DNA of 64,000 nucleotides from the NCBI GenBank assembly GCA_025361625.1, contig JANYKL010000090.1, positions 1-64,000 of the forward strand, written 5' to 3'. Every line of letters begins with the position of its first letter. Positions within the stretch are counted from its first letter, which is position 1. Positions 1 to 64,000 of the stretch are shown piece by piece. Under the pieces are notes generated by a model, which worked only from the letters and a program-made list of their open reading frames with translations, had not been told where the DNA came from and did not search any database. The position numbers and the translations under genes are program-made. This stretch comes from Acidobacteriaceae bacterium. Lineage in GTDB: Bacteria; Acidobacteriota; Terriglobia; Terriglobales; Acidobacteriaceae.

Positions 1-253
1 TCGCCGTCGTCTCCATCAGCGGGGTGCGGTTGCCGGTCGCCAACATGACGAGGCCGAAAAAGACCGCGATAAAAATATAAGTTGCGAGGGTCATCGGCTC
101 GACCGCATAGTGTGCCGTGAGTTTAAGAAATTCCGAAGCAGCCAGAAGGGCGACGACAGCGGAGACAATGACAAGCACGGAGATGGGCGCTTTAAGGACC
201 AGCAGAAGAACGATAGGAATTAATATGACAGCCGTGGCAATGCGCTTGATCAA
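1..253 (-). CDS. cdsA: Phosphatidate cytidylyltransferase, N-terminal part (truncated by window edge)
   Basis: Minus-strand reading from a TTG overlapping the uppS stop gives LIKRIATAVILIPIVLLLVLKAPISVLVIVSAVVALLAASEFLKLTAHYAVEPMTLATYIFIAVFFGLVMLATGNRTPLMETTA, a hydrophobic CdsA-like N-terminus; uppS-cdsA order is canonical. Confidence 0.75.
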   Translation of the reverse strand, partial: MIKRIATAVILIPIVLLLVLKAPISVLVIVSAVVALLAASEFLKLTAHYAVEPMTLATYIFIAVFFGLVMLATGNRTPLMETTA

Positions 254-1077
254 CGCTTAGCCCCGGTTAAAGTTCGGCGGGTAGCGGCTGATCCATTGCC
301 ACCAGTGGCTAAGCCTCCGTAGCGGCGATCCCGTTTCTGGTAGTCTTCGATGCCTTCGAGAAGATTCAATCCCCGGAAATCTGGCCACAACGTTGGCGTC
401 ACATAAATCTCGGCATAGGCGAGTTGCCACAACAGGAAGTTGCTAAGGCGCATCTCGCCGCTGGTGCGAATCACCAGGTCCGGATCCGGCAGGCCGCGGG
501 TATAAAGATGATCGCTGATGGCTTGCTCATCGACTTCCATGTGAGCAAGGCCGCCGTTGCGAGAGGCGGCTTCGGCGAGAGAGCGAAAGGCATCGACGAT
601 CTCGCTGCGCGCGCTGTAATTCAAGGCCAGCGTCAGCAGCATGCCGGTATTCTTCGCGGTCGCCTCGCTCGCTTCATCCATCTCGCGGCGCACCGAAGCG
701 GGCAGTTCGTGCTGGCGCCCGATATATTTCAAACGAATATTGTTTTCATTCAGCGTGTTGACTTCAGCTTTGAGAAAGCGGCACAGGAGTCGCATCAGGA
801 AATCGACTTCGGTCTGTGGCCGTTTCTTCCAATTTTCTTCAGAGAAGGCGTAGAGCGTCAGCGCGGGAATGCCGATGCGGGCCGCGGTTTCTACCGTTGA
901 ACGCACGGATGCGACTCCGGCGCGATGCCCAGCCACCCGCGGCATGTGCCGAAGGCGCGCCCATCGCCCGTTTCCATCCATGATGATTGCAATGTGCCGG
1001 GGAAGACGCGCCGAATCAAGTTGCAGGTACGCAGCAGCTTCCTTGCGGTCCATTCCAGCCGGAACCGTGTGTGCCAA
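250..1077 (-). CDS. uppS: Isoprenyl transferase (undecaprenyl diphosphate synthase family)
   Basis: RHIAIIMDGNGRWARLR, GHRAG, LTLYAFSEENWKRP-type and DLVIRTSGEMRLSNFLLWQLAYAEIY motifs. Confidence 0.96.
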   Translation of the reverse strand: MAHTVPAGMDRKEAAAYLQLDSARLPRHIAIIMDGNGRWARLRHMPRVAGHRAGVASVRSTVETAARIGIPALTLYAFSEENWKKRPQTEVDFLMRLLCRFLKAEVNTLNENNIRLKYIGRQHELPASVRREMDEASEATAKNTGMLLTLALNYSARSEIVDAFRSLAEAASRNGGLAHMEVDEQAISDHLYTRGLPDPDLVIRTSGEMRLSNFLLWQLAYAEIYVTPTLWPDFRGLNLLEGIEDYQKRDRRYGGLATGGNGSAATRRTLTGAKR

Positions 1078-1216
1078 GTGGAACGCTCCGAATCGAAGCT
1101 AACATAGGAAATCCTGTGCAGGCAATGTGATACAAGTATCTGCAACGGCAGTGACAACCGCCCCCACCTGGGTGGCTTCTTTAAGAAGAATACCGCGTAA
1201 CGCGAAATCCCGAATG

Positions 1217-2152
1217 CTATGCGAAGAGCGAATATTTTCCGTTTGCGTCTTCGAGCTCAGTCATCGACCTCAGTTCGGGATAATGGCTTACGAGCGAGGC
1301 TGGAGCGGGAACTTTCTTTCCATTGAGCAGATGGCGAAGCTCGAGTGCATTGACGGCAGCCTTGGCCTGAAAATGGTTGTTAGCGATTACGTAGACCGAT
1401 TCGGCTCGCTCCGCAATTGAGCTGATTTTTTCTTTCCATTTTTCCAATTCGGCCATCTTGTAAAGGTAGTTGTAGCGATCGTCACGGTTATCGCTATCAA
1501 ACCACTGCTCGTAGTTGCGCCCGTGCAGGCGCACGTAAGCGAGACTGGAAGTTACGTGTTCAGTCGGAGCGAGCGAGCGGCCGAGTTGGGGCTGATCAAT
1601 ATTGCAAAACGCCACGTTCTGGCGCATGAATTCGGCGATGGTCTCGGCGTTGTCCCAACTCTCATGCCGCACTTCGACCACACGCGGATATTCGATGAAT
1701 TGTCTTAGGACCTGGTCTATATATTCACGATTGAGCCCGGTGTTTTTGAAGGAGACAGGAAATTGGATCAGCAGCGCGCCCAGTTTGCCCTCCGTGGCAA
1801 GCGATTCGAGGCCTTCACGCGCAAGACGCTCATCTTCGTCATTCGGACGAATGCTCGCCGCAGAAGTCGGTTCGGTCGCGGCCAACGGAGAGTGAGTAAA
1901 GGACCGATGGAGCTTGGCTGTGAAAAGAAAGTCGGGATTGACGGCCGCGGCCTTGCGCGCCCAGAAACGTCCGAGCTCTGGCCTGATGTGTCCGTAGAAC
2001 GAAGTGTTGATCTCTATAACGTCAAAGAATCGGGCCAGGAATTCGACAGGATGAATTTTCTTTCTCGTTACCTCTGGCGGATAGAGAATTCCGTCCCAAT
2101 CTTTATAAGACCATCCGGCAGTCCCGATGCGGATTTTCGGAGCGCTAGCCAT
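1217..2152 (-). CDS. DUF72 domain-containing protein (YecE family)
   Basis: IGTAGWSYKDWDGILYP, FFDVIEINTSFYG, VEVRHESW, AYVRLHGR motifs. Confidence 0.92.
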   Translation of the reverse strand: MASAPKIRIGTAGWSYKDWDGILYPPEVTRKKIHPVEFLARFFDVIEINTSFYGHIRPELGRFWARKAAAVNPDFLFTAKLHRSFTHSPLAATEPTSAASIRPNDEDERLAREGLESLATEGKLGALLIQFPVSFKNTGLNREYIDQVLRQFIEYPRVVEVRHESWDNAETIAEFMRQNVAFCNIDQPQLGRSLAPTEHVTSSLAYVRLHGRNYEQWFDSDNRDDRYNYLYKMAELEKWKEKISSIAERAESVYVIANNHFQAKAAVNALELRHLLNGKKVPAPASLVSHYPELRSMTELEDANGKYSLFA

Positions 2153-2300
2153 GGGCGGGAAGATGTTCGCAGATTAGCACAGACATCCGATGAGACGGGG
2201 CGACCCCCCTTTTGACATGTCAAGGGCATGATCGTCTGCGAAATCGCTGAGAGGATCGACGCCGGAAATGACGGCGATACTAATCTGGAATGAGGCGATA

Positions 2301-3200
2301 CTAATAGAGAAGAACCGCCACCCAGTACGTGCCGGTTGGATACGTGCTGTTGCGTGCGTAGCAGGAGCCAACCGCGATTTCCCGGGCATTCGGATCGAGC
2401 AGGGCGCGTCGTGCAGCTTGCGGTAGTTCCTCCGGGTGAGTCTGCGTGTAAACAATAATTCGGGATCTGGAGTAAGAAGTGGCAAGAAGATGGGCATTCG
2501 GATGGCTTTCGTCAGAAAGCGAACAGGCTGCGTCATCGAGTTTGGCGGGAGCAATCTGCGTGAACTCCGCTAACCCTGCCTCGCTTCGCACTTGCGAAAC
2601 AGCGCGGCTGACCAATTGGTTGCTTTCAGTGGAAGAGTAGGAGGCGATCTCGTGAGCGAAATCCTGCACGACGTAGAGCTTTCCGTGGTTCCAGATGGCA
2701 GCGATGCCGGCCACGTTGAAGCCTTGGTCAAGTAAATTCTTGCGATGCGGCGGGGAGCGCATGAACGCCTCATTGGCCGAAGTCGAACAAGTCGCATACG
2801 CAATGTTCTCTCCCGCGTAATCGATCTTGAGCGGGCCAGCCTGCGAAATACGCTGCATCAGATCCGCTTCGCCGGGGTACTGGTGTTCCATTTGCTGCTT
2901 TGCGATCATCAACTCAGCGTGGCGGCGTGCCGCTTCGAGCAGGCTATTGTCCACGCGCAGGGCGGGCGCTCCCGCTAGCTCGCGGCTGTGATTGGCCATC
3001 AATAAAAGTTCATTCTCAGCGCTGGAGTCTTCGGCTCGGGGGTCGGGTTTGTTGTTCGTTCGTCCCGCAGTATGATTGGAATCGACACAATCGCCCAACG
3101 TATTTTCAGAAGATTCGCGGCCGGCGGGATTGTTGGAGCAGCTTCCGCGCGCAATCGCCGAGATCGCTACGAACAGCAAGACCGCCCATGACCGCATCAT
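2301..3200 (-). CDS. CAP/SCP domain secreted protein
   Basis: LLLMANHSRELAGAPALRVDNSLLEAARRHAELMIAKQQMEHQYPG..GENIAYA..SPPHRKNLLDQGFNVAGIA is a CAP-domain signature; N-terminal signal/lipobox-like region. Confidence 0.88.
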   Translation of the reverse strand: MMRSWAVLLFVAISAIARGSCSNNPAGRESSENTLGDCVDSNHTAGRTNNKPDPRAEDSSAENELLLMANHSRELAGAPALRVDNSLLEAARRHAELMIAKQQMEHQYPGEADLMQRISQAGPLKIDYAGENIAYATCSTSANEAFMRSPPHRKNLLDQGFNVAGIAAIWNHGKLYVVQDFAHEIASYSSTESNQLVSRAVSQVRSEAGLAEFTQIAPAKLDDAACSLSDESHPNAHLLATSYSRSRIIVYTQTHPEELPQAARRALLDPNAREIAVGSCYARNSTYPTGTYWVAVLLY

Positions 3201-3309
3201 ATTTTTGAGTTCAAAGTTGCGGCCGGGGGGTCACCGACAAAGATCGCGGATAAAGTTCCCGCTTTCCATCTCTAACGCTAACCTCTAAAATTCAGGTCAT
3301 CTACTTACC

Positions 3310-4641
3310 ATGGAGACATTGCTCTTAGTTACTATCCTCGTCGGAACCCTTGCCCTGCTTGGGTTTTCAGCGATCCTATGGCGCCGTGTCGCGGGCACAT
3401 CGCAAGTTGATGTAAAAGCGGAAGTTGCAGCTCACCTCGAAAGGTTTAATACCACCCTCGGCCAAAAGATCAGTACCAGCACTGCCGATATGGCCACTCG
3501 CCTGGAGCAGACCAAAGGGGACCTCCGGCAGCAGGTGACAGACCGCATCCAGCAAGGGTTTTCGGAGATTCGCACTTCGGTAGAGCGGCAACTTGCTTCC
3601 GGGCGCGAGGAGCAGAAGCGGAACCTTGCCGAAGGCCGAAGTGAGCTAACCAGTTCTCTGCTGCTAACCACGCAGCAATTAAAAGTCGAATTTCAATGCC
3701 TCAATCAGCAAACCGCCCAGAGTCTGGAGTCGATTCGTGACCGCGTCGATGTGAGGCTGATGGCGATCACCGATCAAGTGCAACAAAAACTTGATCAGAA
3801 CATTAAGGAAGGATTCGCGCAGTTCGAAAAAGTGCAGCAACACCTGAAGAACGCGGAAGAGCAGCTGCGTGAAGTCGGAGCTCTCGGGCACTCGATTAAC
3901 GATCTGAACAATTTATTGAAGTTGCCACACCTGCGCGGTCAGTTTGGCGAGGCCAGCCTGGAGCGGCTTCTGGCCGATTTTCTTCCGGCACACATGTTCG
4001 CGCTGCAATCTTCGTGCGGTGAAGGCGGGGGGCGAGCCGATGCGGTCATCTTTTTCCCCGACCGTAAGCTTCCGATCGATGCCAAGTTTCCACGGGAACA
4101 GGTGATTGCCTTATTCGAGAGCAACGACAAGGCCGAAATCGACGCCGCGCGCGTCGTCCTGGTTAGAGTAATGAAAGCCGAGGCCAAGCGCATTCAGCAG
4201 TACATTCAGCCTGAAAACGGGACGACCGATATCGCGCTCATGTACTTGCCGAGCGAAACCCTCTACATGGAGGTCATCCGCAATCGTGAACTTGGCGACT
4301 GGATGAATGACCAGCATGTCTTCCCCGTCTCTCCAAACACGCTGCTGATGACGTTGCACACGATTTCGCTCGTCCACAAGTGGTACGAGGTAGCAACCAG
4401 ATTCGAAAAGAGCCGGGCTGAACTCGGTAAGGCGCAAAAGTCTTTTGACTTCTTCCAAAGCCAATTTGAGAACGTAGGCAAGAATCTGAACAAGGCGCAG
4501 GAAGCATTCGAAACCGCGCAACGCCACTTGAAAAACTATCGTGGCAAGGTAACCGCGCTGAGCGGACAAGAGCAATTGGAGCTTGAAACGTCGGCTCCGA
4601 CCGAAAAGCCGTTGCCGCTGGTGGACAAGGCAAGCGCCTGA
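3310..4641 (+). CDS. rmuC: DNA recombination protein RmuC homolog
   Basis: N-terminal TM, coiled coil, LRGQFGEASLERLLADFLP, DAVIFFPDRKLPIDAKFP, MYLPSETLYMEVIRN motifs. Confidence 0.93.
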   Translation: METLLLVTILVGTLALLGFSAILWRRVAGTSQVDVKAEVAAHLERFNTTLGQKISTSTADMATRLEQTKGDLRQQVTDRIQQGFSEIRTSVERQLASGREEQKRNLAEGRSELTSSLLLTTQQLKVEFQCLNQQTAQSLESIRDRVDVRLMAITDQVQQKLDQNIKEGFAQFEKVQQHLKNAEEQLREVGALGHSINDLNNLLKLPHLRGQFGEASLERLLADFLPAHMFALQSSCGEGGGRADAVIFFPDRKLPIDAKFPREQVIALFESNDKAEIDAARVVLVRVMKAEAKRIQQYIQPENGTTDIALMYLPSETLYMEVIRNRELGDWMNDQHVFPVSPNTLLMTLHTISLVHKWYEVATRFEKSRAELGKAQKSFDFFQSQFENVGKNLNKAQEAFETAQRHLKNYRGKVTALSGQEQLELETSAPTEKPLPLVDKASA

Positions 4642-4646
4642 TCGCC

Positions 4647-4764
4647 CTTGTGCGGATCAAAAATGCCAGTGGTAAACTATTTGGGCGGTCTGCATCACAC
4701 CGTAAGCGTTTGACATCCACACGCCGGAGAGATGGCCGAGAGGCTGAAGGCGGCGGTTTGCTAA
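4647..4764 (+). repeat. 118-bp direct repeat, left copy: tRNA-Ser upstream region plus truncated tRNA-Ser 5' half (4726-4764)
   Basis: Aligned by eye to 6569-6686: 3 mismatches in 118 bp, all within 6 bp. Identity ends exactly at the anticodon loop (ggtttgctaa). Confidence 0.95.
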
Positions 4765-4809
4765 GTCGCACCAAACCCTTGACCCGCCTTGTTTCCAAGG
4801 GGTTGCGAC
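4765..4809. repeat. Imperfect palindrome immediately adjacent to the tRNA breakpoint
   Basis: GTCGCACCAAACCCTTG (4765-4781) opposite CAAGGGGTTGCGAC (4796-4809). Confidence 0.8.
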
Positions 4810-4951
4810 AGCCGAGTGCTTATCCTTTTGGCCAGAATTGGCCACATCAGCTTCCAAACGGACAGCAAGGCGGACAGTAATCCAGTTTTCAGTAGCCACT
4901 CATTCCCTTGATTGACCTTCTTCTATGATCCGATTATGCAAAGGTTGAGCA

Positions 4952-4980
4952 GTTGTTAGTGTAATGGCGATATTACGACA
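4952..4980 (+). repeat. 29-bp recombinase-core-like motif, copy A
   Basis: GTTGTTAGTGTAATGGCGATATTACGACA; reverse strand reads TGTCGTAAT-ATCGCC-ATTACACTA, imperfect inverted arms around 6 bp. Confidence 0.7.
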
Positions 4981-4981
4981 G

Positions 4982-5530
4982 CTACTTGACGACCGATCCA
5001 TCCAGCACCGTTAACTCATCGTCGCTCAACTTGTTATGGATGGCGCGGAGCTTGCTCCCGTCTCTTAGCGAGAAATACGTGTAGGTCGCAGGTCCGTCGC
5101 CACCACTAAATTTAGTGACAAGATAAACATCACCCGTCACGGGTTCTCCGCGTTCTCCTCGCTCCTGAAACGTCCATCTTACAGCCTCACCGTTCATTGC
5201 CTCGACGGTGACTGTGGCATTCGGTGGCCCCTCAACGTCGGGTGCCCGGTCCATGAAAAGAGTCTCACGAAGCACCAGCGCCTCGCTACGAGTGCCGTGT
5301 TCTGTCAAAAGCTCGACGACAGTAAATCGCCTATTCCGCGTGAGGAAATGGGGTTCGGTACCCTTCACCTTGATCTCCAATGTTGAGACGGCGGAATTGC
5401 GATCCTTTGGGAGACTCACTCCAAGTGTGCCCTCTAATAGAACGAACTCAGCGATGAGAGCGACTGCTAGGATCGCAGCGAAGACAAGAACCGCCTTCCT
5501 TGCCGTCACAAACTGTGACATGTCATTCAT
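4982..5530 (-). CDS. Hypothetical protein with one N-terminal TM segment (182 aa)
   Basis: Start MNDMSQFVTARKAVLVFAAILAVALIAEFVLLEG, then a soluble domain; stop lies 1 nt from motif A. Confidence 0.6.
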   Translation of the reverse strand: MNDMSQFVTARKAVLVFAAILAVALIAEFVLLEGTLGVSLPKDRNSAVSTLEIKVKGTEPHFLTRNRRFTVVELLTEHGTRSEALVLRETLFMDRAPDVEGPPNATVTVEAMNGEAVRWTFQERGERGEPVTGDVYLVTKFSGGDGPATYTYFSLRDGSKLRAIHNKLSDDELTVLDGSVVK

Positions 5531-5640
5531 CTCCTAGTAGCTGAGGCTTCTGGCCGTTGGACTGATTCTTGCGCTTACAGGGGATTGCGGGAAGGTGACT
5601 ATTGTCATCAGGCGTTGGCACTAATTGAGAACGGCGGCTC

Positions 5641-5669
5641 GTCGTTAGTGAAATGGCGATTTTTCAACA
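5641..5669 (+). repeat. 29-bp recombinase-core-like motif, copy C
   Basis: GTCGTTAGTGAAATGGCGATTTTTCAACA, 24/29 identical to copy A. Confidence 0.7.
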
Positions 5670-5683
5670 GTTAGTCTTGCGCC

Positions 5684-6151
5684 TCATTCTTCGTGATCCA
5701 GAGGTCTTCCATCGGGGCCGATCTGCACCTCCGACCTTTTTCCATCAGTTACGACTTGTGCTTCGTATGCTACAAGCTTGCCGTGTTTGGTAAGGGACTC
5801 GACCTTCACGAGTTTGCCGTTCGCGATCTTGGCTTGCAGTCCATCCCTCACGGCAGGAGAGAGCGAATCCACAACCACTTGTTCTTCCACCTCCACGATC
5901 TGACCGTTGGCGTCCATCAGGACATCTTTGCTGTGGCCATTGACCACGAACTCCGCCTCAAAGAAGGTTTGTCCGTGCTCTTTTTCCTCTGAAAAGCCGC
6001 GAATGGTCGCACCCTGACTCTGCGCTGCAACAGCTTTTTCAAGTGCGGGCGGTAGGTACGAACGTTTGATCTTCTTTTCCTGTGTCCAAGCCGGAACGGT
6101 GAGAAACAGGCTGGCAACCGCTGCAAGTCCAACCACTCGTGAATTGCTCAT
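5684..6151 (-). CDS. Secreted PepSY-like hypothetical protein
   Basis: Start at 6151 preceded by GAGGAAA gives MSNSRVVGLAAVASLFLTVPAWTQEKK signal peptide; repeated small beta-rich units (FEAEFVVNGHSKDVLMDANGQIVEVEE / YEAQVVTDGKRSEVQIGPDGRPL). Confidence 0.65.
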   Translation of the reverse strand: MSNSRVVGLAAVASLFLTVPAWTQEKKIKRSYLPPALEKAVAAQSQGATIRGFSEEKEHGQTFFEAEFVVNGHSKDVLMDANGQIVEVEEQVVVDSLSPAVRDGLQAKIANGKLVKVESLTKHGKLVAYEAQVVTDGKRSEVQIGPDGRPLDHEE

Positions 6152-6278
6152 GGGTTTTTCCTCTGAAACAAGAATACGCTGTTCAATGTGAAGACATCTA
6201 GAAGCGTTGGAATTTCTCGCCAACGCACGAGACTGCTGGTGCGTAATGGCCCGACTGGAACAGTCGCTGACGGGTAGG

Positions 6279-6307
6279 TGTCGAAAACAGGCGATTACAC
6301 TAACGAC
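6279..6307 (-). repeat. 29-bp recombinase-core-like motif, copy B (inverted)
   Basis: Reverse complement GTCGTTAGTGTAATCGCCTGTTTTCGACA; 22/29 vs A, 23/29 vs C. Confidence 0.7.
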
Positions 6308-6328
6308 CAGCCGTTTTGGCGAAAATTC

Positions 6329-6568
6329 CTAGGCCGAGAAAGGCTCGATCCCCAAGGACGCCAAGAATTGGTTGTCGGCCTTTATTCTTTCGGCCCTTGT
6401 CATAGCGTCGACGATTGAAGGCTTCTTGTCCATCGTCTCTACGGTCCCAGTTTCGTCGCACTCGCCATTCTTTATGGACTCAAGGAGCTTCAACAAATAC
6501 TGGCGCTCGTCCTCGCGAATGGACTTCCCCCAGTCTGCCAGGGTTTTCTTTGCTTGATCGTTTGTCAT
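6329..6568 (-). CDS. Hypothetical small protein (79 aa)
   Basis: MTNDQAKKTLADWGKSIREDERQYLLKLLESI...; start codon directly abuts the right 118-bp repeat. Confidence 0.5.
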   Translation of the reverse strand: MTNDQAKKTLADWGKSIREDERQYLLKLLESIKNGECDETGTVETMDKKPSIVDAMTRAERIKADNQFLASLGIEPFSA

Positions 6569-6686
6569 CTTGTGCGGATCAAAAATGCCAGTGGTAAACT
6601 AATGGGACGGTCTGCATCACACCGTAAGCGTTTGACATCCACACGCCGGAGAGATGGCCGAGAGGCTGAAGGCGGCGGTTTGCTAA
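6569..6686 (+). repeat. 118-bp direct repeat, right copy (upstream region and 5' half of the intact tRNA-Ser)
   Basis: See 4647-4764. Confidence 0.95.
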
Positions 6687-6741
6687 ACCGTTATAGGGTC
6701 TAACAACTCTATCGAGGGTTCGAATCCCTCTCTCTCCGCCA
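6648..6741 (+). tRNA. tRNA-Ser(GCT)
   Basis: Acceptor ggagaga/tctctcc, anticodon arm cggttt-GCT-aaaccg, long variable arm, T arm gagggttcgaatccctc, encoded CCA. Confidence 0.96.
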
Positions 6742-7033
6742 GTTTCAATGATTTGAAGTGGTTCCCTCCCTAGGCCCCTCCGGTTTAGAACCCCCCTGTA
6801 AAGTTTTTCAGGCCGGCCCGTCGCCTGCTAAGGCCAGAACAGAGAATTTTTCAATCAAGAGTCTCTAACGCTGACGCGAGCAATCGAGGCGGGTTAGTTC
6901 CTCAAACGCTCCAGAAAGTCGCTGACTTTGGCGAGAAGATGTGCGGTTTATCTAATTACAAAGCAACATTTTTCAGGCTCGTTGCAGCTTCATTATTGAC
7001 TGCTCCGCCCTTTTTCCTAGATGATTGTGAGAC

Positions 7034-7237
7034 ATGGACGTCGAGCGCATCATTGGTGACATCGAGCAGATACAGGAAATGTTCGAAGCGCCGGATATCA
7101 GGCCACTCACCGCAAGCGACATTTCTGCGGCGAATCGGCGGCACGATGAGAAGCTCGCCCAAAGCCCCTGGTTTCGACTCTGGCAAAGTTACGGACTTTG
7201 CTGCCGACCCAACGCCGAAGCGCGGCTTGAAGTCTAA
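7034..7237 (+). CDS. Small hypothetical protein (67 aa)
   Basis: MDVERIIGDIEQIQEMFEAPDIRPLTASDISAANRRHDEKLAQSPWFRLWQSYGLCCR: protein-like composition; competes with longer overlapping ORFs in other frames. Confidence 0.5.
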   Translation: MDVERIIGDIEQIQEMFEAPDIRPLTASDISAANRRHDEKLAQSPWFRLWQSYGLCCRPNAEARLEV

Positions 7238-7360
7238 TGCCATGCTTAGCATCCAGCGCTTAAATTGACATCTCACCGGCGATGCGCCTGCATCGTGAGG
7301 AAGACTGTTCCGTTCAACTTGGACTGGCCGGTCCGGCAAAATCTATCGGGACATGGTTGC

Positions 7361-8167
7361 TTATTGGCGAAGCACGCTGAAACGGCTGATCGAGTATCCG
7401 AGAGCTGCTCCGAAAAAGACATCGGAAGTGAAATGAGCGGCCAGGGACACGCGTGAACACCCTACCAGCGCTGCCGCTCCATAGGCAACGTACGGCACCC
7501 ACTTGTGATTTCCATAGCGACGGGCGGCGACAGTTGCGATCGAAAACGCAGCGATCGTATGACCCGAGGGGAATCCGCCATTCGCCCGCAGCACGGACCC
7601 TTTGCTGTCGAAAAATGAGTCATAGAGATTTCCGTTAGGCGCGAAACCCACGGGGCGGGCCCGTTTCGTGGCATCCTTCAAAACCGTAGTTACGATCTCG
7701 GCGTCCGCTACCGCTTCCGCCGCCAAAAGAGCTGTGTGCTGCGCCTTCTCGTCTTTGCGAAAGAGCCCGACCGCGTAAAACGATGCGGGAGCAACGATCG
7801 TTGCAATGCTGGTAGTTTTGGCGCTAAAAACTCTATTAAAGCTGTGATAAGACGTCGTGCGGCGGAAATAGTTTCCTTCAATCGGATCGAGTGCGAAGAT
7901 TCCGGCCGTAGTGCCGAGAACGACGGCGGTCGGCAGCAGAACGTGACCATGCAACAGTCTCACTGGAAAGGTCCAAATTTGTTTTTGATCGCTAATAATA
8001 TTTGGGAACAGCAGCTTTACTGAAACTGGGCGATCGAATTGGGGCGCCCCGCGGGAAGTCCGGGTTTCGGCGTTCGGCGGAGCGGAAGCAGGCGGCGGTT
8101 GCTCTTGCGCGGAGAGAAGAAACGGAAGAACACTGCAGGCAAAGAGCAGCGCGACCAAAAGCCTCAT
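7361..8167 (-). CDS. PAP2 superfamily phosphatase, secreted
   Basis: KRARP...FPSGHTIAAFS...CSRVSLAAHFTSDVFFGAALG: the three PAP2 motifs; signal peptide. Confidence 0.9.
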   Translation of the reverse strand: MRLLVALLFACSVLPFLLSAQEQPPPASAPPNAETRTSRGAPQFDRPVSVKLLFPNIISDQKQIWTFPVRLLHGHVLLPTAVVLGTTAGIFALDPIEGNYFRRTTSYHSFNRVFSAKTTSIATIVAPASFYAVGLFRKDEKAQHTALLAAEAVADAEIVTTVLKDATKRARPVGFAPNGNLYDSFFDSKGSVLRANGGFPSGHTIAAFSIATVAARRYGNHKWVPYVAYGAAALVGCSRVSLAAHFTSDVFFGAALGYSISRFSVLRQ

Positions 8168-8529
8168 GAATCATCCCCTACAGCGTAATTGGCGGAGCTT
8201 TATTCGCGGAAAAAGTAGACGCTTAGGGTGGGCCGCGCGTTGCCTGTTAGGTCGACTGTCGGCGAGGGTGCTAGTGCTAACGGGCCGCTGCGGGCAACGA
8301 GAAAAATAGCTTTGGTCACGATGTTTGCCGTTCCGCGCGTCTCGATCTTCAAGGTTCGGTCTGCGGATCAACGAGGCATACAGGTTTTACTGTATACAGC
8401 GAAACTGCTCGGGACGGCGATAATAATCGACGCTCATCCCCGTTCCGCGGAAGGCTCCGTGGCAGGAGTAGCGGTCCGAAGTGTATCAGCTGTGGAAAAT
8501 AAATAAATGACCGGCAGCCGGGTTTAACT

Positions 8530-11500
8530 ATGCGTGTGCTCATAGTGGATGACCATGAAGTGGTTCGACGTGGCGTGCGTTCCCTGCTCCAATCTCATTG
8601 CGAAGTATGTGGCGAAGCCGTTGACGGCCAAGACGCGATAGAAAAGGCCCGGCAGCTCAAACCTGACGTGGTCGTTATGGATGTCAGCATGCCAAATTTG
8701 AATGGCCTGGAGGCGACTCCGCTCATCCGCAACATTCTCCCAGATTGCGAAATCCTGATTCTCAGTCAGCACGAGTCTGCACAGATGGTTCGGCAAGCCT
8801 TTAAAGCGGGGGCTCGGGGTTACGTGGTGAAATCGTCTGCAGCGAGAGACTTGCCGGCTGCCTTAGAAACGATCAGTAAACATGAATCGTTTTTTGATCC
8901 GGCAGTCCTGGGAATGGCTGACCGGTCCGGCAATCTTGACGCACACGAAATCCTGCAAAGAAGCGTTGCGCTGGAGCGCGCTTTGCGGGAAAGCGAAGAA
9001 CTCTACAGGTCAACGTTTGAACTGACGGCCGTAGGGGTCGCGCACGTAAATCCCGATGGACGTTGGTTACGCGTCAACAAGAAGCTTTGCGAAATTTTGG
9101 GTTACAGCGAAACCGAGCTTATGAAGCTCACCTTTCAAAACATTACCCATCCCGAGGATCTTACCCGCGATCTGGAGGAATTTGAAAAGGTCAAAGCCGG
9201 AGTTTCGGATAGGTACTCCATCGAAAAACGATATCTCCGAAAGGATGGCACTACGATCTGGATCAACCTGGCGGTCTCCGGGGTTCGGGATTCCAGCGGC
9301 AAGCTCAAGCACTTTATTTCGGTCGTCGAAGACATCAATGAACGCCGAATTTTAGAGCGAGTCGGAGCGACGCTTGCGTCGGAGTTAGACCTGAAAAAGG
9401 TGGTACAAGTCGCAACCGATGCTGGCAGGGAATTGAGTGGAGCTGGATTTGGCGCCTTCTTCTACAACGTGCTCGACGACAAAGGCGAAAGTTACATGTT
9501 GTATACCTTGTCCGGAGCGGCCCCAGAAGACTTTTCGAAGTTCCCCATGCCTCGAAATACACGTATTTTTGCTCCCACCTTCACCGGGGATCGTACTTTG
9601 CGTCTGGACGACGTAACAAAAGATCATCGGTACGGGAAAAATCCTCCCTATCACGGTATGCCGCCGGGGCATCTGCCGGTGCGAAGCTATCTTGCCGTGC
9701 CCGTGAAGTCTCGCACTGGCGAGGTTCTTGGTGGATTGTTTTATGGGCATCCTGAAGCGGGCGTGTTCACCGAGCGCGCCGAGCAACTTGTCGAGGGGCT
9801 AGCGAAACACGCCGCAATAGCTATTGACAACGCTCGACTTTATGAACGCGCTACTTCGACGCGCACAGAAGCTGACGCAAGTGCCGAGCGTCTCCGCCTT
9901 GCGCAACAGGTCGCAAACGTCGGCACATTCGAATGGAATATCAAGACGGGTGTGAGCCGATGGACGCCAGAATTGGAGAAAATACACGGCTTGCCCCCGG
10001 GGGGTTTCGCCGGGACAAAGCCCGCATGGGAACAGTTGGTTCATCCCGATGATAGAGAGAAAGCGTTGAGACGGGTTGAGCTCGCGATGAAAGAGGGCAC
10101 ATTCGAAGGCGAGTGGCGCGTGGTTTGGCCGGACGGTTCGGTTCACTGGCTGTTGGGCAGAGGCTCAGTGCTGAAAGATGAAACGGGCGCCCCGGAACGT
10201 CTCGTGGGCGTGAACATCGACGTTACAGAAAGAAAAGGATTAGAAGAGGCGCTCCACGAGGAACAATCTAAGCTTGCTCTTGCGCTGGAATCCTCACGCA
10301 CCGCCATTTTCGACTGGGATGTCGTCCAGAATCGAGGCAGCTGGAATCCTCAGATGGCCGCCATCTACGACTTTAGTCCTGCAGCGGACTACATCACGGC
10401 GATGGAGTGGAGAGCATTATTTCATCCCGATGACGCTACCAGGCTGGCCGGAGAAGCGCACCAGATATTAACAGACAGAAAACGAGAGAAGTTCCATTTT
10501 GAGTTTCGCAATGTTCGTGAGGGCGGCGAAATCAGATGGATTCTCTCGCATGGACGAATCGTGCGAGATGCAAATGGCAATGCTTTACGCATGATCGGCA
10601 CGCATACCGACATCACTGATCAGAAGCGGGTGGAGCAGAACCTCCAACGAAGGCAAGCAGAACTGAACGAAGCCCAGCGGCTTGCGAAGATTGGCAGTTG
10701 GAGGTGGACACCTGAAACAGGCACCGTCATCTGGTCCGAAGAACTGTACCGAATCGCAGGGCGGGATTTAAATTCTCGTTCATTCAGTTATCACGATCAC
10801 TCGACCATTTACACCCGCGATAGTTGGACAAGACTGCGAGCGGCTGTCGACCAAGCTCTAAAGAAGCAAACACCGTATTCCCTTGAATTGGAACTTCTTC
10901 GCCCAGATGGAACTAAGAGGTGGGTTATCACTAATGGCGAAGCAGAATGCGATGGCCGCGGAGACGTCATCGCGCTTCGAGGAACTGTCCAGGACATCAC
11001 GGATCGGAAACAAATCGAGCGAGAACTCCGTGACAGCGAGGAACGAACCCGCTTTAGTCTTGAGGCTGCGAACGTTGGTACTTGGGAGTGGAACGTAAAG
11101 ACCGGCGAAATTCATTGGTCGAGCAACATGGAAGCTGTGCACGGCCAGGCTGCAGGTTCGTTTGGCTCGTCGTTTGAGAGCTTTCTAGAAGGTGTGTTTA
11201 CCGAAGACCGGGAAAAAGTGAAGGAGCAGATACAACTTGCACTTTCTGGTGATGGCAAATACCACGTCGAATACAGGCAGTATCGTTCCGATGGAAGCCT
11301 GGGGTGGATGGAAAGCACCGGGACAGTTGTATTTGATGCCGATGGCCAACCGATGCGGATGTTTGGTATTTGCTCGAATGTGACCGAACGCAAGGACGCG
11401 GAAGGGGCATTGAAAGACAGCGAATCGCGCCTGCGTGCCGCGTTCGGACAAAGCTACTCATTTTTTGTTTTGCTCGAAGCCGATGGCACCATCGTCGAGG

Positions 11501-12870
11501 TCAATCGCGCAGCCATGGAGGCCGCAGGTAGTACTCGCGAGCAGTTGATTGGTCGAAAGTTTTGGGAGCCTTGGTGGTCACCTCTGCCGGAGGAAGTTCA
11601 GGTTCTCAGGGACGCGATTGCAAAAGCGGCGGGGGGCACGCCGGTCCGCGATGAATGCTGTTTCTGTCTCTCCGACGGAACTCGGCGGTTCGCAGATCGT
11701 AGTCTCAGCCCTGTGTTAGACGATAGAGGAAATGTATCCATAATCGTTGCGACAGCATTGGATATCACGGAGCGAAAGCAAGCTGAAAAGGCGTTGCGCG
11801 AAAGCGAACAGCGTCTTCGGGTGGTTACCGATGCGACGCCCATCATGGTCTGGATGTCTGGCACAGACAAACTTTGTTATTACTTTAATAAAAGTTGGTT
11901 GGATTTCGTCGGGCGCACTCTCGAACAAGAATCGGGTAATGGCTGGGCGGAAAATGTGCATCCAGACGATTTTGATCGCTGCCTCCAAATTTACGTAAGC
12001 TCCTTTGAGGCTCGTCTTTCTTTCAAGATGGAGTACCGTATGCGGCATCACACGGGTCAATACCGCTGGATCATTGATTGCGGGGTGCCACGATATACGC
12101 CGGATGGAACGTTTGAAGGATATGTGGGCGGCTGTCTCGACATGCACGACCAAAAAGAGGCGGCGGAGAAGGTTCGGATCGCCGACGAAGCAATGCGCCT
12201 GATGAAGATACAGGATCAAGAACGGCGGCATATCGCCCGCGAATTGCACGACAGTGCTGGGCAAACGTTGGCGGTTCTAGGCATGAGCCTTGCGAGATTG
12301 GTTCAAAGGACCGATGCGGTCTCCCCTGAGTTGGCGAAAACAGGAAAAGAGATCGAAGAGATTGTTCAACAGCTGAGCCGGGAGATACGCACCACCTCTT
12401 ACCTATTGCATCCACCACTGTTAGACGAGTGTGGGCTAGCTTCTACGCTGAAAGCCTACGTCCAGGGCATTGTTGAACGCAGCGGACTGTTGATCGACGT
12501 CAGCATCCCAGATGATCTCGGAAGACTTCCCCCTGACATGGAGCTTGCGATCTTTCGCATCGTGCAGGAATGTTTAACAAATATTCACCGTCACTCTGGA
12601 AGCAAGACGGCCAGTATTCAAGTTGATCGCCGAGCCGGAAGCATTTGTGTCGAAGTTCGTGATGGGGGAAAGGGAATATCCCCCGAACGCTTGAACGAGA
12701 TTCAGTCGGGGGGCGCAGGGGTGGGAATCAGGGGAATAAGGGAACGATTACGTCATCTGCATGCCGAAATGCGTATTGAATCCAACAGCTCAGGCACCTG
12801 CATTTCGGCCGACATTCCCCTGCCGAAGGATGCACAGTTGACCGATATCCAACCGCTACAGGAAGTGTAG
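8530..12870 (+). CDS. Hybrid sensor histidine kinase: NarL-type receiver, seven PAS-like domains, GAF, HisKA_3/HATPase
   Basis: [48 protein letters not shown]; repeated PAS/PAC ends (ITERK, ITDQK, ITDRK); C-terminal [19 protein letters not shown] and [14 protein letters not shown] / [14 protein letters not shown]. Confidence 0.93.
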
Positions 12871-13118
12871 AAGGCGCGTCACGTCTGACACTGTCACAAT
12901 GATGGAACATCGCAATCGGGCGGCCGCCACTTATTTCAAGCAGCTTTCTGGGCCGGCAACTTTTTTCCTCCTTCGGTGTTGTAAACAGTGAATCTTCGCG
13001 TTTGCTTGATCCGGCGGACGTGAAGTTCGAGGTATTTGTCTTACTGTCAGAAATCCGGCTGTCAGAAATTCCGGCTCCGATACTCGCAGCAGTTGCGAGC
13101 CAGAAAAGAGAAACACTG

Positions 13119-14306
13119 ATGCGTATCAATCGTATTGTTTCCTGCTTTTTAGTTGCTTTTGTGATGATGGTGGCTCTCAGCGGTGCATCGTCTGCACAAA
13201 TTGGCGTCGGAATTTCAGTCCGCATCGGCCCGCCACCACTGCCAGTTTATGTTCAACCGATGTGCCCGGGAGACGGGTATATCTGGACGCCCGGCTACTG
13301 GGCATGGAGCGACGACGATGGCTACTATTGGGTGCCTGGCACATGGGTGCGCGGTCCCATGGGGATGCTATGGACTCCTGGCTATTGGGGTTGGAATAAC
13401 GGCCTGTATGCGTGGAATGACGGCTACTGGGGACCCCACATCGGCTTTTATGGCGGCATCAATTATGGCTTTGGCTACACCGGTGTAGGTTTCTTCGGTG
13501 GATATTGGCAGGGCGACCGGTTTTTCTACAATCGGAGCGTGACCAACGTCAACGTCACCAATATCACCAATGTCTACAACAAGACGGTCATCAACAACAA
13601 CAACACCCATGTCAGCTTCAGCGGCGGCCACGGCGGAGTCCGCGCTCGGCCTACTCGGGAACAGCAGGCTGCGGCCCATGAACGTCATACGCCTCCGATC
13701 GGTCCTCAGGTTCAGCACATGCAAGCCGCTAGAGGCAATCGTCAGCTGCTGGCTTCTGTGAATCATGGGCGTCCGGCAGTCGCAGCCACCGCCAGACCCG
13801 GAGACTTTAGCCACGCGGTACCAGCCAGGGCTGCGGGCGGAGCTTACCATCCACCAAAGATGTCGGCGAGAGAGGCAGCTGCTAATCGTGGTGGAAGCTC
13901 TAATCGCACTAGCCCCAACCGCACTACAGGGGCGACCAACAACCGATCTACCTCATCGAATCGAGGCCCAGCGACGCAGTATCGAAATAATTCTCGGCCA
14001 GAAGTCTCGCGTGGGACTTCATCGTCAAATCACTCCACTGAAAGTAGGACGAACCGAGGGGAGAACAGGACGAACGCGAACGCTCCCGTCCGACAGAATG
14101 ATCGTTCGTCGAGTTCGACCCGCCGAGAGAGTGCGCCGCCGCCGCATGAGTCTCGCCAACCGCAACGTGAAGCTGCGCCCCCAAGACGGGAGAGTCCGCC
14201 CCCGCAAAGACAGGCTGCCCCGCCACGCAGGGAAAGCCCGCCGCCTCCTCAGCGATCCGATCCGAGGGGCGAACGTAAGCCTCCCACCGGGGGGCGCCAA
14301 GGCTAG
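13119..14306 (+). CDS. YXWGXW/WXXGXW-repeat secreted protein with low-complexity basic/proline-rich C-terminus
   Basis: Signal MRINRIVSCFLVAFVMMVALSGASSAQ; WTPGYWAW, WVPGTWV, WTPGYWGW, WNDGYWG repeats; start preferred over 13002. Confidence 0.88.
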   Translation: MRINRIVSCFLVAFVMMVALSGASSAQIGVGISVRIGPPPLPVYVQPMCPGDGYIWTPGYWAWSDDDGYYWVPGTWVRGPMGMLWTPGYWGWNNGLYAWNDGYWGPHIGFYGGINYGFGYTGVGFFGGYWQGDRFFYNRSVTNVNVTNITNVYNKTVINNNNTHVSFSGGHGGVRARPTREQQAAAHERHTPPIGPQVQHMQAARGNRQLLASVNHGRPAVAATARPGDFSHAVPARAAGGAYHPPKMSAREAAANRGGSSNRTSPNRTTGATNNRSTSSNRGPATQYRNNSRPEVSRGTSSSNHSTESRTNRGENRTNANAPVRQNDRSSSSTRRESAPPPHESRQPQREAAPPRRESPPPQRQAAPPRRESPPPPQRSDPRGERKPPTGGRQG

Positions 14307-14328
14307 GGATACAGAGTGAATCCACTTC

Positions 14329-14362
14329 CGCGCCAGCCTGCTGGCAATTTCAGGCTGGCGCG
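14329..14362 (+). terminator. Strong hairpin downstream of the YXWGXW gene
   Basis: CGCGCCAGCCTG - 10 nt loop - CAGGCTGGCGCG, perfect 12-bp stem; no T-tract. Confidence 0.55.
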
Positions 14363-14775
14363 ATCGCGCATCGCGTCATGACTTCCCGGAATGCGAAGCT
14401 CCGGCTTGTGCTTCGATCTGCGAGGCACTATGCGATTGCACTATGCGATTGCATTAAAGAGACAGGCGTCAGTCCCCTTGCAGTCAGGGGTGTTCTATTT
14501 TTTTCGAACCCGCCAAGATACCGCTTGCCCAGCCGAATGAGCTAGACGTAGATCGTCTTGCCGCTCATGGCTATCTCGAACCGCGGTGAGGAAGAACGCA
14601 TCCATCATTGGAGCGTTCATTGTGATTTTCATTACCGAATCTTGGCAGGCCTTGGTTTCCCTCAGCATTGACAACACGCAGTGATCGACAATATCTTAGG
14701 CGGACAAATTCGTCGTCGGCATACGGATCACGTTCACTCATTCCGCAGTACTCTCAGTCGCCCGAAGGAGGCGTC

Positions 14776-15948
14776 ATGCACTTATCTGATTTTATTTCCG
14801 GGAATATGGAGTCCATTGTTCAGGCTTGGGAGGACTTTGCGCGGACCATCGAGCCTCCTGCGCTTACCATGGATAGAACAGCGCTAAGAAATCACGCATC
14901 CGCCATGCTGAGAGTGATCGCCAAGGATCTCGCTGCCGGGCAAACGGCGTTGGAGCAGTCTGAAAAATCGAAGGGGCGCGGCCTTCGCGAAGATGATGAC
15001 ACCGCAGCTGAGTCACATGCTGATGCACGTCTCCTTTCGGGGTACACAATTGAGCAAATTGTGTCAGAATTCCGCGCATTAAGGGCAAGTGTGCTGCGAC
15101 TTTGGTCAAATTCTGCCGAAAAACGACAAGATATCAATCCGGTGGACATCATCCGCTTCAATGAAGCGATCGATCAGGCACTCGCGGAATCGGTAGGGCG
15201 CTATGCCCGGGCGGTCAAGAAATCGCAGAACTTGTTTCTGTCTATTCTTGGCCACGATTTGCGTCCCTCGCTGCAAGATTCCGTCACCGGTGCAAGCCTA
15301 ATCATGAGCACTACTTATATTGCCAGCAAACACAATGAGTTGGCCACGCGGATCTTTACCAGCGAACAGAGGATGCTTAAGCTGGTCGACAACTTGCTCG
15401 ATTTTACGCTCACCCAACTAGGCTCGGGTCTTCCCATCAAGGTGAAGAAGACAGACATTGGCAACCTTTGTTTGGGTGCAATTGAAGAGTTGCGCACGAA
15501 GTATCCCGAACGCACGATTGAGTTTAGCGCGAAGGGCAACAGAGAGGGATTCTGGGATGGAGCCAGAATCGCGCAGGTCTTTTACAACTTAGTCTGTAAC
15601 GCGTTACAAAACGGTGCCCAGGCGGAGCCTGTAACCGTGCATTTAGATTGCGGCTCGGACGAGGTTGTCGCGAGAATAAAAAACAAAGGCGCCCCGATCG
15701 ATCGAGAAAGAATGCAAACCATTTTTGAACCCGTCCTGCGCTTTACAGAGGAAGACTCGGCTGGTCACGCAAACGAGACAAGTCTTGGTATCGGCCTTTA
15801 CATCACGCGCGAAATCGTGCAAGCCCACCAGGGGATCATCGACGTGGATTCGTCAACCGGCGAGGGCACGACTTTCACAGTCCATTTACCGCGCACTACG
15901 AAAGTTGAAATGGGCCGTAAAGAAACTGTTGCCCACGCCACACTGTAG
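14776..15948 (+). CDS. Sensor histidine kinase with RsbRD-like N-terminal domain
   Basis: ATG at 14776 after aaggaggcgtc; LFLSILGHDLRPSLQ H-box, NLVCNALQNGA N-box, LGIGLYITREIVQAHQG G-box. Confidence 0.88.
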   Translation: MHLSDFISGNMESIVQAWEDFARTIEPPALTMDRTALRNHASAMLRVIAKDLAAGQTALEQSEKSKGRGLREDDDTAAESHADARLLSGYTIEQIVSEFRALRASVLRLWSNSAEKRQDINPVDIIRFNEAIDQALAESVGRYARAVKKSQNLFLSILGHDLRPSLQDSVTGASLIMSTTYIASKHNELATRIFTSEQRMLKLVDNLLDFTLTQLGSGLPIKVKKTDIGNLCLGAIEELRTKYPERTIEFSAKGNREGFWDGARIAQVFYNLVCNALQNGAQAEPVTVHLDCGSDEVVARIKNKGAPIDRERMQTIFEPVLRFTEEDSAGHANETSLGIGLYITREIVQAHQGIIDVDSSTGEGTTFTVHLPRTTKVEMGRKETVAHATL

Positions 15949-16053
15949 GGTTCCAGACTACGGACAGCCTTTTTTTCGTTCATAAATTTACAAGCCGCTA
16001 GCTTCATGCGGACGATGATGCTCACGAAATTCTCCGGTCGCATGGATGCCGGA

Positions 16054-17361
16054 TTATGAAAGATTTCGCTGCAACGTTGCGCGATCCAGTTCATGCTCCC
16101 AACGAGCGATCACGAGTGTGGCCACTCCGTTCCCAACCATATTGATCAAGGCGCGGAACATGCTCATAAAACGATCGATGCCCAGAATGAGCGCCATTCC
16201 AGCCACAGGGATGCTGGGAACAACCATCAGCGTGCCAACCAGGGCGATAAACGCGGCCCCGGACACTCCGCTCGCGCCCTTCGAAGTTAGAATCGCCACG
16301 CCGAGAATGGTCAACTGCTGCGACAGGCTCAGATGCGTGTTGGTAGCTTGCGCTACGAAGATTGCGGCCAGCGTCATATAAATGCTGGTTCCGTCCGTAT
16401 TAAAGGTATAGCCGGTCGGCACAACTAGACCGACCAGTGGCTTGGAGCAGCCGAGTTTTTCAAGCTTTGCCATTAAGCTTGGCAATGCCGGCTCTGAGGA
16501 ACTTGTCGCCAGCACAAGCAGCATTTCCTCCTTGATATACAGGAGAAACTTAAGAATTCCGAAGCCGGCCGCCCTTGCGATTCCTCCCATGACGATAAGT
16601 ACAAAGAGTGTTCCCGTGATGTAGAAAGTGGCGATGAGTTTCGCCAAGGGACCGAGCGCACTGATGCCATATTTTCCAACCGTGAAGGCCATGGCGCCAA
16701 ACGCGCCGATTGGCGCGAACTTCATGAGAATGTTAATGATTTCGAAAACCAGGTGAGTCAACACTTCGAAAAAGTCGACCAGCGGTCTACAGTGGGGACC
16801 TGCAGCCGACAACGCAAATCCAAACAGCACCGAAACGAATAGGACTTCAAGAATGTCGCCTTTGGCGAATGCGTCCACTACTGTCGTCGGGATAATGTGG
16901 ATTACAAAATCGGACACGGACTGCGCTTTCGCTTGCCCCGCATAGGAGGCGACTTCCCGGGTATCGAGAGTAGCCGGATCCGCATTGAAGCCCTTGCCGG
17001 TTGGGACCAGATTTCCGACGATGAGCCCGACAACGAGCGCCAACGTCGACACAATCTCGAAGTAAATTAGCGCTTTACCGCCGACTCTCCCGACCTTCCC
17101 CATGTCCTCCATCCCGGCGATGCCAGTGACCACGGTGCAGAAGATCATGAGAGTGATAATCATCGAGATCAGCCGAATGAAAGCATCGCCGAGAGGCTTC
17201 ATGGCAATCGCTCTCCCTGGACTGAAATGGCCGACTACAACAGCCAGAACCATCGCGATTGACACTTGTACCCACAGGGTTGCGTACCACGCTTGCTTCT
17301 TGGGAACAGGAGTGCCGATCTCTGGCAACGGCGAGATCGGAGCGGTCAGACTGTCGGTCAA
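16054..17361 (-). CDS. Dicarboxylate/amino acid:cation symporter (DAACS, DctA/GltP-like)
   Basis: [65 protein letters not shown] motifs. Confidence 0.95.
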
Positions 17362-17584
17362 AGATTCTCCTCAGGTTCAGACGGGGCGTCCGCTGCCATT
17401 GTATATTTTTAAAAAAAATAAACATGAAGGGCTTTTCATCTTGCAAGCGTGCCAGACAGCGTGCCAGACAGCGGGCGGAACGGCCTCCTGGATGCGTTCG
17501 TATCTTTTGGCTGTGGGTGCGACTTGCGGGGCTCAAGGTTGAGGACCGCCTTGCAAACGACATCTCGCTGGAGCAAAATGCCAC

Positions 17585-18833
17585 GTGCTCGTTGCGGCGC
17601 CCCGGGAAGAAACTCGCAGTTTACGTGCCTTCGCGCCGGCGCTTCTCCTTCTAGTTGTCTGCCTCATCATTAACTACATCGATCGCGGGAACCTCTCGGT
17701 TGCAGCACCGCTACTAAAGGATGAGCTGCACCTCTCGCCATCGCAGCTCGGCATTTTGTTTTCCGCATTCTTCGTAACCTACACAGTCATGCAATTTGTA
17801 GTGGGCTGGCTGGTGGATCGGTTCGACGTCAACCTGATTCTCTCCGCGGGTTTTGTACTTTGGTCCCTCGCCACGATCGTAACCGGAGTAGTTTGGGGAT
17901 TTGCCCTGTTACTCCTGATGCGGTTAATTCTTGGGATCGGAGAAGCAGTGGCGCTACCTTCATGCTCGAAAATTCTTGCCCGACATCTGCCCGAGCAATA
18001 TCGCGGTTTCGCGAGTGGCGCGATCATGTCGGGGTTGCGCTGTGGAAATGCGATTGGGACGCTCGGAGCGGGCCTTCTCATGGCGCATATTGGGTGGCGG
18101 CCTGTGTTCATTGGCGTTGGAATTGTCAGCCTGTTGTGGCTTCCGGCATGGCTGAAGTGGATGCCACGCGGCGGCAGTGACGTAAGTGCCGAGTCCGGTC
18201 TGTCGCCCACTGCCATTGAGATTTTGCGGCAGCGATCTTTCTGGGGAACATGCGCGGGGGCATTTTTCGAGTAATTATCTTTTTTATTTCATGATCACCT
18301 GGCTCCCGCTGTATCTGGCAATGGAGCGTCATTTATCCATGGCAAAGATGACCAAGATCGCGGGTTTGTACTACACCGTCGACGCTTTCTCCGCCATCGC
18401 TTGCGGATGGATGCAAGACTTTTTTATTCGTCGCGGATATAGCACTACCCTGGTGCGCAAGTCAGCCATGGCAATTGGCTTTAGTGTGGCTGCTGTCGCC
18501 ATCCTTGCTTGTTCAGTAGCCGGCCCGAAGGGGTATTTGGTCTGGCTGCTGCTGGCGGGCGTGGGCTGCGGATTTACCGGCCCTGGACTCTTCACATTTC
18601 CGCAGACTTTGGCGGGCACACGAGCAGTTGGACGATGGTATGGCTGGCAAAACGGAGTTGCCAATCTCGCTGGAGTGCTAGGGCCGTCGCTTACCGGGTT
18701 CGTACTGCAATGGACGGGCAACTTCCGAACTCCGTTCGAAATTACTTCTGCCATTTGCGTCATCGGCGGCCTGGCATGGGTTTTCGTTGTAGGCCGGGTT
18801 GAACAAGTGAACTGGTCGCAGGGAAACGCCTAA
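17585..18833 (+). pseudogene. MFS transporter split by a frameshift near 18270 (true pseudogene or sequence error)
   Basis: ORF 17585-18274 ends ...FWGTCAGAFFE*; next frame continues SNYLFYFMITWLPLYLAMERHLSM... to 18833; together one 12-TM MFS protein. Confidence 0.85.
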
Positions 18834-19001
18834 AACGGAATTCCTCGTGACAGCGGTTCAGCTCGCGACAAAATCTCCATGCGACTGTAAAATTGCCCGG
18901 CGTGCTGTGACAAAGTGCGATTGCCGCATTGCAGACGACTATGAGTGACCTAGTGCGTCGTCGTCGTTTTCTAAAGCATCAGTTGAAATGCGATCTCAGC
19001 A

Positions 19002-20147
19002 TTGCTCGATAAGGGTTCTATGGGCCGGCAGCAATCTCCAATTCTGAATAACAATAAACTGAAACTTGGTTTTTTCTCTCCCAACTGCTCTGGCGGTATG
19101 TCGGTCACAAAAGTCCCCGAGCGGTGGGTGAATTCCTGGGAGAACAATATCAAGCTGGCGAAGCTCGCGGATGAGGCAGGGATTGAGTTTCTCCTGCCCA
19201 TCGCGCGATGGGTAGGCTACGGCGGCGAAACCGATTTTCATGGCAGTGTTTTGGAAACGCTGATCTGGGCAACCGGTCTCTTGGCGAATACTCGACGTAT
19301 TAATATTTTCGCGACGGTACACACTGCTTTCATTCATCCCGTCGTCGCTGCCAAGCAACTCGCGACTGCCGATCAACTCGGGCATGGACGGCTTGGACTC
19401 AATATAGTCGCCGGATGGAACAAGCCTGAGTACGACGCGTTCGGAATCGATCTTCCGGAAAAGCACGCCGATCGCTATGCCCTGGCGCAGGAGTGGTTCG
19501 ACGTAGTCCGCGCGATTTGGAACCACAACGGCGCTTTCGACTGGAGTGGCCGCTTTTTCAAGTTGAAGGGCGTTTACGGCTACCCGCGCCCCTTCGACGG
19601 GGCGCCGCCGATCATGAACGCGGCTGGCTCCGGCGAGGGCCGAGAATTTGCCGCGCGCAATGCCGACTTCCTCTTTGCTATTTCTGTCGACTTAGATAAG
19701 TCCAAGCCGGAAGTAGCGCAAATTCGAGAGGCTTCTGCGAAGCTTAGCCGCAACACGGGCGTGTTCACTTTGTCTCACGTCGTGTGTCGGCCAACGACGA
19801 AGGAAGCTCAGGACTATTACCATTACTATGCGAACGAAAATGCCGATTGGGGCGCGGTCGATAATCTGATGCGACTTCAAGGATTGCATGCGCAGTCTTT
19901 TCCGCCCGAGGCTTTGCGGTCGATGCGAGATCGCTTTGCGGCAGGGCACGGAACCTATCCGCTTGTGGGCGATCCTGACGCAATTGTGGCTGAGATGGAA
20001 CGAATTCCGGGCTCCGGGTTCGCGGGTACGACGCTAAGCTTTGTGGACTATGTGAAAGAATTCCCCTACTTTCGGGATGAGGTCATACCCAGACTCGAAA
20101 GAAAAGGCCTGCGGGAGCCGTTTAGGTCCGAAGCTGTTTCGGTCTGA
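19002..20147 (+). CDS. LLM-class flavin-dependent oxidoreductase (RutA/SfnG-like monooxygenase)
   Basis: LKLGFFSPNCSGG, LPIARWVGYGGETDFHG, GHGRLGLNIVAGWNKPEYDAFG, GSGEGREFAARNADFLF. Confidence 0.9.
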   Translation: MLDKGSMGRQQSPILNNNKLKLGFFSPNCSGGMSVTKVPERWVNSWENNIKLAKLADEAGIEFLLPIARWVGYGGETDFHGSVLETLIWATGLLANTRRINIFATVHTAFIHPVVAAKQLATADQLGHGRLGLNIVAGWNKPEYDAFGIDLPEKHADRYALAQEWFDVVRAIWNHNGAFDWSGRFFKLKGVYGYPRPFDGAPPIMNAAGSGEGREFAARNADFLFAISVDLDKSKPEVAQIREASAKLSRNTGVFTLSHVVCRPTTKEAQDYYHYYANENADWGAVDNLMRLQGLHAQSFPPEALRSMRDRFAAGHGTYPLVGDPDAIVAEMERIPGSGFAGTTLSFVDYVKEFPYFRDEVIPRLERKGLREPFRSEAVSV

Positions 20148-20194
20148 AATAGCTGCGAAAATTGTTCATCGGGGAAAACCAAAGGCATGATTTT

Positions 20195-20890
20195 ATGACT
20201 GTGCATGACTCCGCTCAAAAGGCTTTTACTGAGGTAGTGCGAGATCGTCGCGCAACTCCTAACTTCCTTTCTGATCCCGTTCCAGATGCCGATCTTGAGA
20301 AAATTCTTGCTGCGGGACTCAAGGCACCGAGTGCTTACAATCTTCAGCCGTGGCGGTTCGTCGTCGTACGTGACTTAGCGAATCGAATGAAATTACGAGT
20401 TGCCGCCTTGAACCAGCCGAAAATCGAAGAGGCGCCGGTGGTGCTGATCGCCTGCGCAGGCCTCGCCGGCTGGAAGGAAGGAGATTTGGAAGAGGTTATC
20501 GCTCTCGCCCGAGCGAACGGCTACGGAGACGAGGTGCGATATGCCAGTTGGAGAAGGAATGTCTCAAGTTTTTTTGCATCAGAAGCGGGACCCATTGGCG
20601 GAATTGCGCCTGACGTTGCTGTCTGGGGTAACCGGCACACGATGATCGCATTCACAACCATGATGTGGATGGCGGAAACTTTGGGATACGATACGGCTCC
20701 AATGGAAGGTTTCGACGAGGGAAAGGTGAAGTCTGCGTTTTCGATTCCGCCCGAGATACGGATTGTAGCTCTGTTAGCAATAGGCCGCCGCAAAGGGCCG
20801 GATAAGCTTTTCGCCGGACGCTTCCCGATGAGCCGAACGGTCTTCGCTGAAAAATGGGGCGATGCGATCACGTTGTCATCAACGTCTTAG
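20195..20890 (+). CDS. Nitroreductase family protein
   Basis: RRATPNFLSDPVPDADLEKILAAGLKAPSAYNLQPWRFVVVRD nitroreductase FMN-binding N-terminus. Confidence 0.9.
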   Translation: MTVHDSAQKAFTEVVRDRRATPNFLSDPVPDADLEKILAAGLKAPSAYNLQPWRFVVVRDLANRMKLRVAALNQPKIEEAPVVLIACAGLAGWKEGDLEEVIALARANGYGDEVRYASWRRNVSSFFASEAGPIGGIAPDVAVWGNRHTMIAFTTMMWMAETLGYDTAPMEGFDEGKVKSAFSIPPEIRIVALLAIGRRKGPDKLFAGRFPMSRTVFAEKWGDAITLSSTS

Positions 20891-21001
20891 CCGCGCCGTC
20901 CGTGATGTAAATGCGAGTCGGCCTTACGATCGTGAATTAAACTGCTGGGCCAGATGAATTAAAAGGAATGACAAAAAGATCGCCGCGCCGAGTGTTCGCA
21001 G

Positions 21002-22183
21002 TTACACTACGCTCTGCACCACGCGACTGATGGCACCGTTCGGGCTTGGACAATCAGGCTGCAAGCCTGATCGAAGAGAAAAAAACAATCCGAGCATTTG
21101 CCCAAAGATGACATCCAGTACGGGCCGGTATTCGTCGATTAACAGTCCGAACTCTCCCAGGTTCAGCGTGTATTCCGCCAGGGGCTTTCGAGTTACGCCC
21201 GGCCCCAAATAAACTGCGACTCGAGTTGACACCAGGTTCTTATTTTTTATTTCCTGAAGAAGCGTTCGCTCGTACGCCTGAACACGCTCGTTCGAGGAAA
21301 GAAAACAAACGAACAATGTGTCTTCGTCGAGAGCCGCCATGGGGCCATGGCGCAATCCGAGAGCCGACTCTGACATTGTGATAACCCGTCCGGCGGTCAG
21401 TTCCAATAGTTTAAGGCTGCATTCTTTGGCGACGGCTCGCAGGGAGCCGGATCCGACAAAGCATGCCTTATTGAACGACTCTTTCGCGAGGGCGGAGGCG
21501 CAATCGGCAGCCGCCGGAAGAAAGTTGTTGCCAGCCTCAACTAATTGCGTGAGCACTTGTTCGTACTGTGCCGGATGTTTGAAGTGGGCGAGGCATTGTC
21601 CGAAGATAACCAGGTTTGTAAACGAACTTGTCATCGCCAACCCGCGATCGTTCACGGCATCGTCGAGACAAATCCCAAGAACGCTCGGATCTGCCGCATG
21701 GTCACGAACCATCTTGCCATTTGGATTACATGAAACTACCAAGTGATGAATATCCGGGCGGAAGCGGCGCGACCTTTCCAAAACCGCGACACCCTCGGGG
21801 CTGTCGCCTGATCGCGAAAACGAAATCCAAAAATACTTTTTGTAGGGAAGACAAAGCTCTTCGAAGTGCGTCAGCAGGTCCGTGCTCGGGACAGCCAAAA
21901 CTTCACATTGCCACTGTCTGCGTAACAATATCGCAAGCGCTTGGCCGATGTAGTCTGAGGTTCCTGCGCCAATTAAAAAGACGGTTGGGCGGTCTCGTGG
22001 ATCCGATGCCTCTATCCCAGCCGCGTCAAGAAATTCCCTGATCTCGCGTTGCCTTGTTCCAAACAATGCAAATGTCGTTCGCCATGTGCCGGGTTGTTGT
22101 GCGATCTCTGCGGGCGTGTGCACGAGTCCGCGACTTTGCTTTTCACGTTCGGGCAGGCTCAACAATTCGGCGAAGGCGCTCAA
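21002..22183 (-). CDS. agaS: SIS-domain aldose/ketose sugar-phosphate isomerase/deaminase, AgaS-like
   Basis: E(I)AQQPGTWRTTF, VFLIGAGTSDYIGQAL, SFSRSGDSPEG, LELTAGRVITMSESALGLRHGPMAAL. Confidence 0.9.
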   Translation of the reverse strand: MSAFAELLSLPEREKQSRGLVHTPAEIAQQPGTWRTTFALFGTRQREIREFLDAAGIEASDPRDRPTVFLIGAGTSDYIGQALAILLRRQWQCEVLAVPSTDLLTHFEELCLPYKKYFWISFSRSGDSPEGVAVLERSRRFRPDIHHLVVSCNPNGKMVRDHAADPSVLGICLDDAVNDRGLAMTSSFTNLVIFGQCLAHFKHPAQYEQVLTQLVEAGNNFLPAAADCASALAKESFNKACFVGSGSLRAVAKECSLKLLELTAGRVITMSESALGLRHGPMAALDEDTLFVCFLSSNERVQAYERTLLQEIKNKNLVSTRVAVYLGPGVTRKPLAEYTLNLGEFGLLIDEYRPVLDVIFGQMLGLFFSLRSGLQPDCPSPNGAISRVVQSVV

Positions 22184-22237
22184 CTTAATAGCTCCTGAAT
22201 TCTGGGTGCAGTTTTGAGTTTAGAAATAATCTTTGGT

Positions 22238-24166
22238 TCACGGCTGATACCAAAATACAGCTCCCTTTTCAATTGTGGGCAGAGTGTATGTTGTTCCGTC
22301 GTCGCCGACTACACCTTCTATCGGTTGTTCGGAACCCATGAATGGCAGGAAGACTCCGTGCCCCTTTGACGCGCCGGCTATCGTTACTTTCACCCCGGTC
22401 TGCGCCGTCTGGACTGGATTCGAGCCGCCCTTTAGTCCGGCAAAGTTTGCAAAGAATACGTGTGGGAGGCCGCCTACACGAGCGATCGAGGTCGCAAGAA
22501 AGGGTGAGCCCGTCACCCGAATGGCTGATTGAGAAGACAAAGCTCCGAAAAATTCTCGTTCCTGGTCGGGGCTGATCGTCTCGAAGTCTTTACTCAACGA
22601 CGCGCTGTAATCTTTTCCCGGGCACTTCACAAAGTGGCGAACAGCATCGCTTTCGGGCAAGCCAGTCTGGTTTTCTCCAGTGATAATAAGTCGATTACCC
22701 TTGGCGGCAAAAGCACGAAGTAATGACTTCTCAGTATCGTCGAGCACGCGCGCATCCGGCAAAACGAGCGAGGTTCCCCTGAAGTTCGATAAAGTGCGGG
22801 GCGTCACGATCTGGAACTCCAGATGCTTCTGCATGAGCAAGATCAGGATGCCGCGATAGGACGATACGAAATCTTTTGCAAACAGATTGCGCGTTAAAGG
22901 TGAGAAATAGACTCCGACCGGAGCTATAGGGGTTCGTGGCGAATAAAAAGTGTCCTCGTGGGATCGAATCCAAGAAAATATTTTTCTTCGTGTTTGCAGA
23001 TCATTTGATCCGGCCATCGAATGGCCCGGGGCATCCCAGAAGTTTGCTCCGGCCATAATCTCCGACATCGCCAGATTCAACATCGACTCGCTGCGATCGA
23101 CCGTCTTGTCGCCATCCCACGAGTAGTTCAAAATCCAAGTGGCTTTCCCCTCGGCGAAGGCGCGGAAGGAATGCATCCCGGCCTGGTAGCTGAACCAGTC
23201 CAGGGGATTCCGGGACGAGGCCATGTGATCGCCAGTGCCAAATTCATATTCGTGCGCGATCGCGTCGACAACGTGATAAAGGCTGTAGACATCGGCTCCG
23301 ACTCGAACCGCCTCTTCTTCCACGCCCGGATAAATCTCCGGGATCGTCATGATTGCCGGATTGACCGACTTTGCCGTTTGATCAATCTCCTGCATGAAGT
23401 CAGTGAAAGTTTGAATCCTGAAAGCGACCCACTTACGGAAGTTAGGATCTGAAAAGTCTCCAAGTTTCAGGTCTTTCCCGGCGTCGAGTCCAGACTGCTT
23501 GCGGAATGCGGCCACCGTATAGTCGTCGAAGCTGGCCCAGGTATCTTCCCAGCCATCGAAATGCGTCATCCAGTAGGGGATGTCAACGTAAATTCCGTCG
23601 ATGCCGGTGCTCGCAATCTGCTTTACCCGCTCCATGTAGATCTTGCGCCATTCGGGCGCGTACGGAGTGACCCACACATCTTCGTCGCCTGGCGCGATCC
23701 AAAACGCCGACCCGCCGCCGAAGATGGCTGCCTCTCCCGTGATTTTGCGCTGCAGCCAGTCAGGATGGTCTTTGGCCAGAGTGTGGGGAGTTTTATCTCC
23801 ATTTGCCGTGATGCATTCCGTGCCTGCGATATAAACGAATGCCTTGTTCCCGGCGGCGTGCGCCTTTGTGGCAACGGCACGAATTGCGGCGAGCTTTTCC
23901 TCCGGATGATTGAAGCTCTCGTAACGCCCCGGGATATCGTTGTCGACCTCAATACCGAACACACCATCTTGCTGTGCGCTCTTAACAATCTGGTCGGCAT
24001 TGTCGCTTTGCAGGCCATAGGCGCCGATGCGAACGTAGTTCGTCCAGTTTTGATTCGGATGACTTTTCGGTTCGAAGTTTTGAGCCCGCATCACAATCGA
24101 AAGAAGCGGGACCGCGCATAGCAAAGCGATCCAATGACTGCGGGGGGGATGCTTGGTTGATGGCAC
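22238..24166 (-). CDS. Putative secreted glycoside hydrolase-like TIM-barrel protein
   Basis: Likely GTG start at 24166 (after AGAAAGG), signal IALLCAVPLLSIVMRAQN; AFVYIAG..., GIDGIYVDIPYWMTHFDGW, IMTIPEIYPG consistent with a (beta/alpha)8 hydrolase; family not identified. Confidence 0.65.
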   Translation of the reverse strand: MPSTKHPPRSHWIALLCAVPLLSIVMRAQNFEPKSHPNQNWTNYVRIGAYGLQSDNADQIVKSAQQDGVFGIEVDNDIPGRYESFNHPEEKLAAIRAVATKAHAAGNKAFVYIAGTECITANGDKTPHTLAKDHPDWLQRKITGEAAIFGGGSAFWIAPGDEDVWVTPYAPEWRKIYMERVKQIASTGIDGIYVDIPYWMTHFDGWEDTWASFDDYTVAAFRKQSGLDAGKDLKLGDFSDPNFRKWVAFRIQTFTDFMQEIDQTAKSVNPAIMTIPEIYPGVEEEAVRVGADVYSLYHVVDAIAHEYEFGTGDHMASSRNPLDWFSYQAGMHSFRAFAEGKATWILNYSWDGDKTVDRSESMLNLAMSEIMAGANFWDAPGHSMAGSNDLQTRRKIFSWIRSHEDTFYSPRTPIAPVGVYFSPLTRNLFAKDFVSSYRGILILLMQKHLEFQIVTPRTLSNFRGTSLVLPDARVLDDTEKSLLRAFAAKGNRLIITGENQTGLPESDAVRHFVKCPGKDYSASLSKDFETISPDQEREFFGALSSQSAIRVTGSPFLATSIARVGGLPHVFFANFAGLKGGSNPVQTAQTGVKVTIAGASKGHGVFLPFMGSEQPIEGVVGDDGTTYTLPTIEKGAVFWYQP

Positions 24167-24176
24167 GCAAACCTTT

Positions 24177-27100
24177 CTAGAATTCAAAGCGGATGCCGAG
24201 TTGTCCATGTCGGGGCGTGCTACCAGGAAGAGTCGATGAAATTTGCCCAAAGGTCGAATCTCCCCAAAGTGTGTCGGGCGGGGCGAAGCGAGGAGTGTTA
24301 AAGAAGTTGAAAAATTCGGCGCGTACTTCGAGTTTCATTCCTTCTTTCGGAACAAACGACTTCTCAAACGATACGTCGATGTTATGAATACCGTCAGATC
24401 GCAGGTTCGAGAAGTAACGCGGAGCGTTTCCAGGTTGCTCGTAACCGATCCCGGTCACCGGATCAGCGCCCGCGTATGCGAAGCAATTTGAATTCAGCGT
24501 ACTAAGGCCCGTCAAAGCCGCTCGATGCGCGCTCAGGCCTGTGCTCGGATTGCAAAGGACATCCGGTCGCTGATTGCCGTCGTCGAGCGTGGGCTGCGAC
24601 ATTCCGATATTGATTGGCTGCCCGGATTGAAGCGTCATGATAGAGGAGATTGTCCAGCCGCCGACAACGGCGTCGACGAATCGATTCATGTTGGCGCCGA
24701 TGTAGCGGCCTCGTCCGATTGGCGAGTCGGCAACCATCGCAAAAGCGAGCCGATGGGTGGCGTCGTTGGCGCTGATGGAGTGCTCGGCTTTGAGGTTGTC
24801 GAGTTCCTGCGGGTTATCTGAGGCTAACGAACCTATGAATGCATTACGGCCGACTGAGGAATTATCGGTAGACTTCGCCAGGGTGTAGCCACCGGTAATG
24901 CTGAGATAACGGCTGGCCCGTTTTTCGAAGCGAACCTGGAGAGCGTTGTAATAAGACGACGCTACCAACAAGGGAAGCCCTTCAAAAGGTCCGTCGAACT
25001 GTGGGTAAGGCCGTAAGAGGTTAATGAGCGGGATTTGAGCATTGTTGTATTGTGAGTCGGGCTCGTTGAAGATGGCGTTGGGGCCGCTGAACAGAGGCTG
25101 GAAGGGATTGGCCACCGTACTGTGAAGCTGGTTATATAAGGCCTCGGTGTTGTACTGACGCCGGATTGCAGACGGTATGAAGTTTCTATTTCGGGTTGTC
25201 ACTCCGCAGCCGCATATTCCACCGGCGCCACCCCATGGCAGATGCGTGCTGCGATTCGCGGAATAATCTACTGAAACCACAATCTGCTTTGGCAGCAGCC
25301 GTTGAACACCCAGGCTCCATTGGTACTCCTCGGCGTTCCGCGCTTGAGTCGTTCCTAGATCATTCTGGTTCGAGAAACCCCAGTTCGCCAGAGCTCCATA
25401 TTTCTTCCCTTGCGGAGCGGGTAGACCGGCGGGAAAAGGATTTTCCAGTGTTGCATATTGCGTTCCGAAATTGTCTTGCGTGAAATAGACAGCTCCGTCT
25501 TTACGAAAGGCCGTTCCCGAATATTGGTAATTTGTAGCAACGTTCATCCCGTAATAAATGCCCGCCCCGCCCCGCACTACGGTCTCTGGTGTCAATTGAT
25601 AGGCAAAGCCCAGCCGCGGCCCCCAATTGTTTCGGTCCACGGGAATGTTGCGGTGTCCGCTCGTCGGGAATCGGGTTATACCTAACAATGGCCCGGAAGC
25701 CAGCGGGAGCCCCGGTACGGTCACACCGCTATTGCCGGTGAAGTCACTGTATTGAAGAAGATTATTGCGTTCGGAATAGGGGGTGCTCCACTCATAGCGC
25801 AACCCGTAATTAAGCGTGAGTTTGGAGCTTGCTTTCCAACTATCCTGCGCGTAGAAGCCCGTCTCTTTCGACTTATTAGCTACGCCGGGATACACCGCAA
25901 TGCCGCCATAGTCGCCGTAGCCAATCGCAATGGCGGCGAAGGGATTCCCTTGCGTTGGATCGAAAGCTCCAACCACGTTTTCGGTGACATCCTGCGAGAA
26001 GTGAAAATATCCGGTGGGATAGGGAACCTGCTTGAAATTATTGAAGAACTGGCGTTGCTCGCCTCCAAATTTAAAGCTGTGCTTGCCGTGGACCCACTCT
26101 AGCGCCGCCGAATAGGAATAAAGAGTGTGTGCGAACTTTGTGTCGACGCAGCATTGGTCGAAAAGCGACGTCCAGGGCGAATCCACCAGAATTGCCGGCA
26201 TGCGCGAGATGCCTTGATTCGCCTGATCCAACACCGACGGGAAACCGGCAGACGACGCTGAGGGATATTTCGTGAACCCCGGCGCAGTCACGTATTCAAC
26301 GGCGAGACGTCCGCTTAGCAATAACGTTGGCTTGAGCGTCCGATCAAATTGCAAGCTGCCGTTTTCGACGCTCGTTGTGGAGTTGATTCCGTCGTTAAAT
26401 TCGCCGTCTCCGAGCACCGTGGGAACGGCATTGGAGGCGTGGGCATGACTGAAACGGCCGGCGATATGGGAATTGGTGGAAAATTGTTCGTCAAGTTTCG
26501 CGTCGAACTGCAGCGCTTTTGAAAAGGCGTTCGTATTCCTGCGAAAGTTGTTCGTGCCATCAGCATTTCCTGGCTGATTAGGGAGCGGGTAGAGGTTCAG
26601 TATTTTCGCTCCAATTGGATCTAACTGCGTGATGATGTTGTTGGGAAATTGTGAACGGACGCCGTTGCTATCGACCTGATGCGGATCGTAAATGAGATTT
26701 GGAACAATATTGCCGCTATTGGGATCCGCAATCACTGTCTGGGAAAAATCTCCATTACGCTCCAGCGCGGTTGGAACTGTGGCGACAATGGAAACTGGAT
26801 CCGTTTCTAATACCCGCTCCATGTCGATAAAAAAGAAAGTTTTGTCTTTACGAACCGGTCCGCCAAGCGCGAGGCCATACTGATTACGGGAATGGTCGGG
26901 ACGGGCCAAACCCGCTTGATTGCTGAAGAAGTCGTTGGCATCAAGAAAGCTGCGCTGGCCGAACCACCAGGCGCTGCCGTGGAGAGCGTTGGTCCCGCTC
27001 TTTAGAGCCATATTCACGACGGTGCCGCCGTTGCTGCCGAACTCGGCAGTAAAGCTATTGTTTTGGACTTTGAACTCCTGGATCACTTCAACCGAAGGCT

Positions 27101-27761
27101 CGTAGTAGACGTTCGAGTTGCCGCCCTCGCCTTGCTCCGGCGCGCTGATGAGCGCGCCGTCAATGCGGATCTCAGCCGTGGCATTACGCTGGCCATTGGA
27201 AACGAAGTTCGTGCCTGAGGGATAGCTGTCCGCGGTGCTCGATCCGGCAGTTTCGGTCACGCCCGCGCTGAGAAAGACCAAGCCGAAAAAATTTCGATTT
27301 AGAAGAGGAATCTCCTTCACATACTGACTCGTGATATCGGACCCGAGGGCGGCGCTTTCGGTGTCTAGCAGCGGCGCCGCTTCAGTGACTTCCACCTTGG
27401 TGGAGGCACCGGCGGGGCGGATGGTGAAGTTCAAGCTCGCCTGTTGCCCGACCGCAAGCACCACGTTTTTTGTTTCGATGATTTGAAATCCGGGCGCCTC
27501 GACCTTGACGAGGTAAGTCGAGGGGCGCAAGGCGCGCAAAATGTAGGCCCCCGCGCGATCAGTTTTTACCGTCTGCGAAACGTTGGTGCCGTTCTCGGTG
27601 ATCGCAACCGTGGCATTTGAGACCACGGCGCCGGAAGCGTCCGTTACGATGCCGCGAATCTCGCCCTGATAGCTCGCCTGCCCCAGCAACGCAGGCGTCA
27701 GTAGGGCAAAAATGAAAACGGTGGAGATTAGGAGCCGGATAGGCAGATCGTTCACTCTCAT
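24177..27761 (-). CDS. TonB-dependent receptor with N-terminal carboxypeptidase-regulatory-like domain
   Basis: GEIRGIVTDASGAVVSNATVAITENGTN...GAYILRALRPSTYLVKVEAPGF; plug/barrel regions (GGTVVNMALKSGTNALHGSAWWF; C-terminal LGIRFEF). Confidence 0.95.
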   Translation of the reverse strand: MRVNDLPIRLLISTVFIFALLTPALLGQASYQGEIRGIVTDASGAVVSNATVAITENGTNVSQTVKTDRAGAYILRALRPSTYLVKVEAPGFQIIETKNVVLAVGQQASLNFTIRPAGASTKVEVTEAAPLLDTESAALGSDITSQYVKEIPLLNRNFFGLVFLSAGVTETAGSSTADSYPSGTNFVSNGQRNATAEIRIDGALISAPEQGEGGNSNVYYEPSVEVIQEFKVQNNSFTAEFGSNGGTVVNMALKSGTNALHGSAWWFGQRSFLDANDFFSNQAGLARPDHSRNQYGLALGGPVRKDKTFFFIDMERVLETDPVSIVATVPTALERNGDFSQTVIADPNSGNIVPNLIYDPHQVDSNGVRSQFPNNIITQLDPIGAKILNLYPLPNQPGNADGTNNFRRNTNAFSKALQFDAKLDEQFSTNSHIAGRFSHAHASNAVPTVLGDGEFNDGINSTTSVENGSLQFDRTLKPTLLLSGRLAVEYVTAPGFTKYPSASSAGFPSVLDQANQGISRMPAILVDSPWTSLFDQCCVDTKFAHTLYSYSAALEWVHGKHSFKFGGEQRQFFNNFKQVPYPTGYFHFSQDVTENVVGAFDPTQGNPFAAIAIGYGDYGGIAVYPGVANKSKETGFYAQDSWKASSKLTLNYGLRYEWSTPYSERNNLLQYSDFTGNSGVTVPGLPLASGPLLGITRFPTSGHRNIPVDRNNWGPRLGFAYQLTPETVVRGGAGIYYGMNVATNYQYSGTAFRKDGAVYFTQDNFGTQYATLENPFPAGLPAPQGKKYGALANWGFSNQNDLGTTQARNAEEYQWSLGVQRLLPKQIVVSVDYSANRSTHLPWGGAGGICGCGVTTRNRNFIPSAIRRQYNTEALYNQLHSTVANPFQPLFSGPNAIFNEPDSQYNNAQIPLINLLRPYPQFDGPFEGLPLLVASSYYNALQVRFEKRASRYLSITGGYTLAKSTDNSSVGRNAFIGSLASDNPQELDNLKAEHSISANDATHRLAFAMVADSPIGRGRYIGANMNRFVDAVVGGWTISSIMTLQSGQPINIGMSQPTLDDGNQRPDVLCNPSTGLSAHRAALTGLSTLNSNCFAYAGADPVTGIGYEQPGNAPRYFSNLRSDGIHNIDVSFEKSFVPKEGMKLEVRAEFFNFFNTPRFAPPDTLWGDSTFGQISSTLPGSTPRHGQLGIRFEF

Positions 27762-27805
27762 AGGGGTGCTCCGCGCGGTACACTTGCGAATGCTTGCGTT
27801 TAGGC

Positions 27806-27818
27806 ACTTTTACTTTCG
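27806..27818 (+). promoter_or_regulatory. Candidate operator, copy 1 (upstream of TonB receptor)
   Basis: ACTTTTACTTTCG, exact reverse complement of 29136-29148. Confidence 0.45.
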
Positions 27819-27913
27819 TTTGTGAAGACTGTCAAGTGTAAACTACCGGATTTTAAGCGAAACGTTTTCGACCCAAGGACTTGGACAACCCTGCAAACCC
27901 TGAAGACAGGCCT

Positions 27914-29086
27914 TTACCTCTGTTTGGCAGCTTCTTTTCCGTGAAACTGCGCGAACATCCTCTCGGCGTTCTTGTGATAAATCTTTTCGAGGACTGTGTC
28001 TGGGAGCTCCATGCCGTAAATCTTCCAGCGTCCCTGGCCGGGATAGCCCCAATAGTCAAAATATTCATCTGCGGTTTCGAGCCAGCGGAAATGATTGCGG
28101 TACATCGCTTCTTCCATTCCATTATCGGTACCGAACATGATGCGATCCTGATACTTCATGAAAAATTCACGTGCCCGGCGTGGCTGGCGGCCTAACTCAG
28201 CCTCGCGGGCCCCGAATTCAACCATCACGTTTGGAAGCGTGTCGAGCAAGTGAGACACGTAATCGAGATTCTCCGGCCAATTCGCGACGTGTAGAGCGAC
28301 AAATGTGGTGTGCGGATGCTTGGCAAACATTCGATCTCGCGCGGCAAGAAGATTTTCTTTCGTGGGGAAATTTGGCCCATAGAAACCCCAGTCCGGATGC
28401 TCGGTCAATTCTTCGTAACGCTCGTTCTTATTATCGATCGGATGAAAGAATGCCTCGGGGTCAGAGACGTGAATAGATACGGGAATCCCGAGCCGCCCAC
28501 ATTCCTCCCAGATAGGGTCGAGTCGCGGGTCATCCACTGCCACCAACTTGCCCGACCTGTCGCGGACGTTGAGGCCAAGATCCTTCAATTGCTTTAAGCC
28601 TCTCGCTCCTCTCGCAACCGCATCATCGAGTTGAGCGACCATCTCTTGACCAAAATTTGGGTCGTCGATCTTGCTGAAATCAATTTGTGCGAAAACCATG
28701 AATCTGCCCGGGTACGGCTTCAGCATCTCGTCGATAACGCTTTGTAATTTGTCGCCCCACATCCCGGTCAGGATCACGACTGTCTTTACATTGGTCGCGT
28801 CCATGATCTCGACAGCGCGCTTGGGATCGATGTGCTCGTCGATTTTGGCGGCGTCATTTACGTGGTTGTGGACGTCGATCACGTAATACTTGGCACGATC
28901 AATGGTATGCGCCGGAGCATGCAGCATCGAGGCCGGCTGGAAGTCCTTCAGCAGCAGGGTCTTTTTTTGGTCTGCGTCCGGCGCTGACTTGTAACCGATT
29001 TGCCCTTGGGTCGGGTCAGCGGTCTGGGCCATGGCTGACCTCAAAAGCGCGCATAGGCAGCAAGCAAGAATTGTTTTTTTTGACAT
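27914..29086 (-). CDS. Amidohydrolase family protein, secreted
   Basis: Signal MSKKTILACCLCALLRSAMAQ; YYVIDVHNHVND, GIPVSIHVSDPEAF, FVALHVANWPENLDYV, MFGTDNG. Confidence 0.88.
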   Translation of the reverse strand: MSKKTILACCLCALLRSAMAQTADPTQGQIGYKSAPDADQKKTLLLKDFQPASMLHAPAHTIDRAKYYVIDVHNHVNDAAKIDEHIDPKRAVEIMDATNVKTVVILTGMWGDKLQSVIDEMLKPYPGRFMVFAQIDFSKIDDPNFGQEMVAQLDDAVARGARGLKQLKDLGLNVRDRSGKLVAVDDPRLDPIWEECGRLGIPVSIHVSDPEAFFHPIDNKNERYEELTEHPDWGFYGPNFPTKENLLAARDRMFAKHPHTTFVALHVANWPENLDYVSHLLDTLPNVMVEFGAREAELGRQPRRAREFFMKYQDRIMFGTDNGMEEAMYRNHFRWLETADEYFDYWGYPGQGRWKIYGMELPDTVLEKIYHKNAERMFAQFHGKEAAKQR

Positions 29087-29135
29087 GGGTCTTTCCTCTT
29101 ATTTAATTCCGCTTCCCTTGACAAGCATAACGAGC

Positions 29136-29148
29136 CGAAAGTAAAAGT
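29136..29148 (-). promoter_or_regulatory. Candidate operator, copy 2 (divergent amidohydrolase / alpha-galactosidase intergenic region)
   Basis: CGAAAGTAAAAGT; minus strand reads TTTCGATCGATTACTTTTACTTTCG with reiterated TTTCG/CTTTT boxes. Confidence 0.45.
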
Positions 29149-29224
29149 AATCGATCGAAATATATCGTAATCGGTCTGATTGTCCAACTGTCTCTAGAAC
29201 GTTGCGATGGGATAAGGGTGATAC

Positions 29225-31381
29225 TTGAAGATGCCAGTCCAGTCGGAGTCACGGTGCTACTCTTCGAGAATGCGGGCTAGCCGCTTCTCTCAATTCGTAT
29301 GTTGCCTCGCCCTCACTCTGGTGACGACGGGCGCAGTTTCCTCCGGAAGCCAGGGCGAGAAGCCGCCTTCAACGGGCGGAGAAATTTCTGGCGAGCAAGA
29401 TAATTCGAGCCAGCTGGAAATCAAGAGTTCGGCGCTACGGATTGAATTTGATCGCAACCTGCACAGCCGGGTATCCGCCATAGCAACTTTGCAACCTGCG
29501 CCGATGACTCCCTTTTCCGCTTCGGAAACGGTGCTCGTAAATGGAATTAGCGTCTCCAACTTTTCCCTGAAAAATGAAGAGCGTGGCCCGGTTTCAGACG
29601 GTTTCGGATCGGGAGAGCGATTGGTGCTAACCGGAAAAGCTGGCGATTTGCAAAAGAAGGTAGCGGTCACGATTTATCGCGACTTTCCTGCAATTGCAAT
29701 CTTCGACGTTGAATACTCCAATCAGGGCAAGTCCCGGCTAGCAATTGGTGGATGGGCGAACGGCCAATACGTTTTAACCGCACATTCCCAAGGGCAAAAT
29801 CCGGCGTTCTGGTCTTACCAGAGTGGATCATATGCAAAACGCCCGAATTGGACGCTTCCCCTTCATCCAGGTTTTCATCAGGAAAATTATCTCGGCATGA
29901 ATGCCAGCGATTACGGAGGAGGAACACCGGTCATCGATGTTTGGAGTAAAGATGGAGGCCTCGCCGTCGGGGACATTGAACCGGGCCCGCGGTTGATTTC
30001 CCTCCCCATCTCGATGCCGGATGCGACCCACGCCCATGTGGGGGTGCGTTCAAAGAAAGATCGCACCCTTGCGCCAGGGGAGAATTTTCATACGCTAAGA
30101 ACTTTTGTGTCCGTCCATCAGGGCGACTATTTTCGCACGCTGACTGAGTACCGACGTCTGATGGTCCGGCAGGGCTTTCAGATGGCGTCCGCGCCCGAGA
30201 GTGCGTTCGGTCCGATCTGGTGCGCGTGGGGATATGGCCGCAACGTGCAACTTAAGCAGGTTTACGACACGCTTCCCACGGTCAAGAAGATGGGATTCGC
30301 ATGGGTGACGCTCGATGACGGCTGGCAGAACAACTACGGCGACTGGGGGCTAGACCCTAAGAAATTTCCGCGTGGTGACGCTGACATGAAAGCGCTCGTA
30401 GACCATATTCACGCCGAAGGTTTCAAGGCGCAACTGTGGTGGTCGCCGCTGAGCGCTGTGCCGAATTCAGAATTGCTGAAAGACCATCCGGAGTATGCGT
30501 TGCTGAACAAAGATGGCTCGCGGCGCAAAATTTCGTGGTGGAATTCTTATTACCTTTGTCCTTCGCTGAAAACTGTCACGGAATATCACAAGGCGCTGGT
30601 GCGCAAAATCATCAACGATTGGGGATTCGATGGGCTCAAACTCGATGGGCAGCATATGAACGCTGTGCCTTCTTGCTACAACCCCGCGCATCATCATGAA
30701 CGGCCTGAGGAATCAAGCGAGGCGCTACCGGGATTTTTCAAGGAAATCTACGATGAAGCGCACAGTTTGAAGTCAGATGCGCTGGTTGAATTCTGTCCAT
30801 GCGGCACCGCCTACTCCTTCTTCACTATGCCGCACTTCAATATGTCGGTCGCGTCTGACCCAGAAAATTCCTATCAGGTTCGTTCCAAGGGAAAAACGTT
30901 AAAGGCTCTGATGGGCGACAACATTCCTTACTTTGGCGATCACGTTGAACTGAGCGACGGGGCGATGGACTTCGCTTCCACGGTTGGAGTAGGGGGCGTC
31001 GTTGGCACGCAGTTTGTTCTGCCGAATCTCGTCAAGAAGCATGACAAATTCGACCTCACTCCAGAGAAGCAGAAAGTTTATGAAAAGTGGTTGAAGATAT
31101 ACAAAGACAAAATGCTTTCGCGTGGAGAGTATATGGGCGATCTCTACGACATTGGTTTTGATTTGCCTGAGGGGCATGCGATAAGAAAAAACAAGGCGAT
31201 GTATTATGCTTTTTTTGCTCCCCAGTGGAACGGGCCGATCGAATTGCGCGGGCTTGAAAATCGCGACTATCACCTGGTCGATTACGTGAACAACAAAGAT
31301 TTCGGCACAATTCACGGGCCGACTGCCAAGATTTCCACAGCATTCAAGAAACATATGTTGCTGGAGGCCGAACCGCGCTAA
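29225..31381 (+). CDS. Alpha-galactosidase-like glycoside hydrolase (GH36/GH27 clan)
   Basis: FAWVTLDDGWQNNYGDW, HAEGFKAQLWWSPL, WGFDGLKLDGQHMNAVPSC, ALVEFCPCGTAYSFF, signal peptide. Confidence 0.88.
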   Translation: MKMPVQSESRCYSSRMRASRFSQFVCCLALTLVTTGAVSSGSQGEKPPSTGGEISGEQDNSSQLEIKSSALRIEFDRNLHSRVSAIATLQPAPMTPFSASETVLVNGISVSNFSLKNEERGPVSDGFGSGERLVLTGKAGDLQKKVAVTIYRDFPAIAIFDVEYSNQGKSRLAIGGWANGQYVLTAHSQGQNPAFWSYQSGSYAKRPNWTLPLHPGFHQENYLGMNASDYGGGTPVIDVWSKDGGLAVGDIEPGPRLISLPISMPDATHAHVGVRSKKDRTLAPGENFHTLRTFVSVHQGDYFRTLTEYRRLMVRQGFQMASAPESAFGPIWCAWGYGRNVQLKQVYDTLPTVKKMGFAWVTLDDGWQNNYGDWGLDPKKFPRGDADMKALVDHIHAEGFKAQLWWSPLSAVPNSELLKDHPEYALLNKDGSRRKISWWNSYYLCPSLKTVTEYHKALVRKIINDWGFDGLKLDGQHMNAVPSCYNPAHHHERPEESSEALPGFFKEIYDEAHSLKSDALVEFCPCGTAYSFFTMPHFNMSVASDPENSYQVRSKGKTLKALMGDNIPYFGDHVELSDGAMDFASTVGVGGVVGTQFVLPNLVKKHDKFDLTPEKQKVYEKWLKIYKDKMLSRGEYMGDLYDIGFDLPEGHAIRKNKAMYYAFFAPQWNGPIELRGLENRDYHLVDYVNNKDFGTIHGPTAKISTAFKKHMLLEAEPR

Positions 31382-31534
31382 CCCAATCGACTGAGGCTAG
31401 TACAGCTTTTTCTGTCGCAGACTGGCAGAATATTTTGCAAGATTATCCTCCGCCATCCGCACCAAAGGAGTAAACCCCACTGCTAATATGGATCGGCTTA
31501 TCATTCATACAAGCATTTGTAGGAGGTAAGCGTA

Positions 31535-31720
31535 ATGGCAGCCAACCGGGTAGTACTCTATTTTGACAAGCAGGAAGACGCAGTGCTTTTTGCCCTAGCT
31601 GCCAGTTCGGTCATGTCCACGGACGGACCGGCGCGCGGGAACCGCGAGGCGCTCAAGGTTGCCGAAGAGATTTGCAAAGCCAGTCGAATCACGACTGACG
31701 GAGTTCTGAACACAAGGTGA
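31535..31720 (+). CDS. Small hypothetical protein (61 aa)
   Basis: Preceded by aggaggtaagcgta; MAANRVVLYFDKQEDAVLFALAASSVMS... Confidence 0.6.
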   Translation: MAANRVVLYFDKQEDAVLFALAASSVMSTDGPARGNREALKVAEEICKASRITTDGVLNTR

Positions 31721-31733
31721 AGGGCGGCATAAG

Positions 31734-32633
31734 ATGATTCGAAAAGCTGCGCTGCAGGTGGGGATTCCGGCGCTTCTCGTTTTCATAGCCTTAAATGCTT
31801 TTTTCGCGGTCAGCCGTTTAAAGCAGGTGCAGCAAACTGCAACGCTGGCGCTTGAGAGTTCTTCGATTCAAGCTGACATTTCTGCAGTGCTGAGAGACCT
31901 CACTAACATGGAGACCGGGCAGCGAGGCTTTCTGCTGACGGATAATTCCGAATACCTTCAGCCTTACACGGAAGGTAAAGGGAAGATCGAGGCGGACCTC
32001 ACGCGTTTGCGTGGAGCCTTGGCTGGTAGCCCAGCAAAAGAACGCGATCAGGTTGCGAAACTCGACGAACTAATTCAGTCAAAACAAGCTGAGATAGACA
32101 AGTCGATTCGTCTCAGGCAGCAGGATTTCAGGCTGCGTGCATTCAAGCTGATCGCGACTAACGAAGGCATGGGTTACATGCAGTCGCTGCGCATAATTTT
32201 AAATTCGCTATCGACGACCGAGGCGACCCGATTTGCAGCGCTCGATAAAGATCGTAGTGCCATCTTGAACGAAGCCTTGCGAAAAACCTGGATGGCGAAT
32301 CTGGTGCTTCTGCTGCTAACTGCATTTCTCTTTGGCCTGATCCACTACTATGGCCGCGGACTCGAGCACGAGGCTGCGAAGAGCAGGCGGGGTCTTGCGG
32401 TTCGCGATCTTCAGCTAGGAAAACTAACTTCCGCGCTTTCAAACCAGGCTCGTTCGAACACGTCGTCCATTGCTGCGAACGCCACTTTGCTGCTGCAAAA
32501 TTATGGCGGATTTCTTCCCCGCCAGGGGCACGAATATGCCGAGCAGATCAAGGAAGCTTCGGCACAGATGGAGCGCCTGAGGCAGGATCTAGTCGCATCG
32601 CAGAACACATACAGCGAGAATCAGGCCGCCTAG
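31734..32633 (+). CDS. CHASE3-domain membrane protein with degenerate DHp-like C-terminus and no ATPase domain
   Basis: LRDLTNMETGQRGFLLTDNSEYLQPY CHASE3 signature; second TM WMANLVLLLLTAFLFGLIHYYGRG; C-terminus SALSNQARSNTSSIAANATLLLQNYGGFLPRQGHEYAEQIKEASAQMERLRQDLVA. Confidence 0.85.
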   Translation: MIRKAALQVGIPALLVFIALNAFFAVSRLKQVQQTATLALESSSIQADISAVLRDLTNMETGQRGFLLTDNSEYLQPYTEGKGKIEADLTRLRGALAGSPAKERDQVAKLDELIQSKQAEIDKSIRLRQQDFRLRAFKLIATNEGMGYMQSLRIILNSLSTTEATRFAALDKDRSAILNEALRKTWMANLVLLLLTAFLFGLIHYYGRGLEHEAAKSRRGLAVRDLQLGKLTSALSNQARSNTSSIAANATLLLQNYGGFLPRQGHEYAEQIKEASAQMERLRQDLVASQNTYSENQAA

Positions 32634-32815
32634 CCTCACATCTATAACCAGCACTCCCCCCACAGAATCTGAATGTGGCTCGTTTCTTCGTAGCCATCCT
32701 GCCACAAATAAGCATCCAAGACCTCTGTTCATGGAGAGCTTCGATTTCAATGAAGCGTGAAGGCCTGGTAAAGGTCAATTGTTTTCTGCGAAAGCGAGGA
32801 TTGTCAAAACTTCAC

Positions 32816-33697
32816 ATGCGTATTTTAAAAGCAGGTCTAGCAAGTGTAATTGCGCTTGCGTTATCGGTAATCGCCGCGCCAGCCGAGACTCCATCTTCAG
32901 TGTTCAAGGTGCCAACCGCGGGGATTGTTTCGGTTGCTCACACATTGAATGCTCCCTCATTGAATATCGAGGCAAGTGCGACCGACTCCGATCTGCCTCG
33001 CGATGATTCTTCGACAGCGCGTACGGAGTCAGGGCCGCACAAGGGATTCATGGGCCGCGTGGTCAAGCGGTTGCTTGACGATCAGAAAGGAATGTATGCC
33101 GCTCCCTTCAAGCGCTCGAATATCAAGTGGGACGCACTTTTTCTTGCGGGCACTGGGTCTCTGCTTGCCACCGACCGGCGAATCGAAACGCATGTGCCTC
33201 ATAGCAATTTCACGCTCGCGCAACGAACCTCGAATGCTGGCTTGGTCGTCGTAGCCGGGTCCGCTGGGGTAGTTTCGCTCTATGGCCTAAAGTCCGACAA
33301 TGCCCACGCAAAGGAAGCAGGATTATTGGAAGTTGAGACCCTAGCTAACACATTCCTCGTGTATGCCCCAATGCAGTTGATCGCCGGGCGAGCGCGCCCC
33401 GACGAGGGCAATGGAAAGGGCGACTTCTTGAGTCACCATGCTCTCAACACGTCGTTTCCAGCTGGCCACGCAATGTTTTCCTTCGCTATGGCAACGGTTC
33501 TGGCACGGGAGTACCCGCGGCCCTGGTTTCGAGTGGTGGCATATGGAGCCGCAACAGTCGTGGCGCTGAGCCGATTCCGAGCCCGCGATCATTGGGCATC
33601 CGATACTTTTGTGGGAGCTGGACTGGGGTTTGCTATCGGATCCCACATTTTTCACGCGCACTGCGATTCCGAGTTGAGCTCATCGTGCCATCGATAA
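32816..33697 (+). CDS. PAP2 superfamily phosphatase, secreted
   Basis: GRARPDEG..TSFPAGHAMFSFAMATV..SRFRARDHWASDTFVGAGLG; start at 32816 gives a signal peptide. Confidence 0.88.
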   Translation: MRILKAGLASVIALALSVIAAPAETPSSVFKVPTAGIVSVAHTLNAPSLNIEASATDSDLPRDDSSTARTESGPHKGFMGRVVKRLLDDQKGMYAAPFKRSNIKWDALFLAGTGSLLATDRRIETHVPHSNFTLAQRTSNAGLVVVAGSAGVVSLYGLKSDNAHAKEAGLLEVETLANTFLVYAPMQLIAGRARPDEGNGKGDFLSHHALNTSFPAGHAMFSFAMATVLAREYPRPWFRVVAYGAATVVALSRFRARDHWASDTFVGAGLGFAIGSHIFHAHCDSELSSSCHR

Positions 33698-34003
33698 AAA
33701 CAGGTTTACCCCGAGGGAAAGCTGCGGAACTAGCCCAGGCCAGGAAACTGGAAGACGCGCCGGGTGAGTCGTAATCGCTTGCTCAGGGCGTATTCGAAGC
33801 TAAAACCGTCTTCGACTGGGACGCACCCGGCGCTTCCAAACTGTTTTGCAGTTAGCGACAGGCTAACGCACCGGCCGCGGCGCTGATATCGGCTAAAGGC
33901 TGTAGTGAACAAATCTGGTAGTGGACTGTTTTCACAGATTCTCAAAGATGAGCGCACTACACCATTCATTTAGATAGTGGCGGCAGAAGCCGAGTCGTTT
34001 ACG

Positions 34004-34072
34004 CCGTTCATTATTCGCCGCTCATTGTTCCCCGTTCATTGTTCGCCGCTGTTCGTCCCTCATTGTTCGTTG
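34004..34072. repeat. Imperfect ~14-bp tandem repeat (about five units)
   Basis: CGTTCATTATTCGC / CGCTCATTGTTCCC / CGTTCATTGTTCGC / CGCTGTTCGTC / CCTCATTGTTCG. Confidence 0.75.
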
Positions 34073-37000
34073 GGAACCTTGATCGGCTCGAACGCAGCTT
34101 GCTGCAACTTCTCGTTTAATTGCCGCAGCGTCGTTTGCTTAAATTTCTCCCACTCGGCAACTCGCTTCTTCGCCTGCTCACTTGCTTCCTTGTAAACCGC
34201 GAGAGCTTGCGACGGGACAGCGCGATCTCCGCCCTCGACGACTCGAAGTACAGAGGCCAAAGCATCGGCGGCCTCCTGCAATCCCTTTGCGCCACGGTTT
34301 CGCCCGTCGCCGGAAACGATTGCAGTCATCGAAACTTGCGAGTCGCGCAGACTTGAGGCAAGATTGCCCGCGCCGTCACTCGGTTGATTTGGCCCAGGGG
34401 TATGAATGTCGTCAGTTTGTCCACTAGCATTTGCCTTAGTTTCATCGCTGGCAAGCTGCTTTTGCATCGAACCGATCTGTTCGATCACGCGCCGCGCACT
34501 GTCAGTTTCCCCGAAAATCTGAAGGCCCAACTGCAACTGCTGAGCGAGGTCTTCAGGCTTTGTGGGCGAGCGGGGATCCATCGTGAGATGGAGAGGTTGC
34601 TCTTGTACCTTGCCATCGACTGTCAGACGCACCCGATAGGTTCCAGGCACGGCCTTTGGAGCAAGCGGCGGACCATCCTCGTCTTGCGCTTGCTCTTGAA
34701 TGAGGCCCGCCCATCGCAGATCCCACACGAAGCGATGCATACCGGCGCTGGTCGCCGGATCTTGGGGGAGCGTTAGCCAGCGCTCGGCGATGGGGACTGG
34801 GCCACGCTTTTCCGCGGCCTTTGCAGCGGAATGGTTTTCCGACGAAAACTGGCGAACCAGCTTTTTTTGTGCATCGATAATCTCCAGTTGAACGCTTTTC
34901 GCATCGCCAGAAAGAACGTAATCAATGATCGCACCGCTAGGCGGGTTATCTGCTGTCGGCTCCTCCGGAGGAAGCGGCGTACCTGGGAAACTATCGTTGT
35001 CGATGCGAACCGCCTCCGCCGGGCGAAACAAAAACGGGGCATTCTTTTTCAGTGCTTCGTTCATCTCACGTAACGGGGAAATATCGTCTAATACCCAGAA
35101 CGAACGTCCGTGAGTAGCGATCACCAAGTCGTCGCCGTGGACGTTGAGATCACGCACTGAGGTTGCAGGTAGATTCATCTGGATCGACTGCCAACGATCA
35201 CCGTCGTCGAACGAAACGTAGACGCCCAATTCAGTCCCGGCGAAAAGCAATCCTCTACGCTTTGGATCTTCTCGTACGGCACGCATGAAAGCGGGAGCGG
35301 TCATTCCCTCGTTGATTCGCTGCCATGTAGCGCCATAGTCGCGCGTGCGATAAAGGTAGGGAGCCTGATCATCGAGGCGGCTGCGATCGACAGCCGCGTA
35401 TGCCACCGCGGGATCGAAATGCGATGCTTCGATCATCGAAATCTTGCTCCAGTCGCTCAATCCGGGGGGAGTGACGTTTTTCCAGGTCTTTCCGTCATCG
35501 CGAGTCACGTGGATCAGGCCGGAATCGCTACCTGCCCAAATGACCTCGCGCCGAATAGGCGATGCCGCGATCGCGTACACCACTCCAAAGCCAGTGGCTT
35601 TCGCGTTTTCGACCGTCGGTTCCGGTGCTGACGAGCCTTGCGAAGGTGCAGCCTGCTCCTTTTGGGTCTTCGAGGTTTCGTCCTTGGAGACCTGTTTCTG
35701 CGCAGAACTTTCGCGGTCGTCGTATGTCTGTTCTGATCCAGTGAGATCGGGGCTGATAGTCTCCCAGTTCAATCCACCGTCCATCGTTTTCATGACGTAC
35801 TGCGTTCCGAGGTACAGCGCTTTGGGATCGGCGGCCGAAGCTGCCAACACTGGAGTCCACGGGGCTCGATACTTGCGCTTATTAATCTCGGTGCCAAACG
35901 ACATTGCCGGCCAAGGTGTGATGTCCTGGCTGAGTCCGGTTTTTTTGTTAAAGCGAGCGATGGGACCAAATGTCCCGCTCAGGTAAATAATGTTCGGGTT
36001 CGCTGCATCGACGACGAGGTATCCACTCTCGCTTTCGCCTGCCGTGATCCAGTCGCGTGGTGTGATTCGCGCGTGGTCGGTACGACTGACCACGGCGGCG
36101 CTGCCGCTATCCTGCTGTGCGCCGTAGACGGTGTAGGGGAACTGATTGTCGGTGGTTACGTGATAGAACTGCGCCGTGGGTTGGTTATACCAGGTGCTCC
36201 AGGTCTCTCCTCGATTCAAACTGACCGTCGTTCCTTGATCGGTCCCGAGCACCATGCGCGAAGAATTTTTTGGATCGATCCATAACTGGTGATAGTCGTC
36301 TCCGCCGGGAGCGCCGCGCAGAACCGAGATAGTTTTCCCACCATCTTCCGACCGATAAAGGGCGACGTTCGGCATGTAGAGCACGTCCGCATTTTCCGGA
36401 TCGACCGTCACTCGGTTGAAATACCACGCCCGGCTGGTAAGCCGCGGGTCGGCATTCGCGAGCGTCCAATGATCGCCACCATCGTCAGAACGGTAAAGTC
36501 CAGATTTTTCTGGCTGTGCCTTGACCGAGATGAGAGCGTAAGTGCGGCGTCCATCCGGAGCGACATCAACGCCAACCCTTCCCCAATCACCATCTGGGAG
36601 TCCATTGCCTTGCAGTCGCGACCAGCTCTTGCCTGCGTCTTGCGAGCGGTAGAGACCTCCTCCAGGACCATCGATAGGAGCGTATGTGCTCCACGGCGGA
36701 CGATGGCTGTGCCACGCTCCGGCAAAAAAAAGAGAAGGCACCGAACTTGCCATGGCCAGATCGGAGATCCCGATTTCAGGGCCAAGATTCAGCGCCAGCG
36801 TCCAATGCTCCCCTCCATCGGTCGATTTATAAACACCGCGCTCCGGATTCGGACCGTACGCGTGCCCCAGGGCCCCGACGTAAACGACGGATGCATTCTG
36901 GGGATCGACAACGATACGGCTGATTTGACGCGTGCCTTCAAGGCCGATGTGTTTCCAGGTTGTGCCGCCATCGCCTGACCGGTACATTCCGATGCCCGAA

Positions 37001-37362
37001 GAAAGATCCGAGCGGATATCAGTCTCGCCGGTTCCGGCGTAAATAATTTTTGGATCAGAAGGAGCTATCGCGAGAGCGCCGATCGAACCGACGGGCTGGC
37101 CATCGAAAATCGGCGTCCAAACGGCACCGGCGTCGGTGGTCTTCCATATGCCGCCATTGACGGATCCAAAGTAGAAAATCGCAGCGTCGCCGGCGATTCC
37201 CGCAACCGCGACGACGCGGCCTCCACGAAACGGGCCGATCATTCGCCACTTGAGATCACCCATCGACGCGGGAGATACGGTTTGCGCTAATAATGCCGCG
37301 GTCGGAATGAGGCAAACGATAAAAGCAAACAACCGGACGCAATGGGAACGGAATATGCGCAA
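34060..37362 (-). CDS. Sortilin/VPS10-like BNR-repeat beta-propeller protein, secreted
   Basis: GDLKWRMIGPFRGGRVVAVAGIAGD, GGIWKTTDAGAVWTPIFDGQPVGSIGALAIAPSDPKIIYAGTGE, repeated BNR blocks. Confidence 0.93.
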   Translation of the reverse strand: MRIFRSHCVRLFAFIVCLIPTAALLAQTVSPASMGDLKWRMIGPFRGGRVVAVAGIAGDAAIFYFGSVNGGIWKTTDAGAVWTPIFDGQPVGSIGALAIAPSDPKIIYAGTGETDIRSDLSSGIGMYRSGDGGTTWKHIGLEGTRQISRIVVDPQNASVVYVGALGHAYGPNPERGVYKSTDGGEHWTLALNLGPEIGISDLAMASSVPSLFFAGAWHSHRPPWSTYAPIDGPGGGLYRSQDAGKSWSRLQGNGLPDGDWGRVGVDVAPDGRRTYALISVKAQPEKSGLYRSDDGGDHWTLANADPRLTSRAWYFNRVTVDPENADVLYMPNVALYRSEDGGKTISVLRGAPGGDDYHQLWIDPKNSSRMVLGTDQGTTVSLNRGETWSTWYNQPTAQFYHVTTDNQFPYTVYGAQQDSGSAAVVSRTDHARITPRDWITAGESESGYLVVDAANPNIIYLSGTFGPIARFNKKTGLSQDITPWPAMSFGTEINKRKYRAPWTPVLAASAADPKALYLGTQYVMKTMDGGLNWETISPDLTGSEQTYDDRESSAQKQVSKDETSKTQKEQAAPSQGSSAPEPTVENAKATGFGVVYAIAASPIRREVIWAGSDSGLIHVTRDDGKTWKNVTPPGLSDWSKISMIEASHFDPAVAYAAVDRSRLDDQAPYLYRTRDYGATWQRINEGMTAPAFMRAVREDPKRRGLLFAGTELGVYVSFDDGDRWQSIQMNLPATSVRDLNVHGDDLVIATHGRSFWVLDDISPLREMNEALKKNAPFLFRPAEAVRIDNDSFPGTPLPPEEPTADNPPSGAIIDYVLSGDAKSVQLEIIDAQKKLVRQFSSENHSAAKAAEKRGPVPIAERWLTLPQDPATSAGMHRFVWDLRWAGLIQEQAQDEDGPPLAPKAVPGTYRVRLTVDGKVQEQPLHLTMDPRSPTKPEDLAQQLQLGLQIFGETDSARRVIEQIGSMQKQLASDETKANASGQTDDIHTPGPNQPSDGAGNLASSLRDSQVSMTAIVSGDGRNRGAKGLQEAADALASVLRVVEGGDRAVPSQALAVYKEASEQAKKRVAEWEKFKQTTLRQLNEKLQQAAFEPIKVPNEQ

Positions 37363-37485
37363 TCTGACGCCTCGTGTTTAAATTTTGTGACCTGTCTTCA
37401 CTTATAGCGATTGAGTCGAGATTTTACGCCAGCGCGGTTGCGAATGTAACTTGCCGCTTCATTCATCAACGATGTCTAATGTTGC

Positions 37486-38025
37486 ATGCGTCTAGACGAT
37501 GCTGCCGTTCTGGCTATCATCCTGCTTGTCATGGTGGTGGGATTGCTGTTGCTGCTGCACCGCACTCGCCTTGGGTCCCTGGTACACGAGCAAATCCACG
37601 ACCGCCCTCGCCGCCGGCTTTTTCTCGCTTCTGTAAGCTTCTTTCTGACTTTTGCTATCGTGCGGGGAATGGTTTATTGCATACGGCACCAGATACCCCC
37701 GTTCCATTACATCGAGATGGGCGGACGCCATATCCATCACCTGGTCGTTGGGATTTTACTTCTGCTGGGCGTGGGCTATGGATGGTTATGTGAAATTGGC
37801 ACGGGGGCTGATTCATCCTCACGTTTCGCCAGCACAATCATGTCAATTCTCTACGGCGTGGGGGCGGCACTCACACTGGATGAGTTTGCGCTTTGGCTCA
37901 ACTTGAAAGATGTCTATTTTGTGCGCGAGGGCCGCTCAAGCATCGACGCGATCATTCTTTTCGGGGCGTTGTTGGCGATTGGCGGTTGGGGAGCCCCTTT
38001 GTTTTCCAGAAAGGCGAAGGGATAG
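37486..38025 (+). CDS. Integral membrane protein, hypothetical
   Basis: Several hydrophobic segments; HIHHLVVGILLLLGVGYGW; LTLDEFALWLNLKDVYF. Confidence 0.75.
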   Translation: MRLDDAAVLAIILLVMVVGLLLLLHRTRLGSLVHEQIHDRPRRRLFLASVSFFLTFAIVRGMVYCIRHQIPPFHYIEMGGRHIHHLVVGILLLLGVGYGWLCEIGTGADSSSRFASTIMSILYGVGAALTLDEFALWLNLKDVYFVREGRSSIDAIILFGALLAIGGWGAPLFSRKAKG

Positions 38026-38177
38026 GCCCACCAAAGTACATAAGCTACGGGACGCGAAATCCAGATTGTGATTCGATGCTTCGGTTGAACTAGTTTCAAA
38101 TTCTCGATCCACCGATCAAAAAGGACGCAGTGGTAGTATTTCGTGGCGAAAGGATTTTTCGCGCTCCGGCCCATGCA

Positions 38178-39368
38178 ATGACCCACTCCGCCCGCTCCGT
38201 CGCCTCTCCCAGAGTAGTCAGCATCTCTGATCTCCGCGCCATCGCCAAGCGGCGTGTGCCTGGTTCGGTCTTCGATTATCTTGATGGCGGTGCGGAGGGC
38301 GAAGTCACTCTGCGTGAAAATTGTCGCGTGTTTGAAGACGTTACTTTCCGTCCGCGCCATGCAGTTGGGTTCGTCGAGTGTCCGCTGCGCACGCGCGTTC
38401 TCGGCTTCGATCTCGCCGTGCCCTTTCTCCTCGCCCCGGTTGGATATAGCCGCCTGATGCATCCGGCAGGGGAAGTGGCAGCGGCCCGAGCGGCTGGGAA
38501 TGCAGGAACGGCCTACATTCTCTCCACGATTTCCGGTCACAGGCTCGAAGACGTGAAGGCCGCCTCGAAAGGCCCGGTTTTTTATCAGCTCTATTTAATG
38601 GGAGGTCGCGGCGCTGCTGAAGCGGTGATTGACCGGGCTCGCATCGCCGGATTCTCGGCGCTGGTGGTGACGATTGACACGCCTGTCTCCGGTATTCGCG
38701 AGCGCGATTTCCGCAACGGAATGAAAGAATTGGTCAGCGGTAGCGCACTTGATAAAATTCCGTATCTGCCACAAATTCTCGCCCACCCCGGTTGGCTGAT
38801 GGGCTATTTGCGAGACGGCGGAACGCCGCCACTTCCAAACGTCGTGGTTCCTGGCAAAGGCCCAATGCCCCTTGTCGACATCACAGCTGCGCTCGCCGCT
38901 TCGACGGTAACTTGGAGCGATCTCAAATGGATACGCGAACACTGGCGTGGCCCTATCGTCGTCAAGGGAGTTCTGACCGCAGACGACGCGCGGCGTTCAG
39001 TGGATGAAGGTGCGGCCGCAATCTCCGTTTCGAATCATGGAGGCCGCCAACTCGATTGCGTAGAGGCATCGTTGCGCGCGTTACCCGAGGTAGTCAAAGC
39101 AGTGCACGGGCAAACTGAAATTCTGATGGACGGAGGAATTCGGCGAGGTAGCGACATCATCAAGGCCCTCTGCTTGGGAGCGCGCGCTGTTCTGTGCGGG
39201 CGCGCATACGCATATGGTCTCGCCGCTGCAGGAGAGGCTGGCGTCAACCGCGCAATCGAAATCCTGCGCACCGATCTCGACCGGTCACTACGACTGGTCG
39301 GCTGCCCCAGCGTGGATCAACTCGACCGCTCCTATGTGAATGTGCCCGCCAACTGGGACGCCGATTAA
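38178..39368 (+). CDS. FMN-dependent alpha-hydroxy-acid oxidizing protein (LldD/GOX family)
   Basis: VFDYLDGGAEGEVTLREN, PFLLAPVGYSRLMHPAGE, PIVVKGVLTADDARRSVDEGAAAISVSNHGGRQLD, ILMDGGIRRGSDIIKALCLGARAVLCGRAYAYGLAAAGEAGV. Confidence 0.95.
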   Translation: MTHSARSVASPRVVSISDLRAIAKRRVPGSVFDYLDGGAEGEVTLRENCRVFEDVTFRPRHAVGFVECPLRTRVLGFDLAVPFLLAPVGYSRLMHPAGEVAAARAAGNAGTAYILSTISGHRLEDVKAASKGPVFYQLYLMGGRGAAEAVIDRARIAGFSALVVTIDTPVSGIRERDFRNGMKELVSGSALDKIPYLPQILAHPGWLMGYLRDGGTPPLPNVVVPGKGPMPLVDITAALAASTVTWSDLKWIREHWRGPIVVKGVLTADDARRSVDEGAAAISVSNHGGRQLDCVEASLRALPEVVKAVHGQTEILMDGGIRRGSDIIKALCLGARAVLCGRAYAYGLAAAGEAGVNRAIEILRTDLDRSLRLVGCPSVDQLDRSYVNVPANWDAD

Positions 39369-39374
39369 TTTCAG

Positions 39375-39566
39375 CTATGCTGCGCTTTTGTGCTCCAGAA
39401 CTAAGTGGCGCTCAAACGCCCTCATCAATTGCTGTTGGAAGTCAAGCAGCTCAGGACGATGCTGGGTTGACGCTGCTTTGAAACATTTGTCCGGGCAGGT
39501 GGAGCAACATGCCTCCACCGGGATATTTGCGAGCCATTTAGTCACGCGAAGCGTTGGATTCTTCAT
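39375..39566 (-). CDS. Small cysteine-containing hypothetical protein (63 aa)
   Basis: MKNPTLRVTKWLANIPVEACCSTCPDKCFKAASTQHRPELLDFQQQLMRAFERHLVLEHKS; lies beyond a minus-strand terminator. Confidence 0.5.
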   Translation of the reverse strand: MKNPTLRVTKWLANIPVEACCSTCPDKCFKAASTQHRPELLDFQQQLMRAFERHLVLEHKSAA

Positions 39567-39574
39567 GGCGATCC

Positions 39575-39617
39575 CCTAAAAAATAATGAGCGCTCAGGTC
39601 GTTCGTGAGCGCTCATT
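39575..39617 (-). terminator. Rho-independent terminator for the csbD-like gene
   Basis: Minus strand: AATGAGCGCTC-loop-GAGCGCTCATT followed by ATTTTTT. Confidence 0.85.
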
Positions 39618-39639
39618 GAAATCTCAAACTGACTACTCA

Positions 39640-39942
39640 CTACGCAGAGTGTCGCTGTTTGAAGTCGTCGATCTTCTCATTGACTTTGTTTTTCGCGTTG
39701 TCGATCGACTGGCTTACTTTGTTGCGGTTTTGATCTGCACCCCGATTTACTTCATCGCGGTGAGAATCAGCCGCAGTATTCGCGGCGTCTTTGGCCTTAC
39801 CCCACGTTTCTTTAGCGGCGCCCTTCGCTTGGTCGGCAACGCCCTTGTTCGCCAAATTCTCGCTGTGAACGGCTTCGCCCACACCCTGCTTCAGTTTTCC
39901 CATACCCTGATCGAACTTACCCTCAACCTGATCCTTATTCAT
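39640..39942 (-). CDS. CsbD-like stress protein
   Basis: MNKDQVEGKFDQGMGKLKQGVGEAVHSENLANKGVADQAKGAAKETWGKAKDA. Confidence 0.88.
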   Translation of the reverse strand: MNKDQVEGKFDQGMGKLKQGVGEAVHSENLANKGVADQAKGAAKETWGKAKDAANTAADSHRDEVNRGADQNRNKVSQSIDNAKNKVNEKIDDFKQRHSA

Positions 39943-40112
39943 GGAATTCTCCTTTGTTGAAAGTTCGAATTGCGGTTGCGAGGACGCTCTGACATTCTCG
40001 CTTGATTAAGAGCCTAATCCTGGACCTTCTCGGGGCAAATAGGGCCAATACCGTATTAAAATCGGCTCTACACATCAGGGACGTAAGTCGAGGTAATCAA
40101 AAGGGATCGCGG

Positions 40113-41264
40113 ATGACGGCGGTTGACTCAAAAATGAGATTGCAGTATTTCACCAATACACTCGGCGATATCGTATCGACTATACGTACTCTGGTTGAAA
40201 TGGAATCGCCGAGCGATGACAAGGCCGCAGTCGACCGCCTATCAGAATTTGTGGCGCATGAATTTTCTGGCGCCGGTGGGAACCTGAGAATTCATCAATC
40301 GAAGAGGTATGGCAATCATCTTCAGATTGATTTCTCGAGCAAAGAGGGCTCGAAGCCAGTGTTGCTGCTGGGACACTACGACACCGTCTATCCAATCGGG
40401 ACACTGAATACAATGCCGTGTCGCGCCGACGGTGACAAGTTATTGGGGCCTGGCGTGCTGGACATGAAATCAGGCATCGCGTTGATGATTCATGCAATTC
40501 GCGGCCTTCAGGAATGGCACGGCCAATTGCCGCGGCCGGTATCGGTCTTGCTGGTGTCCGACGAAGAAGTGGGCAGCGCCTCATCGCGACCGATCACGGA
40601 AAAGCTCGCAAAAAAGGCGGCTGCGGTACTGGTCCTCGAGGCTCCCTACGGACTGCACGGCGCCTTGAAGACCAGGCGAAAAGGCGTGGGCGAGTATCTA
40701 GTTAAGGTGACCGGGAAGGCGGCGCACTCCGGGCTCGATTTCGAAAAGGGTGCCAATGCGATTGTCGAGTTGGCGCGACAGATCGAAAAGATCGCGGGCT
40801 TTACGGATTTGGACAAGGGATTGACACTGAACGTCGGAAGGGTCAGCGGCGGTTCTCGAACCAATGTCGTGCCAGCGGAGGCCGCCGCGGAAGTCGACGT
40901 TCGCATCGCGCGCATGAAAGATGCCGCCGCAATCGAGAAAAAAATGTATGGGCTCCGTGTTTTTAACCGCAAATGCAAAATCCAGGTTACTGGAGGCATG
41001 AATCGCCCTCCGATGGAACGAACGACAGGGGTCGCCGCGCTCTATAAGAAAGCAGAAAGCATCGCCCAGGATCTGGGATGGAAATTGGAAGAGGCTGCGG
41101 TCGGCGGTGGATCCGATGGCAACTTTACGTCCGCACTCGGCGTTCCGACTTTGGACGGACTGGGAGGCGTTGGCGACGGAGCGCATGCTATCCACGAATA
41201 CATTTTGATCTCCGAATTGCCGCGACGCGCTGCTTTGTTGGCGGGACTGATCGAGAAGGCATAA
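40113..41264 (+). CDS. M20-family metallopeptidase (glutamate carboxypeptidase-like)
   Basis: VLLLGHYDTVYPIGTL, GPGVLDMKSGIALMIHA, SDEEVGS, AAVGGGSDGNFTSALGVPTLDGLG. Confidence 0.93.
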   Translation: MTAVDSKMRLQYFTNTLGDIVSTIRTLVEMESPSDDKAAVDRLSEFVAHEFSGAGGNLRIHQSKRYGNHLQIDFSSKEGSKPVLLLGHYDTVYPIGTLNTMPCRADGDKLLGPGVLDMKSGIALMIHAIRGLQEWHGQLPRPVSVLLVSDEEVGSASSRPITEKLAKKAAAVLVLEAPYGLHGALKTRRKGVGEYLVKVTGKAAHSGLDFEKGANAIVELARQIEKIAGFTDLDKGLTLNVGRVSGGSRTNVVPAEAAAEVDVRIARMKDAAAIEKKMYGLRVFNRKCKIQVTGGMNRPPMERTTGVAALYKKAESIAQDLGWKLEEAAVGGGSDGNFTSALGVPTLDGLGGVGDGAHAIHEYILISELPRRAALLAGLIEKA

Positions 41265-41383
41265 ACATTGCGACGCTGGCCAGCGCGCCCGCTCGCGGTG
41301 CCAGCCGTTTTGACCCACGGGGTCAGGCTGACTAGAATTCGAAAAGACGGTAGTCCATTGGGGAAGACCGACGGGGAGGCATT

Positions 41384-41569
41384 ATGGGTGAAGGAATTTT
41401 TCAGCCGCTGCACATCTTGTTGATTATCGGAATCGCGCTACTGCTGTTTGGTCCAAGCAAGTTTGCTGACTTAGGTAAGGGATTGGGAGAAGGCATTAAA
41501 AATTTTAAGTCTTCAATGAAGGACGAGGATAAAAAGAAAGACGAAGCTCCCAAGCCGCCTAGCGCATAG
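41384..41569 (+). CDS. tatA: Sec-independent translocase subunit TatA/E
   Basis: HILLIIGIALLLFGPSKFADLGKGLGEGIKNFKSSM. Confidence 0.95.
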   Translation: MGEGIFQPLHILLIIGIALLLFGPSKFADLGKGLGEGIKNFKSSMKDEDKKKDEAPKPPSA

Positions 41570-41599
41570 AGGCGGCACTCTTTAGGCAGCACATTTGGC

Positions 41600-42166
41600 T
41601 CAGGGAGCGATCAGATCGTGGGCTCTCAACAGACGCCAAACAAGCGCCATCGGTAGCCCGACTACATTGCTGTAATCCCCTTCAATGCGCGGAATCCACC
41701 GCGAGGCAATGCCTTGAATCGCGTACGCGCCTGCTTTATCCATGGGCTCGCCGGTTGCAATGTAGTCCGAAATTTCGCGATCGGTAATAGCAATCATCGT
41801 TACCAGGGTGGTTTCGCTCGCAACGCATGACTTTCCATCCACGACAACACATACCCCTGTAATGACGTGATGTTCCCGACCAGAAAGCATTCTTAACATG
41901 CGCGCGGCGTCGGCCTTATCGACAGGCTTGCCGAGAATTTCATTGTCGATGGTTACAATTGTGTCGGCTCCAAGCACGCAATCTGTAGGGCCAAGCTGGC
42001 TAGCAACAGCAACAGCTTTTTCGCGCGCCAGGCGCTCAGCGCAGTCTTTCGCGGATTCTCCGGGCAACGGCTCTTCGTCGATGTCGGCGGCTAGCACTTT
42101 GCAGGGGATTGCTGCGCTGCGCAGTAATTCCAGGCGGCGAGGCGAAGCGGAGGCGAGGAAGAACAT
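41600..42166 (-). CDS. maf: Maf-family nucleoside triphosphate pyrophosphatase
   Basis: MFFLASASPRRLELLRSAAI, AERLAREKAVAVA, VLGADTIVTIDNEILGKP, DKAGAYAIQGIASRWIPRIEGDYSNVVGLP; start taken at 42166 rather than 42433. Confidence 0.95.
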   Translation of the reverse strand: MFFLASASPRRLELLRSAAIPCKVLAADIDEEPLPGESAKDCAERLAREKAVAVASQLGPTDCVLGADTIVTIDNEILGKPVDKADAARMLRMLSGREHHVITGVCVVVDGKSCVASETTLVTMIAITDREISDYIATGEPMDKAGAYAIQGIASRWIPRIEGDYSNVVGLPMALVWRLLRAHDLIAP

Positions 42167-42260
42167 AGCGCAACTCAGAAAAGAAAAAACGAGGTGTGCC
42201 CAATCTACTTTTTCGAATTGGTCACTCTTAGAAAAGCTCGCGACAGCGGGAGTATCGGCC

Positions 42261-42749
42261 TTACTCCAGCGCTTCCGGCTCAATCGAAATATTTTTCTCG
42301 CCTCTGGCTCGCTTCTCCCAATATTTCTTGACCCACGCTTCATAGCTTTTGCCGGCGGCGGTGTCTCGTCCGGTGAAAGAGATAGCGGCAATTTCTGAGT
42401 AAGGGATGGCGGGGCATTCGTTGCTGCTTGCAAGCATCAATCTCACAATCGAAGTTGCGAGCGTCGGACCGATGCGGCGGTCGAAAAGGTATCCGCTGGT
42501 TTGTGATTGATCTTTGTGCGTAATGGTTACATCCCCGCGATAATCAAAGGCTTTTTCGATGACGGCTCGGACGTCGGATTCGCTCGCGAGTTGCGGAATC
42601 CAACCTTGGAGATTTTCGCGCTCGAAGCCAGGAACTACTTCCAGTTCATCCGTAACCTGCAGTTCGGCGTCGTGCTTGGAGTCAGCCACGCTTTGGCCCT
42701 GGCCGCCGTGTGGTAGCGTTCCGTCGTGGCCGTGTTCCCGTCCGCTCAT
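42261..42749 (-). CDS. Conserved-type hypothetical protein between maf and hpnH
   Basis: LVVRAVIEKAFDYRGDVTITHKDQSQTSGYLFDRRI-type region; co-oriented with maf and hpnH; exact start uncertain. Confidence 0.65.
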   Translation of the reverse strand: MSGREHGHDGTLPHGGQGQSVADSKHDAELQVTDELEVVPGFERENLQGWIPQLASESDVRAVIEKAFDYRGDVTITHKDQSQTSGYLFDRRIGPTLATSIVRLMLASSNECPAIPYSEIAAISFTGRDTAAGKSYEAWVKKYWEKRARGEKNISIEPEALE

Positions 42750-42792
42750 TGCATGAAGCTCACACGCATGAAGCTCACACGCCGCTTAGAGC

Positions 42793-43923
42793 TCATATCC
42801 GCGCTTCTTCAGATTCCCGGGTCGCGTTCGCGGGGTCAATCTGTACCAGCGGATTGTAAGAGTGAACCGGCCGCACGTCCCGATCAAGATCACGCAGCGC
42901 AGCTTTGTCTCGATAGAGCGAAAACGTCGCCTTAACAGTGTCGGCGAATCCGCGCAGTGAACCGAAAGTATCGTCGACCGAAGTTGGCTCGTACCCGCAG
43001 TGCACCATACAATTCGCACATTGCGGATTGCCAGACTCGGTGCCGTAGCTTGCCCACTCCGTTGTTTCCATCAACTCTTTGTACGACTCGGCGTAGCCGT
43101 CCTGAAGCAGATAGCAGGGCTTTTGCCATCCGAAAATGTTGTAAGTGGGCATTCCCCACGGGGTACATTTGTAGTTGCGCTTGCCCATCAGGTATTCGAG
43201 AAACAGCGGCGACTGGTTGAATCGCCAACTGCGCTTGCGGTTCGAAAGCATCGTGCGAAACAGGCGGCGCGTGCGGGCTCGGCCCATGAAGTGCTTTTGG
43301 TCGGGAGCCTTGTCGTAGGAATATCCAGGCGAGACCATCATGCTCTCCACGCCAACTTCCATCATCTCGTCGAAAAAAGTGCGGACGCTATTGGGATCGG
43401 CGCCGTCAAAGAGAGTTGTATTCGTAGTCACGCGGAAGCCGGCGTCAATCGCGGCTCGAATGCCGTCCAACGCGAGCTCATATCCACCCTCGCGGCACAC
43501 CGAGAAATCGTGATGCTCTTTCTGTCCGTCGACATGCACCGAGAAACTCAGATACTTGCTCGGTTTGAACAGATGCAGCTTTTCTTTCAAGAGCAATGCG
43601 TTCGTGCAGAGATAAATATATTTCTTGCGCGCGACCAGCCCTTCGACGATCTCCGCAATCTGCGGATGCATCAGCGGCTCGCCGCCGGGGATGGAAACCA
43701 TCGGCGTTCCGCATTCGTCGACCGCCTTGAAGCAATCTTCGGGCGACAGATCTTTTTTTAGAATGTGGGCCGGATATTGAATTTTGCCGCATCCAGCGCA
43801 AGCCAGATTGCAGCGGAACAACGGCTCGAGCATGAGCACCAGCGGGTAACGCTTGCGCCTGGCCAGCTTCTGGCGCAGAACGTAGGTCGCAACCGTCCAC
43901 ATTTGGGATACGGGAACCGCCAT
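42793..43923 (-). CDS. hpnH: Adenosyl-hopene transferase HpnH (radical SAM)
   Basis: [19 protein letters not shown] radical SAM CxxxCxxC-type cluster, [38 protein letters not shown]. Confidence 0.93.
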
Positions 43924-44108
43924 TATTCCTCCGAAGAAGTGTGTTCTATTATCATACCGGATTCGTTGCGTGAGATGGACGAAACGAGTGTATCTCGCTG
44001 ATTACACTACACGGAGTCCAAATGAACCCGCCGGCAGGAATGGCTGCTACCGGCATTCCCGCAGCCCTTGCAGACGCCCGCGTGAGGCCCGGCGCACGGG
44101 TAATGGTT

Positions 44109-46319
44109 CTAAATTTTCTGTAGGCGTTGCACGTCATGCACGCCGGGAATTTGCCGCACCCCGTCCATAATTTTTTGCAAGTGCTTGAGATCGGCGATTT
44201 CAAGGACGACATCAACATTCGCCTGCCCATTCTGGCTGCGCGCCTCGATGTTGCGAATGTTGGTGTGGGTATCGCTGATGACAGCGGTAATTTGCTTCAG
44301 CATGCCGAAGCGGTCATCGCAGAGCAAAGTGATTTTCACCGGGTAAGAAACCGGCTGCCCGTCTTTGTCGCCGGCCCAGAGTACGTCGATTCTGCGCTCC
44401 GGCTCATAGAGGAGGTTGGTGACGTTCGGACAGCTGATGGAATGCACAGCCACGCCTTTGCCGCGAGTCACATAGCCTACGATCGATTCGCCTCGAATCG
44501 GATTGCAGCAGCGGGCACGATAGACGAGCAGGTCGCCTTGGCCGCGGACAACGATTGCGTTGCTGTCGCCTCCAAAAACACGGCGCACTACGCTGGTGAA
44601 GCCTTGCGACGCGGCTTGCTCCTCCGTGTCGGACATTGGCTTCGCGGCGGCGGGGGCAAACTTCGCGAGCACCTGACGCGCGGAATATTTGCCGTAGCCG
44701 ATGCCGGCCATCAGGTCGTCCGCGCGCCCAAGGCCGTACTCGGAGGCGGCACGCTGCAGGTCGGCGTCCTTGATTTCCTTCAGCGAAATTCTGTACTTGC
44801 GTGCTTCTTTTTCGATCAGCTTCTTGCCGATTTCGATCGCACGTTCCCGCTGGTGGACGTTGAGCCAGTGCTTGATCTTGTTTCGCGCTCTTGAAGACTT
44901 GACGATCGCAAGCCAATCCCGGCTCGGCTTGTGTCCAGCCTGCGTAATGATTTCGACGATGTCGCCAGAGTGCAACTTGTGCCGCAGCGGAACCATGCGG
45001 CCGTTGACTTTGGCGCCCGTACAAATATGTCCAACTTCGGTGTGAATCGAATAGGCAAAATCGATGGGAGTCGACTCACGCGGCAGCACGAGAACTTTGC
45101 CTTTGGGGGTGAAGGTGTAGACCTCTTCGGGATAGAGGTCGACTTTCAGCGTGGAAAGAAATTCGTTAGGGTCCGAGACATCGCGCTGCCACTCCACCAC
45201 CTGCCGCAGCCACGCCAGTCGATGCTCGTCTTCTGCTGAGACCGGCCCGTCTTTATATTTCCAGTGTGCGGCGATACCTTCCTCGCACATCTTGTGCATT
45301 TCCTCCGTGCGAATCTGGATCTCGAAGGTCTCGCCGTTTTCCGTGATAACCGAGGTGTGCAGCGACTGGTAGAGATTCGGCCGGGGCATGGCGATGAAGT
45401 CTTTAATACGTCCGGGGACGGGCCGCCAAAGGTTGTGAATGATGCCGAGGACGGCGTAACAATCCTGCACGGAGTTCGTGATCACGCGCATGGCGTAGAG
45501 ATCGTAAACCTGGTCGACGCTGATTTTCTGCCGCAGCAATTTCTTGTGAATGCTGTACATGCGCTTGATTCGGCTCTCGACGCGTCCGCTGATGCCAGCT
45601 TCTTTCAAGCCATCGCGCAAAACGCCTTCCACGCGCGACATGAATGCTTCCCCCTCTTTGCGTCGCGATTCAACCGCGGCCCGAACCTGTTCGTAACCAA
45701 TCGGGTCAAGATATTTGAAGCCCAGGTCTTCGAGTTCTCCGCGAATTTTCCCCATGCCGAGGCGATGTGCGATGGGCGCATAAATCTCCAGCGTCTCGCG
45801 CGCAATTTTCTGCTGGCGTTCGGGGTCCAGGTGCTCGAGCGTCCGCATGTTGTGCAAGCGATCGGCGAGTTTGATCAGGACGACTCGAATGTCGTCGACC
45901 ATGGCAAGCATCATCTTGCGCAGGTTTTCCGCTTGCGCTTCCTCTTTCGTAGAAAAATCGATCTTGCTGATCTTGGTGACGCCCTCGACGATGTGCGCTA
46001 CCTGCTCGCCAAACTCCTGCCGAATCTCGACCGAAGTCACGGATGTGTCCTCTACGGAATCGTGCAGAAGCCCCGCAGCGACGGAAACTGCGTCCATTTT
46101 CATGTCCGCGAGAACGTTCGCGACTTCGAGAGGATGAGCGAGATAAGGCTCGCCCGATGCGCGCGATTGCCCGGAGTGGTGCTTCTGAGAAAATTCGTAG
46201 GCTTTTTTGACGATGATTAAGTCGTCGTGAGGGCGGTTTTCGCGCAGCTTCTTCATGAGCTCGCGGAACCGGGTCACCGTGAGCACGTTGGTCGCAATCT
46301 GTTGACGCAACGTCGCCAT
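44109..46319 (-). CDS. RelA/SpoT-family bifunctional (p)ppGpp synthetase/hydrolase
   Basis: HD: YLAHPLEVANVLADMKMDAVSVAAGLLHDSVEDT; synthetase YDLYAMRVITNSVQDCYAVLGIIHNLW, YQSLHTSVI; TGS and ACT domains. Confidence 0.97.
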   Translation of the reverse strand: MATLRQQIATNVLTVTRFRELMKKLRENRPHDDLIIVKKAYEFSQKHHSGQSRASGEPYLAHPLEVANVLADMKMDAVSVAAGLLHDSVEDTSVTSVEIRQEFGEQVAHIVEGVTKISKIDFSTKEEAQAENLRKMMLAMVDDIRVVLIKLADRLHNMRTLEHLDPERQQKIARETLEIYAPIAHRLGMGKIRGELEDLGFKYLDPIGYEQVRAAVESRRKEGEAFMSRVEGVLRDGLKEAGISGRVESRIKRMYSIHKKLLRQKISVDQVYDLYAMRVITNSVQDCYAVLGIIHNLWRPVPGRIKDFIAMPRPNLYQSLHTSVITENGETFEIQIRTEEMHKMCEEGIAAHWKYKDGPVSAEDEHRLAWLRQVVEWQRDVSDPNEFLSTLKVDLYPEEVYTFTPKGKVLVLPRESTPIDFAYSIHTEVGHICTGAKVNGRMVPLRHKLHSGDIVEIITQAGHKPSRDWLAIVKSSRARNKIKHWLNVHQRERAIEIGKKLIEKEARKYRISLKEIKDADLQRAASEYGLGRADDLMAGIGYGKYSARQVLAKFAPAAAKPMSDTEEQAASQGFTSVVRRVFGGDSNAIVVRGQGDLLVYRARCCNPIRGESIVGYVTRGKGVAVHSISCPNVTNLLYEPERRIDVLWAGDKDGQPVSYPVKITLLCDDRFGMLKQITAVISDTHTNIRNIEARSQNGQANVDVVLEIADLKHLQKIMDGVRQIPGVHDVQRLQKI

Positions 46320-46551
46320 GATGGATTTTAACCCAGCCTAGATTGAGATTAAACGTTACGCATGGCGTTCACCATCCCCGGCGTGCCGCCAATTAGGGCG
46401 TGACAACAATCATGTTGAGAAGAGCTTGCATCGGGGGCATTGCTTTAGTGAGGCCCGATACGAAGATTGCCTACGACCAAGTGCCGGAAGCGCTGCGATC
46501 TTCACACTGGATGAAGTCGACAAATTCGCGCAAAGACGATGCAATATCCAA

Positions 46552-47199
46552 ATGGAACCACTCACCGGAACTGAAGTGCGTGTCCTCGGGTCGCTGATCG
46601 AAAAGGACATTACCACTCCCGAGTACTACCCCTTATCGATGAACGCGCTGGTTAACGCCTGCAACCAAAAGTCGAACCGCGACCCGGTCGTGCAGCTTGA
46701 CGACCAAGCCGTAGGCGCGGCAATCGAAGGGTTGCAGCGGCATCGCATGGCCGGGCCCGCGCGCGGAGCGGACAGCCGCGTGACCAAATACGAACAGCGC
46801 TTGCAGGAAGTTTTTAACTTTACCCGCCCCGAGCTCGCCGTCTTGTGCGAACTCCTGCTCCGCGGGCCGCAAACTCCTGGAGAGCTGCGCGGCAGAGCCG
46901 AACGACTGCACCGCTTCGCGGCGCTGGACGACGTGCAGTCCGCACTGCAAAAGTTGATGCAGCGAGAACCTCCGCTTGCCAAAATTTTGCCGCGGCAGCC
47001 CGGCACGAAGGAATCGCGATACGCTCATCTGTTCGCCGGCGATGTTGTCGAAGCTGGCGCTTCTTCGACTTCAACATTAGCAACCGCTTCGGGCAATGGC
47101 GATCGAATTGCCCGTTTAGAAGAAGAAGTTGCCGATCTAAGGCGAGAGCTGTGCGAGATGAAAGATCAGGTACAAAAGTTCCGCAGGCAATTCGAATAA
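46552..47199 (+). CDS. DUF480 / YceH family protein
   Basis: LTGTEVRVLGSLIEKDITTPEYYPLSMNALVNACNQKSNRDPV; internal start at 46552. Confidence 0.93.
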   Translation: MEPLTGTEVRVLGSLIEKDITTPEYYPLSMNALVNACNQKSNRDPVVQLDDQAVGAAIEGLQRHRMAGPARGADSRVTKYEQRLQEVFNFTRPELAVLCELLLRGPQTPGELRGRAERLHRFAALDDVQSALQKLMQREPPLAKILPRQPGTKESRYAHLFAGDVVEAGASSTSTLATASGNGDRIARLEEEVADLRRELCEMKDQVQKFRRQFE

Positions 47200-47219
47200 G
47201 GCCGGTCTTGCGAAGATGA

Positions 47220-48464
47220 CTACAGCACTCGTTCCTGCGCATAACCCGCCGCGCCCAGCCCCGCGATAATTTCAGCAATGTGTTCAGGGCCGCGCGTCTC
47301 CATGGTAATTTCAATCGCCGTTTCTCCGAGACCAACCCCGTGATAAGCGCGGTCGTAAGCCGTCTCGACGATATTGGCGCGGTGCTCCGCCAAAATCATG
47401 GTCAGGCGATTTAGCGCTCCGGGATAGTCAGGCAGGTGTACGCGCAGGCGCACGAGCCGTCCGTCTTTAACCAAGCCGCGTTCGATGATGCGGGAAAGCA
47501 GCGTTACATCGATATTTCCGCCGCAAACCAGGACAGCGATTTTCTTGCCGGTAAAAGGCAATTTGCGATTGACTACCGCCGCGACCGCAGCAGCGCCAGC
47601 TCCCTCGGCCAACGTTTTTTCGCGCTCAAGCAGCAGCAAGATGGCGTTGGCGATTTCTTCTTCTTCCACGGTGACGATGTCGTCCACGTATTTTTGAACA
47701 AGCGGCAAAGTGCGCTCTCCGGCGCGTCGAACCGCGATTCCGTCGGCGATTGTTGAAGCTGCCTTCAGGGTCAGGGGCTTGCCCTCCGCAACCGCCATTT
47801 TCATGGATGGCAGTCGGGACGGCTGCACACCGAAGACTTGAATTTGCGGGTTCGACTCTTTCACCGCGCAGGCGATGCCGCCGATCAAGCCCCCGCCACC
47901 GATCGGGACGATGACCGCATCGAGATCGGGATGTTGCTGCATCAACTCCAATCCGATCGTTCCTTGGCCGGCAATCACGGCGTCGTCGTCAAAGGCGTGC
48001 ACCAATGTCAGGCGTTCGGCTTGACTTCGCCGCACGGATTCTTCAAACGCGTCGTCATAATTCGCACCATGCAAAACGACATCCGCGCCATAACCCCGCG
48101 TGGCAGAAACTTTAATCAGCGGTGTGGTGAGCGGCATGCAAATCTGGGCACGGATCCCAAGTTTGCCGGCGTGATAAGCCACACCCTGCGCGTGGTTCCC
48201 GGCCGAGGCGGCAATCACCCCGCGGGAGCGCTCTTCGGCAGAAAGCAGCTGCAACTTGTTTAGCGCGCCGCGCTCTTTGAAAGAGCCGGTCCGCTGCAGG
48301 TTTTCGAGTTTCAGATAGACCTGGTTCGAGGTAGATTCGGAAAACGTTTCCGAGCGGGCACAGGGCGACAGGTAGATGGCCTTGCGGATACGTCCGAGCG
48401 CCGCCTGGATGTCGGTCAACCTAATCATTTTTTGGTTGCTGCAGTCCTTTATGATTTGCAACAT
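47220..48464 (-). CDS. ilvA: Threonine ammonia-lyase (threonine dehydratase), ACT domain
   Basis: LKLENLQRTGSFKERGALNKL, AASAGNHAQGVAYHA, PIGGGGLIGGIACAVK, C-terminal ACT region. Confidence 0.94.
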   Translation of the reverse strand: MLQIIKDCSNQKMIRLTDIQAALGRIRKAIYLSPCARSETFSESTSNQVYLKLENLQRTGSFKERGALNKLQLLSAEERSRGVIAASAGNHAQGVAYHAGKLGIRAQICMPLTTPLIKVSATRGYGADVVLHGANYDDAFEESVRRSQAERLTLVHAFDDDAVIAGQGTIGLELMQQHPDLDAVIVPIGGGGLIGGIACAVKESNPQIQVFGVQPSRLPSMKMAVAEGKPLTLKAASTIADGIAVRRAGERTLPLVQKYVDDIVTVEEEEIANAILLLLEREKTLAEGAGAAAVAAVVNRKLPFTGKKIAVLVCGGNIDVTLLSRIIERGLVKDGRLVRLRVHLPDYPGALNRLTMILAEHRANIVETAYDRAYHGVGLGETAIEITMETRGPEHIAEIIAGLGAAGYAQERVL

Positions 48465-48627
48465 CTTACCTGATGCGCACTTGCGGGGCGTTTAGCACGC
48501 CGCCTTCCTCTGTCGGCTATCAAAGGGAGCATTCAAAAAGTTGGTTGCTTACACCTTTCGTAATTGCCCATCCGGAAGGTAAACAGGTCCTTTAGAAACC
48601 TGTTCAGCCTCCAAAACGCCTGCCAGA

Positions 48628-49365
48628 ATGGGGTTTCAGAAGATCCCGAAACTCATGAACATATCTACCGCTACCGCCGCCGCTCCAATCACCTCTCATC
48701 GAAAAGCTGCCGCCCGAGTCGCTTTGTTTGACCTATCGCCATCTTCGACGCAGCTAATGACCGAATGTTTTCGTCAGTTTGCAATCGAAACAATCGCCAT
48801 TCCTCATGAAGATTCCGGTCGGCTCATCCATGAGAAGTTTGAGGCGTGCGTTTTACCGCTGACGAACGATGCAGGAAGCATCATCGAGATGGCGCGAACT
48901 TCGCCATCCAACAGCCGCATCATCATCTTCGGGTTAGGCGGCTCGGCGCAGGATGCGATGCGTTATTCGAAGTTGTGTCTCAATGCGGTCTTCCACGAAC
49001 CACTTGAGCGTTCTGCGGCGATGAAGCTCGTGCGTTCGACCCGAATGCTGGTACTGCACGAATTTCGCCGCTATGTCCGCATTCCGGTCATGACCGAGGT
49101 CGGCATCGTTTTTGACGATGGCACTCGTATGACGGCAACGAGCCATGAGATTAGCTCGGGTGGAATGTCGCTAAAAGGAAATCATGTGCCGGAGCAAGGC
49201 AAAGCAGTAGAGGTTTCGTTCTCGCTACTCACCTTGCCCCGGGTATGGGTGCGCGGGCAGGTGACTTGGAAGAAAAGCAACAAATGCTTCGGGATTCGCT
49301 TCGACGCCACTGATGACCGGCGTCTGCGGCTGAAGCAATGGATCGTTGGATACCTGGACGCCTAG
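48628..49365 (+). CDS. PilZ-domain protein
   Basis: RRYVRIPVMTEVGIVFDDGTRMTATSHEISSGGMSLKGNH PilZ signature after a degenerate receiver-like N-terminus. Confidence 0.85.
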   Translation: MGFQKIPKLMNISTATAAAPITSHRKAAARVALFDLSPSSTQLMTECFRQFAIETIAIPHEDSGRLIHEKFEACVLPLTNDAGSIIEMARTSPSNSRIIIFGLGGSAQDAMRYSKLCLNAVFHEPLERSAAMKLVRSTRMLVLHEFRRYVRIPVMTEVGIVFDDGTRMTATSHEISSGGMSLKGNHVPEQGKAVEVSFSLLTLPRVWVRGQVTWKKSNKCFGIRFDATDDRRLRLKQWIVGYLDA

Positions 49366-49465
49366 GTCGGCACCAGCTGAATGGCCTTTCGCCAGACCTA
49401 CGCCGGCGCGAGTGGAGCACAACGCCAACACTTTCGCCAGCACTTGGCCCGCACTTGGCCAGCGC

Positions 49466-51565
49466 TCAAGCGTTTGTTCCGAAGAACTCTTCTACTTTTC
49501 TCACGTCGGTTGTGCGGCTATACGGAGGCAGGCTCTCGACGAAAACCTTGCCGTATTGTTTTTTCACAATTCGATTGTCCAGCAGTGCCAACAGACCGCG
49601 ATCGTGCAGTGAACGGATCAACCTTCCAAAGCCTTGCTTTAAGGTGATGACCGCACTCGGCACCTGATAGTCAAAGAAAGCGTTGCCGCCGGCGGCGTCG
49701 ATCGCTTTCACGCGCGCGGCAACGACCGGATCGCTCGGCACGGCAAAGGGCAAGCGGTCGATGATCACGCAGCTTAGCTGTTCGCCTTGCACGTCCACGC
49801 CTTGCCAGAATGAAGAGGTGCCGAACAGCACCGCATTTGGAGTAAGACGAAATTCCTCGAGCAGCGCCGACTTTGGCGCATCGCCCTGCTTCAGCATGGG
49901 GTAATCCAACACACCAAGCAGGCGGTCGAAGATTTCGTTCATCTGCGCGTAGCTGGTGAAGAGCACGAAGGCGCGGCCGCGAGTGATCTGCAATAGACGT
50001 CCGATCACCGTCGCCGCTGCAGCGGCAAATTGTGGAGTTCGCGGATCTGGAAGGTCCGGCGGCACATACAAGATCACTTGGCTTTCGTAATCGAAGTGCG
50101 AGGGCACAATCAGTTCGCGCGCGTGATCAAGTCCCAATCGCTGCCGGATGTAGCCAAATTCGCCGCCAACCGCCAGAGTGGCCGACGTTAATATGGCGGT
50201 TTCTATTTTCGACCACAGGCACTCGCGCAAAATTTGGCCCACTTGTATCGGCGTGGCCTGCAAAAATACATTTGATCGTCCGCCGGATGTTGCCTCTGAC
50301 GCCGACCTCCGCCTTGATGGCGGCACTCCCCTAAAGCCGCGCCGCTCGATCCAAAAAACTGTGTTTGGATCTTCGTTCTCCATCACGAAGCTGAGCTGAA
50401 CTTGTAGCTGCTGTGCTCGCCGCGCAAGCGAAAACACTTCTTCCGGCTTCTGAGGGAGTTGTTCCAGTTCGGCAACCAGTCGGTTGAGCGCCTGATTCAG
50501 CGCGATAAATTCTTCGCCATTTTCTTCCAGAAACTCGCGGCGACAATCGAAGGCAAATCTCCCTTCGCTCGGAGGCAGCAGCGAAAAGAAGAGTTGCGAG
50601 CGCTCCCGCATCGCCCTGATCGCCGCAGACATTTGCGGCGTGTAAAGTTTTTCGCGCTGCAGCAACTGTTCGATGTCGCGGGCCAGTTCGTCCACGCGCA
50701 AATTGCTGACAGAAATGCCGAAGTAGTTTCCGGCAATGTCTTCGAGTTCATGGGCTTCGTCAAAAACTACCGCGCCGTATTCGGGTAGAACCCCCGCGTC
50801 GGCCGCACCATCGGTCTCAAGTTTGATTGCAAGGTCGGCAAAGAACAGATGATGATTGACGATGACGATGTCGCTCTCGACCGCCCGACGCCGCATCTCG
50901 GTGATAAAGCAGCGGTCGAACTCTTTGCACTTCTGGCCAAGACAAGTATCGGCGCGGGCATCGAGTTTATGCCAAAGAGCGCTCGCCTCGGGCAGTTCGG
51001 CTAGCTCGGCGCGGTCTCCGGTATGTGTGGTCTTCTCCCACGCCGCGATCGCGCGATAGTGTTCGATCTCTTCCAATCCGCTGAGCACGGGCTGATCGGT
51101 AAGGTCAAAAAGTTTTTTCCGGCACAAATAATTGTTGCGCCCCTTCATGTAGCAGATGCTGAGCTTACGATCGCCTTCGGGGAATAAGGCAAGCTCGAGC
51201 GCGGGCACGTCTTTAAAGAAAAGTTGCTCTTGCAGATTTTTTGTCCCCGTAGAAATGATCACTCGCTTGCCCGAGCGAATCACCGGCAGGAGATAGGCGA
51301 GCGTTTTTCCGGTACCTGTGCCGGCCTCGACGATCAGATGGCGCTTCTCTTCGATCGCCTCTTCTACTGCCTGCGCCATCTGCAATTGCCCTCGGCGGAA
51401 TTCGTAGGCTGGGTGTGTTTTCGACAGTAGGCCGCCCGGCGAAAAGAACTGGTAGAGCGAAAATCCGGGCGTTCGCTCGGCCGCTGAAGAAGCGGCGCGT
51501 GGCGCGGAATGGGATGGAGCGGGCACAGGAGTCTCTATAATAGCGGGATGCCCACGGGAACTCAT
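49466..51565 (-). CDS. ATP-dependent DNA helicase, DinG/XPD-like
   Basis: YEFRRGQLQMAQAVEEAIEEKRHLIVEAGTGTGKTLAYLLP Walker A, VVFDEAHELED, GTSSFWQGVDVQGEQLSCVIIDRLPFAVPSDP. Confidence 0.94.
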   Translation of the reverse strand: MSSRGHPAIIETPVPAPSHSAPRAASSAAERTPGFSLYQFFSPGGLLSKTHPAYEFRRGQLQMAQAVEEAIEEKRHLIVEAGTGTGKTLAYLLPVIRSGKRVIISTGTKNLQEQLFFKDVPALELALFPEGDRKLSICYMKGRNNYLCRKKLFDLTDQPVLSGLEEIEHYRAIAAWEKTTHTGDRAELAELPEASALWHKLDARADTCLGQKCKEFDRCFITEMRRRAVESDIVIVNHHLFFADLAIKLETDGAADAGVLPEYGAVVFDEAHELEDIAGNYFGISVSNLRVDELARDIEQLLQREKLYTPQMSAAIRAMRERSQLFFSLLPPSEGRFAFDCRREFLEENGEEFIALNQALNRLVAELEQLPQKPEEVFSLARRAQQLQVQLSFVMENEDPNTVFWIERRGFRGVPPSRRRSASEATSGGRSNVFLQATPIQVGQILRECLWSKIETAILTSATLAVGGEFGYIRQRLGLDHARELIVPSHFDYESQVILYVPPDLPDPRTPQFAAAAATVIGRLLQITRGRAFVLFTSYAQMNEIFDRLLGVLDYPMLKQGDAPKSALLEEFRLTPNAVLFGTSSFWQGVDVQGEQLSCVIIDRLPFAVPSDPVVAARVKAIDAAGGNAFFDYQVPSAVITLKQGFGRLIRSLHDRGLLALLDNRIVKKQYGKVFVESLPPYSRTTDVRKVEEFFGTNA

Positions 51566-51618
51566 ATGCGAGCGGCGAATAAAGCATTGGCTCGAATCTA
51601 CGTCGGCGCGAGTACGCC

Positions 51619-53061
51619 TTGAGCAAGAAAAAGATTTTCCCGCTTGTCGCCATTGTTGGACGCCCGAACGTCGGCAAATCCACGCTGTTTAACCACCTGA
51701 CGGGATCGCGCCGCGCGATTGTCGGCGACGAGCCCGGCATCACGCGTGACCGCCTCTATGGCGAAGTAGAGTGGTTGGGCCACCATTTTCGCGTGGTGGA
51801 TACAGGCGGCATCATTCCCGACGATAAAGATTTCATCCCCTCCGAAATTTTCCGCCAGGCAAAAGTCGCGTTCGACGAAGCCGCCGCCATCGTCATGGTG
51901 GTCGACGGCCGAACGGAGATCGCTGGTCCCGATCGCGAACTGGCTCGCTTGCTGGCACGCACCGGCAAACCGCTCTTTCTCGCCGTCAACAAAATGGATT
52001 CCGACAAACAAGACGTACTGCTAGGGGAGTTTCACTCTCTCGGCATGCGGAATGTCTTCCCGATTTCGTCCGAGCATGGGCGCGGCGTCGATGATTTGCT
52101 GGATGGTTTGCTTAAAGTAATCCCGACGTATAAACAGACCTCCGCTAAAGCCTCAGAAGAGGGTGAAGAAAAAGTCGGCGAGGATGTTGGCGAGGCAGAA
52201 AAAGAAGAACCGCACGAAATAAAAGTGGCAATCATCGGCCACCCAAACGTCGGCAAATCGACGCTTTTAAATCAGCTTACCCAAAGCGATCGCGCTATCG
52301 TCTCTCCCATCGCCGGCACAACGCGCGACTCGATCGACGAGGTCATTCAGTATCACGGACGCAAAATACGTTTCATTGACACGGCCGGAATTCGCCGTAA
52401 AGGTAAGACGAAACTGATGGCGGAAAAGCTCTCGGTCGTCATGGCGCGCAAAAACATAGAAGATGCCGACATCGTTCTGTTCATGGTGGACGCGACTGAA
52501 GGTGCTAGCGGACTCGATGCCAACATAGCCGGCTACGCCCACGAGAGCGGCCGCTCGGTGATTATTCTGGTCAACAAGTGGGATCTGATTGCGAGCGGAG
52601 AAAAGCGCGCGATCAGCCAGTCAAAAACCGCGCGAATTCAGGATGCCAAGCGGCCACAAGACCGCGCGCTCTACGAAGAGAGGCTGCGCTACGGTCTTAA
52701 ATTTCTCAGTTATGCTCCGGTGCTTTTTCTGTCGGCCCACACTGGCAAAGGTACGGAGAAGATTTTGCCCTTGATCGAAAAAGTTGCCGCCGAGCGTCGC
52801 AAGCGAATCTCGACTGGCGAGATGAACCGCTTTATCAGGAAAGTCGATTTTGATCGCGCTTCAGTTCCCGTAAGCAAGCGCGTGCGCATTCTTTATATGA
52901 CACAAGCGGGAGTTGCGCCTCCCACTTTCGTGCTTTTCACCGACCGCGCCGTGAAGTTGCACTTCTCCTACCAGCGCTTTCTGGAAAATCAGATTCGCGA
53001 AGCCTTCGAATTTATCGGCTCGCCGATCTGGATCAAAAATCGTGCCCGCAATTCACCGTAA
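51619..53061 (+). CDS. der: GTPase Der (EngA), two G domains
   Basis: VAIVGRPNVGKSTLFNHLTGSRRAIV and VAIIGHPNVGKSTLLNQLTQSDRAIVSPIAGTTRDSID; KH-like C-terminus; TTG start. Confidence 0.97.
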   Translation: MSKKKIFPLVAIVGRPNVGKSTLFNHLTGSRRAIVGDEPGITRDRLYGEVEWLGHHFRVVDTGGIIPDDKDFIPSEIFRQAKVAFDEAAAIVMVVDGRTEIAGPDRELARLLARTGKPLFLAVNKMDSDKQDVLLGEFHSLGMRNVFPISSEHGRGVDDLLDGLLKVIPTYKQTSAKASEEGEEKVGEDVGEAEKEEPHEIKVAIIGHPNVGKSTLLNQLTQSDRAIVSPIAGTTRDSIDEVIQYHGRKIRFIDTAGIRRKGKTKLMAEKLSVVMARKNIEDADIVLFMVDATEGASGLDANIAGYAHESGRSVIILVNKWDLIASGEKRAISQSKTARIQDAKRPQDRALYEERLRYGLKFLSYAPVLFLSAHTGKGTEKILPLIEKVAAERRKRISTGEMNRFIRKVDFDRASVPVSKRVRILYMTQAGVAPPTFVLFTDRAVKLHFSYQRFLENQIREAFEFIGSPIWIKNRARNSP

Positions 53062-53143
53062 AAACTTTGGCACTCGATCTGAGTCATCCCGCTCGTGGAA
53101 AATTCAGTGAACAGTTTGGCAAAAGATCGGAGAAGAGGCGCGT

Positions 53144-54241
53144 TTACACGAGCGGCGTCATGAGCGGTGCCTGCGGCTCCGGGGCGGGATGCAAGAGAAC
53201 ATCAAGATCGGGATAACGCCCGGCAAAGAAATAAAGCGCATAGGAAGGAAAGAAAATTGTCGCAGGGACCGAGACCAGCGCGATCAGATAAACCAAAAGC
53301 AGCAAGAGCATCGTACCAAAAATGATGGCGATACTAATGGTCCCGACATTCCATCCTATCCCCGCGGCGTGGGCGGCCAGCACAGCGAGCACTACCGGAA
53401 TGCCAATTACTAACATCGGGAAAATCGCGGCAATAGAAAAGATAATTCCAGCCGCTATCGAGAGGACGATTTTTAGCAGCACATACACTGCAAACCGCCC
53501 CTGCTCCAGCCGCACGATAGCGAGCAATCGATGCCACCCGTCGGCAAAATCAAGCCCTTCGAGGGCCATGATCGGGACGAGGAAATCTTTCGAGAGAACT
53601 TGCACCACTGCCATGGTGAGAGCAAACAGCAACACTAATCCCACCGCCAATATCGCGCCGACAATCAGGCGCCCAAGATGATTTTTTATATCTGTTGCCC
53701 AACCGGCAGCCAGCGCCAAGGCTAATGGCACCCCGATCAGCAATCCGAAGAACATCAAGGTCGAGATCTGCAGCACGATTTGCCACAGAAAGAAGCGGCC
53801 GCCTGCCTTGCGATATCGATTCCATCCTCTGCTGATCGAACTTTCGCGGCTCACAACTGAATCAAACAGAATGAACCTGAAAACGCTGTTCAAATATAAA
53901 AAGACAGTAGTCAATATCATGAAGGCGAAAATAGCGATCACGATGAGCCCAATATATTGTCCGATGTGCTGAGAAATTTGTCCGGGCATTTTTGGAAGCC
54001 AATCCAAAGGTGATCTTCCAGCGAACAGTGCCGATGTCAGAGAGTCTTGGCCTGACTTGTGCGGAATTTTGGGCCATTGCCCGCCAAAACTCGGCACGCT
54101 GCAGCCTGCGGTATGTATTTCCGCTGCCAAAATGCCGACTAGCGCCAATCGAGCCCACTGCCCAAGACGAAAGGGCGAGAAAAGCTGAGCGCGTGTGTGC
54201 TGCAATGCGGGCTGGACGCAATCGACTGCGGAAAGTGGCAA
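53144..54241 (-). CDS. Multi-spanning membrane protein, hypothetical
   Basis: Repeated hydrophobic segments; VFLYLNSVFRFILFDSVVSRESSISRGWNRYRKAGGRFFLW. Confidence 0.8.
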   Translation of the reverse strand: MPLSAVDCVQPALQHTRAQLFSPFRLGQWARLALVGILAAEIHTAGCSVPSFGGQWPKIPHKSGQDSLTSALFAGRSPLDWLPKMPGQISQHIGQYIGLIVIAIFAFMILTTVFLYLNSVFRFILFDSVVSRESSISRGWNRYRKAGGRFFLWQIVLQISTLMFFGLLIGVPLALALAAGWATDIKNHLGRLIVGAILAVGLVLLFALTMAVVQVLSKDFLVPIMALEGLDFADGWHRLLAIVRLEQGRFAVYVLLKIVLSIAAGIIFSIAAIFPMLVIGIPVVLAVLAAHAAGIGWNVGTISIAIIFGTMLLLLLVYLIALVSVPATIFFPSYALYFFAGRYPDLDVLLHPAPEPQAPLMTPLV

Positions 54242-54335
54242 CGGGTGACCTCTGCTCGAGCTTTATCAAACGGAAGAAGTAAGAAACACTTCTAACCCGA
54301 TGGGGACAACAGGTCAAGTTAAACCTGCCAGGGAT

Positions 54336-55757
54336 TTAAGCGGAACGTAATGCGGCGTCCAATGTCTGGGAATGTTGTGGGGAGTACCACTTGTCGAATT
54401 CTCGCAAGGCAAGTTCGCATTGCTGCCGACGGCGTTCTTTGCGGTCACGTATGCGGGCATCGAGCTCGGGGAGCAGGTCGAAGGTGATGTTTGCGGGCTG
54501 AAAACTTTTACTCTCCGCTCGAGTGATGTAGTGAATGAGCGATCCCAAGGCAGTCGCTCGCGGAGGAGGAATCGGTGTATCACCTAGCGCCAGCGTGGCC
54601 GCATTCATGCCAGCCAAAAGCCCGGTAGCAATCGATTCTACGTAACCTTCTACTCCGCAAATTTGCCCGGCAAACATTACATGCGGATGAGCCCGCATCT
54701 GCAATGTTGACGTTAAGAGCCTCGGAGAATTGATATACGTGTTTCGATGAATTTGCCCGTAGCGAAGAAAGCGCGCGTTCTCGAGACCCGGAATCAGGTT
54801 CAACACGCGCGCCTGGTCTCCAAACTTCAAATGATTCTGGAAACCGACCAGGTTGTAAGAATCGGCTCGCAAATTTTCCTGACGCAATTGCACGGCCGCA
54901 TACGGAATGCGTCCGGTTTTCGGATCTTTGAGGCCCACGGGCTTCATCGGCCCAAAGCGCAGCGTATCGCGACCGCGCCTTGCGATCTCTTCGATCGGAA
55001 GGCAGCTCTCAAAATAATTTAAATTCTCCCAGTCTTTTTGCTCGACCGATTGCGCGGCGACCAGCGCCTCATAGAAGCGGTCGTACTCTTCTTTCGTCAT
55101 CGGACAGTTGATGTAGTCGGCCGAGCCCTTGTCATAACGCGCGGCGAGATAGACTTTGCTCATGTCGATCGAGTCGGCCTCAACAATCGGGCTGATCGAA
55201 TCGTAGAAATATAGATTCTGATGCTCACTTTCATTCCCGCTCGTAGTCGGTGCCGTGGAAGGTGAGAGCAACGAATCAGCAGTGAGCTGTTCGAGAGGCG
55301 TACCGGGGCTAAGCCGCACGATGTCCTGCGATAGAGCATCCGAGGTTAATGGGCCCGTAGCAATAATGGTTACCCCGTCGTCATCGATGTGGGTAGCTTC
55401 TTCCCTGCGAACCGTGATCAACGGGTCACTCGAAATAATGCGGGTCACCTTGGTCGAAAATTCGGCGCGATCAACCGCCAGCGCGTGTCCGGCAGGCACG
55501 GAAGTTTCTCGGGCGATCTCAAGCAATTTGGAACCAGCCCGCCGCATCTCTTCTTTCAACAGCCAGGGCGCAGTGTTTTCACTCTCGGATTTTAGAGAGT
55601 TCGAGCAGACGAGTTCCGCAAAGTCTTCCGTCTGGTGCGCTGGAGTCGATCGCACAGGGCGCATCTCGAATAATTCGACGTGAACTCCGCGGCGCGAGCA
55701 TTGCCATGCCGCCTCCGCTCCCGCCAAACCTGCGCCGATGATGCGAATTTTTTTCAT
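54336..55757 (-). CDS. trmFO: Methylenetetrahydrofolate-tRNA-(uracil-5-)-methyltransferase TrmFO
   Basis: IRIIGAGLAGAEAAWQCSRRGVHVELFEMRP, HQTEDFAELVCSNSLKS, MFAGQICGVEGYVESIATGLLAGMNAA. Confidence 0.96.
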   Translation of the reverse strand: MKKIRIIGAGLAGAEAAWQCSRRGVHVELFEMRPVRSTPAHQTEDFAELVCSNSLKSESENTAPWLLKEEMRRAGSKLLEIARETSVPAGHALAVDRAEFSTKVTRIISSDPLITVRREEATHIDDDGVTIIATGPLTSDALSQDIVRLSPGTPLEQLTADSLLSPSTAPTTSGNESEHQNLYFYDSISPIVEADSIDMSKVYLAARYDKGSADYINCPMTKEEYDRFYEALVAAQSVEQKDWENLNYFESCLPIEEIARRGRDTLRFGPMKPVGLKDPKTGRIPYAAVQLRQENLRADSYNLVGFQNHLKFGDQARVLNLIPGLENARFLRYGQIHRNTYINSPRLLTSTLQMRAHPHVMFAGQICGVEGYVESIATGLLAGMNAATLALGDTPIPPPRATALGSLIHYITRAESKSFQPANITFDLLPELDARIRDRKERRRQQCELALREFDKWYSPQHSQTLDAALRSA

Positions 55758-55875
55758 AAGCCGGAACTTCTTAGGGAAACGGAACGCAATCCGAGTCATT
55801 TTTATTATATGTCCCGCTTCCGTGGCCGAGCGAAGCGGTTGACACTACCCGTCACAGAAGGTACTTTGCAGAAAC

Positions 55876-57009
55876 TTGGAATTGGAGCCGAACGCAGCTA
55901 TGATCTCGCAATCGATCGGACGTAGGGAGTTTGTAAAAGCAGCAGGCAGTTTTGGAGTTCTCGCGGCAACCATGAAAGAAAATCTTTTCGCCAATTCTTT
56001 AGCTGCTCCTGTGCCTTGGCCGAAACTCGTCGGGAGCCCGGTGCTCGACAGCCTGCATCCAGTAATCGATCATTCGCGTGATGTGCGCACCCACTTTAAG
56101 AAAGTCCAGGAAGTTGCCGCCTGGATGGCCTATGAAGAGCTTCCTGAGCCCGACTACGCGCTTCCGTTAGGCGCCGGAGATGGCAAGCGAGACGAGACGA
56201 TCGATTTTATTCTTACCGCCGACCTGATCGACACCGCCTTCACCGACTTTTCAAACCAGCAAAAATTCCAGGTCGATTTTGCCGGACGCCACTGGTCCGA
56301 CTCGGACGCGCTCTTTGCATGCATGAAGCGGGCGCTCGATAGCGGCATTCCGGTGCTCGATGGAAAATTTCTTGCGCAAGCGACGAAGCCCGAACTTCAA
56401 AAGATTTTCGCCGGCAACATTGAAATGCCGATGCTCGACGAAAAAATGGAAGTGCTGCATCAATCCGGCAAAGTGCTGGTCGACAGGTATGGTGGGCGAT
56501 TCCACAATTTTGTGGACTCCTGCTCCCCGCGCCTTTATGACAACGGAAAAGGCCTGGTCGACCGCATGGTCACCGAATTCCCCCGCTTCAACGATGTCAG
56601 CGAATACGACGGACATACCATCAAGTTGTTCAAACTTCCGCAACTTGGCCTGTGGCTCGTGTATTCAAGCCTGCGAAGGTCCGGGCAATTTCGCATCGAC
56701 GACCTCGACAAGATGACGGCTTTTGCCGACTACATCGTCCCGGTCGCCCTACGATTGATGGGAATCACGTCGTATTCGCCCGATCTTGAGCACGCCATCA
56801 ACTCGCACCAGATGATTCCTCGAGACAGCCGACAGGAAATTGAGATTCGCGCTCACTGCGTCTATGCCACGGCGCTGCTGAGTGAAGAGGTAAACAAGCT
56901 TCGTCCGAAAGATATGCAAATCGTTATCCCGCAAATCGATGCGCGCCTATGGACGCACTATCACACGACCTGGTGGCCCCATCATTTGACTAAAACAATC
57001 ATGTACTGA
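55876..57009 (+). CDS. Putative exported queuosine-salvage protein (Q_salvage/Qng1 family) with Tat-like signal
   Basis: RREFVKAAGSFGVLAAT leader; ALDSGIPVLDGKFLAQATKPELQKIF, MPMLDEKMEVLHQSGKVLVDRYGGRFHNFVDS, MTAFADYIVPVALRLMGITSYSPDLE, RQEIEIRAHCVYA resemble recalled human C9orf64/QNG1. Confidence 0.8.
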   Translation: MELEPNAAMISQSIGRREFVKAAGSFGVLAATMKENLFANSLAAPVPWPKLVGSPVLDSLHPVIDHSRDVRTHFKKVQEVAAWMAYEELPEPDYALPLGAGDGKRDETIDFILTADLIDTAFTDFSNQQKFQVDFAGRHWSDSDALFACMKRALDSGIPVLDGKFLAQATKPELQKIFAGNIEMPMLDEKMEVLHQSGKVLVDRYGGRFHNFVDSCSPRLYDNGKGLVDRMVTEFPRFNDVSEYDGHTIKLFKLPQLGLWLVYSSLRRSGQFRIDDLDKMTAFADYIVPVALRLMGITSYSPDLEHAINSHQMIPRDSRQEIEIRAHCVYATALLSEEVNKLRPKDMQIVIPQIDARLWTHYHTTWWPHHLTKTIMY

Positions 57010-57064
57010 TTCGTGACTGAAAATGCGGGTAGCAGTCAAGTTCCCGGCCAGGAGATTCAGAAGT

Positions 57065-58164
57065 ATGCGCTGCCGATTTGCATTCATCATCTTCGTTTTT
57101 TTTAGCTGCGTGTCGTTCGCGGGTGCGCAGGCAAAGCGCAAGATCATTATTGACCAGGACGCGAGGGGCCCCGCCACGACCGACCAGCAATCGATGCTGG
57201 TCTTTCTGCAATCTCCAGAGGTCGAGACTCTCGGCATAACCGTGGTCAGCGGCGATATGGCGAGACGAAGAAGTGGCGCATACGCTGCGAATGCTGGAGA
57301 TTATCGGTCGCACCGATGTTCCCGTCGTTCCGGGGGCGGTTTTCCCTCTTATTAACCGGATGGAATTGATCGAGCGCTGGGAAAAGCTCTACGGCAAAGT
57401 CGATTATCAAGGCGCGTGGAATAAGAAGCCTTCAGGCGACGGTCAGCGTGGCGGCTTTCATGGTCCGTATGAGATTCCGCCGCTGGAAGGAAGGCAATCC
57501 GACAACCAAGCCATCAACCGAGGATGCCGCGCACTTCATCATCCGCATGCTGCACAAGTATCCGCACGAAGTAACGCTTTATGCGGGAGGCCCGCTGACG
57601 GATATTGCACAGGCCATCAGTATCGACCCGGCAGTGCCCGACCTCGCGCAGGAACTGGTAATCATGGGCGGTTCGATCGCTCCTGATTTGCCCTATCCAT
57701 GGGCGACTTCGAATCGCCGTGAATTCAATTTCTGGTGGGACCCGGAAGCTGTGCACATCACTCTAAGCGCTCCGGGGTGGCGCAAAATAACCGTGACTAC
57801 CGTCGATATTTCAATCAAGACCCGCATGACGAAAGAAATGATCGCGACCATCGCCAAGTCGCAGAATCCAGCTGCGCAATACATTGCAAAATATGCGGAC
57901 GAGGAATATCTCTGGGACGAACTTGCTGCAGTCGCTTGGCTCGACCCAAGCATCATCACCAAAGAGATTCAACTGCGCATGGACATGGATTACTCCCATG
58001 GTCCCGGTTACGGCAACACCCTTGTCTGGGCTCCGGGAGATGAACCCGGCCTCGGCGAGAGCCTGGTGAAAGTGCCGCAAGAACTGGATCTGGCAAAATT
58101 CAACAAAATGTTCATCGCTCTGATGACGGCGCCAACACCTGGAGCGATTCAGAAAGCGAAGTGA
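57065..58164 (+). pseudogene. Inosine-uridine-type nucleoside hydrolase, secreted, interrupted by two frameshifts
   Basis: KIIIDQDARGP...LGITVVSGD in frame 1; MAHTLRMLEIIGRTDVPVVPGAVFPL in frame 2; NPTTKPSTEDAAHFIIRMLHKYPHEVTLYAGGPLTDIAQAI..LVIMGGS..REFNFWWDPEAVHI in frame 3. Confidence 0.88.
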
Positions 58165-58234
58165 TTTCGGGTTCGTAAAATCAGTGTGCGTCCGCGCAAG
58201 CGTAAACCGGTCGCACGCTATAATTGTCCGACGA

Positions 58235-60952
58235 ATGGCGCTTACTTCCGGCACGCGGCTTGGACCTTACCAGATTCAGTCACCCATCGGCGCGGGTGGG
58301 ATGGGCGAAGTTTACAGCGCGCGAGACACTCGTCTTGACCGCACCGTTGCCATAAAAATTCTCCCCGAACATCTGGCTAGCGATTTCGACGCGTGCGAAC
58401 GTTTCGAGCGCGAAGCTCGCAGCATCTCTTCGCTGAATCATGCCAACATTTGTCAACTCTTCGATGTCGGGCAGGAAGGCAGTGTCCGCTTCCTGGTCAT
58501 GGAATATCTGCTCGGCGAAACGCTCGCCGACCGACTGAAAAAAGGTGCGCTGCCTATCGACCAGTTGCTGCGAATCGGCGCCGAAATTGGCGATGCGCTC
58601 GACCGCGCTCATCGCAGCGGAGTCGTGCATCGTGACCTGAAGCCGGGCAACATCATGCTGACGAAGTCCGGCGCGAAAATATTGGATTTCGGGCTGGCAA
58701 AAGCGAAGCCCGGGATTCCTCCGCCCGCTTCCGACTTGACCGCCACATTCACTTCTCCAGCGATTTCTCATCCCCTGACTGCGAAGGGAACGCTCCTCGG
58801 AACCTTTCAATACATGTCTCCCGAGCAGGTAGAGGGCAACGAGGCCACGTCGTGCAGCGACATCTTCAGCTACGGCGCGGTGCTCTACGAAATGGCGACC
58901 GGAAAGCGAGCATTCGAAGGCAAAAGCCAGATCTCGGTCGCTTCGGCCATTTTGGAAAAGGAACCGGAACCGCTGGCGATTATGTTGCCGACCGCGCCGC
59001 CAGCGCTCGATCAGATTATCCGCGGCTGCCTTGCGAAGGATCCCGAGTCGCGCTGGCAGAGCGCCGGCGATGTTGCCCGGCAATTGCGATGGCTTGGAAC
59101 TAGGAGTTCGAGTTCCGTGTCGGGAGGGGAAGCAGCGCCGCCTCGAATGAGGCGCCGCGTGCGCGAGCGTTTGTTGTGGGGAACACTAGTTGTCGCATTA
59201 GTCGGCGCTCTCTTATGGACGGCGTGGCGTGCCCATGGCCCGCTTCCCGTCTTTCGTTCTTCTCTCGTCCCACCGCCAGGAGCAATCTTCGATTTCGATG
59301 GTGATTTCTCCGCCCCGCCCGTTCTTTCTCCAGACGGCACGCAGGTCGCATTTGGTGCACGCTCGCAAAAGGAACGCGAAGTCATCTGGGTGCAATCACT
59401 TGATGCCGTTGCCTCGAGGAAACTGGCGGGCACTGAAGGCGGTGCCTTTCCCTTCTGGTCGAAGGACGGAAAATTCATCGCATTTTTTGTCGACGGCATG
59501 TTGAAGAAAATACCAGCCGCCGGCGGCTCGATCGTCAGCATCGCCGAGGCTCCCAACGCCCGCGGTGGTGCGTGGGGCGCTGATAACACGATCGTCTTTG
59601 CCCCCGACTACCGAGGAAACCTCTGGAAGGTCAGTGCCAACGGGGGCATTGCGGTTCGCGCCGTCAAACTCGATGAGAGCCTGCACGACACGCATCGCTG
59701 GCCGACGTTTCTTCCTGACGGCAGACACTTTCTGTTTTTAGCGACCAATCATGGCATCGGTGCCCGCGAAAAATACGGCATTTACATGGGATCGCTGGAC
59801 AATGACGAGAGCAAACTTATTCTGTCGAACGATGCCGGTGGTCAATACGCCGCCGGTTATTTGCTCTTTCACCGAGAATCGCAACTGATGGCGCAGAAAT
59901 TCGACTGGAAGCGCGGCACGCTCTCAGGTGAGCCGTTCTCTCTTGCGGATAACGTCGACTACGATGGCGGAACCTGGCATGCAACCTTCACTGCCTCTGA
60001 AAACGGCGTCCTCATATATCAGGGAACCGTCGTGAGGTCAGGCTACGATCTAACGTGGGTCGATCGCCGCGGTGCTTTACTCGGCAAGGCAGCAGAAGCA
60101 GGAGCCTATAACGGCGCCCGGATTTCTCCGGATGGAAAGCGCGTTGCCATCGCCTTGGGTGATCCCAAACCGGATATTTGGGTGTTCGACCTCGCGCGCG
60201 GCACGCGTGTTCGCTTGACCTTCGACTCGGCCCTGCACCAGATGCCCTCATGGTCGGCCGACGGCCAGCGAGTCGCTTTTACTACACAGGCCGGACTGAC
60301 GCTCTCTTTTGGCGCAACGCTGCATGCAAAACAGGCAAGCGGCATGGGGCAGGATGAATTGCTTCTAGCTGAGGGGAAGCCCGGCGAGAGTCCGATCACT
60401 TTGTTTTGGCCTCAGTGGTCTGCGGATGGCAAATATCTGACCTACCAACGACTGATGGGCCCGGTCGGCGCACAGTTGTGGGCAGTTGCCACCTCGGGGG
60501 ATAAAAAGCCATTTCCGGTGGTACAGCCGCAATCGCCCACTGCCCGCATTGTGCAAACGCGCCTTTCTCCGGATGGAAAATGGCTGGCGTATAGCTCGAC
60601 CGATTCGGGGCGCGAAGAAGTTTACGTAACCCCGTTTCCGAGTGGAGCAAGCCGCTGGCAAATTTCACAAAGTGGGGGAGGTTATCCAGTGTGGCGAGGC
60701 GATAGCAAAGAAATTTACTATGCCGGCCTCGCCGATGCCTCGCTTCACTCCGTGGCGGTCAGGGTTAACGGAAACGAATTCGAAGCCGGAATTCCGGAAA
60801 CTTTATTTGCGATCCGCGCGACTTCAGCGGTCGGCTACCCCTACGACGCCGCCCCAGATGGCAAGCGCTTTCTTTTACCCATGCCGCAACAGGACGCGAC
60901 AATCGCGCCGATGTCGCTAATCGTTAACTGGCCTGCGGGGCTGAATAAGTGA
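58235..60952 (+). CDS. Serine/threonine protein kinase with C-terminal PD40/WD40-like propeller
   Basis: LGPYQIQSPIGAGGMGEVYSARDTRLDRTVAIKIL, VVHRDLKPGNIMLTKSGAKILDFGLAK, TM segment LLWGTLVVALVGALLWTAW, repeated SPDG motifs. Confidence 0.95.
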   Translation: MALTSGTRLGPYQIQSPIGAGGMGEVYSARDTRLDRTVAIKILPEHLASDFDACERFEREARSISSLNHANICQLFDVGQEGSVRFLVMEYLLGETLADRLKKGALPIDQLLRIGAEIGDALDRAHRSGVVHRDLKPGNIMLTKSGAKILDFGLAKAKPGIPPPASDLTATFTSPAISHPLTAKGTLLGTFQYMSPEQVEGNEATSCSDIFSYGAVLYEMATGKRAFEGKSQISVASAILEKEPEPLAIMLPTAPPALDQIIRGCLAKDPESRWQSAGDVARQLRWLGTRSSSSVSGGEAAPPRMRRRVRERLLWGTLVVALVGALLWTAWRAHGPLPVFRSSLVPPPGAIFDFDGDFSAPPVLSPDGTQVAFGARSQKEREVIWVQSLDAVASRKLAGTEGGAFPFWSKDGKFIAFFVDGMLKKIPAAGGSIVSIAEAPNARGGAWGADNTIVFAPDYRGNLWKVSANGGIAVRAVKLDESLHDTHRWPTFLPDGRHFLFLATNHGIGAREKYGIYMGSLDNDESKLILSNDAGGQYAAGYLLFHRESQLMAQKFDWKRGTLSGEPFSLADNVDYDGGTWHATFTASENGVLIYQGTVVRSGYDLTWVDRRGALLGKAAEAGAYNGARISPDGKRVAIALGDPKPDIWVFDLARGTRVRLTFDSALHQMPSWSADGQRVAFTTQAGLTLSFGATLHAKQASGMGQDELLLAEGKPGESPITLFWPQWSADGKYLTYQRLMGPVGAQLWAVATSGDKKPFPVVQPQSPTARIVQTRLSPDGKWLAYSSTDSGREEVYVTPFPSGASRWQISQSGGGYPVWRGDSKEIYYAGLADASLHSVAVRVNGNEFEAGIPETLFAIRATSAVGYPYDAAPDGKRFLLPMPQQDATIAPMSLIVNWPAGLNK

Positions 60953-61093
60953 GCGAGTAGTTACTATGGCAAGGGGTGACCTCGCGCGAACTGCGCGGGG
61001 GAGTGCTTGTTTCCAATCTGTTTCTTCTTCTCGAAAGTTTTCGCGCCCGCCTTCGGTCTAGCCGCCAAAGAGAAGAGATAGGGGCTCAAGAAG

Positions 61094-61190
61094 TGGCGGA
61101 AGCGAGTGGGAGTCGAACCCACCGGCAACATCGAAGATGCCGCCCGCCGGTTTTGAAGACCGGGACGATCACCGGACCGCATGCGCTTCC
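61094..61190 (-). tRNA. selC: tRNA-Sec(TCA), selenocysteine
   Basis: Minus strand GGAAGCGCATGCGGTCCGGTGATCGTCCCGGTCTTCAAAACCGGCGGGCGGCATCTTCGATGTTGCCGGTGGGTTCGACTCCCACTCGCTTCCGCCA; TCA anticodon, 6-bp D stem, long variable arm, encoded CCA. Confidence 0.95.
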
Positions 61191-61540
61191 GTAAGGCAGC
61201 ATACTATCCCAGTTAACTTCGCTTCACCCCTTCGCAACTTGCTTGGCGTATTGCCGCAGAGTTTTGCGACGATGCACTTACGAGTACTTTCAAAGGGGGT
61301 TTTTGCTTGCCGCCTACAGTCTTTCTGGTATTCTCCGTTCAATTCAGATCAATCAGTACAACATCCATATCTTGCGTTTTCCGTGTCTCCCCGGAGATGC
61401 AAGTTGTTGAAACATTGATGCTTAGTAGTTGAAGCACGCCGCTTCTTCTGACACTCTTCGACGCGTCCAAGCCACACGACGCTAGAGAGTGGGTTATCCG
61501 GACTTCGGGTCGAAAGCGAAAACTTAACTGGAGAACCTAT

Positions 61541-62578
61541 ATGCGTAAGCCTTTATTGCTGTCTTTATTTTTAATTCTTTTATGCGCTAGTTCTTTCGGG
61601 GGCGTCTGGATTACTTCGCCGGCGAACGGTGCTACGGTTAACGGGCCGGTCAATTTTGTCGCGAATTCCAACACTTCGTGCGGTGGCGGCATTAGCGCCA
61701 TGGGAATATATCCGGCGCCTTACCAGCTCAGCTTCGTCGGAAACGGTTCGAACCTCAACCACTCGGTTCAGCTGAACAACGGAAAATACAACGTAATTGT
61801 TGTGGCCTGGGATCATTGCGGTGGCGCTTCGACCGCAGCGGTGAACGTCAATGTCGCCAGTGGCGGCGGGGGGGGTGGTGGTGGCAACTCCTTCACCAAC
61901 CTGCAGAACAGCGGCGGATGGGACGGTGCGGGGCAGGGCCCGCCGAACTTCATCGACTGCAATCCGTGCTCGAAGGTTGGTTGGTCATGGCAGGAAGGCG
62001 TCAATTCGCCATCCCTTTCAGGCCGTGCCGCGAAATATAACATGTGGGGCAGCGGACCATTCTGGGACGTCCTGTTCAATAATCACCTGATAGGCGACGG
62101 CTCATCGCAAGGCATGCTGGATCACGATCACGCGATTGTGCCGACCCTTCATGATTTCACCTACGATGTTTACTTTTTGGGAAACAATCTGGGTGCGTCC
62201 CAGGCTCTTGAGTTCGATCTCAACCAGTTCTTCAATGGCATGGGCTTCATCTGGGGCCACGAGTGCAGAATCGCGGGCGGCAATGAGTGGGATATCTGGG
62301 ACAACATCAATCAGCGTTGGGTTCCGACCGGAGTCAAATGCTATCCCAACTATAACGGATGGAATCACCTCACCATCCATGCGCAGCGAACCTCGGATAA
62401 TCATTTGCTCTACCAGTCCATTACGCTCAATGGACAAACCGCGAATCTGAATCGCTATTACAGCCCTAAACCGACTTCGGGGTGGTATGGCTTCACCGTC
62501 AACTACCAGATGGATGGTGACCAGTGGCAGACACCTTACACGATTTTCCTGGATCAACTCACCGTTAGTTATCAATAA
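61541..62578 (+). CDS. Secreted Ig-like plus Gly-linker plus lectin/LamG-like hypothetical protein
   Basis: Signal MRKPLLLSLFLILLCASSFG; ITSPANGATVNGPVNFVANS Ig-like; GGGGGGGG linker; beta-rich C-terminus. Confidence 0.82.
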   Translation: MRKPLLLSLFLILLCASSFGGVWITSPANGATVNGPVNFVANSNTSCGGGISAMGIYPAPYQLSFVGNGSNLNHSVQLNNGKYNVIVVAWDHCGGASTAAVNVNVASGGGGGGGGNSFTNLQNSGGWDGAGQGPPNFIDCNPCSKVGWSWQEGVNSPSLSGRAAKYNMWGSGPFWDVLFNNHLIGDGSSQGMLDHDHAIVPTLHDFTYDVYFLGNNLGASQALEFDLNQFFNGMGFIWGHECRIAGGNEWDIWDNINQRWVPTGVKCYPNYNGWNHLTIHAQRTSDNHLLYQSITLNGQTANLNRYYSPKPTSGWYGFTVNYQMDGDQWQTPYTIFLDQLTVSYQ

Positions 62579-62600
62579 TCCGACAAAGGTCTTTTAAGAG

Positions 62601-62634
62601 GGGTAGAGCCGACAGCTCTACCCTTTATTTTTTG
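62601..62634 (+). terminator. Rho-independent terminator
   Basis: GGGTAGAGC-CGACA-GCTCTACCC followed by TTTATTTTTT. Confidence 0.93.
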
Positions 62635-62654
62635 GTTTCTCCGAGCTCCCCTAC

Positions 62655-63194
62655 CTATCTGGATGGCGGCGTCGTCCCGCTCGGGCAAGGCTGTGAGTTG
62701 CCCGCCGAAGCCGATGTTCCAGTGCTACCTGAAGTTGCGCCCGAAGACGTTCCGGCCTTTGCTCCGGTAGAGGGCGATGGAGTTCCGGGGTTCGTCTGCG
62801 AGGTGCTGTCGCTTGCTGCTCCGCCAGACGTTCCCGCCGTGGTGCCGCTCGCGGTTCCGGACATGGTCCCAGAGGTCGTGCTGCAAGGTCCACTATGCGT
62901 CATTCCCGTGCCGTTCGAAGTGCTGGATGGCTGGGAGCCAGTGCCCGTCGTCGGCGTGTTGGCGGATGTCGAGCCTGGGACGCTCTGGTTTGTCGTGCTT
63001 CCCGGAGGTGTCGCGGTGCTACCCTGCGAAGTGGCGGTGCTACCGGATGGAGAAGATGGAGAAGCGGTCTGACCCGTTGCCCCCGTCCCTGCACTCGCTC
63101 CAGCGCTTGACCCCGCGCCGGTACCGGCCTGCGCTGACATGAACGAAGCACTTGCGAGAACTACTGAGAGAATTGTTAACTTTTTCGCGGACAT
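62655..63194 (-). CDS. Secreted low-complexity Ser/Thr/Gly/Ala-rich protein
   Basis: MSAKKLTILSVVLASASFMSAQAGTGAGSSAGASAGTGATGQTAS...; start taken at 63194. Confidence 0.6.
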   Translation of the reverse strand: MSAKKLTILSVVLASASFMSAQAGTGAGSSAGASAGTGATGQTASPSSPSGSTATSQGSTATPPGSTTNQSVPGSTSANTPTTGTGSQPSSTSNGTGMTHSGPCSTTSGTMSGTASGTTAGTSGGAASDSTSQTNPGTPSPSTGAKAGTSSGATSGSTGTSASAGNSQPCPSGTTPPSR

Positions 63195-63529
63195 TTTTAG
63201 AAAGCCTCCCTGCTGATTTTTAACACAATCCTTTAGCGACCCCTTTGCCACATGCAGCAAAGGAACGGCTCCAATCCCAAGTCTCGATGAAGTGGTCTGC
63301 CTGGCACATCCGTGGGATGCCGTAGGGAGCGCATCGCCGGTAAGGTATCGGTCGAAATGCGCCGAAAGAGGCGCAAAACCGCGCTGCAACGTGCCATTTC
63401 TTAACTTGGCTGTCCTTCAGGGTACAAACGACGGTAACTTGGTCGCTCGGCCCTTTGAATAGCACAATATAGCTGGCCGGAAAGTTAGTTTCCCGTGTGG
63501 GGTTGGTCTGCGCGGACGGTCAGATCCCT

Positions 63530-64000
63530 ATGGACGATCGCGGACAGCGGTTCGGGCGATACGAGATCCTCAGTGAACTCGGACGCGGTGCCATGGGCGT
63601 CGTCTCAAGGCCCGCGATCCTCGAATCAATCGCGTCGTCGCAGTAAAAACCATTTCGCTTATTGGTCAGTCGGCAGAGGATGAACTGGACTACCGCGAAC
63701 GCTTTTTCCGTGAAGCGGAAGCCGCAGGGCGTCTGTCGCACCCGGGAATTGTCACCGTGTTCGACGTTGGCGAAGAGCCCGAAACACGCGCCCCCTACAT
63801 CGTTATGGAGTACGTGGGAGGGGAATCGCTCGAGCGCAGGCTCGCGCGCAAAGAGCGCAAGATTCCAGTCGAGACTGCGTTGCGATTGACGATGGAAATC
63901 GCGGAGGCGTTGGACGCGGCGCATTGCATGAACGTCGTACACCGTGATCTGAAGCCAGCCAACATCCTGCTCACGGAAGATGGCCACGCAAAAATCGCCG
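63530..64000 (+). pseudogene. Serine/threonine protein kinase N-terminal part with one frameshift (continues past window)
   Basis: MDDRGQRFGRYEILSELGRGAMGVV then, after a 1-nt shift near 63605, KARDPRINRVVAVKTISLIGQSAEDELDYRERFFREAEAAGRLSHPGIVTVFDVGE...VVHRDLKPANILLTEDGHAKIA. Confidence 0.88.

Follow-up and report, generated by a model that had tools for sequence, protein, structure and literature searches.

Paired recombinase-core-like sites mark a probable gene-cassette system of one Acidobacteriota family

The 29-bp motifs found between positions 4952 and 6307 of the window (the whole 64,000-nucleotide stretch of acidobacterial DNA analyzed here) are quite likely the points of crossover in a gene-cassette system that is confined to one lineage and worked by a Xer-type enzyme, and the window would on this reading carry two single-gene cassettes inside a tRNA-Ser scar. 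A sequence-only reading had proposed that core sites like those of tyrosine recombinases form a cassette-type array at this place, and our comparison of loci and homology breakpoints supports the main part of that proposal. Most known gene-cassette arrays belong to integrons, to which the dif modules of Acinetobacter have more recently been added; the system described here resembles both integrons and Xer (dif) modules but matches the defining sequences of neither, and no earlier description of such a system was found in the searchable literature, a scope that excludes subscription journals and preprints. If this interpretation is correct, a chromosomal cassette system of one soil Acidobacteria family would mean that cassette logic arose or was re-specified again, with exchange visible between sister species. 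The core sites would then help to locate accessory genes in these hard-to-culture bacteria, and they would provide a natural pair of non-cross-reacting sites, which is what recombinase-mediated cassette exchange uses.

The three 29-mers are present at 4952 to 4980, 5641 to 5669 and, inverted, 6279 to 6307, each with no mismatch to the consensus that the sequence-only reading had given, and this consensus has no match in 100 dinucleotide shuffles of the window. Scored with a position-weight matrix trained on other loci only, copies A, B, and C reach 49.1, 44.7, and 43.5 bits, and no other position of the window exceeds -2.7. The three copies are thus real, but one half-site had been missed: a matrix scan of the window places a fourth, C-type site on the minus strand at 5596 to 5628, facing copy B across 12 bp; it scores 18.9 bits, where the 99th percentile of the background, taking the best of 63 positions, is -8.8. 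Partner half-sites for cores A and C were sought with the matrix, and none rose above background. The description of arms around a 6-bp center also held in part; the motif is two-armed with a center of that length, but the arms are longer than the ~9 bp proposed and 29 bp is too short, the conserved site spanning ~33 bp with an inner arm of 14 bp (GTNGTTRGTGWAAT), the 6-bp center, and an outer arm of 13 bp (KTTWCRNCA, then RYYR). Two core types are distinguished by their centers, GGCGAT in the G type (copies A and B of the window) and CGCCTG in the C type (copy C), and a frequent arrangement of cores is a head-to-head pair of opposite types with a short loop between them.

Written out with these types, the window array reads [G 4952-4984] ORF1 [C 5596-5628, loop, G 5641-5673] ORF2 [C 6275-6307] (Table 1). 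Each copy had been assigned to the 3' end of one of three ORFs, which is correct for A with ORF1 and for B with ORF2 but not for C with ORF3, core C lying upstream of ORF2; ORF3 is on the inner-arm side of core C and is therefore outside the array and not its third unit. The stop codon of ORF1 lies 1 bp from the 29-mer of core A, and in 24 of 210 strong cores from all loci an ORF stop falls precisely 1 bp short of the 29-mer's outer end, with stops within -4 to +2 bp at 13% of cores versus 3.5% of random positions. Family searches gave no Pfam or NCBIfam match for ORF1 and a single weak match for ORF2, to PepSY_like and below the cut-off; an internal ATG near 6151 of ORF2 opens a signal-peptide-like N terminus. 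Genome-wide scans, which were done by pattern and not by matrix, located the 29-mer pattern at nine places in the window's own genome at ≤3 mismatches and the reversed pattern at none. A second array is present in this genome on contig C31, in the order [C] 162 aa [G/C] 272 aa [G/C] 333 aa [G], and one of its genes has a partial relative, 56% identical, that adjoins a G core in another genus.

Table 1. Coordinates of the array, its surroundings, and related features (window positions unless a genome is named)
Feature	Position	Strand	Description and source
Left 118-bp direct repeat	4647..4764	+	tRNA-Ser upstream region and tRNA 5' half (truncated copy); left end of island remnant; 97% identical to 6569-6686
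Core A, G-type	4952..4984	+	Inner arm 4952-4965, center GGCGAT 4966-4971, outer arm 4972-4984; exact pattern match, 49.1 bits; unpaired half-site at array left end, no partner in matrix scan
ORF1, 182 aa	4982..5530	-	Cargo of cassette 1; ORF list
C-type half-site, partner of core B	5596..5628	-	Inner arm 5615-5628, center CGCCTG 5609-5614, outer arm 5596-5608
12-bp loop of linker module	5629..5640		Between the two inner arms; matrix scan and site anatomy
Core B, G-type	5641..5673	+	Inner arm 5641-5654, center GGCGAT 5655-5660, outer arm 5661-5673; exact pattern match and matrix
ORF2, 179 aa from TTG start	5684..6223	-	Cargo of cassette 2; ORF list
Core C, C-type	6275..6307	-	Inner arm 6294-6307, center CGCCTG 6288-6293, outer arm 6275-6287; pattern match and matrix; unpaired half-site at array right end, no partner in matrix scan
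ORF3, 79 aa	6329..6568	-	Outside cassette array; ORF list and position on chromosomal (inner-arm) side of core C
Right 118-bp repeat	6569..6686	+	Runs into intact tRNA-Ser; repeat search
tRNA-Ser (anticodon GCT), intact	6648..6741	+	Right edge of island remnant; ARAGORN; Rfam RF00005, 58.4 bits
~11-kb prophage-like element at tRNA-Ser(GCT), L265 (G015:C12:737000-756000)	5337-16470 of the locus		Bounded by repeated tRNA 5' half
Probable chromosomal dif	G000:C181:4529-4550 and equivalents in genus		CCGATAA-CAGGTA-TTATGTNAA; usually one per genome

The arrangement seen in the window recurs across the family loci that we collected. These loci, selected for carrying cores, total 0.97 Mb and yield 247 cores that score ≥20 bits; their reversed sequence yields none. 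Centers have the same orientation in 175 of 177 neighboring pairs (within 3.5 kb), facing pairs are heterotypic (C with G) in 66 of 67 cases and homotypic in 1, and 37 close pairs join opposite types. Intervals from core to core range from 0.09 to 4.5 kb, mostly 0.3 to 2 kb, and over 61 cassettes the largest ORF occupies 83% of the cassette length, reading towards the G core in 43 (binomial p 0.002). The cargo is diverse: the 58 proteins scanned matched 44 Pfam families. A single C core at the start, as predicted, is seen in 27 of 44 arrays and the predicted single G core at the end in 30 of 44; junctions with one recognizable core comprise 24 C-C and 19 G-G neighbors, and the array-end rule is best described as a tendency given these proportions and the many eroded or single-core junctions.

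Comparison of loci indicates that what lies between the cores changes while the sites mark the boundaries, and the proposal that the copies flank variable single genes was borne out by content swaps at orthologous loci as well as by the array statistics. The swapped orthologous loci all derive from one species pair, G072 and G127, which are two species of a single genus in the same family as the window but of a genus other than the window's. In one comparison (L164/L172) flanks of 86 to 87% identity run through the inner arm and center at both ends and enclose two cassettes in one genome versus a single unrelated cassette in the other; in another (L162/L171) a 97.4% identical flank ends right after GGCGAT, and in a third (L168/L174) homology restarts inside the core. 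At L161/L170 a stretch of 1.75 kb with 99.3% identity lies on the cassette side of the core, and the flanks on the other side differ. Individual cassettes also recur, one of them in three arrays within G015, another in both G015 and a different species, and a further one in G000 and G005, and whole pair sites turn up more than once with flanks that differ. In total, 15 homology breakpoints coincide with cores in both sequences, at C and at G cores alike, and all 15 match like type with like; alignments end within 20 bp of a core in 15% of cases, compared to 1.1% for random positions. From these sequence comparisons, cassettes appear to have been swapped between genomes and between chromosomal places, with their ends marked exactly by the paired sites.

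We propose that exchange is site specific and takes place at the core centers, C with C and G with G only. The comparison assigns inner arms to the chromosome or a short linker and outer arms to the gene cassettes, and the positions of the breakpoints place the crossover at the edge between center and outer arm. Each cassette carries one G and one C core, one per end and facing each other, and on one strand all centers of an array point the same way. Since the two centers differ when read from inner to outer arm, C × C and G × G would be compatible and C × G incompatible, and recombination of like with like only would mean that a gene module enters or leaves in company with one linker (inner arm, loop, inner arm), the alternative being its replacement by another module. 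Such joint gain and loss of module and linker would account for the half-sites at array ends, for the alternation [G] gene [C loop G] gene [C], and for a missing empty site; the empty palindromic form (inner arm, GGCG, inner arm) has 0 occurrences at ≤2 mismatches in 251 family genomes. Simple attB × attP insertion, or free excision across C and G cores, predicts this empty site and was rejected on its absence from those genomes. The inner arms of a pair covary, with the observed score reached by 0 of 500 shuffles, and the outer arms show no covariation (440 of 500 shuffles), as would follow if a linker and both its inner arms formed a single unit while outer arms arrived with independent cassettes.

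Linkers of larger size may also exist. A ~210-bp repeat in G015 (L062, contig C27; 666-875, 2951-3168, and 7575-7787), 89% identical among its copies, ends in a C-core inner arm and center and has different genes beyond each of its three copies, and it appears to be an enlarged linker module that was itself copied.

Several known kinds of element share features with these arrays. Integron cassettes each recombine at one point, the R' core of attC, and integron arrays end in a complete attC; here breakpoints fall at both cores of a pair, C and G, and half-sites stand at many array ends, including those of the window. A divergent integron or integron-less array (CALIN), in which the paired cores are attC sites and IntI acts from elsewhere, has several features in its favor: the cassettes are mostly single genes of hypothetical or diverse function, they read mostly in one direction (the 43 of 61 largest ORFs that share a core type), the pairs form imperfect palindromes of 60 to 115 bp with arms and centers on both sides and a variable loop, and genuine attC sites are known from Acidobacteria (PMC8352920). 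The core sites that define attC, however, are RYYYAAC and GTTRRRY (PMC3053210), and either one occurs at the outer boxes in 0 of 38 pairs; no match to TIGR02249, the integron integrase, exceeds the cut-off in 24 genomes of the genus, and the folding energy of the window pair is close to that of shuffled sequences (z of -0.96 and -1.31). Recombination of a folded single strand, as in attC, may still apply, since the inner arms covary even though the window pair folds weakly. We regard the integron reading as very improbable and for the most part refuted, and the earlier claim that the array is distinct from classical integrons stands.

Of lower probability still are two readings in which the cores are repeats of another origin. 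REP/REPIN-like palindromes moved by a RAYT (Y1_Tnp) with no link to gene content, which the sequence-only reading had named as the case that would speak against it, are likewise short, headed by GTNG at the 5' end, and placed as inverted pairs just after stops, with halves capable of forming hairpins, and complete pair sites that recur with different flanks would suit them; however, a core is present within 1.5 kb at only 2 of 17 Y1_Tnp loci (four genomes), one of the two being a gene fragment, the breakpoints fall at the center, gene content varies between cores that bound exchanged genes, and centers keep a uniform orientation along arrays. The REP/RAYT explanation was rejected because Y1_Tnp genes are not associated with the cores. 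The least probable of the alternatives is that small transposons or MITE-like carriers, served by a DDE transposase in trans, have the cores as their terminal inverted repeats; inverted cores do flank each gene, making the unit look bounded by such repeats, but homology at orthologous loci extends past the inner arm and center and is lost at the outer arm instead of at the repeat end, and content is replaced, not inserted or excised. A dispersed repeat of 150 to 250 bp, separate from the cores, lies near a Y1_Tnp (RAYT-like) gene fragment in G000 (L016, contig C52; 5519-6982 and 10534-10690) and is probably that genome's own REP family.

The logic of the arrays is shared with the dif modules of Acinetobacter, where modules of C and D kinds alternate, are gained in pairs, and exchange at identical spacers (PMC13141974). 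As in those pdif/dif modules (PMC13141974), two different arms surround a 6-bp spacer, modules of two alternating kinds are bounded by inverted sites (66 heterotypic facing pairs versus 1), and single modules are replaced between relatives, with all 15 breakpoints at cores joining the same type. The acidobacterial arrays differ from the plasmid pdif modules in being chromosomal and restricted to one Acidobacteriota family, in having only two fixed centers (GGCGAT and CGCCTG) in uniform orientation, and in a second module kind that is usually shrunk to a linker of a few to ~40 bp plus arms. The possibility that they are dif modules proper, with cores that are diverged dif sites, host XerCD as the enzyme, and one module kind reduced to a linker, seems to us rather unlikely. 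The cores are unlike the host dif of the genus, CCGATAA-CAGGTA-TTATGTNAA (Table 1), and TTATGT occurs in 0 of 247; the core as a diverged dif was accordingly rejected on its arms, which do not match. Slightly better placed, though still doubtful, is a separate platform with heterotypic C/G sites and like-with-like arrays, in which the recombinase is not the dif-acting XerCD or has been re-specified from it.

The proposed exchange is most probably the work of a tyrosine recombinase of the Xer type that acts in trans. The leading candidate is the host XerC-XerD pair, an assignment that taken by itself falls somewhat short of an even chance and that is weakened by the dissimilarity of cores and host dif. 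An XerC-XerD tandem is conserved in the genomes examined, and in G127, which is rich in cores and 91% complete, XerC and XerD are the only proteins with a PF00589 match. An array abuts the xerC-xerD pair in G015, but this is the only one of 18 tandem loci scanned where that is so, and a second has a core ~2 kb away. No integrase type accompanies the arrays, and a dedicated array-adjacent integrase was rejected, the three array-linked integrases having only general family membership in common. At the G015 locus (L057, contig C1) the array end adjoins the 3' end of the tandem recombinase pair at 7491-7581, and the recombinase gene runs into a C-type half-site of low score (2.4 bits).

The distribution of the cores suggests that the cassette system is restricted to one Acidobacteriota family. 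Cores are present at ≤1 mismatch in 32 of 251 sampled genomes of the family, from 18 of 80 genera, and at ≤2 mismatches in 21 of 24 genomes of the window's genus; most of the genomes used look like MAGs in many contigs. Outside the family none of ~350 genomes in a phylum sample has a core at ≤1 mismatch. That sample comprises 396 genomes including ~44 further members of the family, among which only the window's own genome matched. A search for the paired-site pattern among 85,488 species gave, as named matches, three Acidobacteriota MAGs of the class Terriglobia (subdivision 1).

The array of the window lies inside a 1.9-kb segment that is bracketed by the 118-bp duplication and contains no integrase. 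The earlier observation of tRNA repeats is correct, the two 118-bp copies being 97% identical, but their assignment to the cassette mechanism is not; they seem to be the scar of a separate integration at tRNA-Ser(GCT), with the array lying between them. In relatives rmuC is not adjacent to tRNA-Ser, so that no orthologous empty window locus is readable, and the window array has no match in plasmid records. Mobility of the two window cassettes is inferred from their architecture, since ORF1 and ORF2 have no homologues among the fetched loci. An ~11-kb element of G015, bordered like the window array by repeated tRNA-Ser(GCT) sequence (Table 1), contains integrase genes, a terminase-like ORF (so labeled from reading its translation), and one G...C cassette near its far end; integrative elements may thus spread cassettes, which we take as a lead only. 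Elsewhere in the window, ARAGORN called a tRNA-SeC (anticodon TCA) on the minus strand at 61094-61190.
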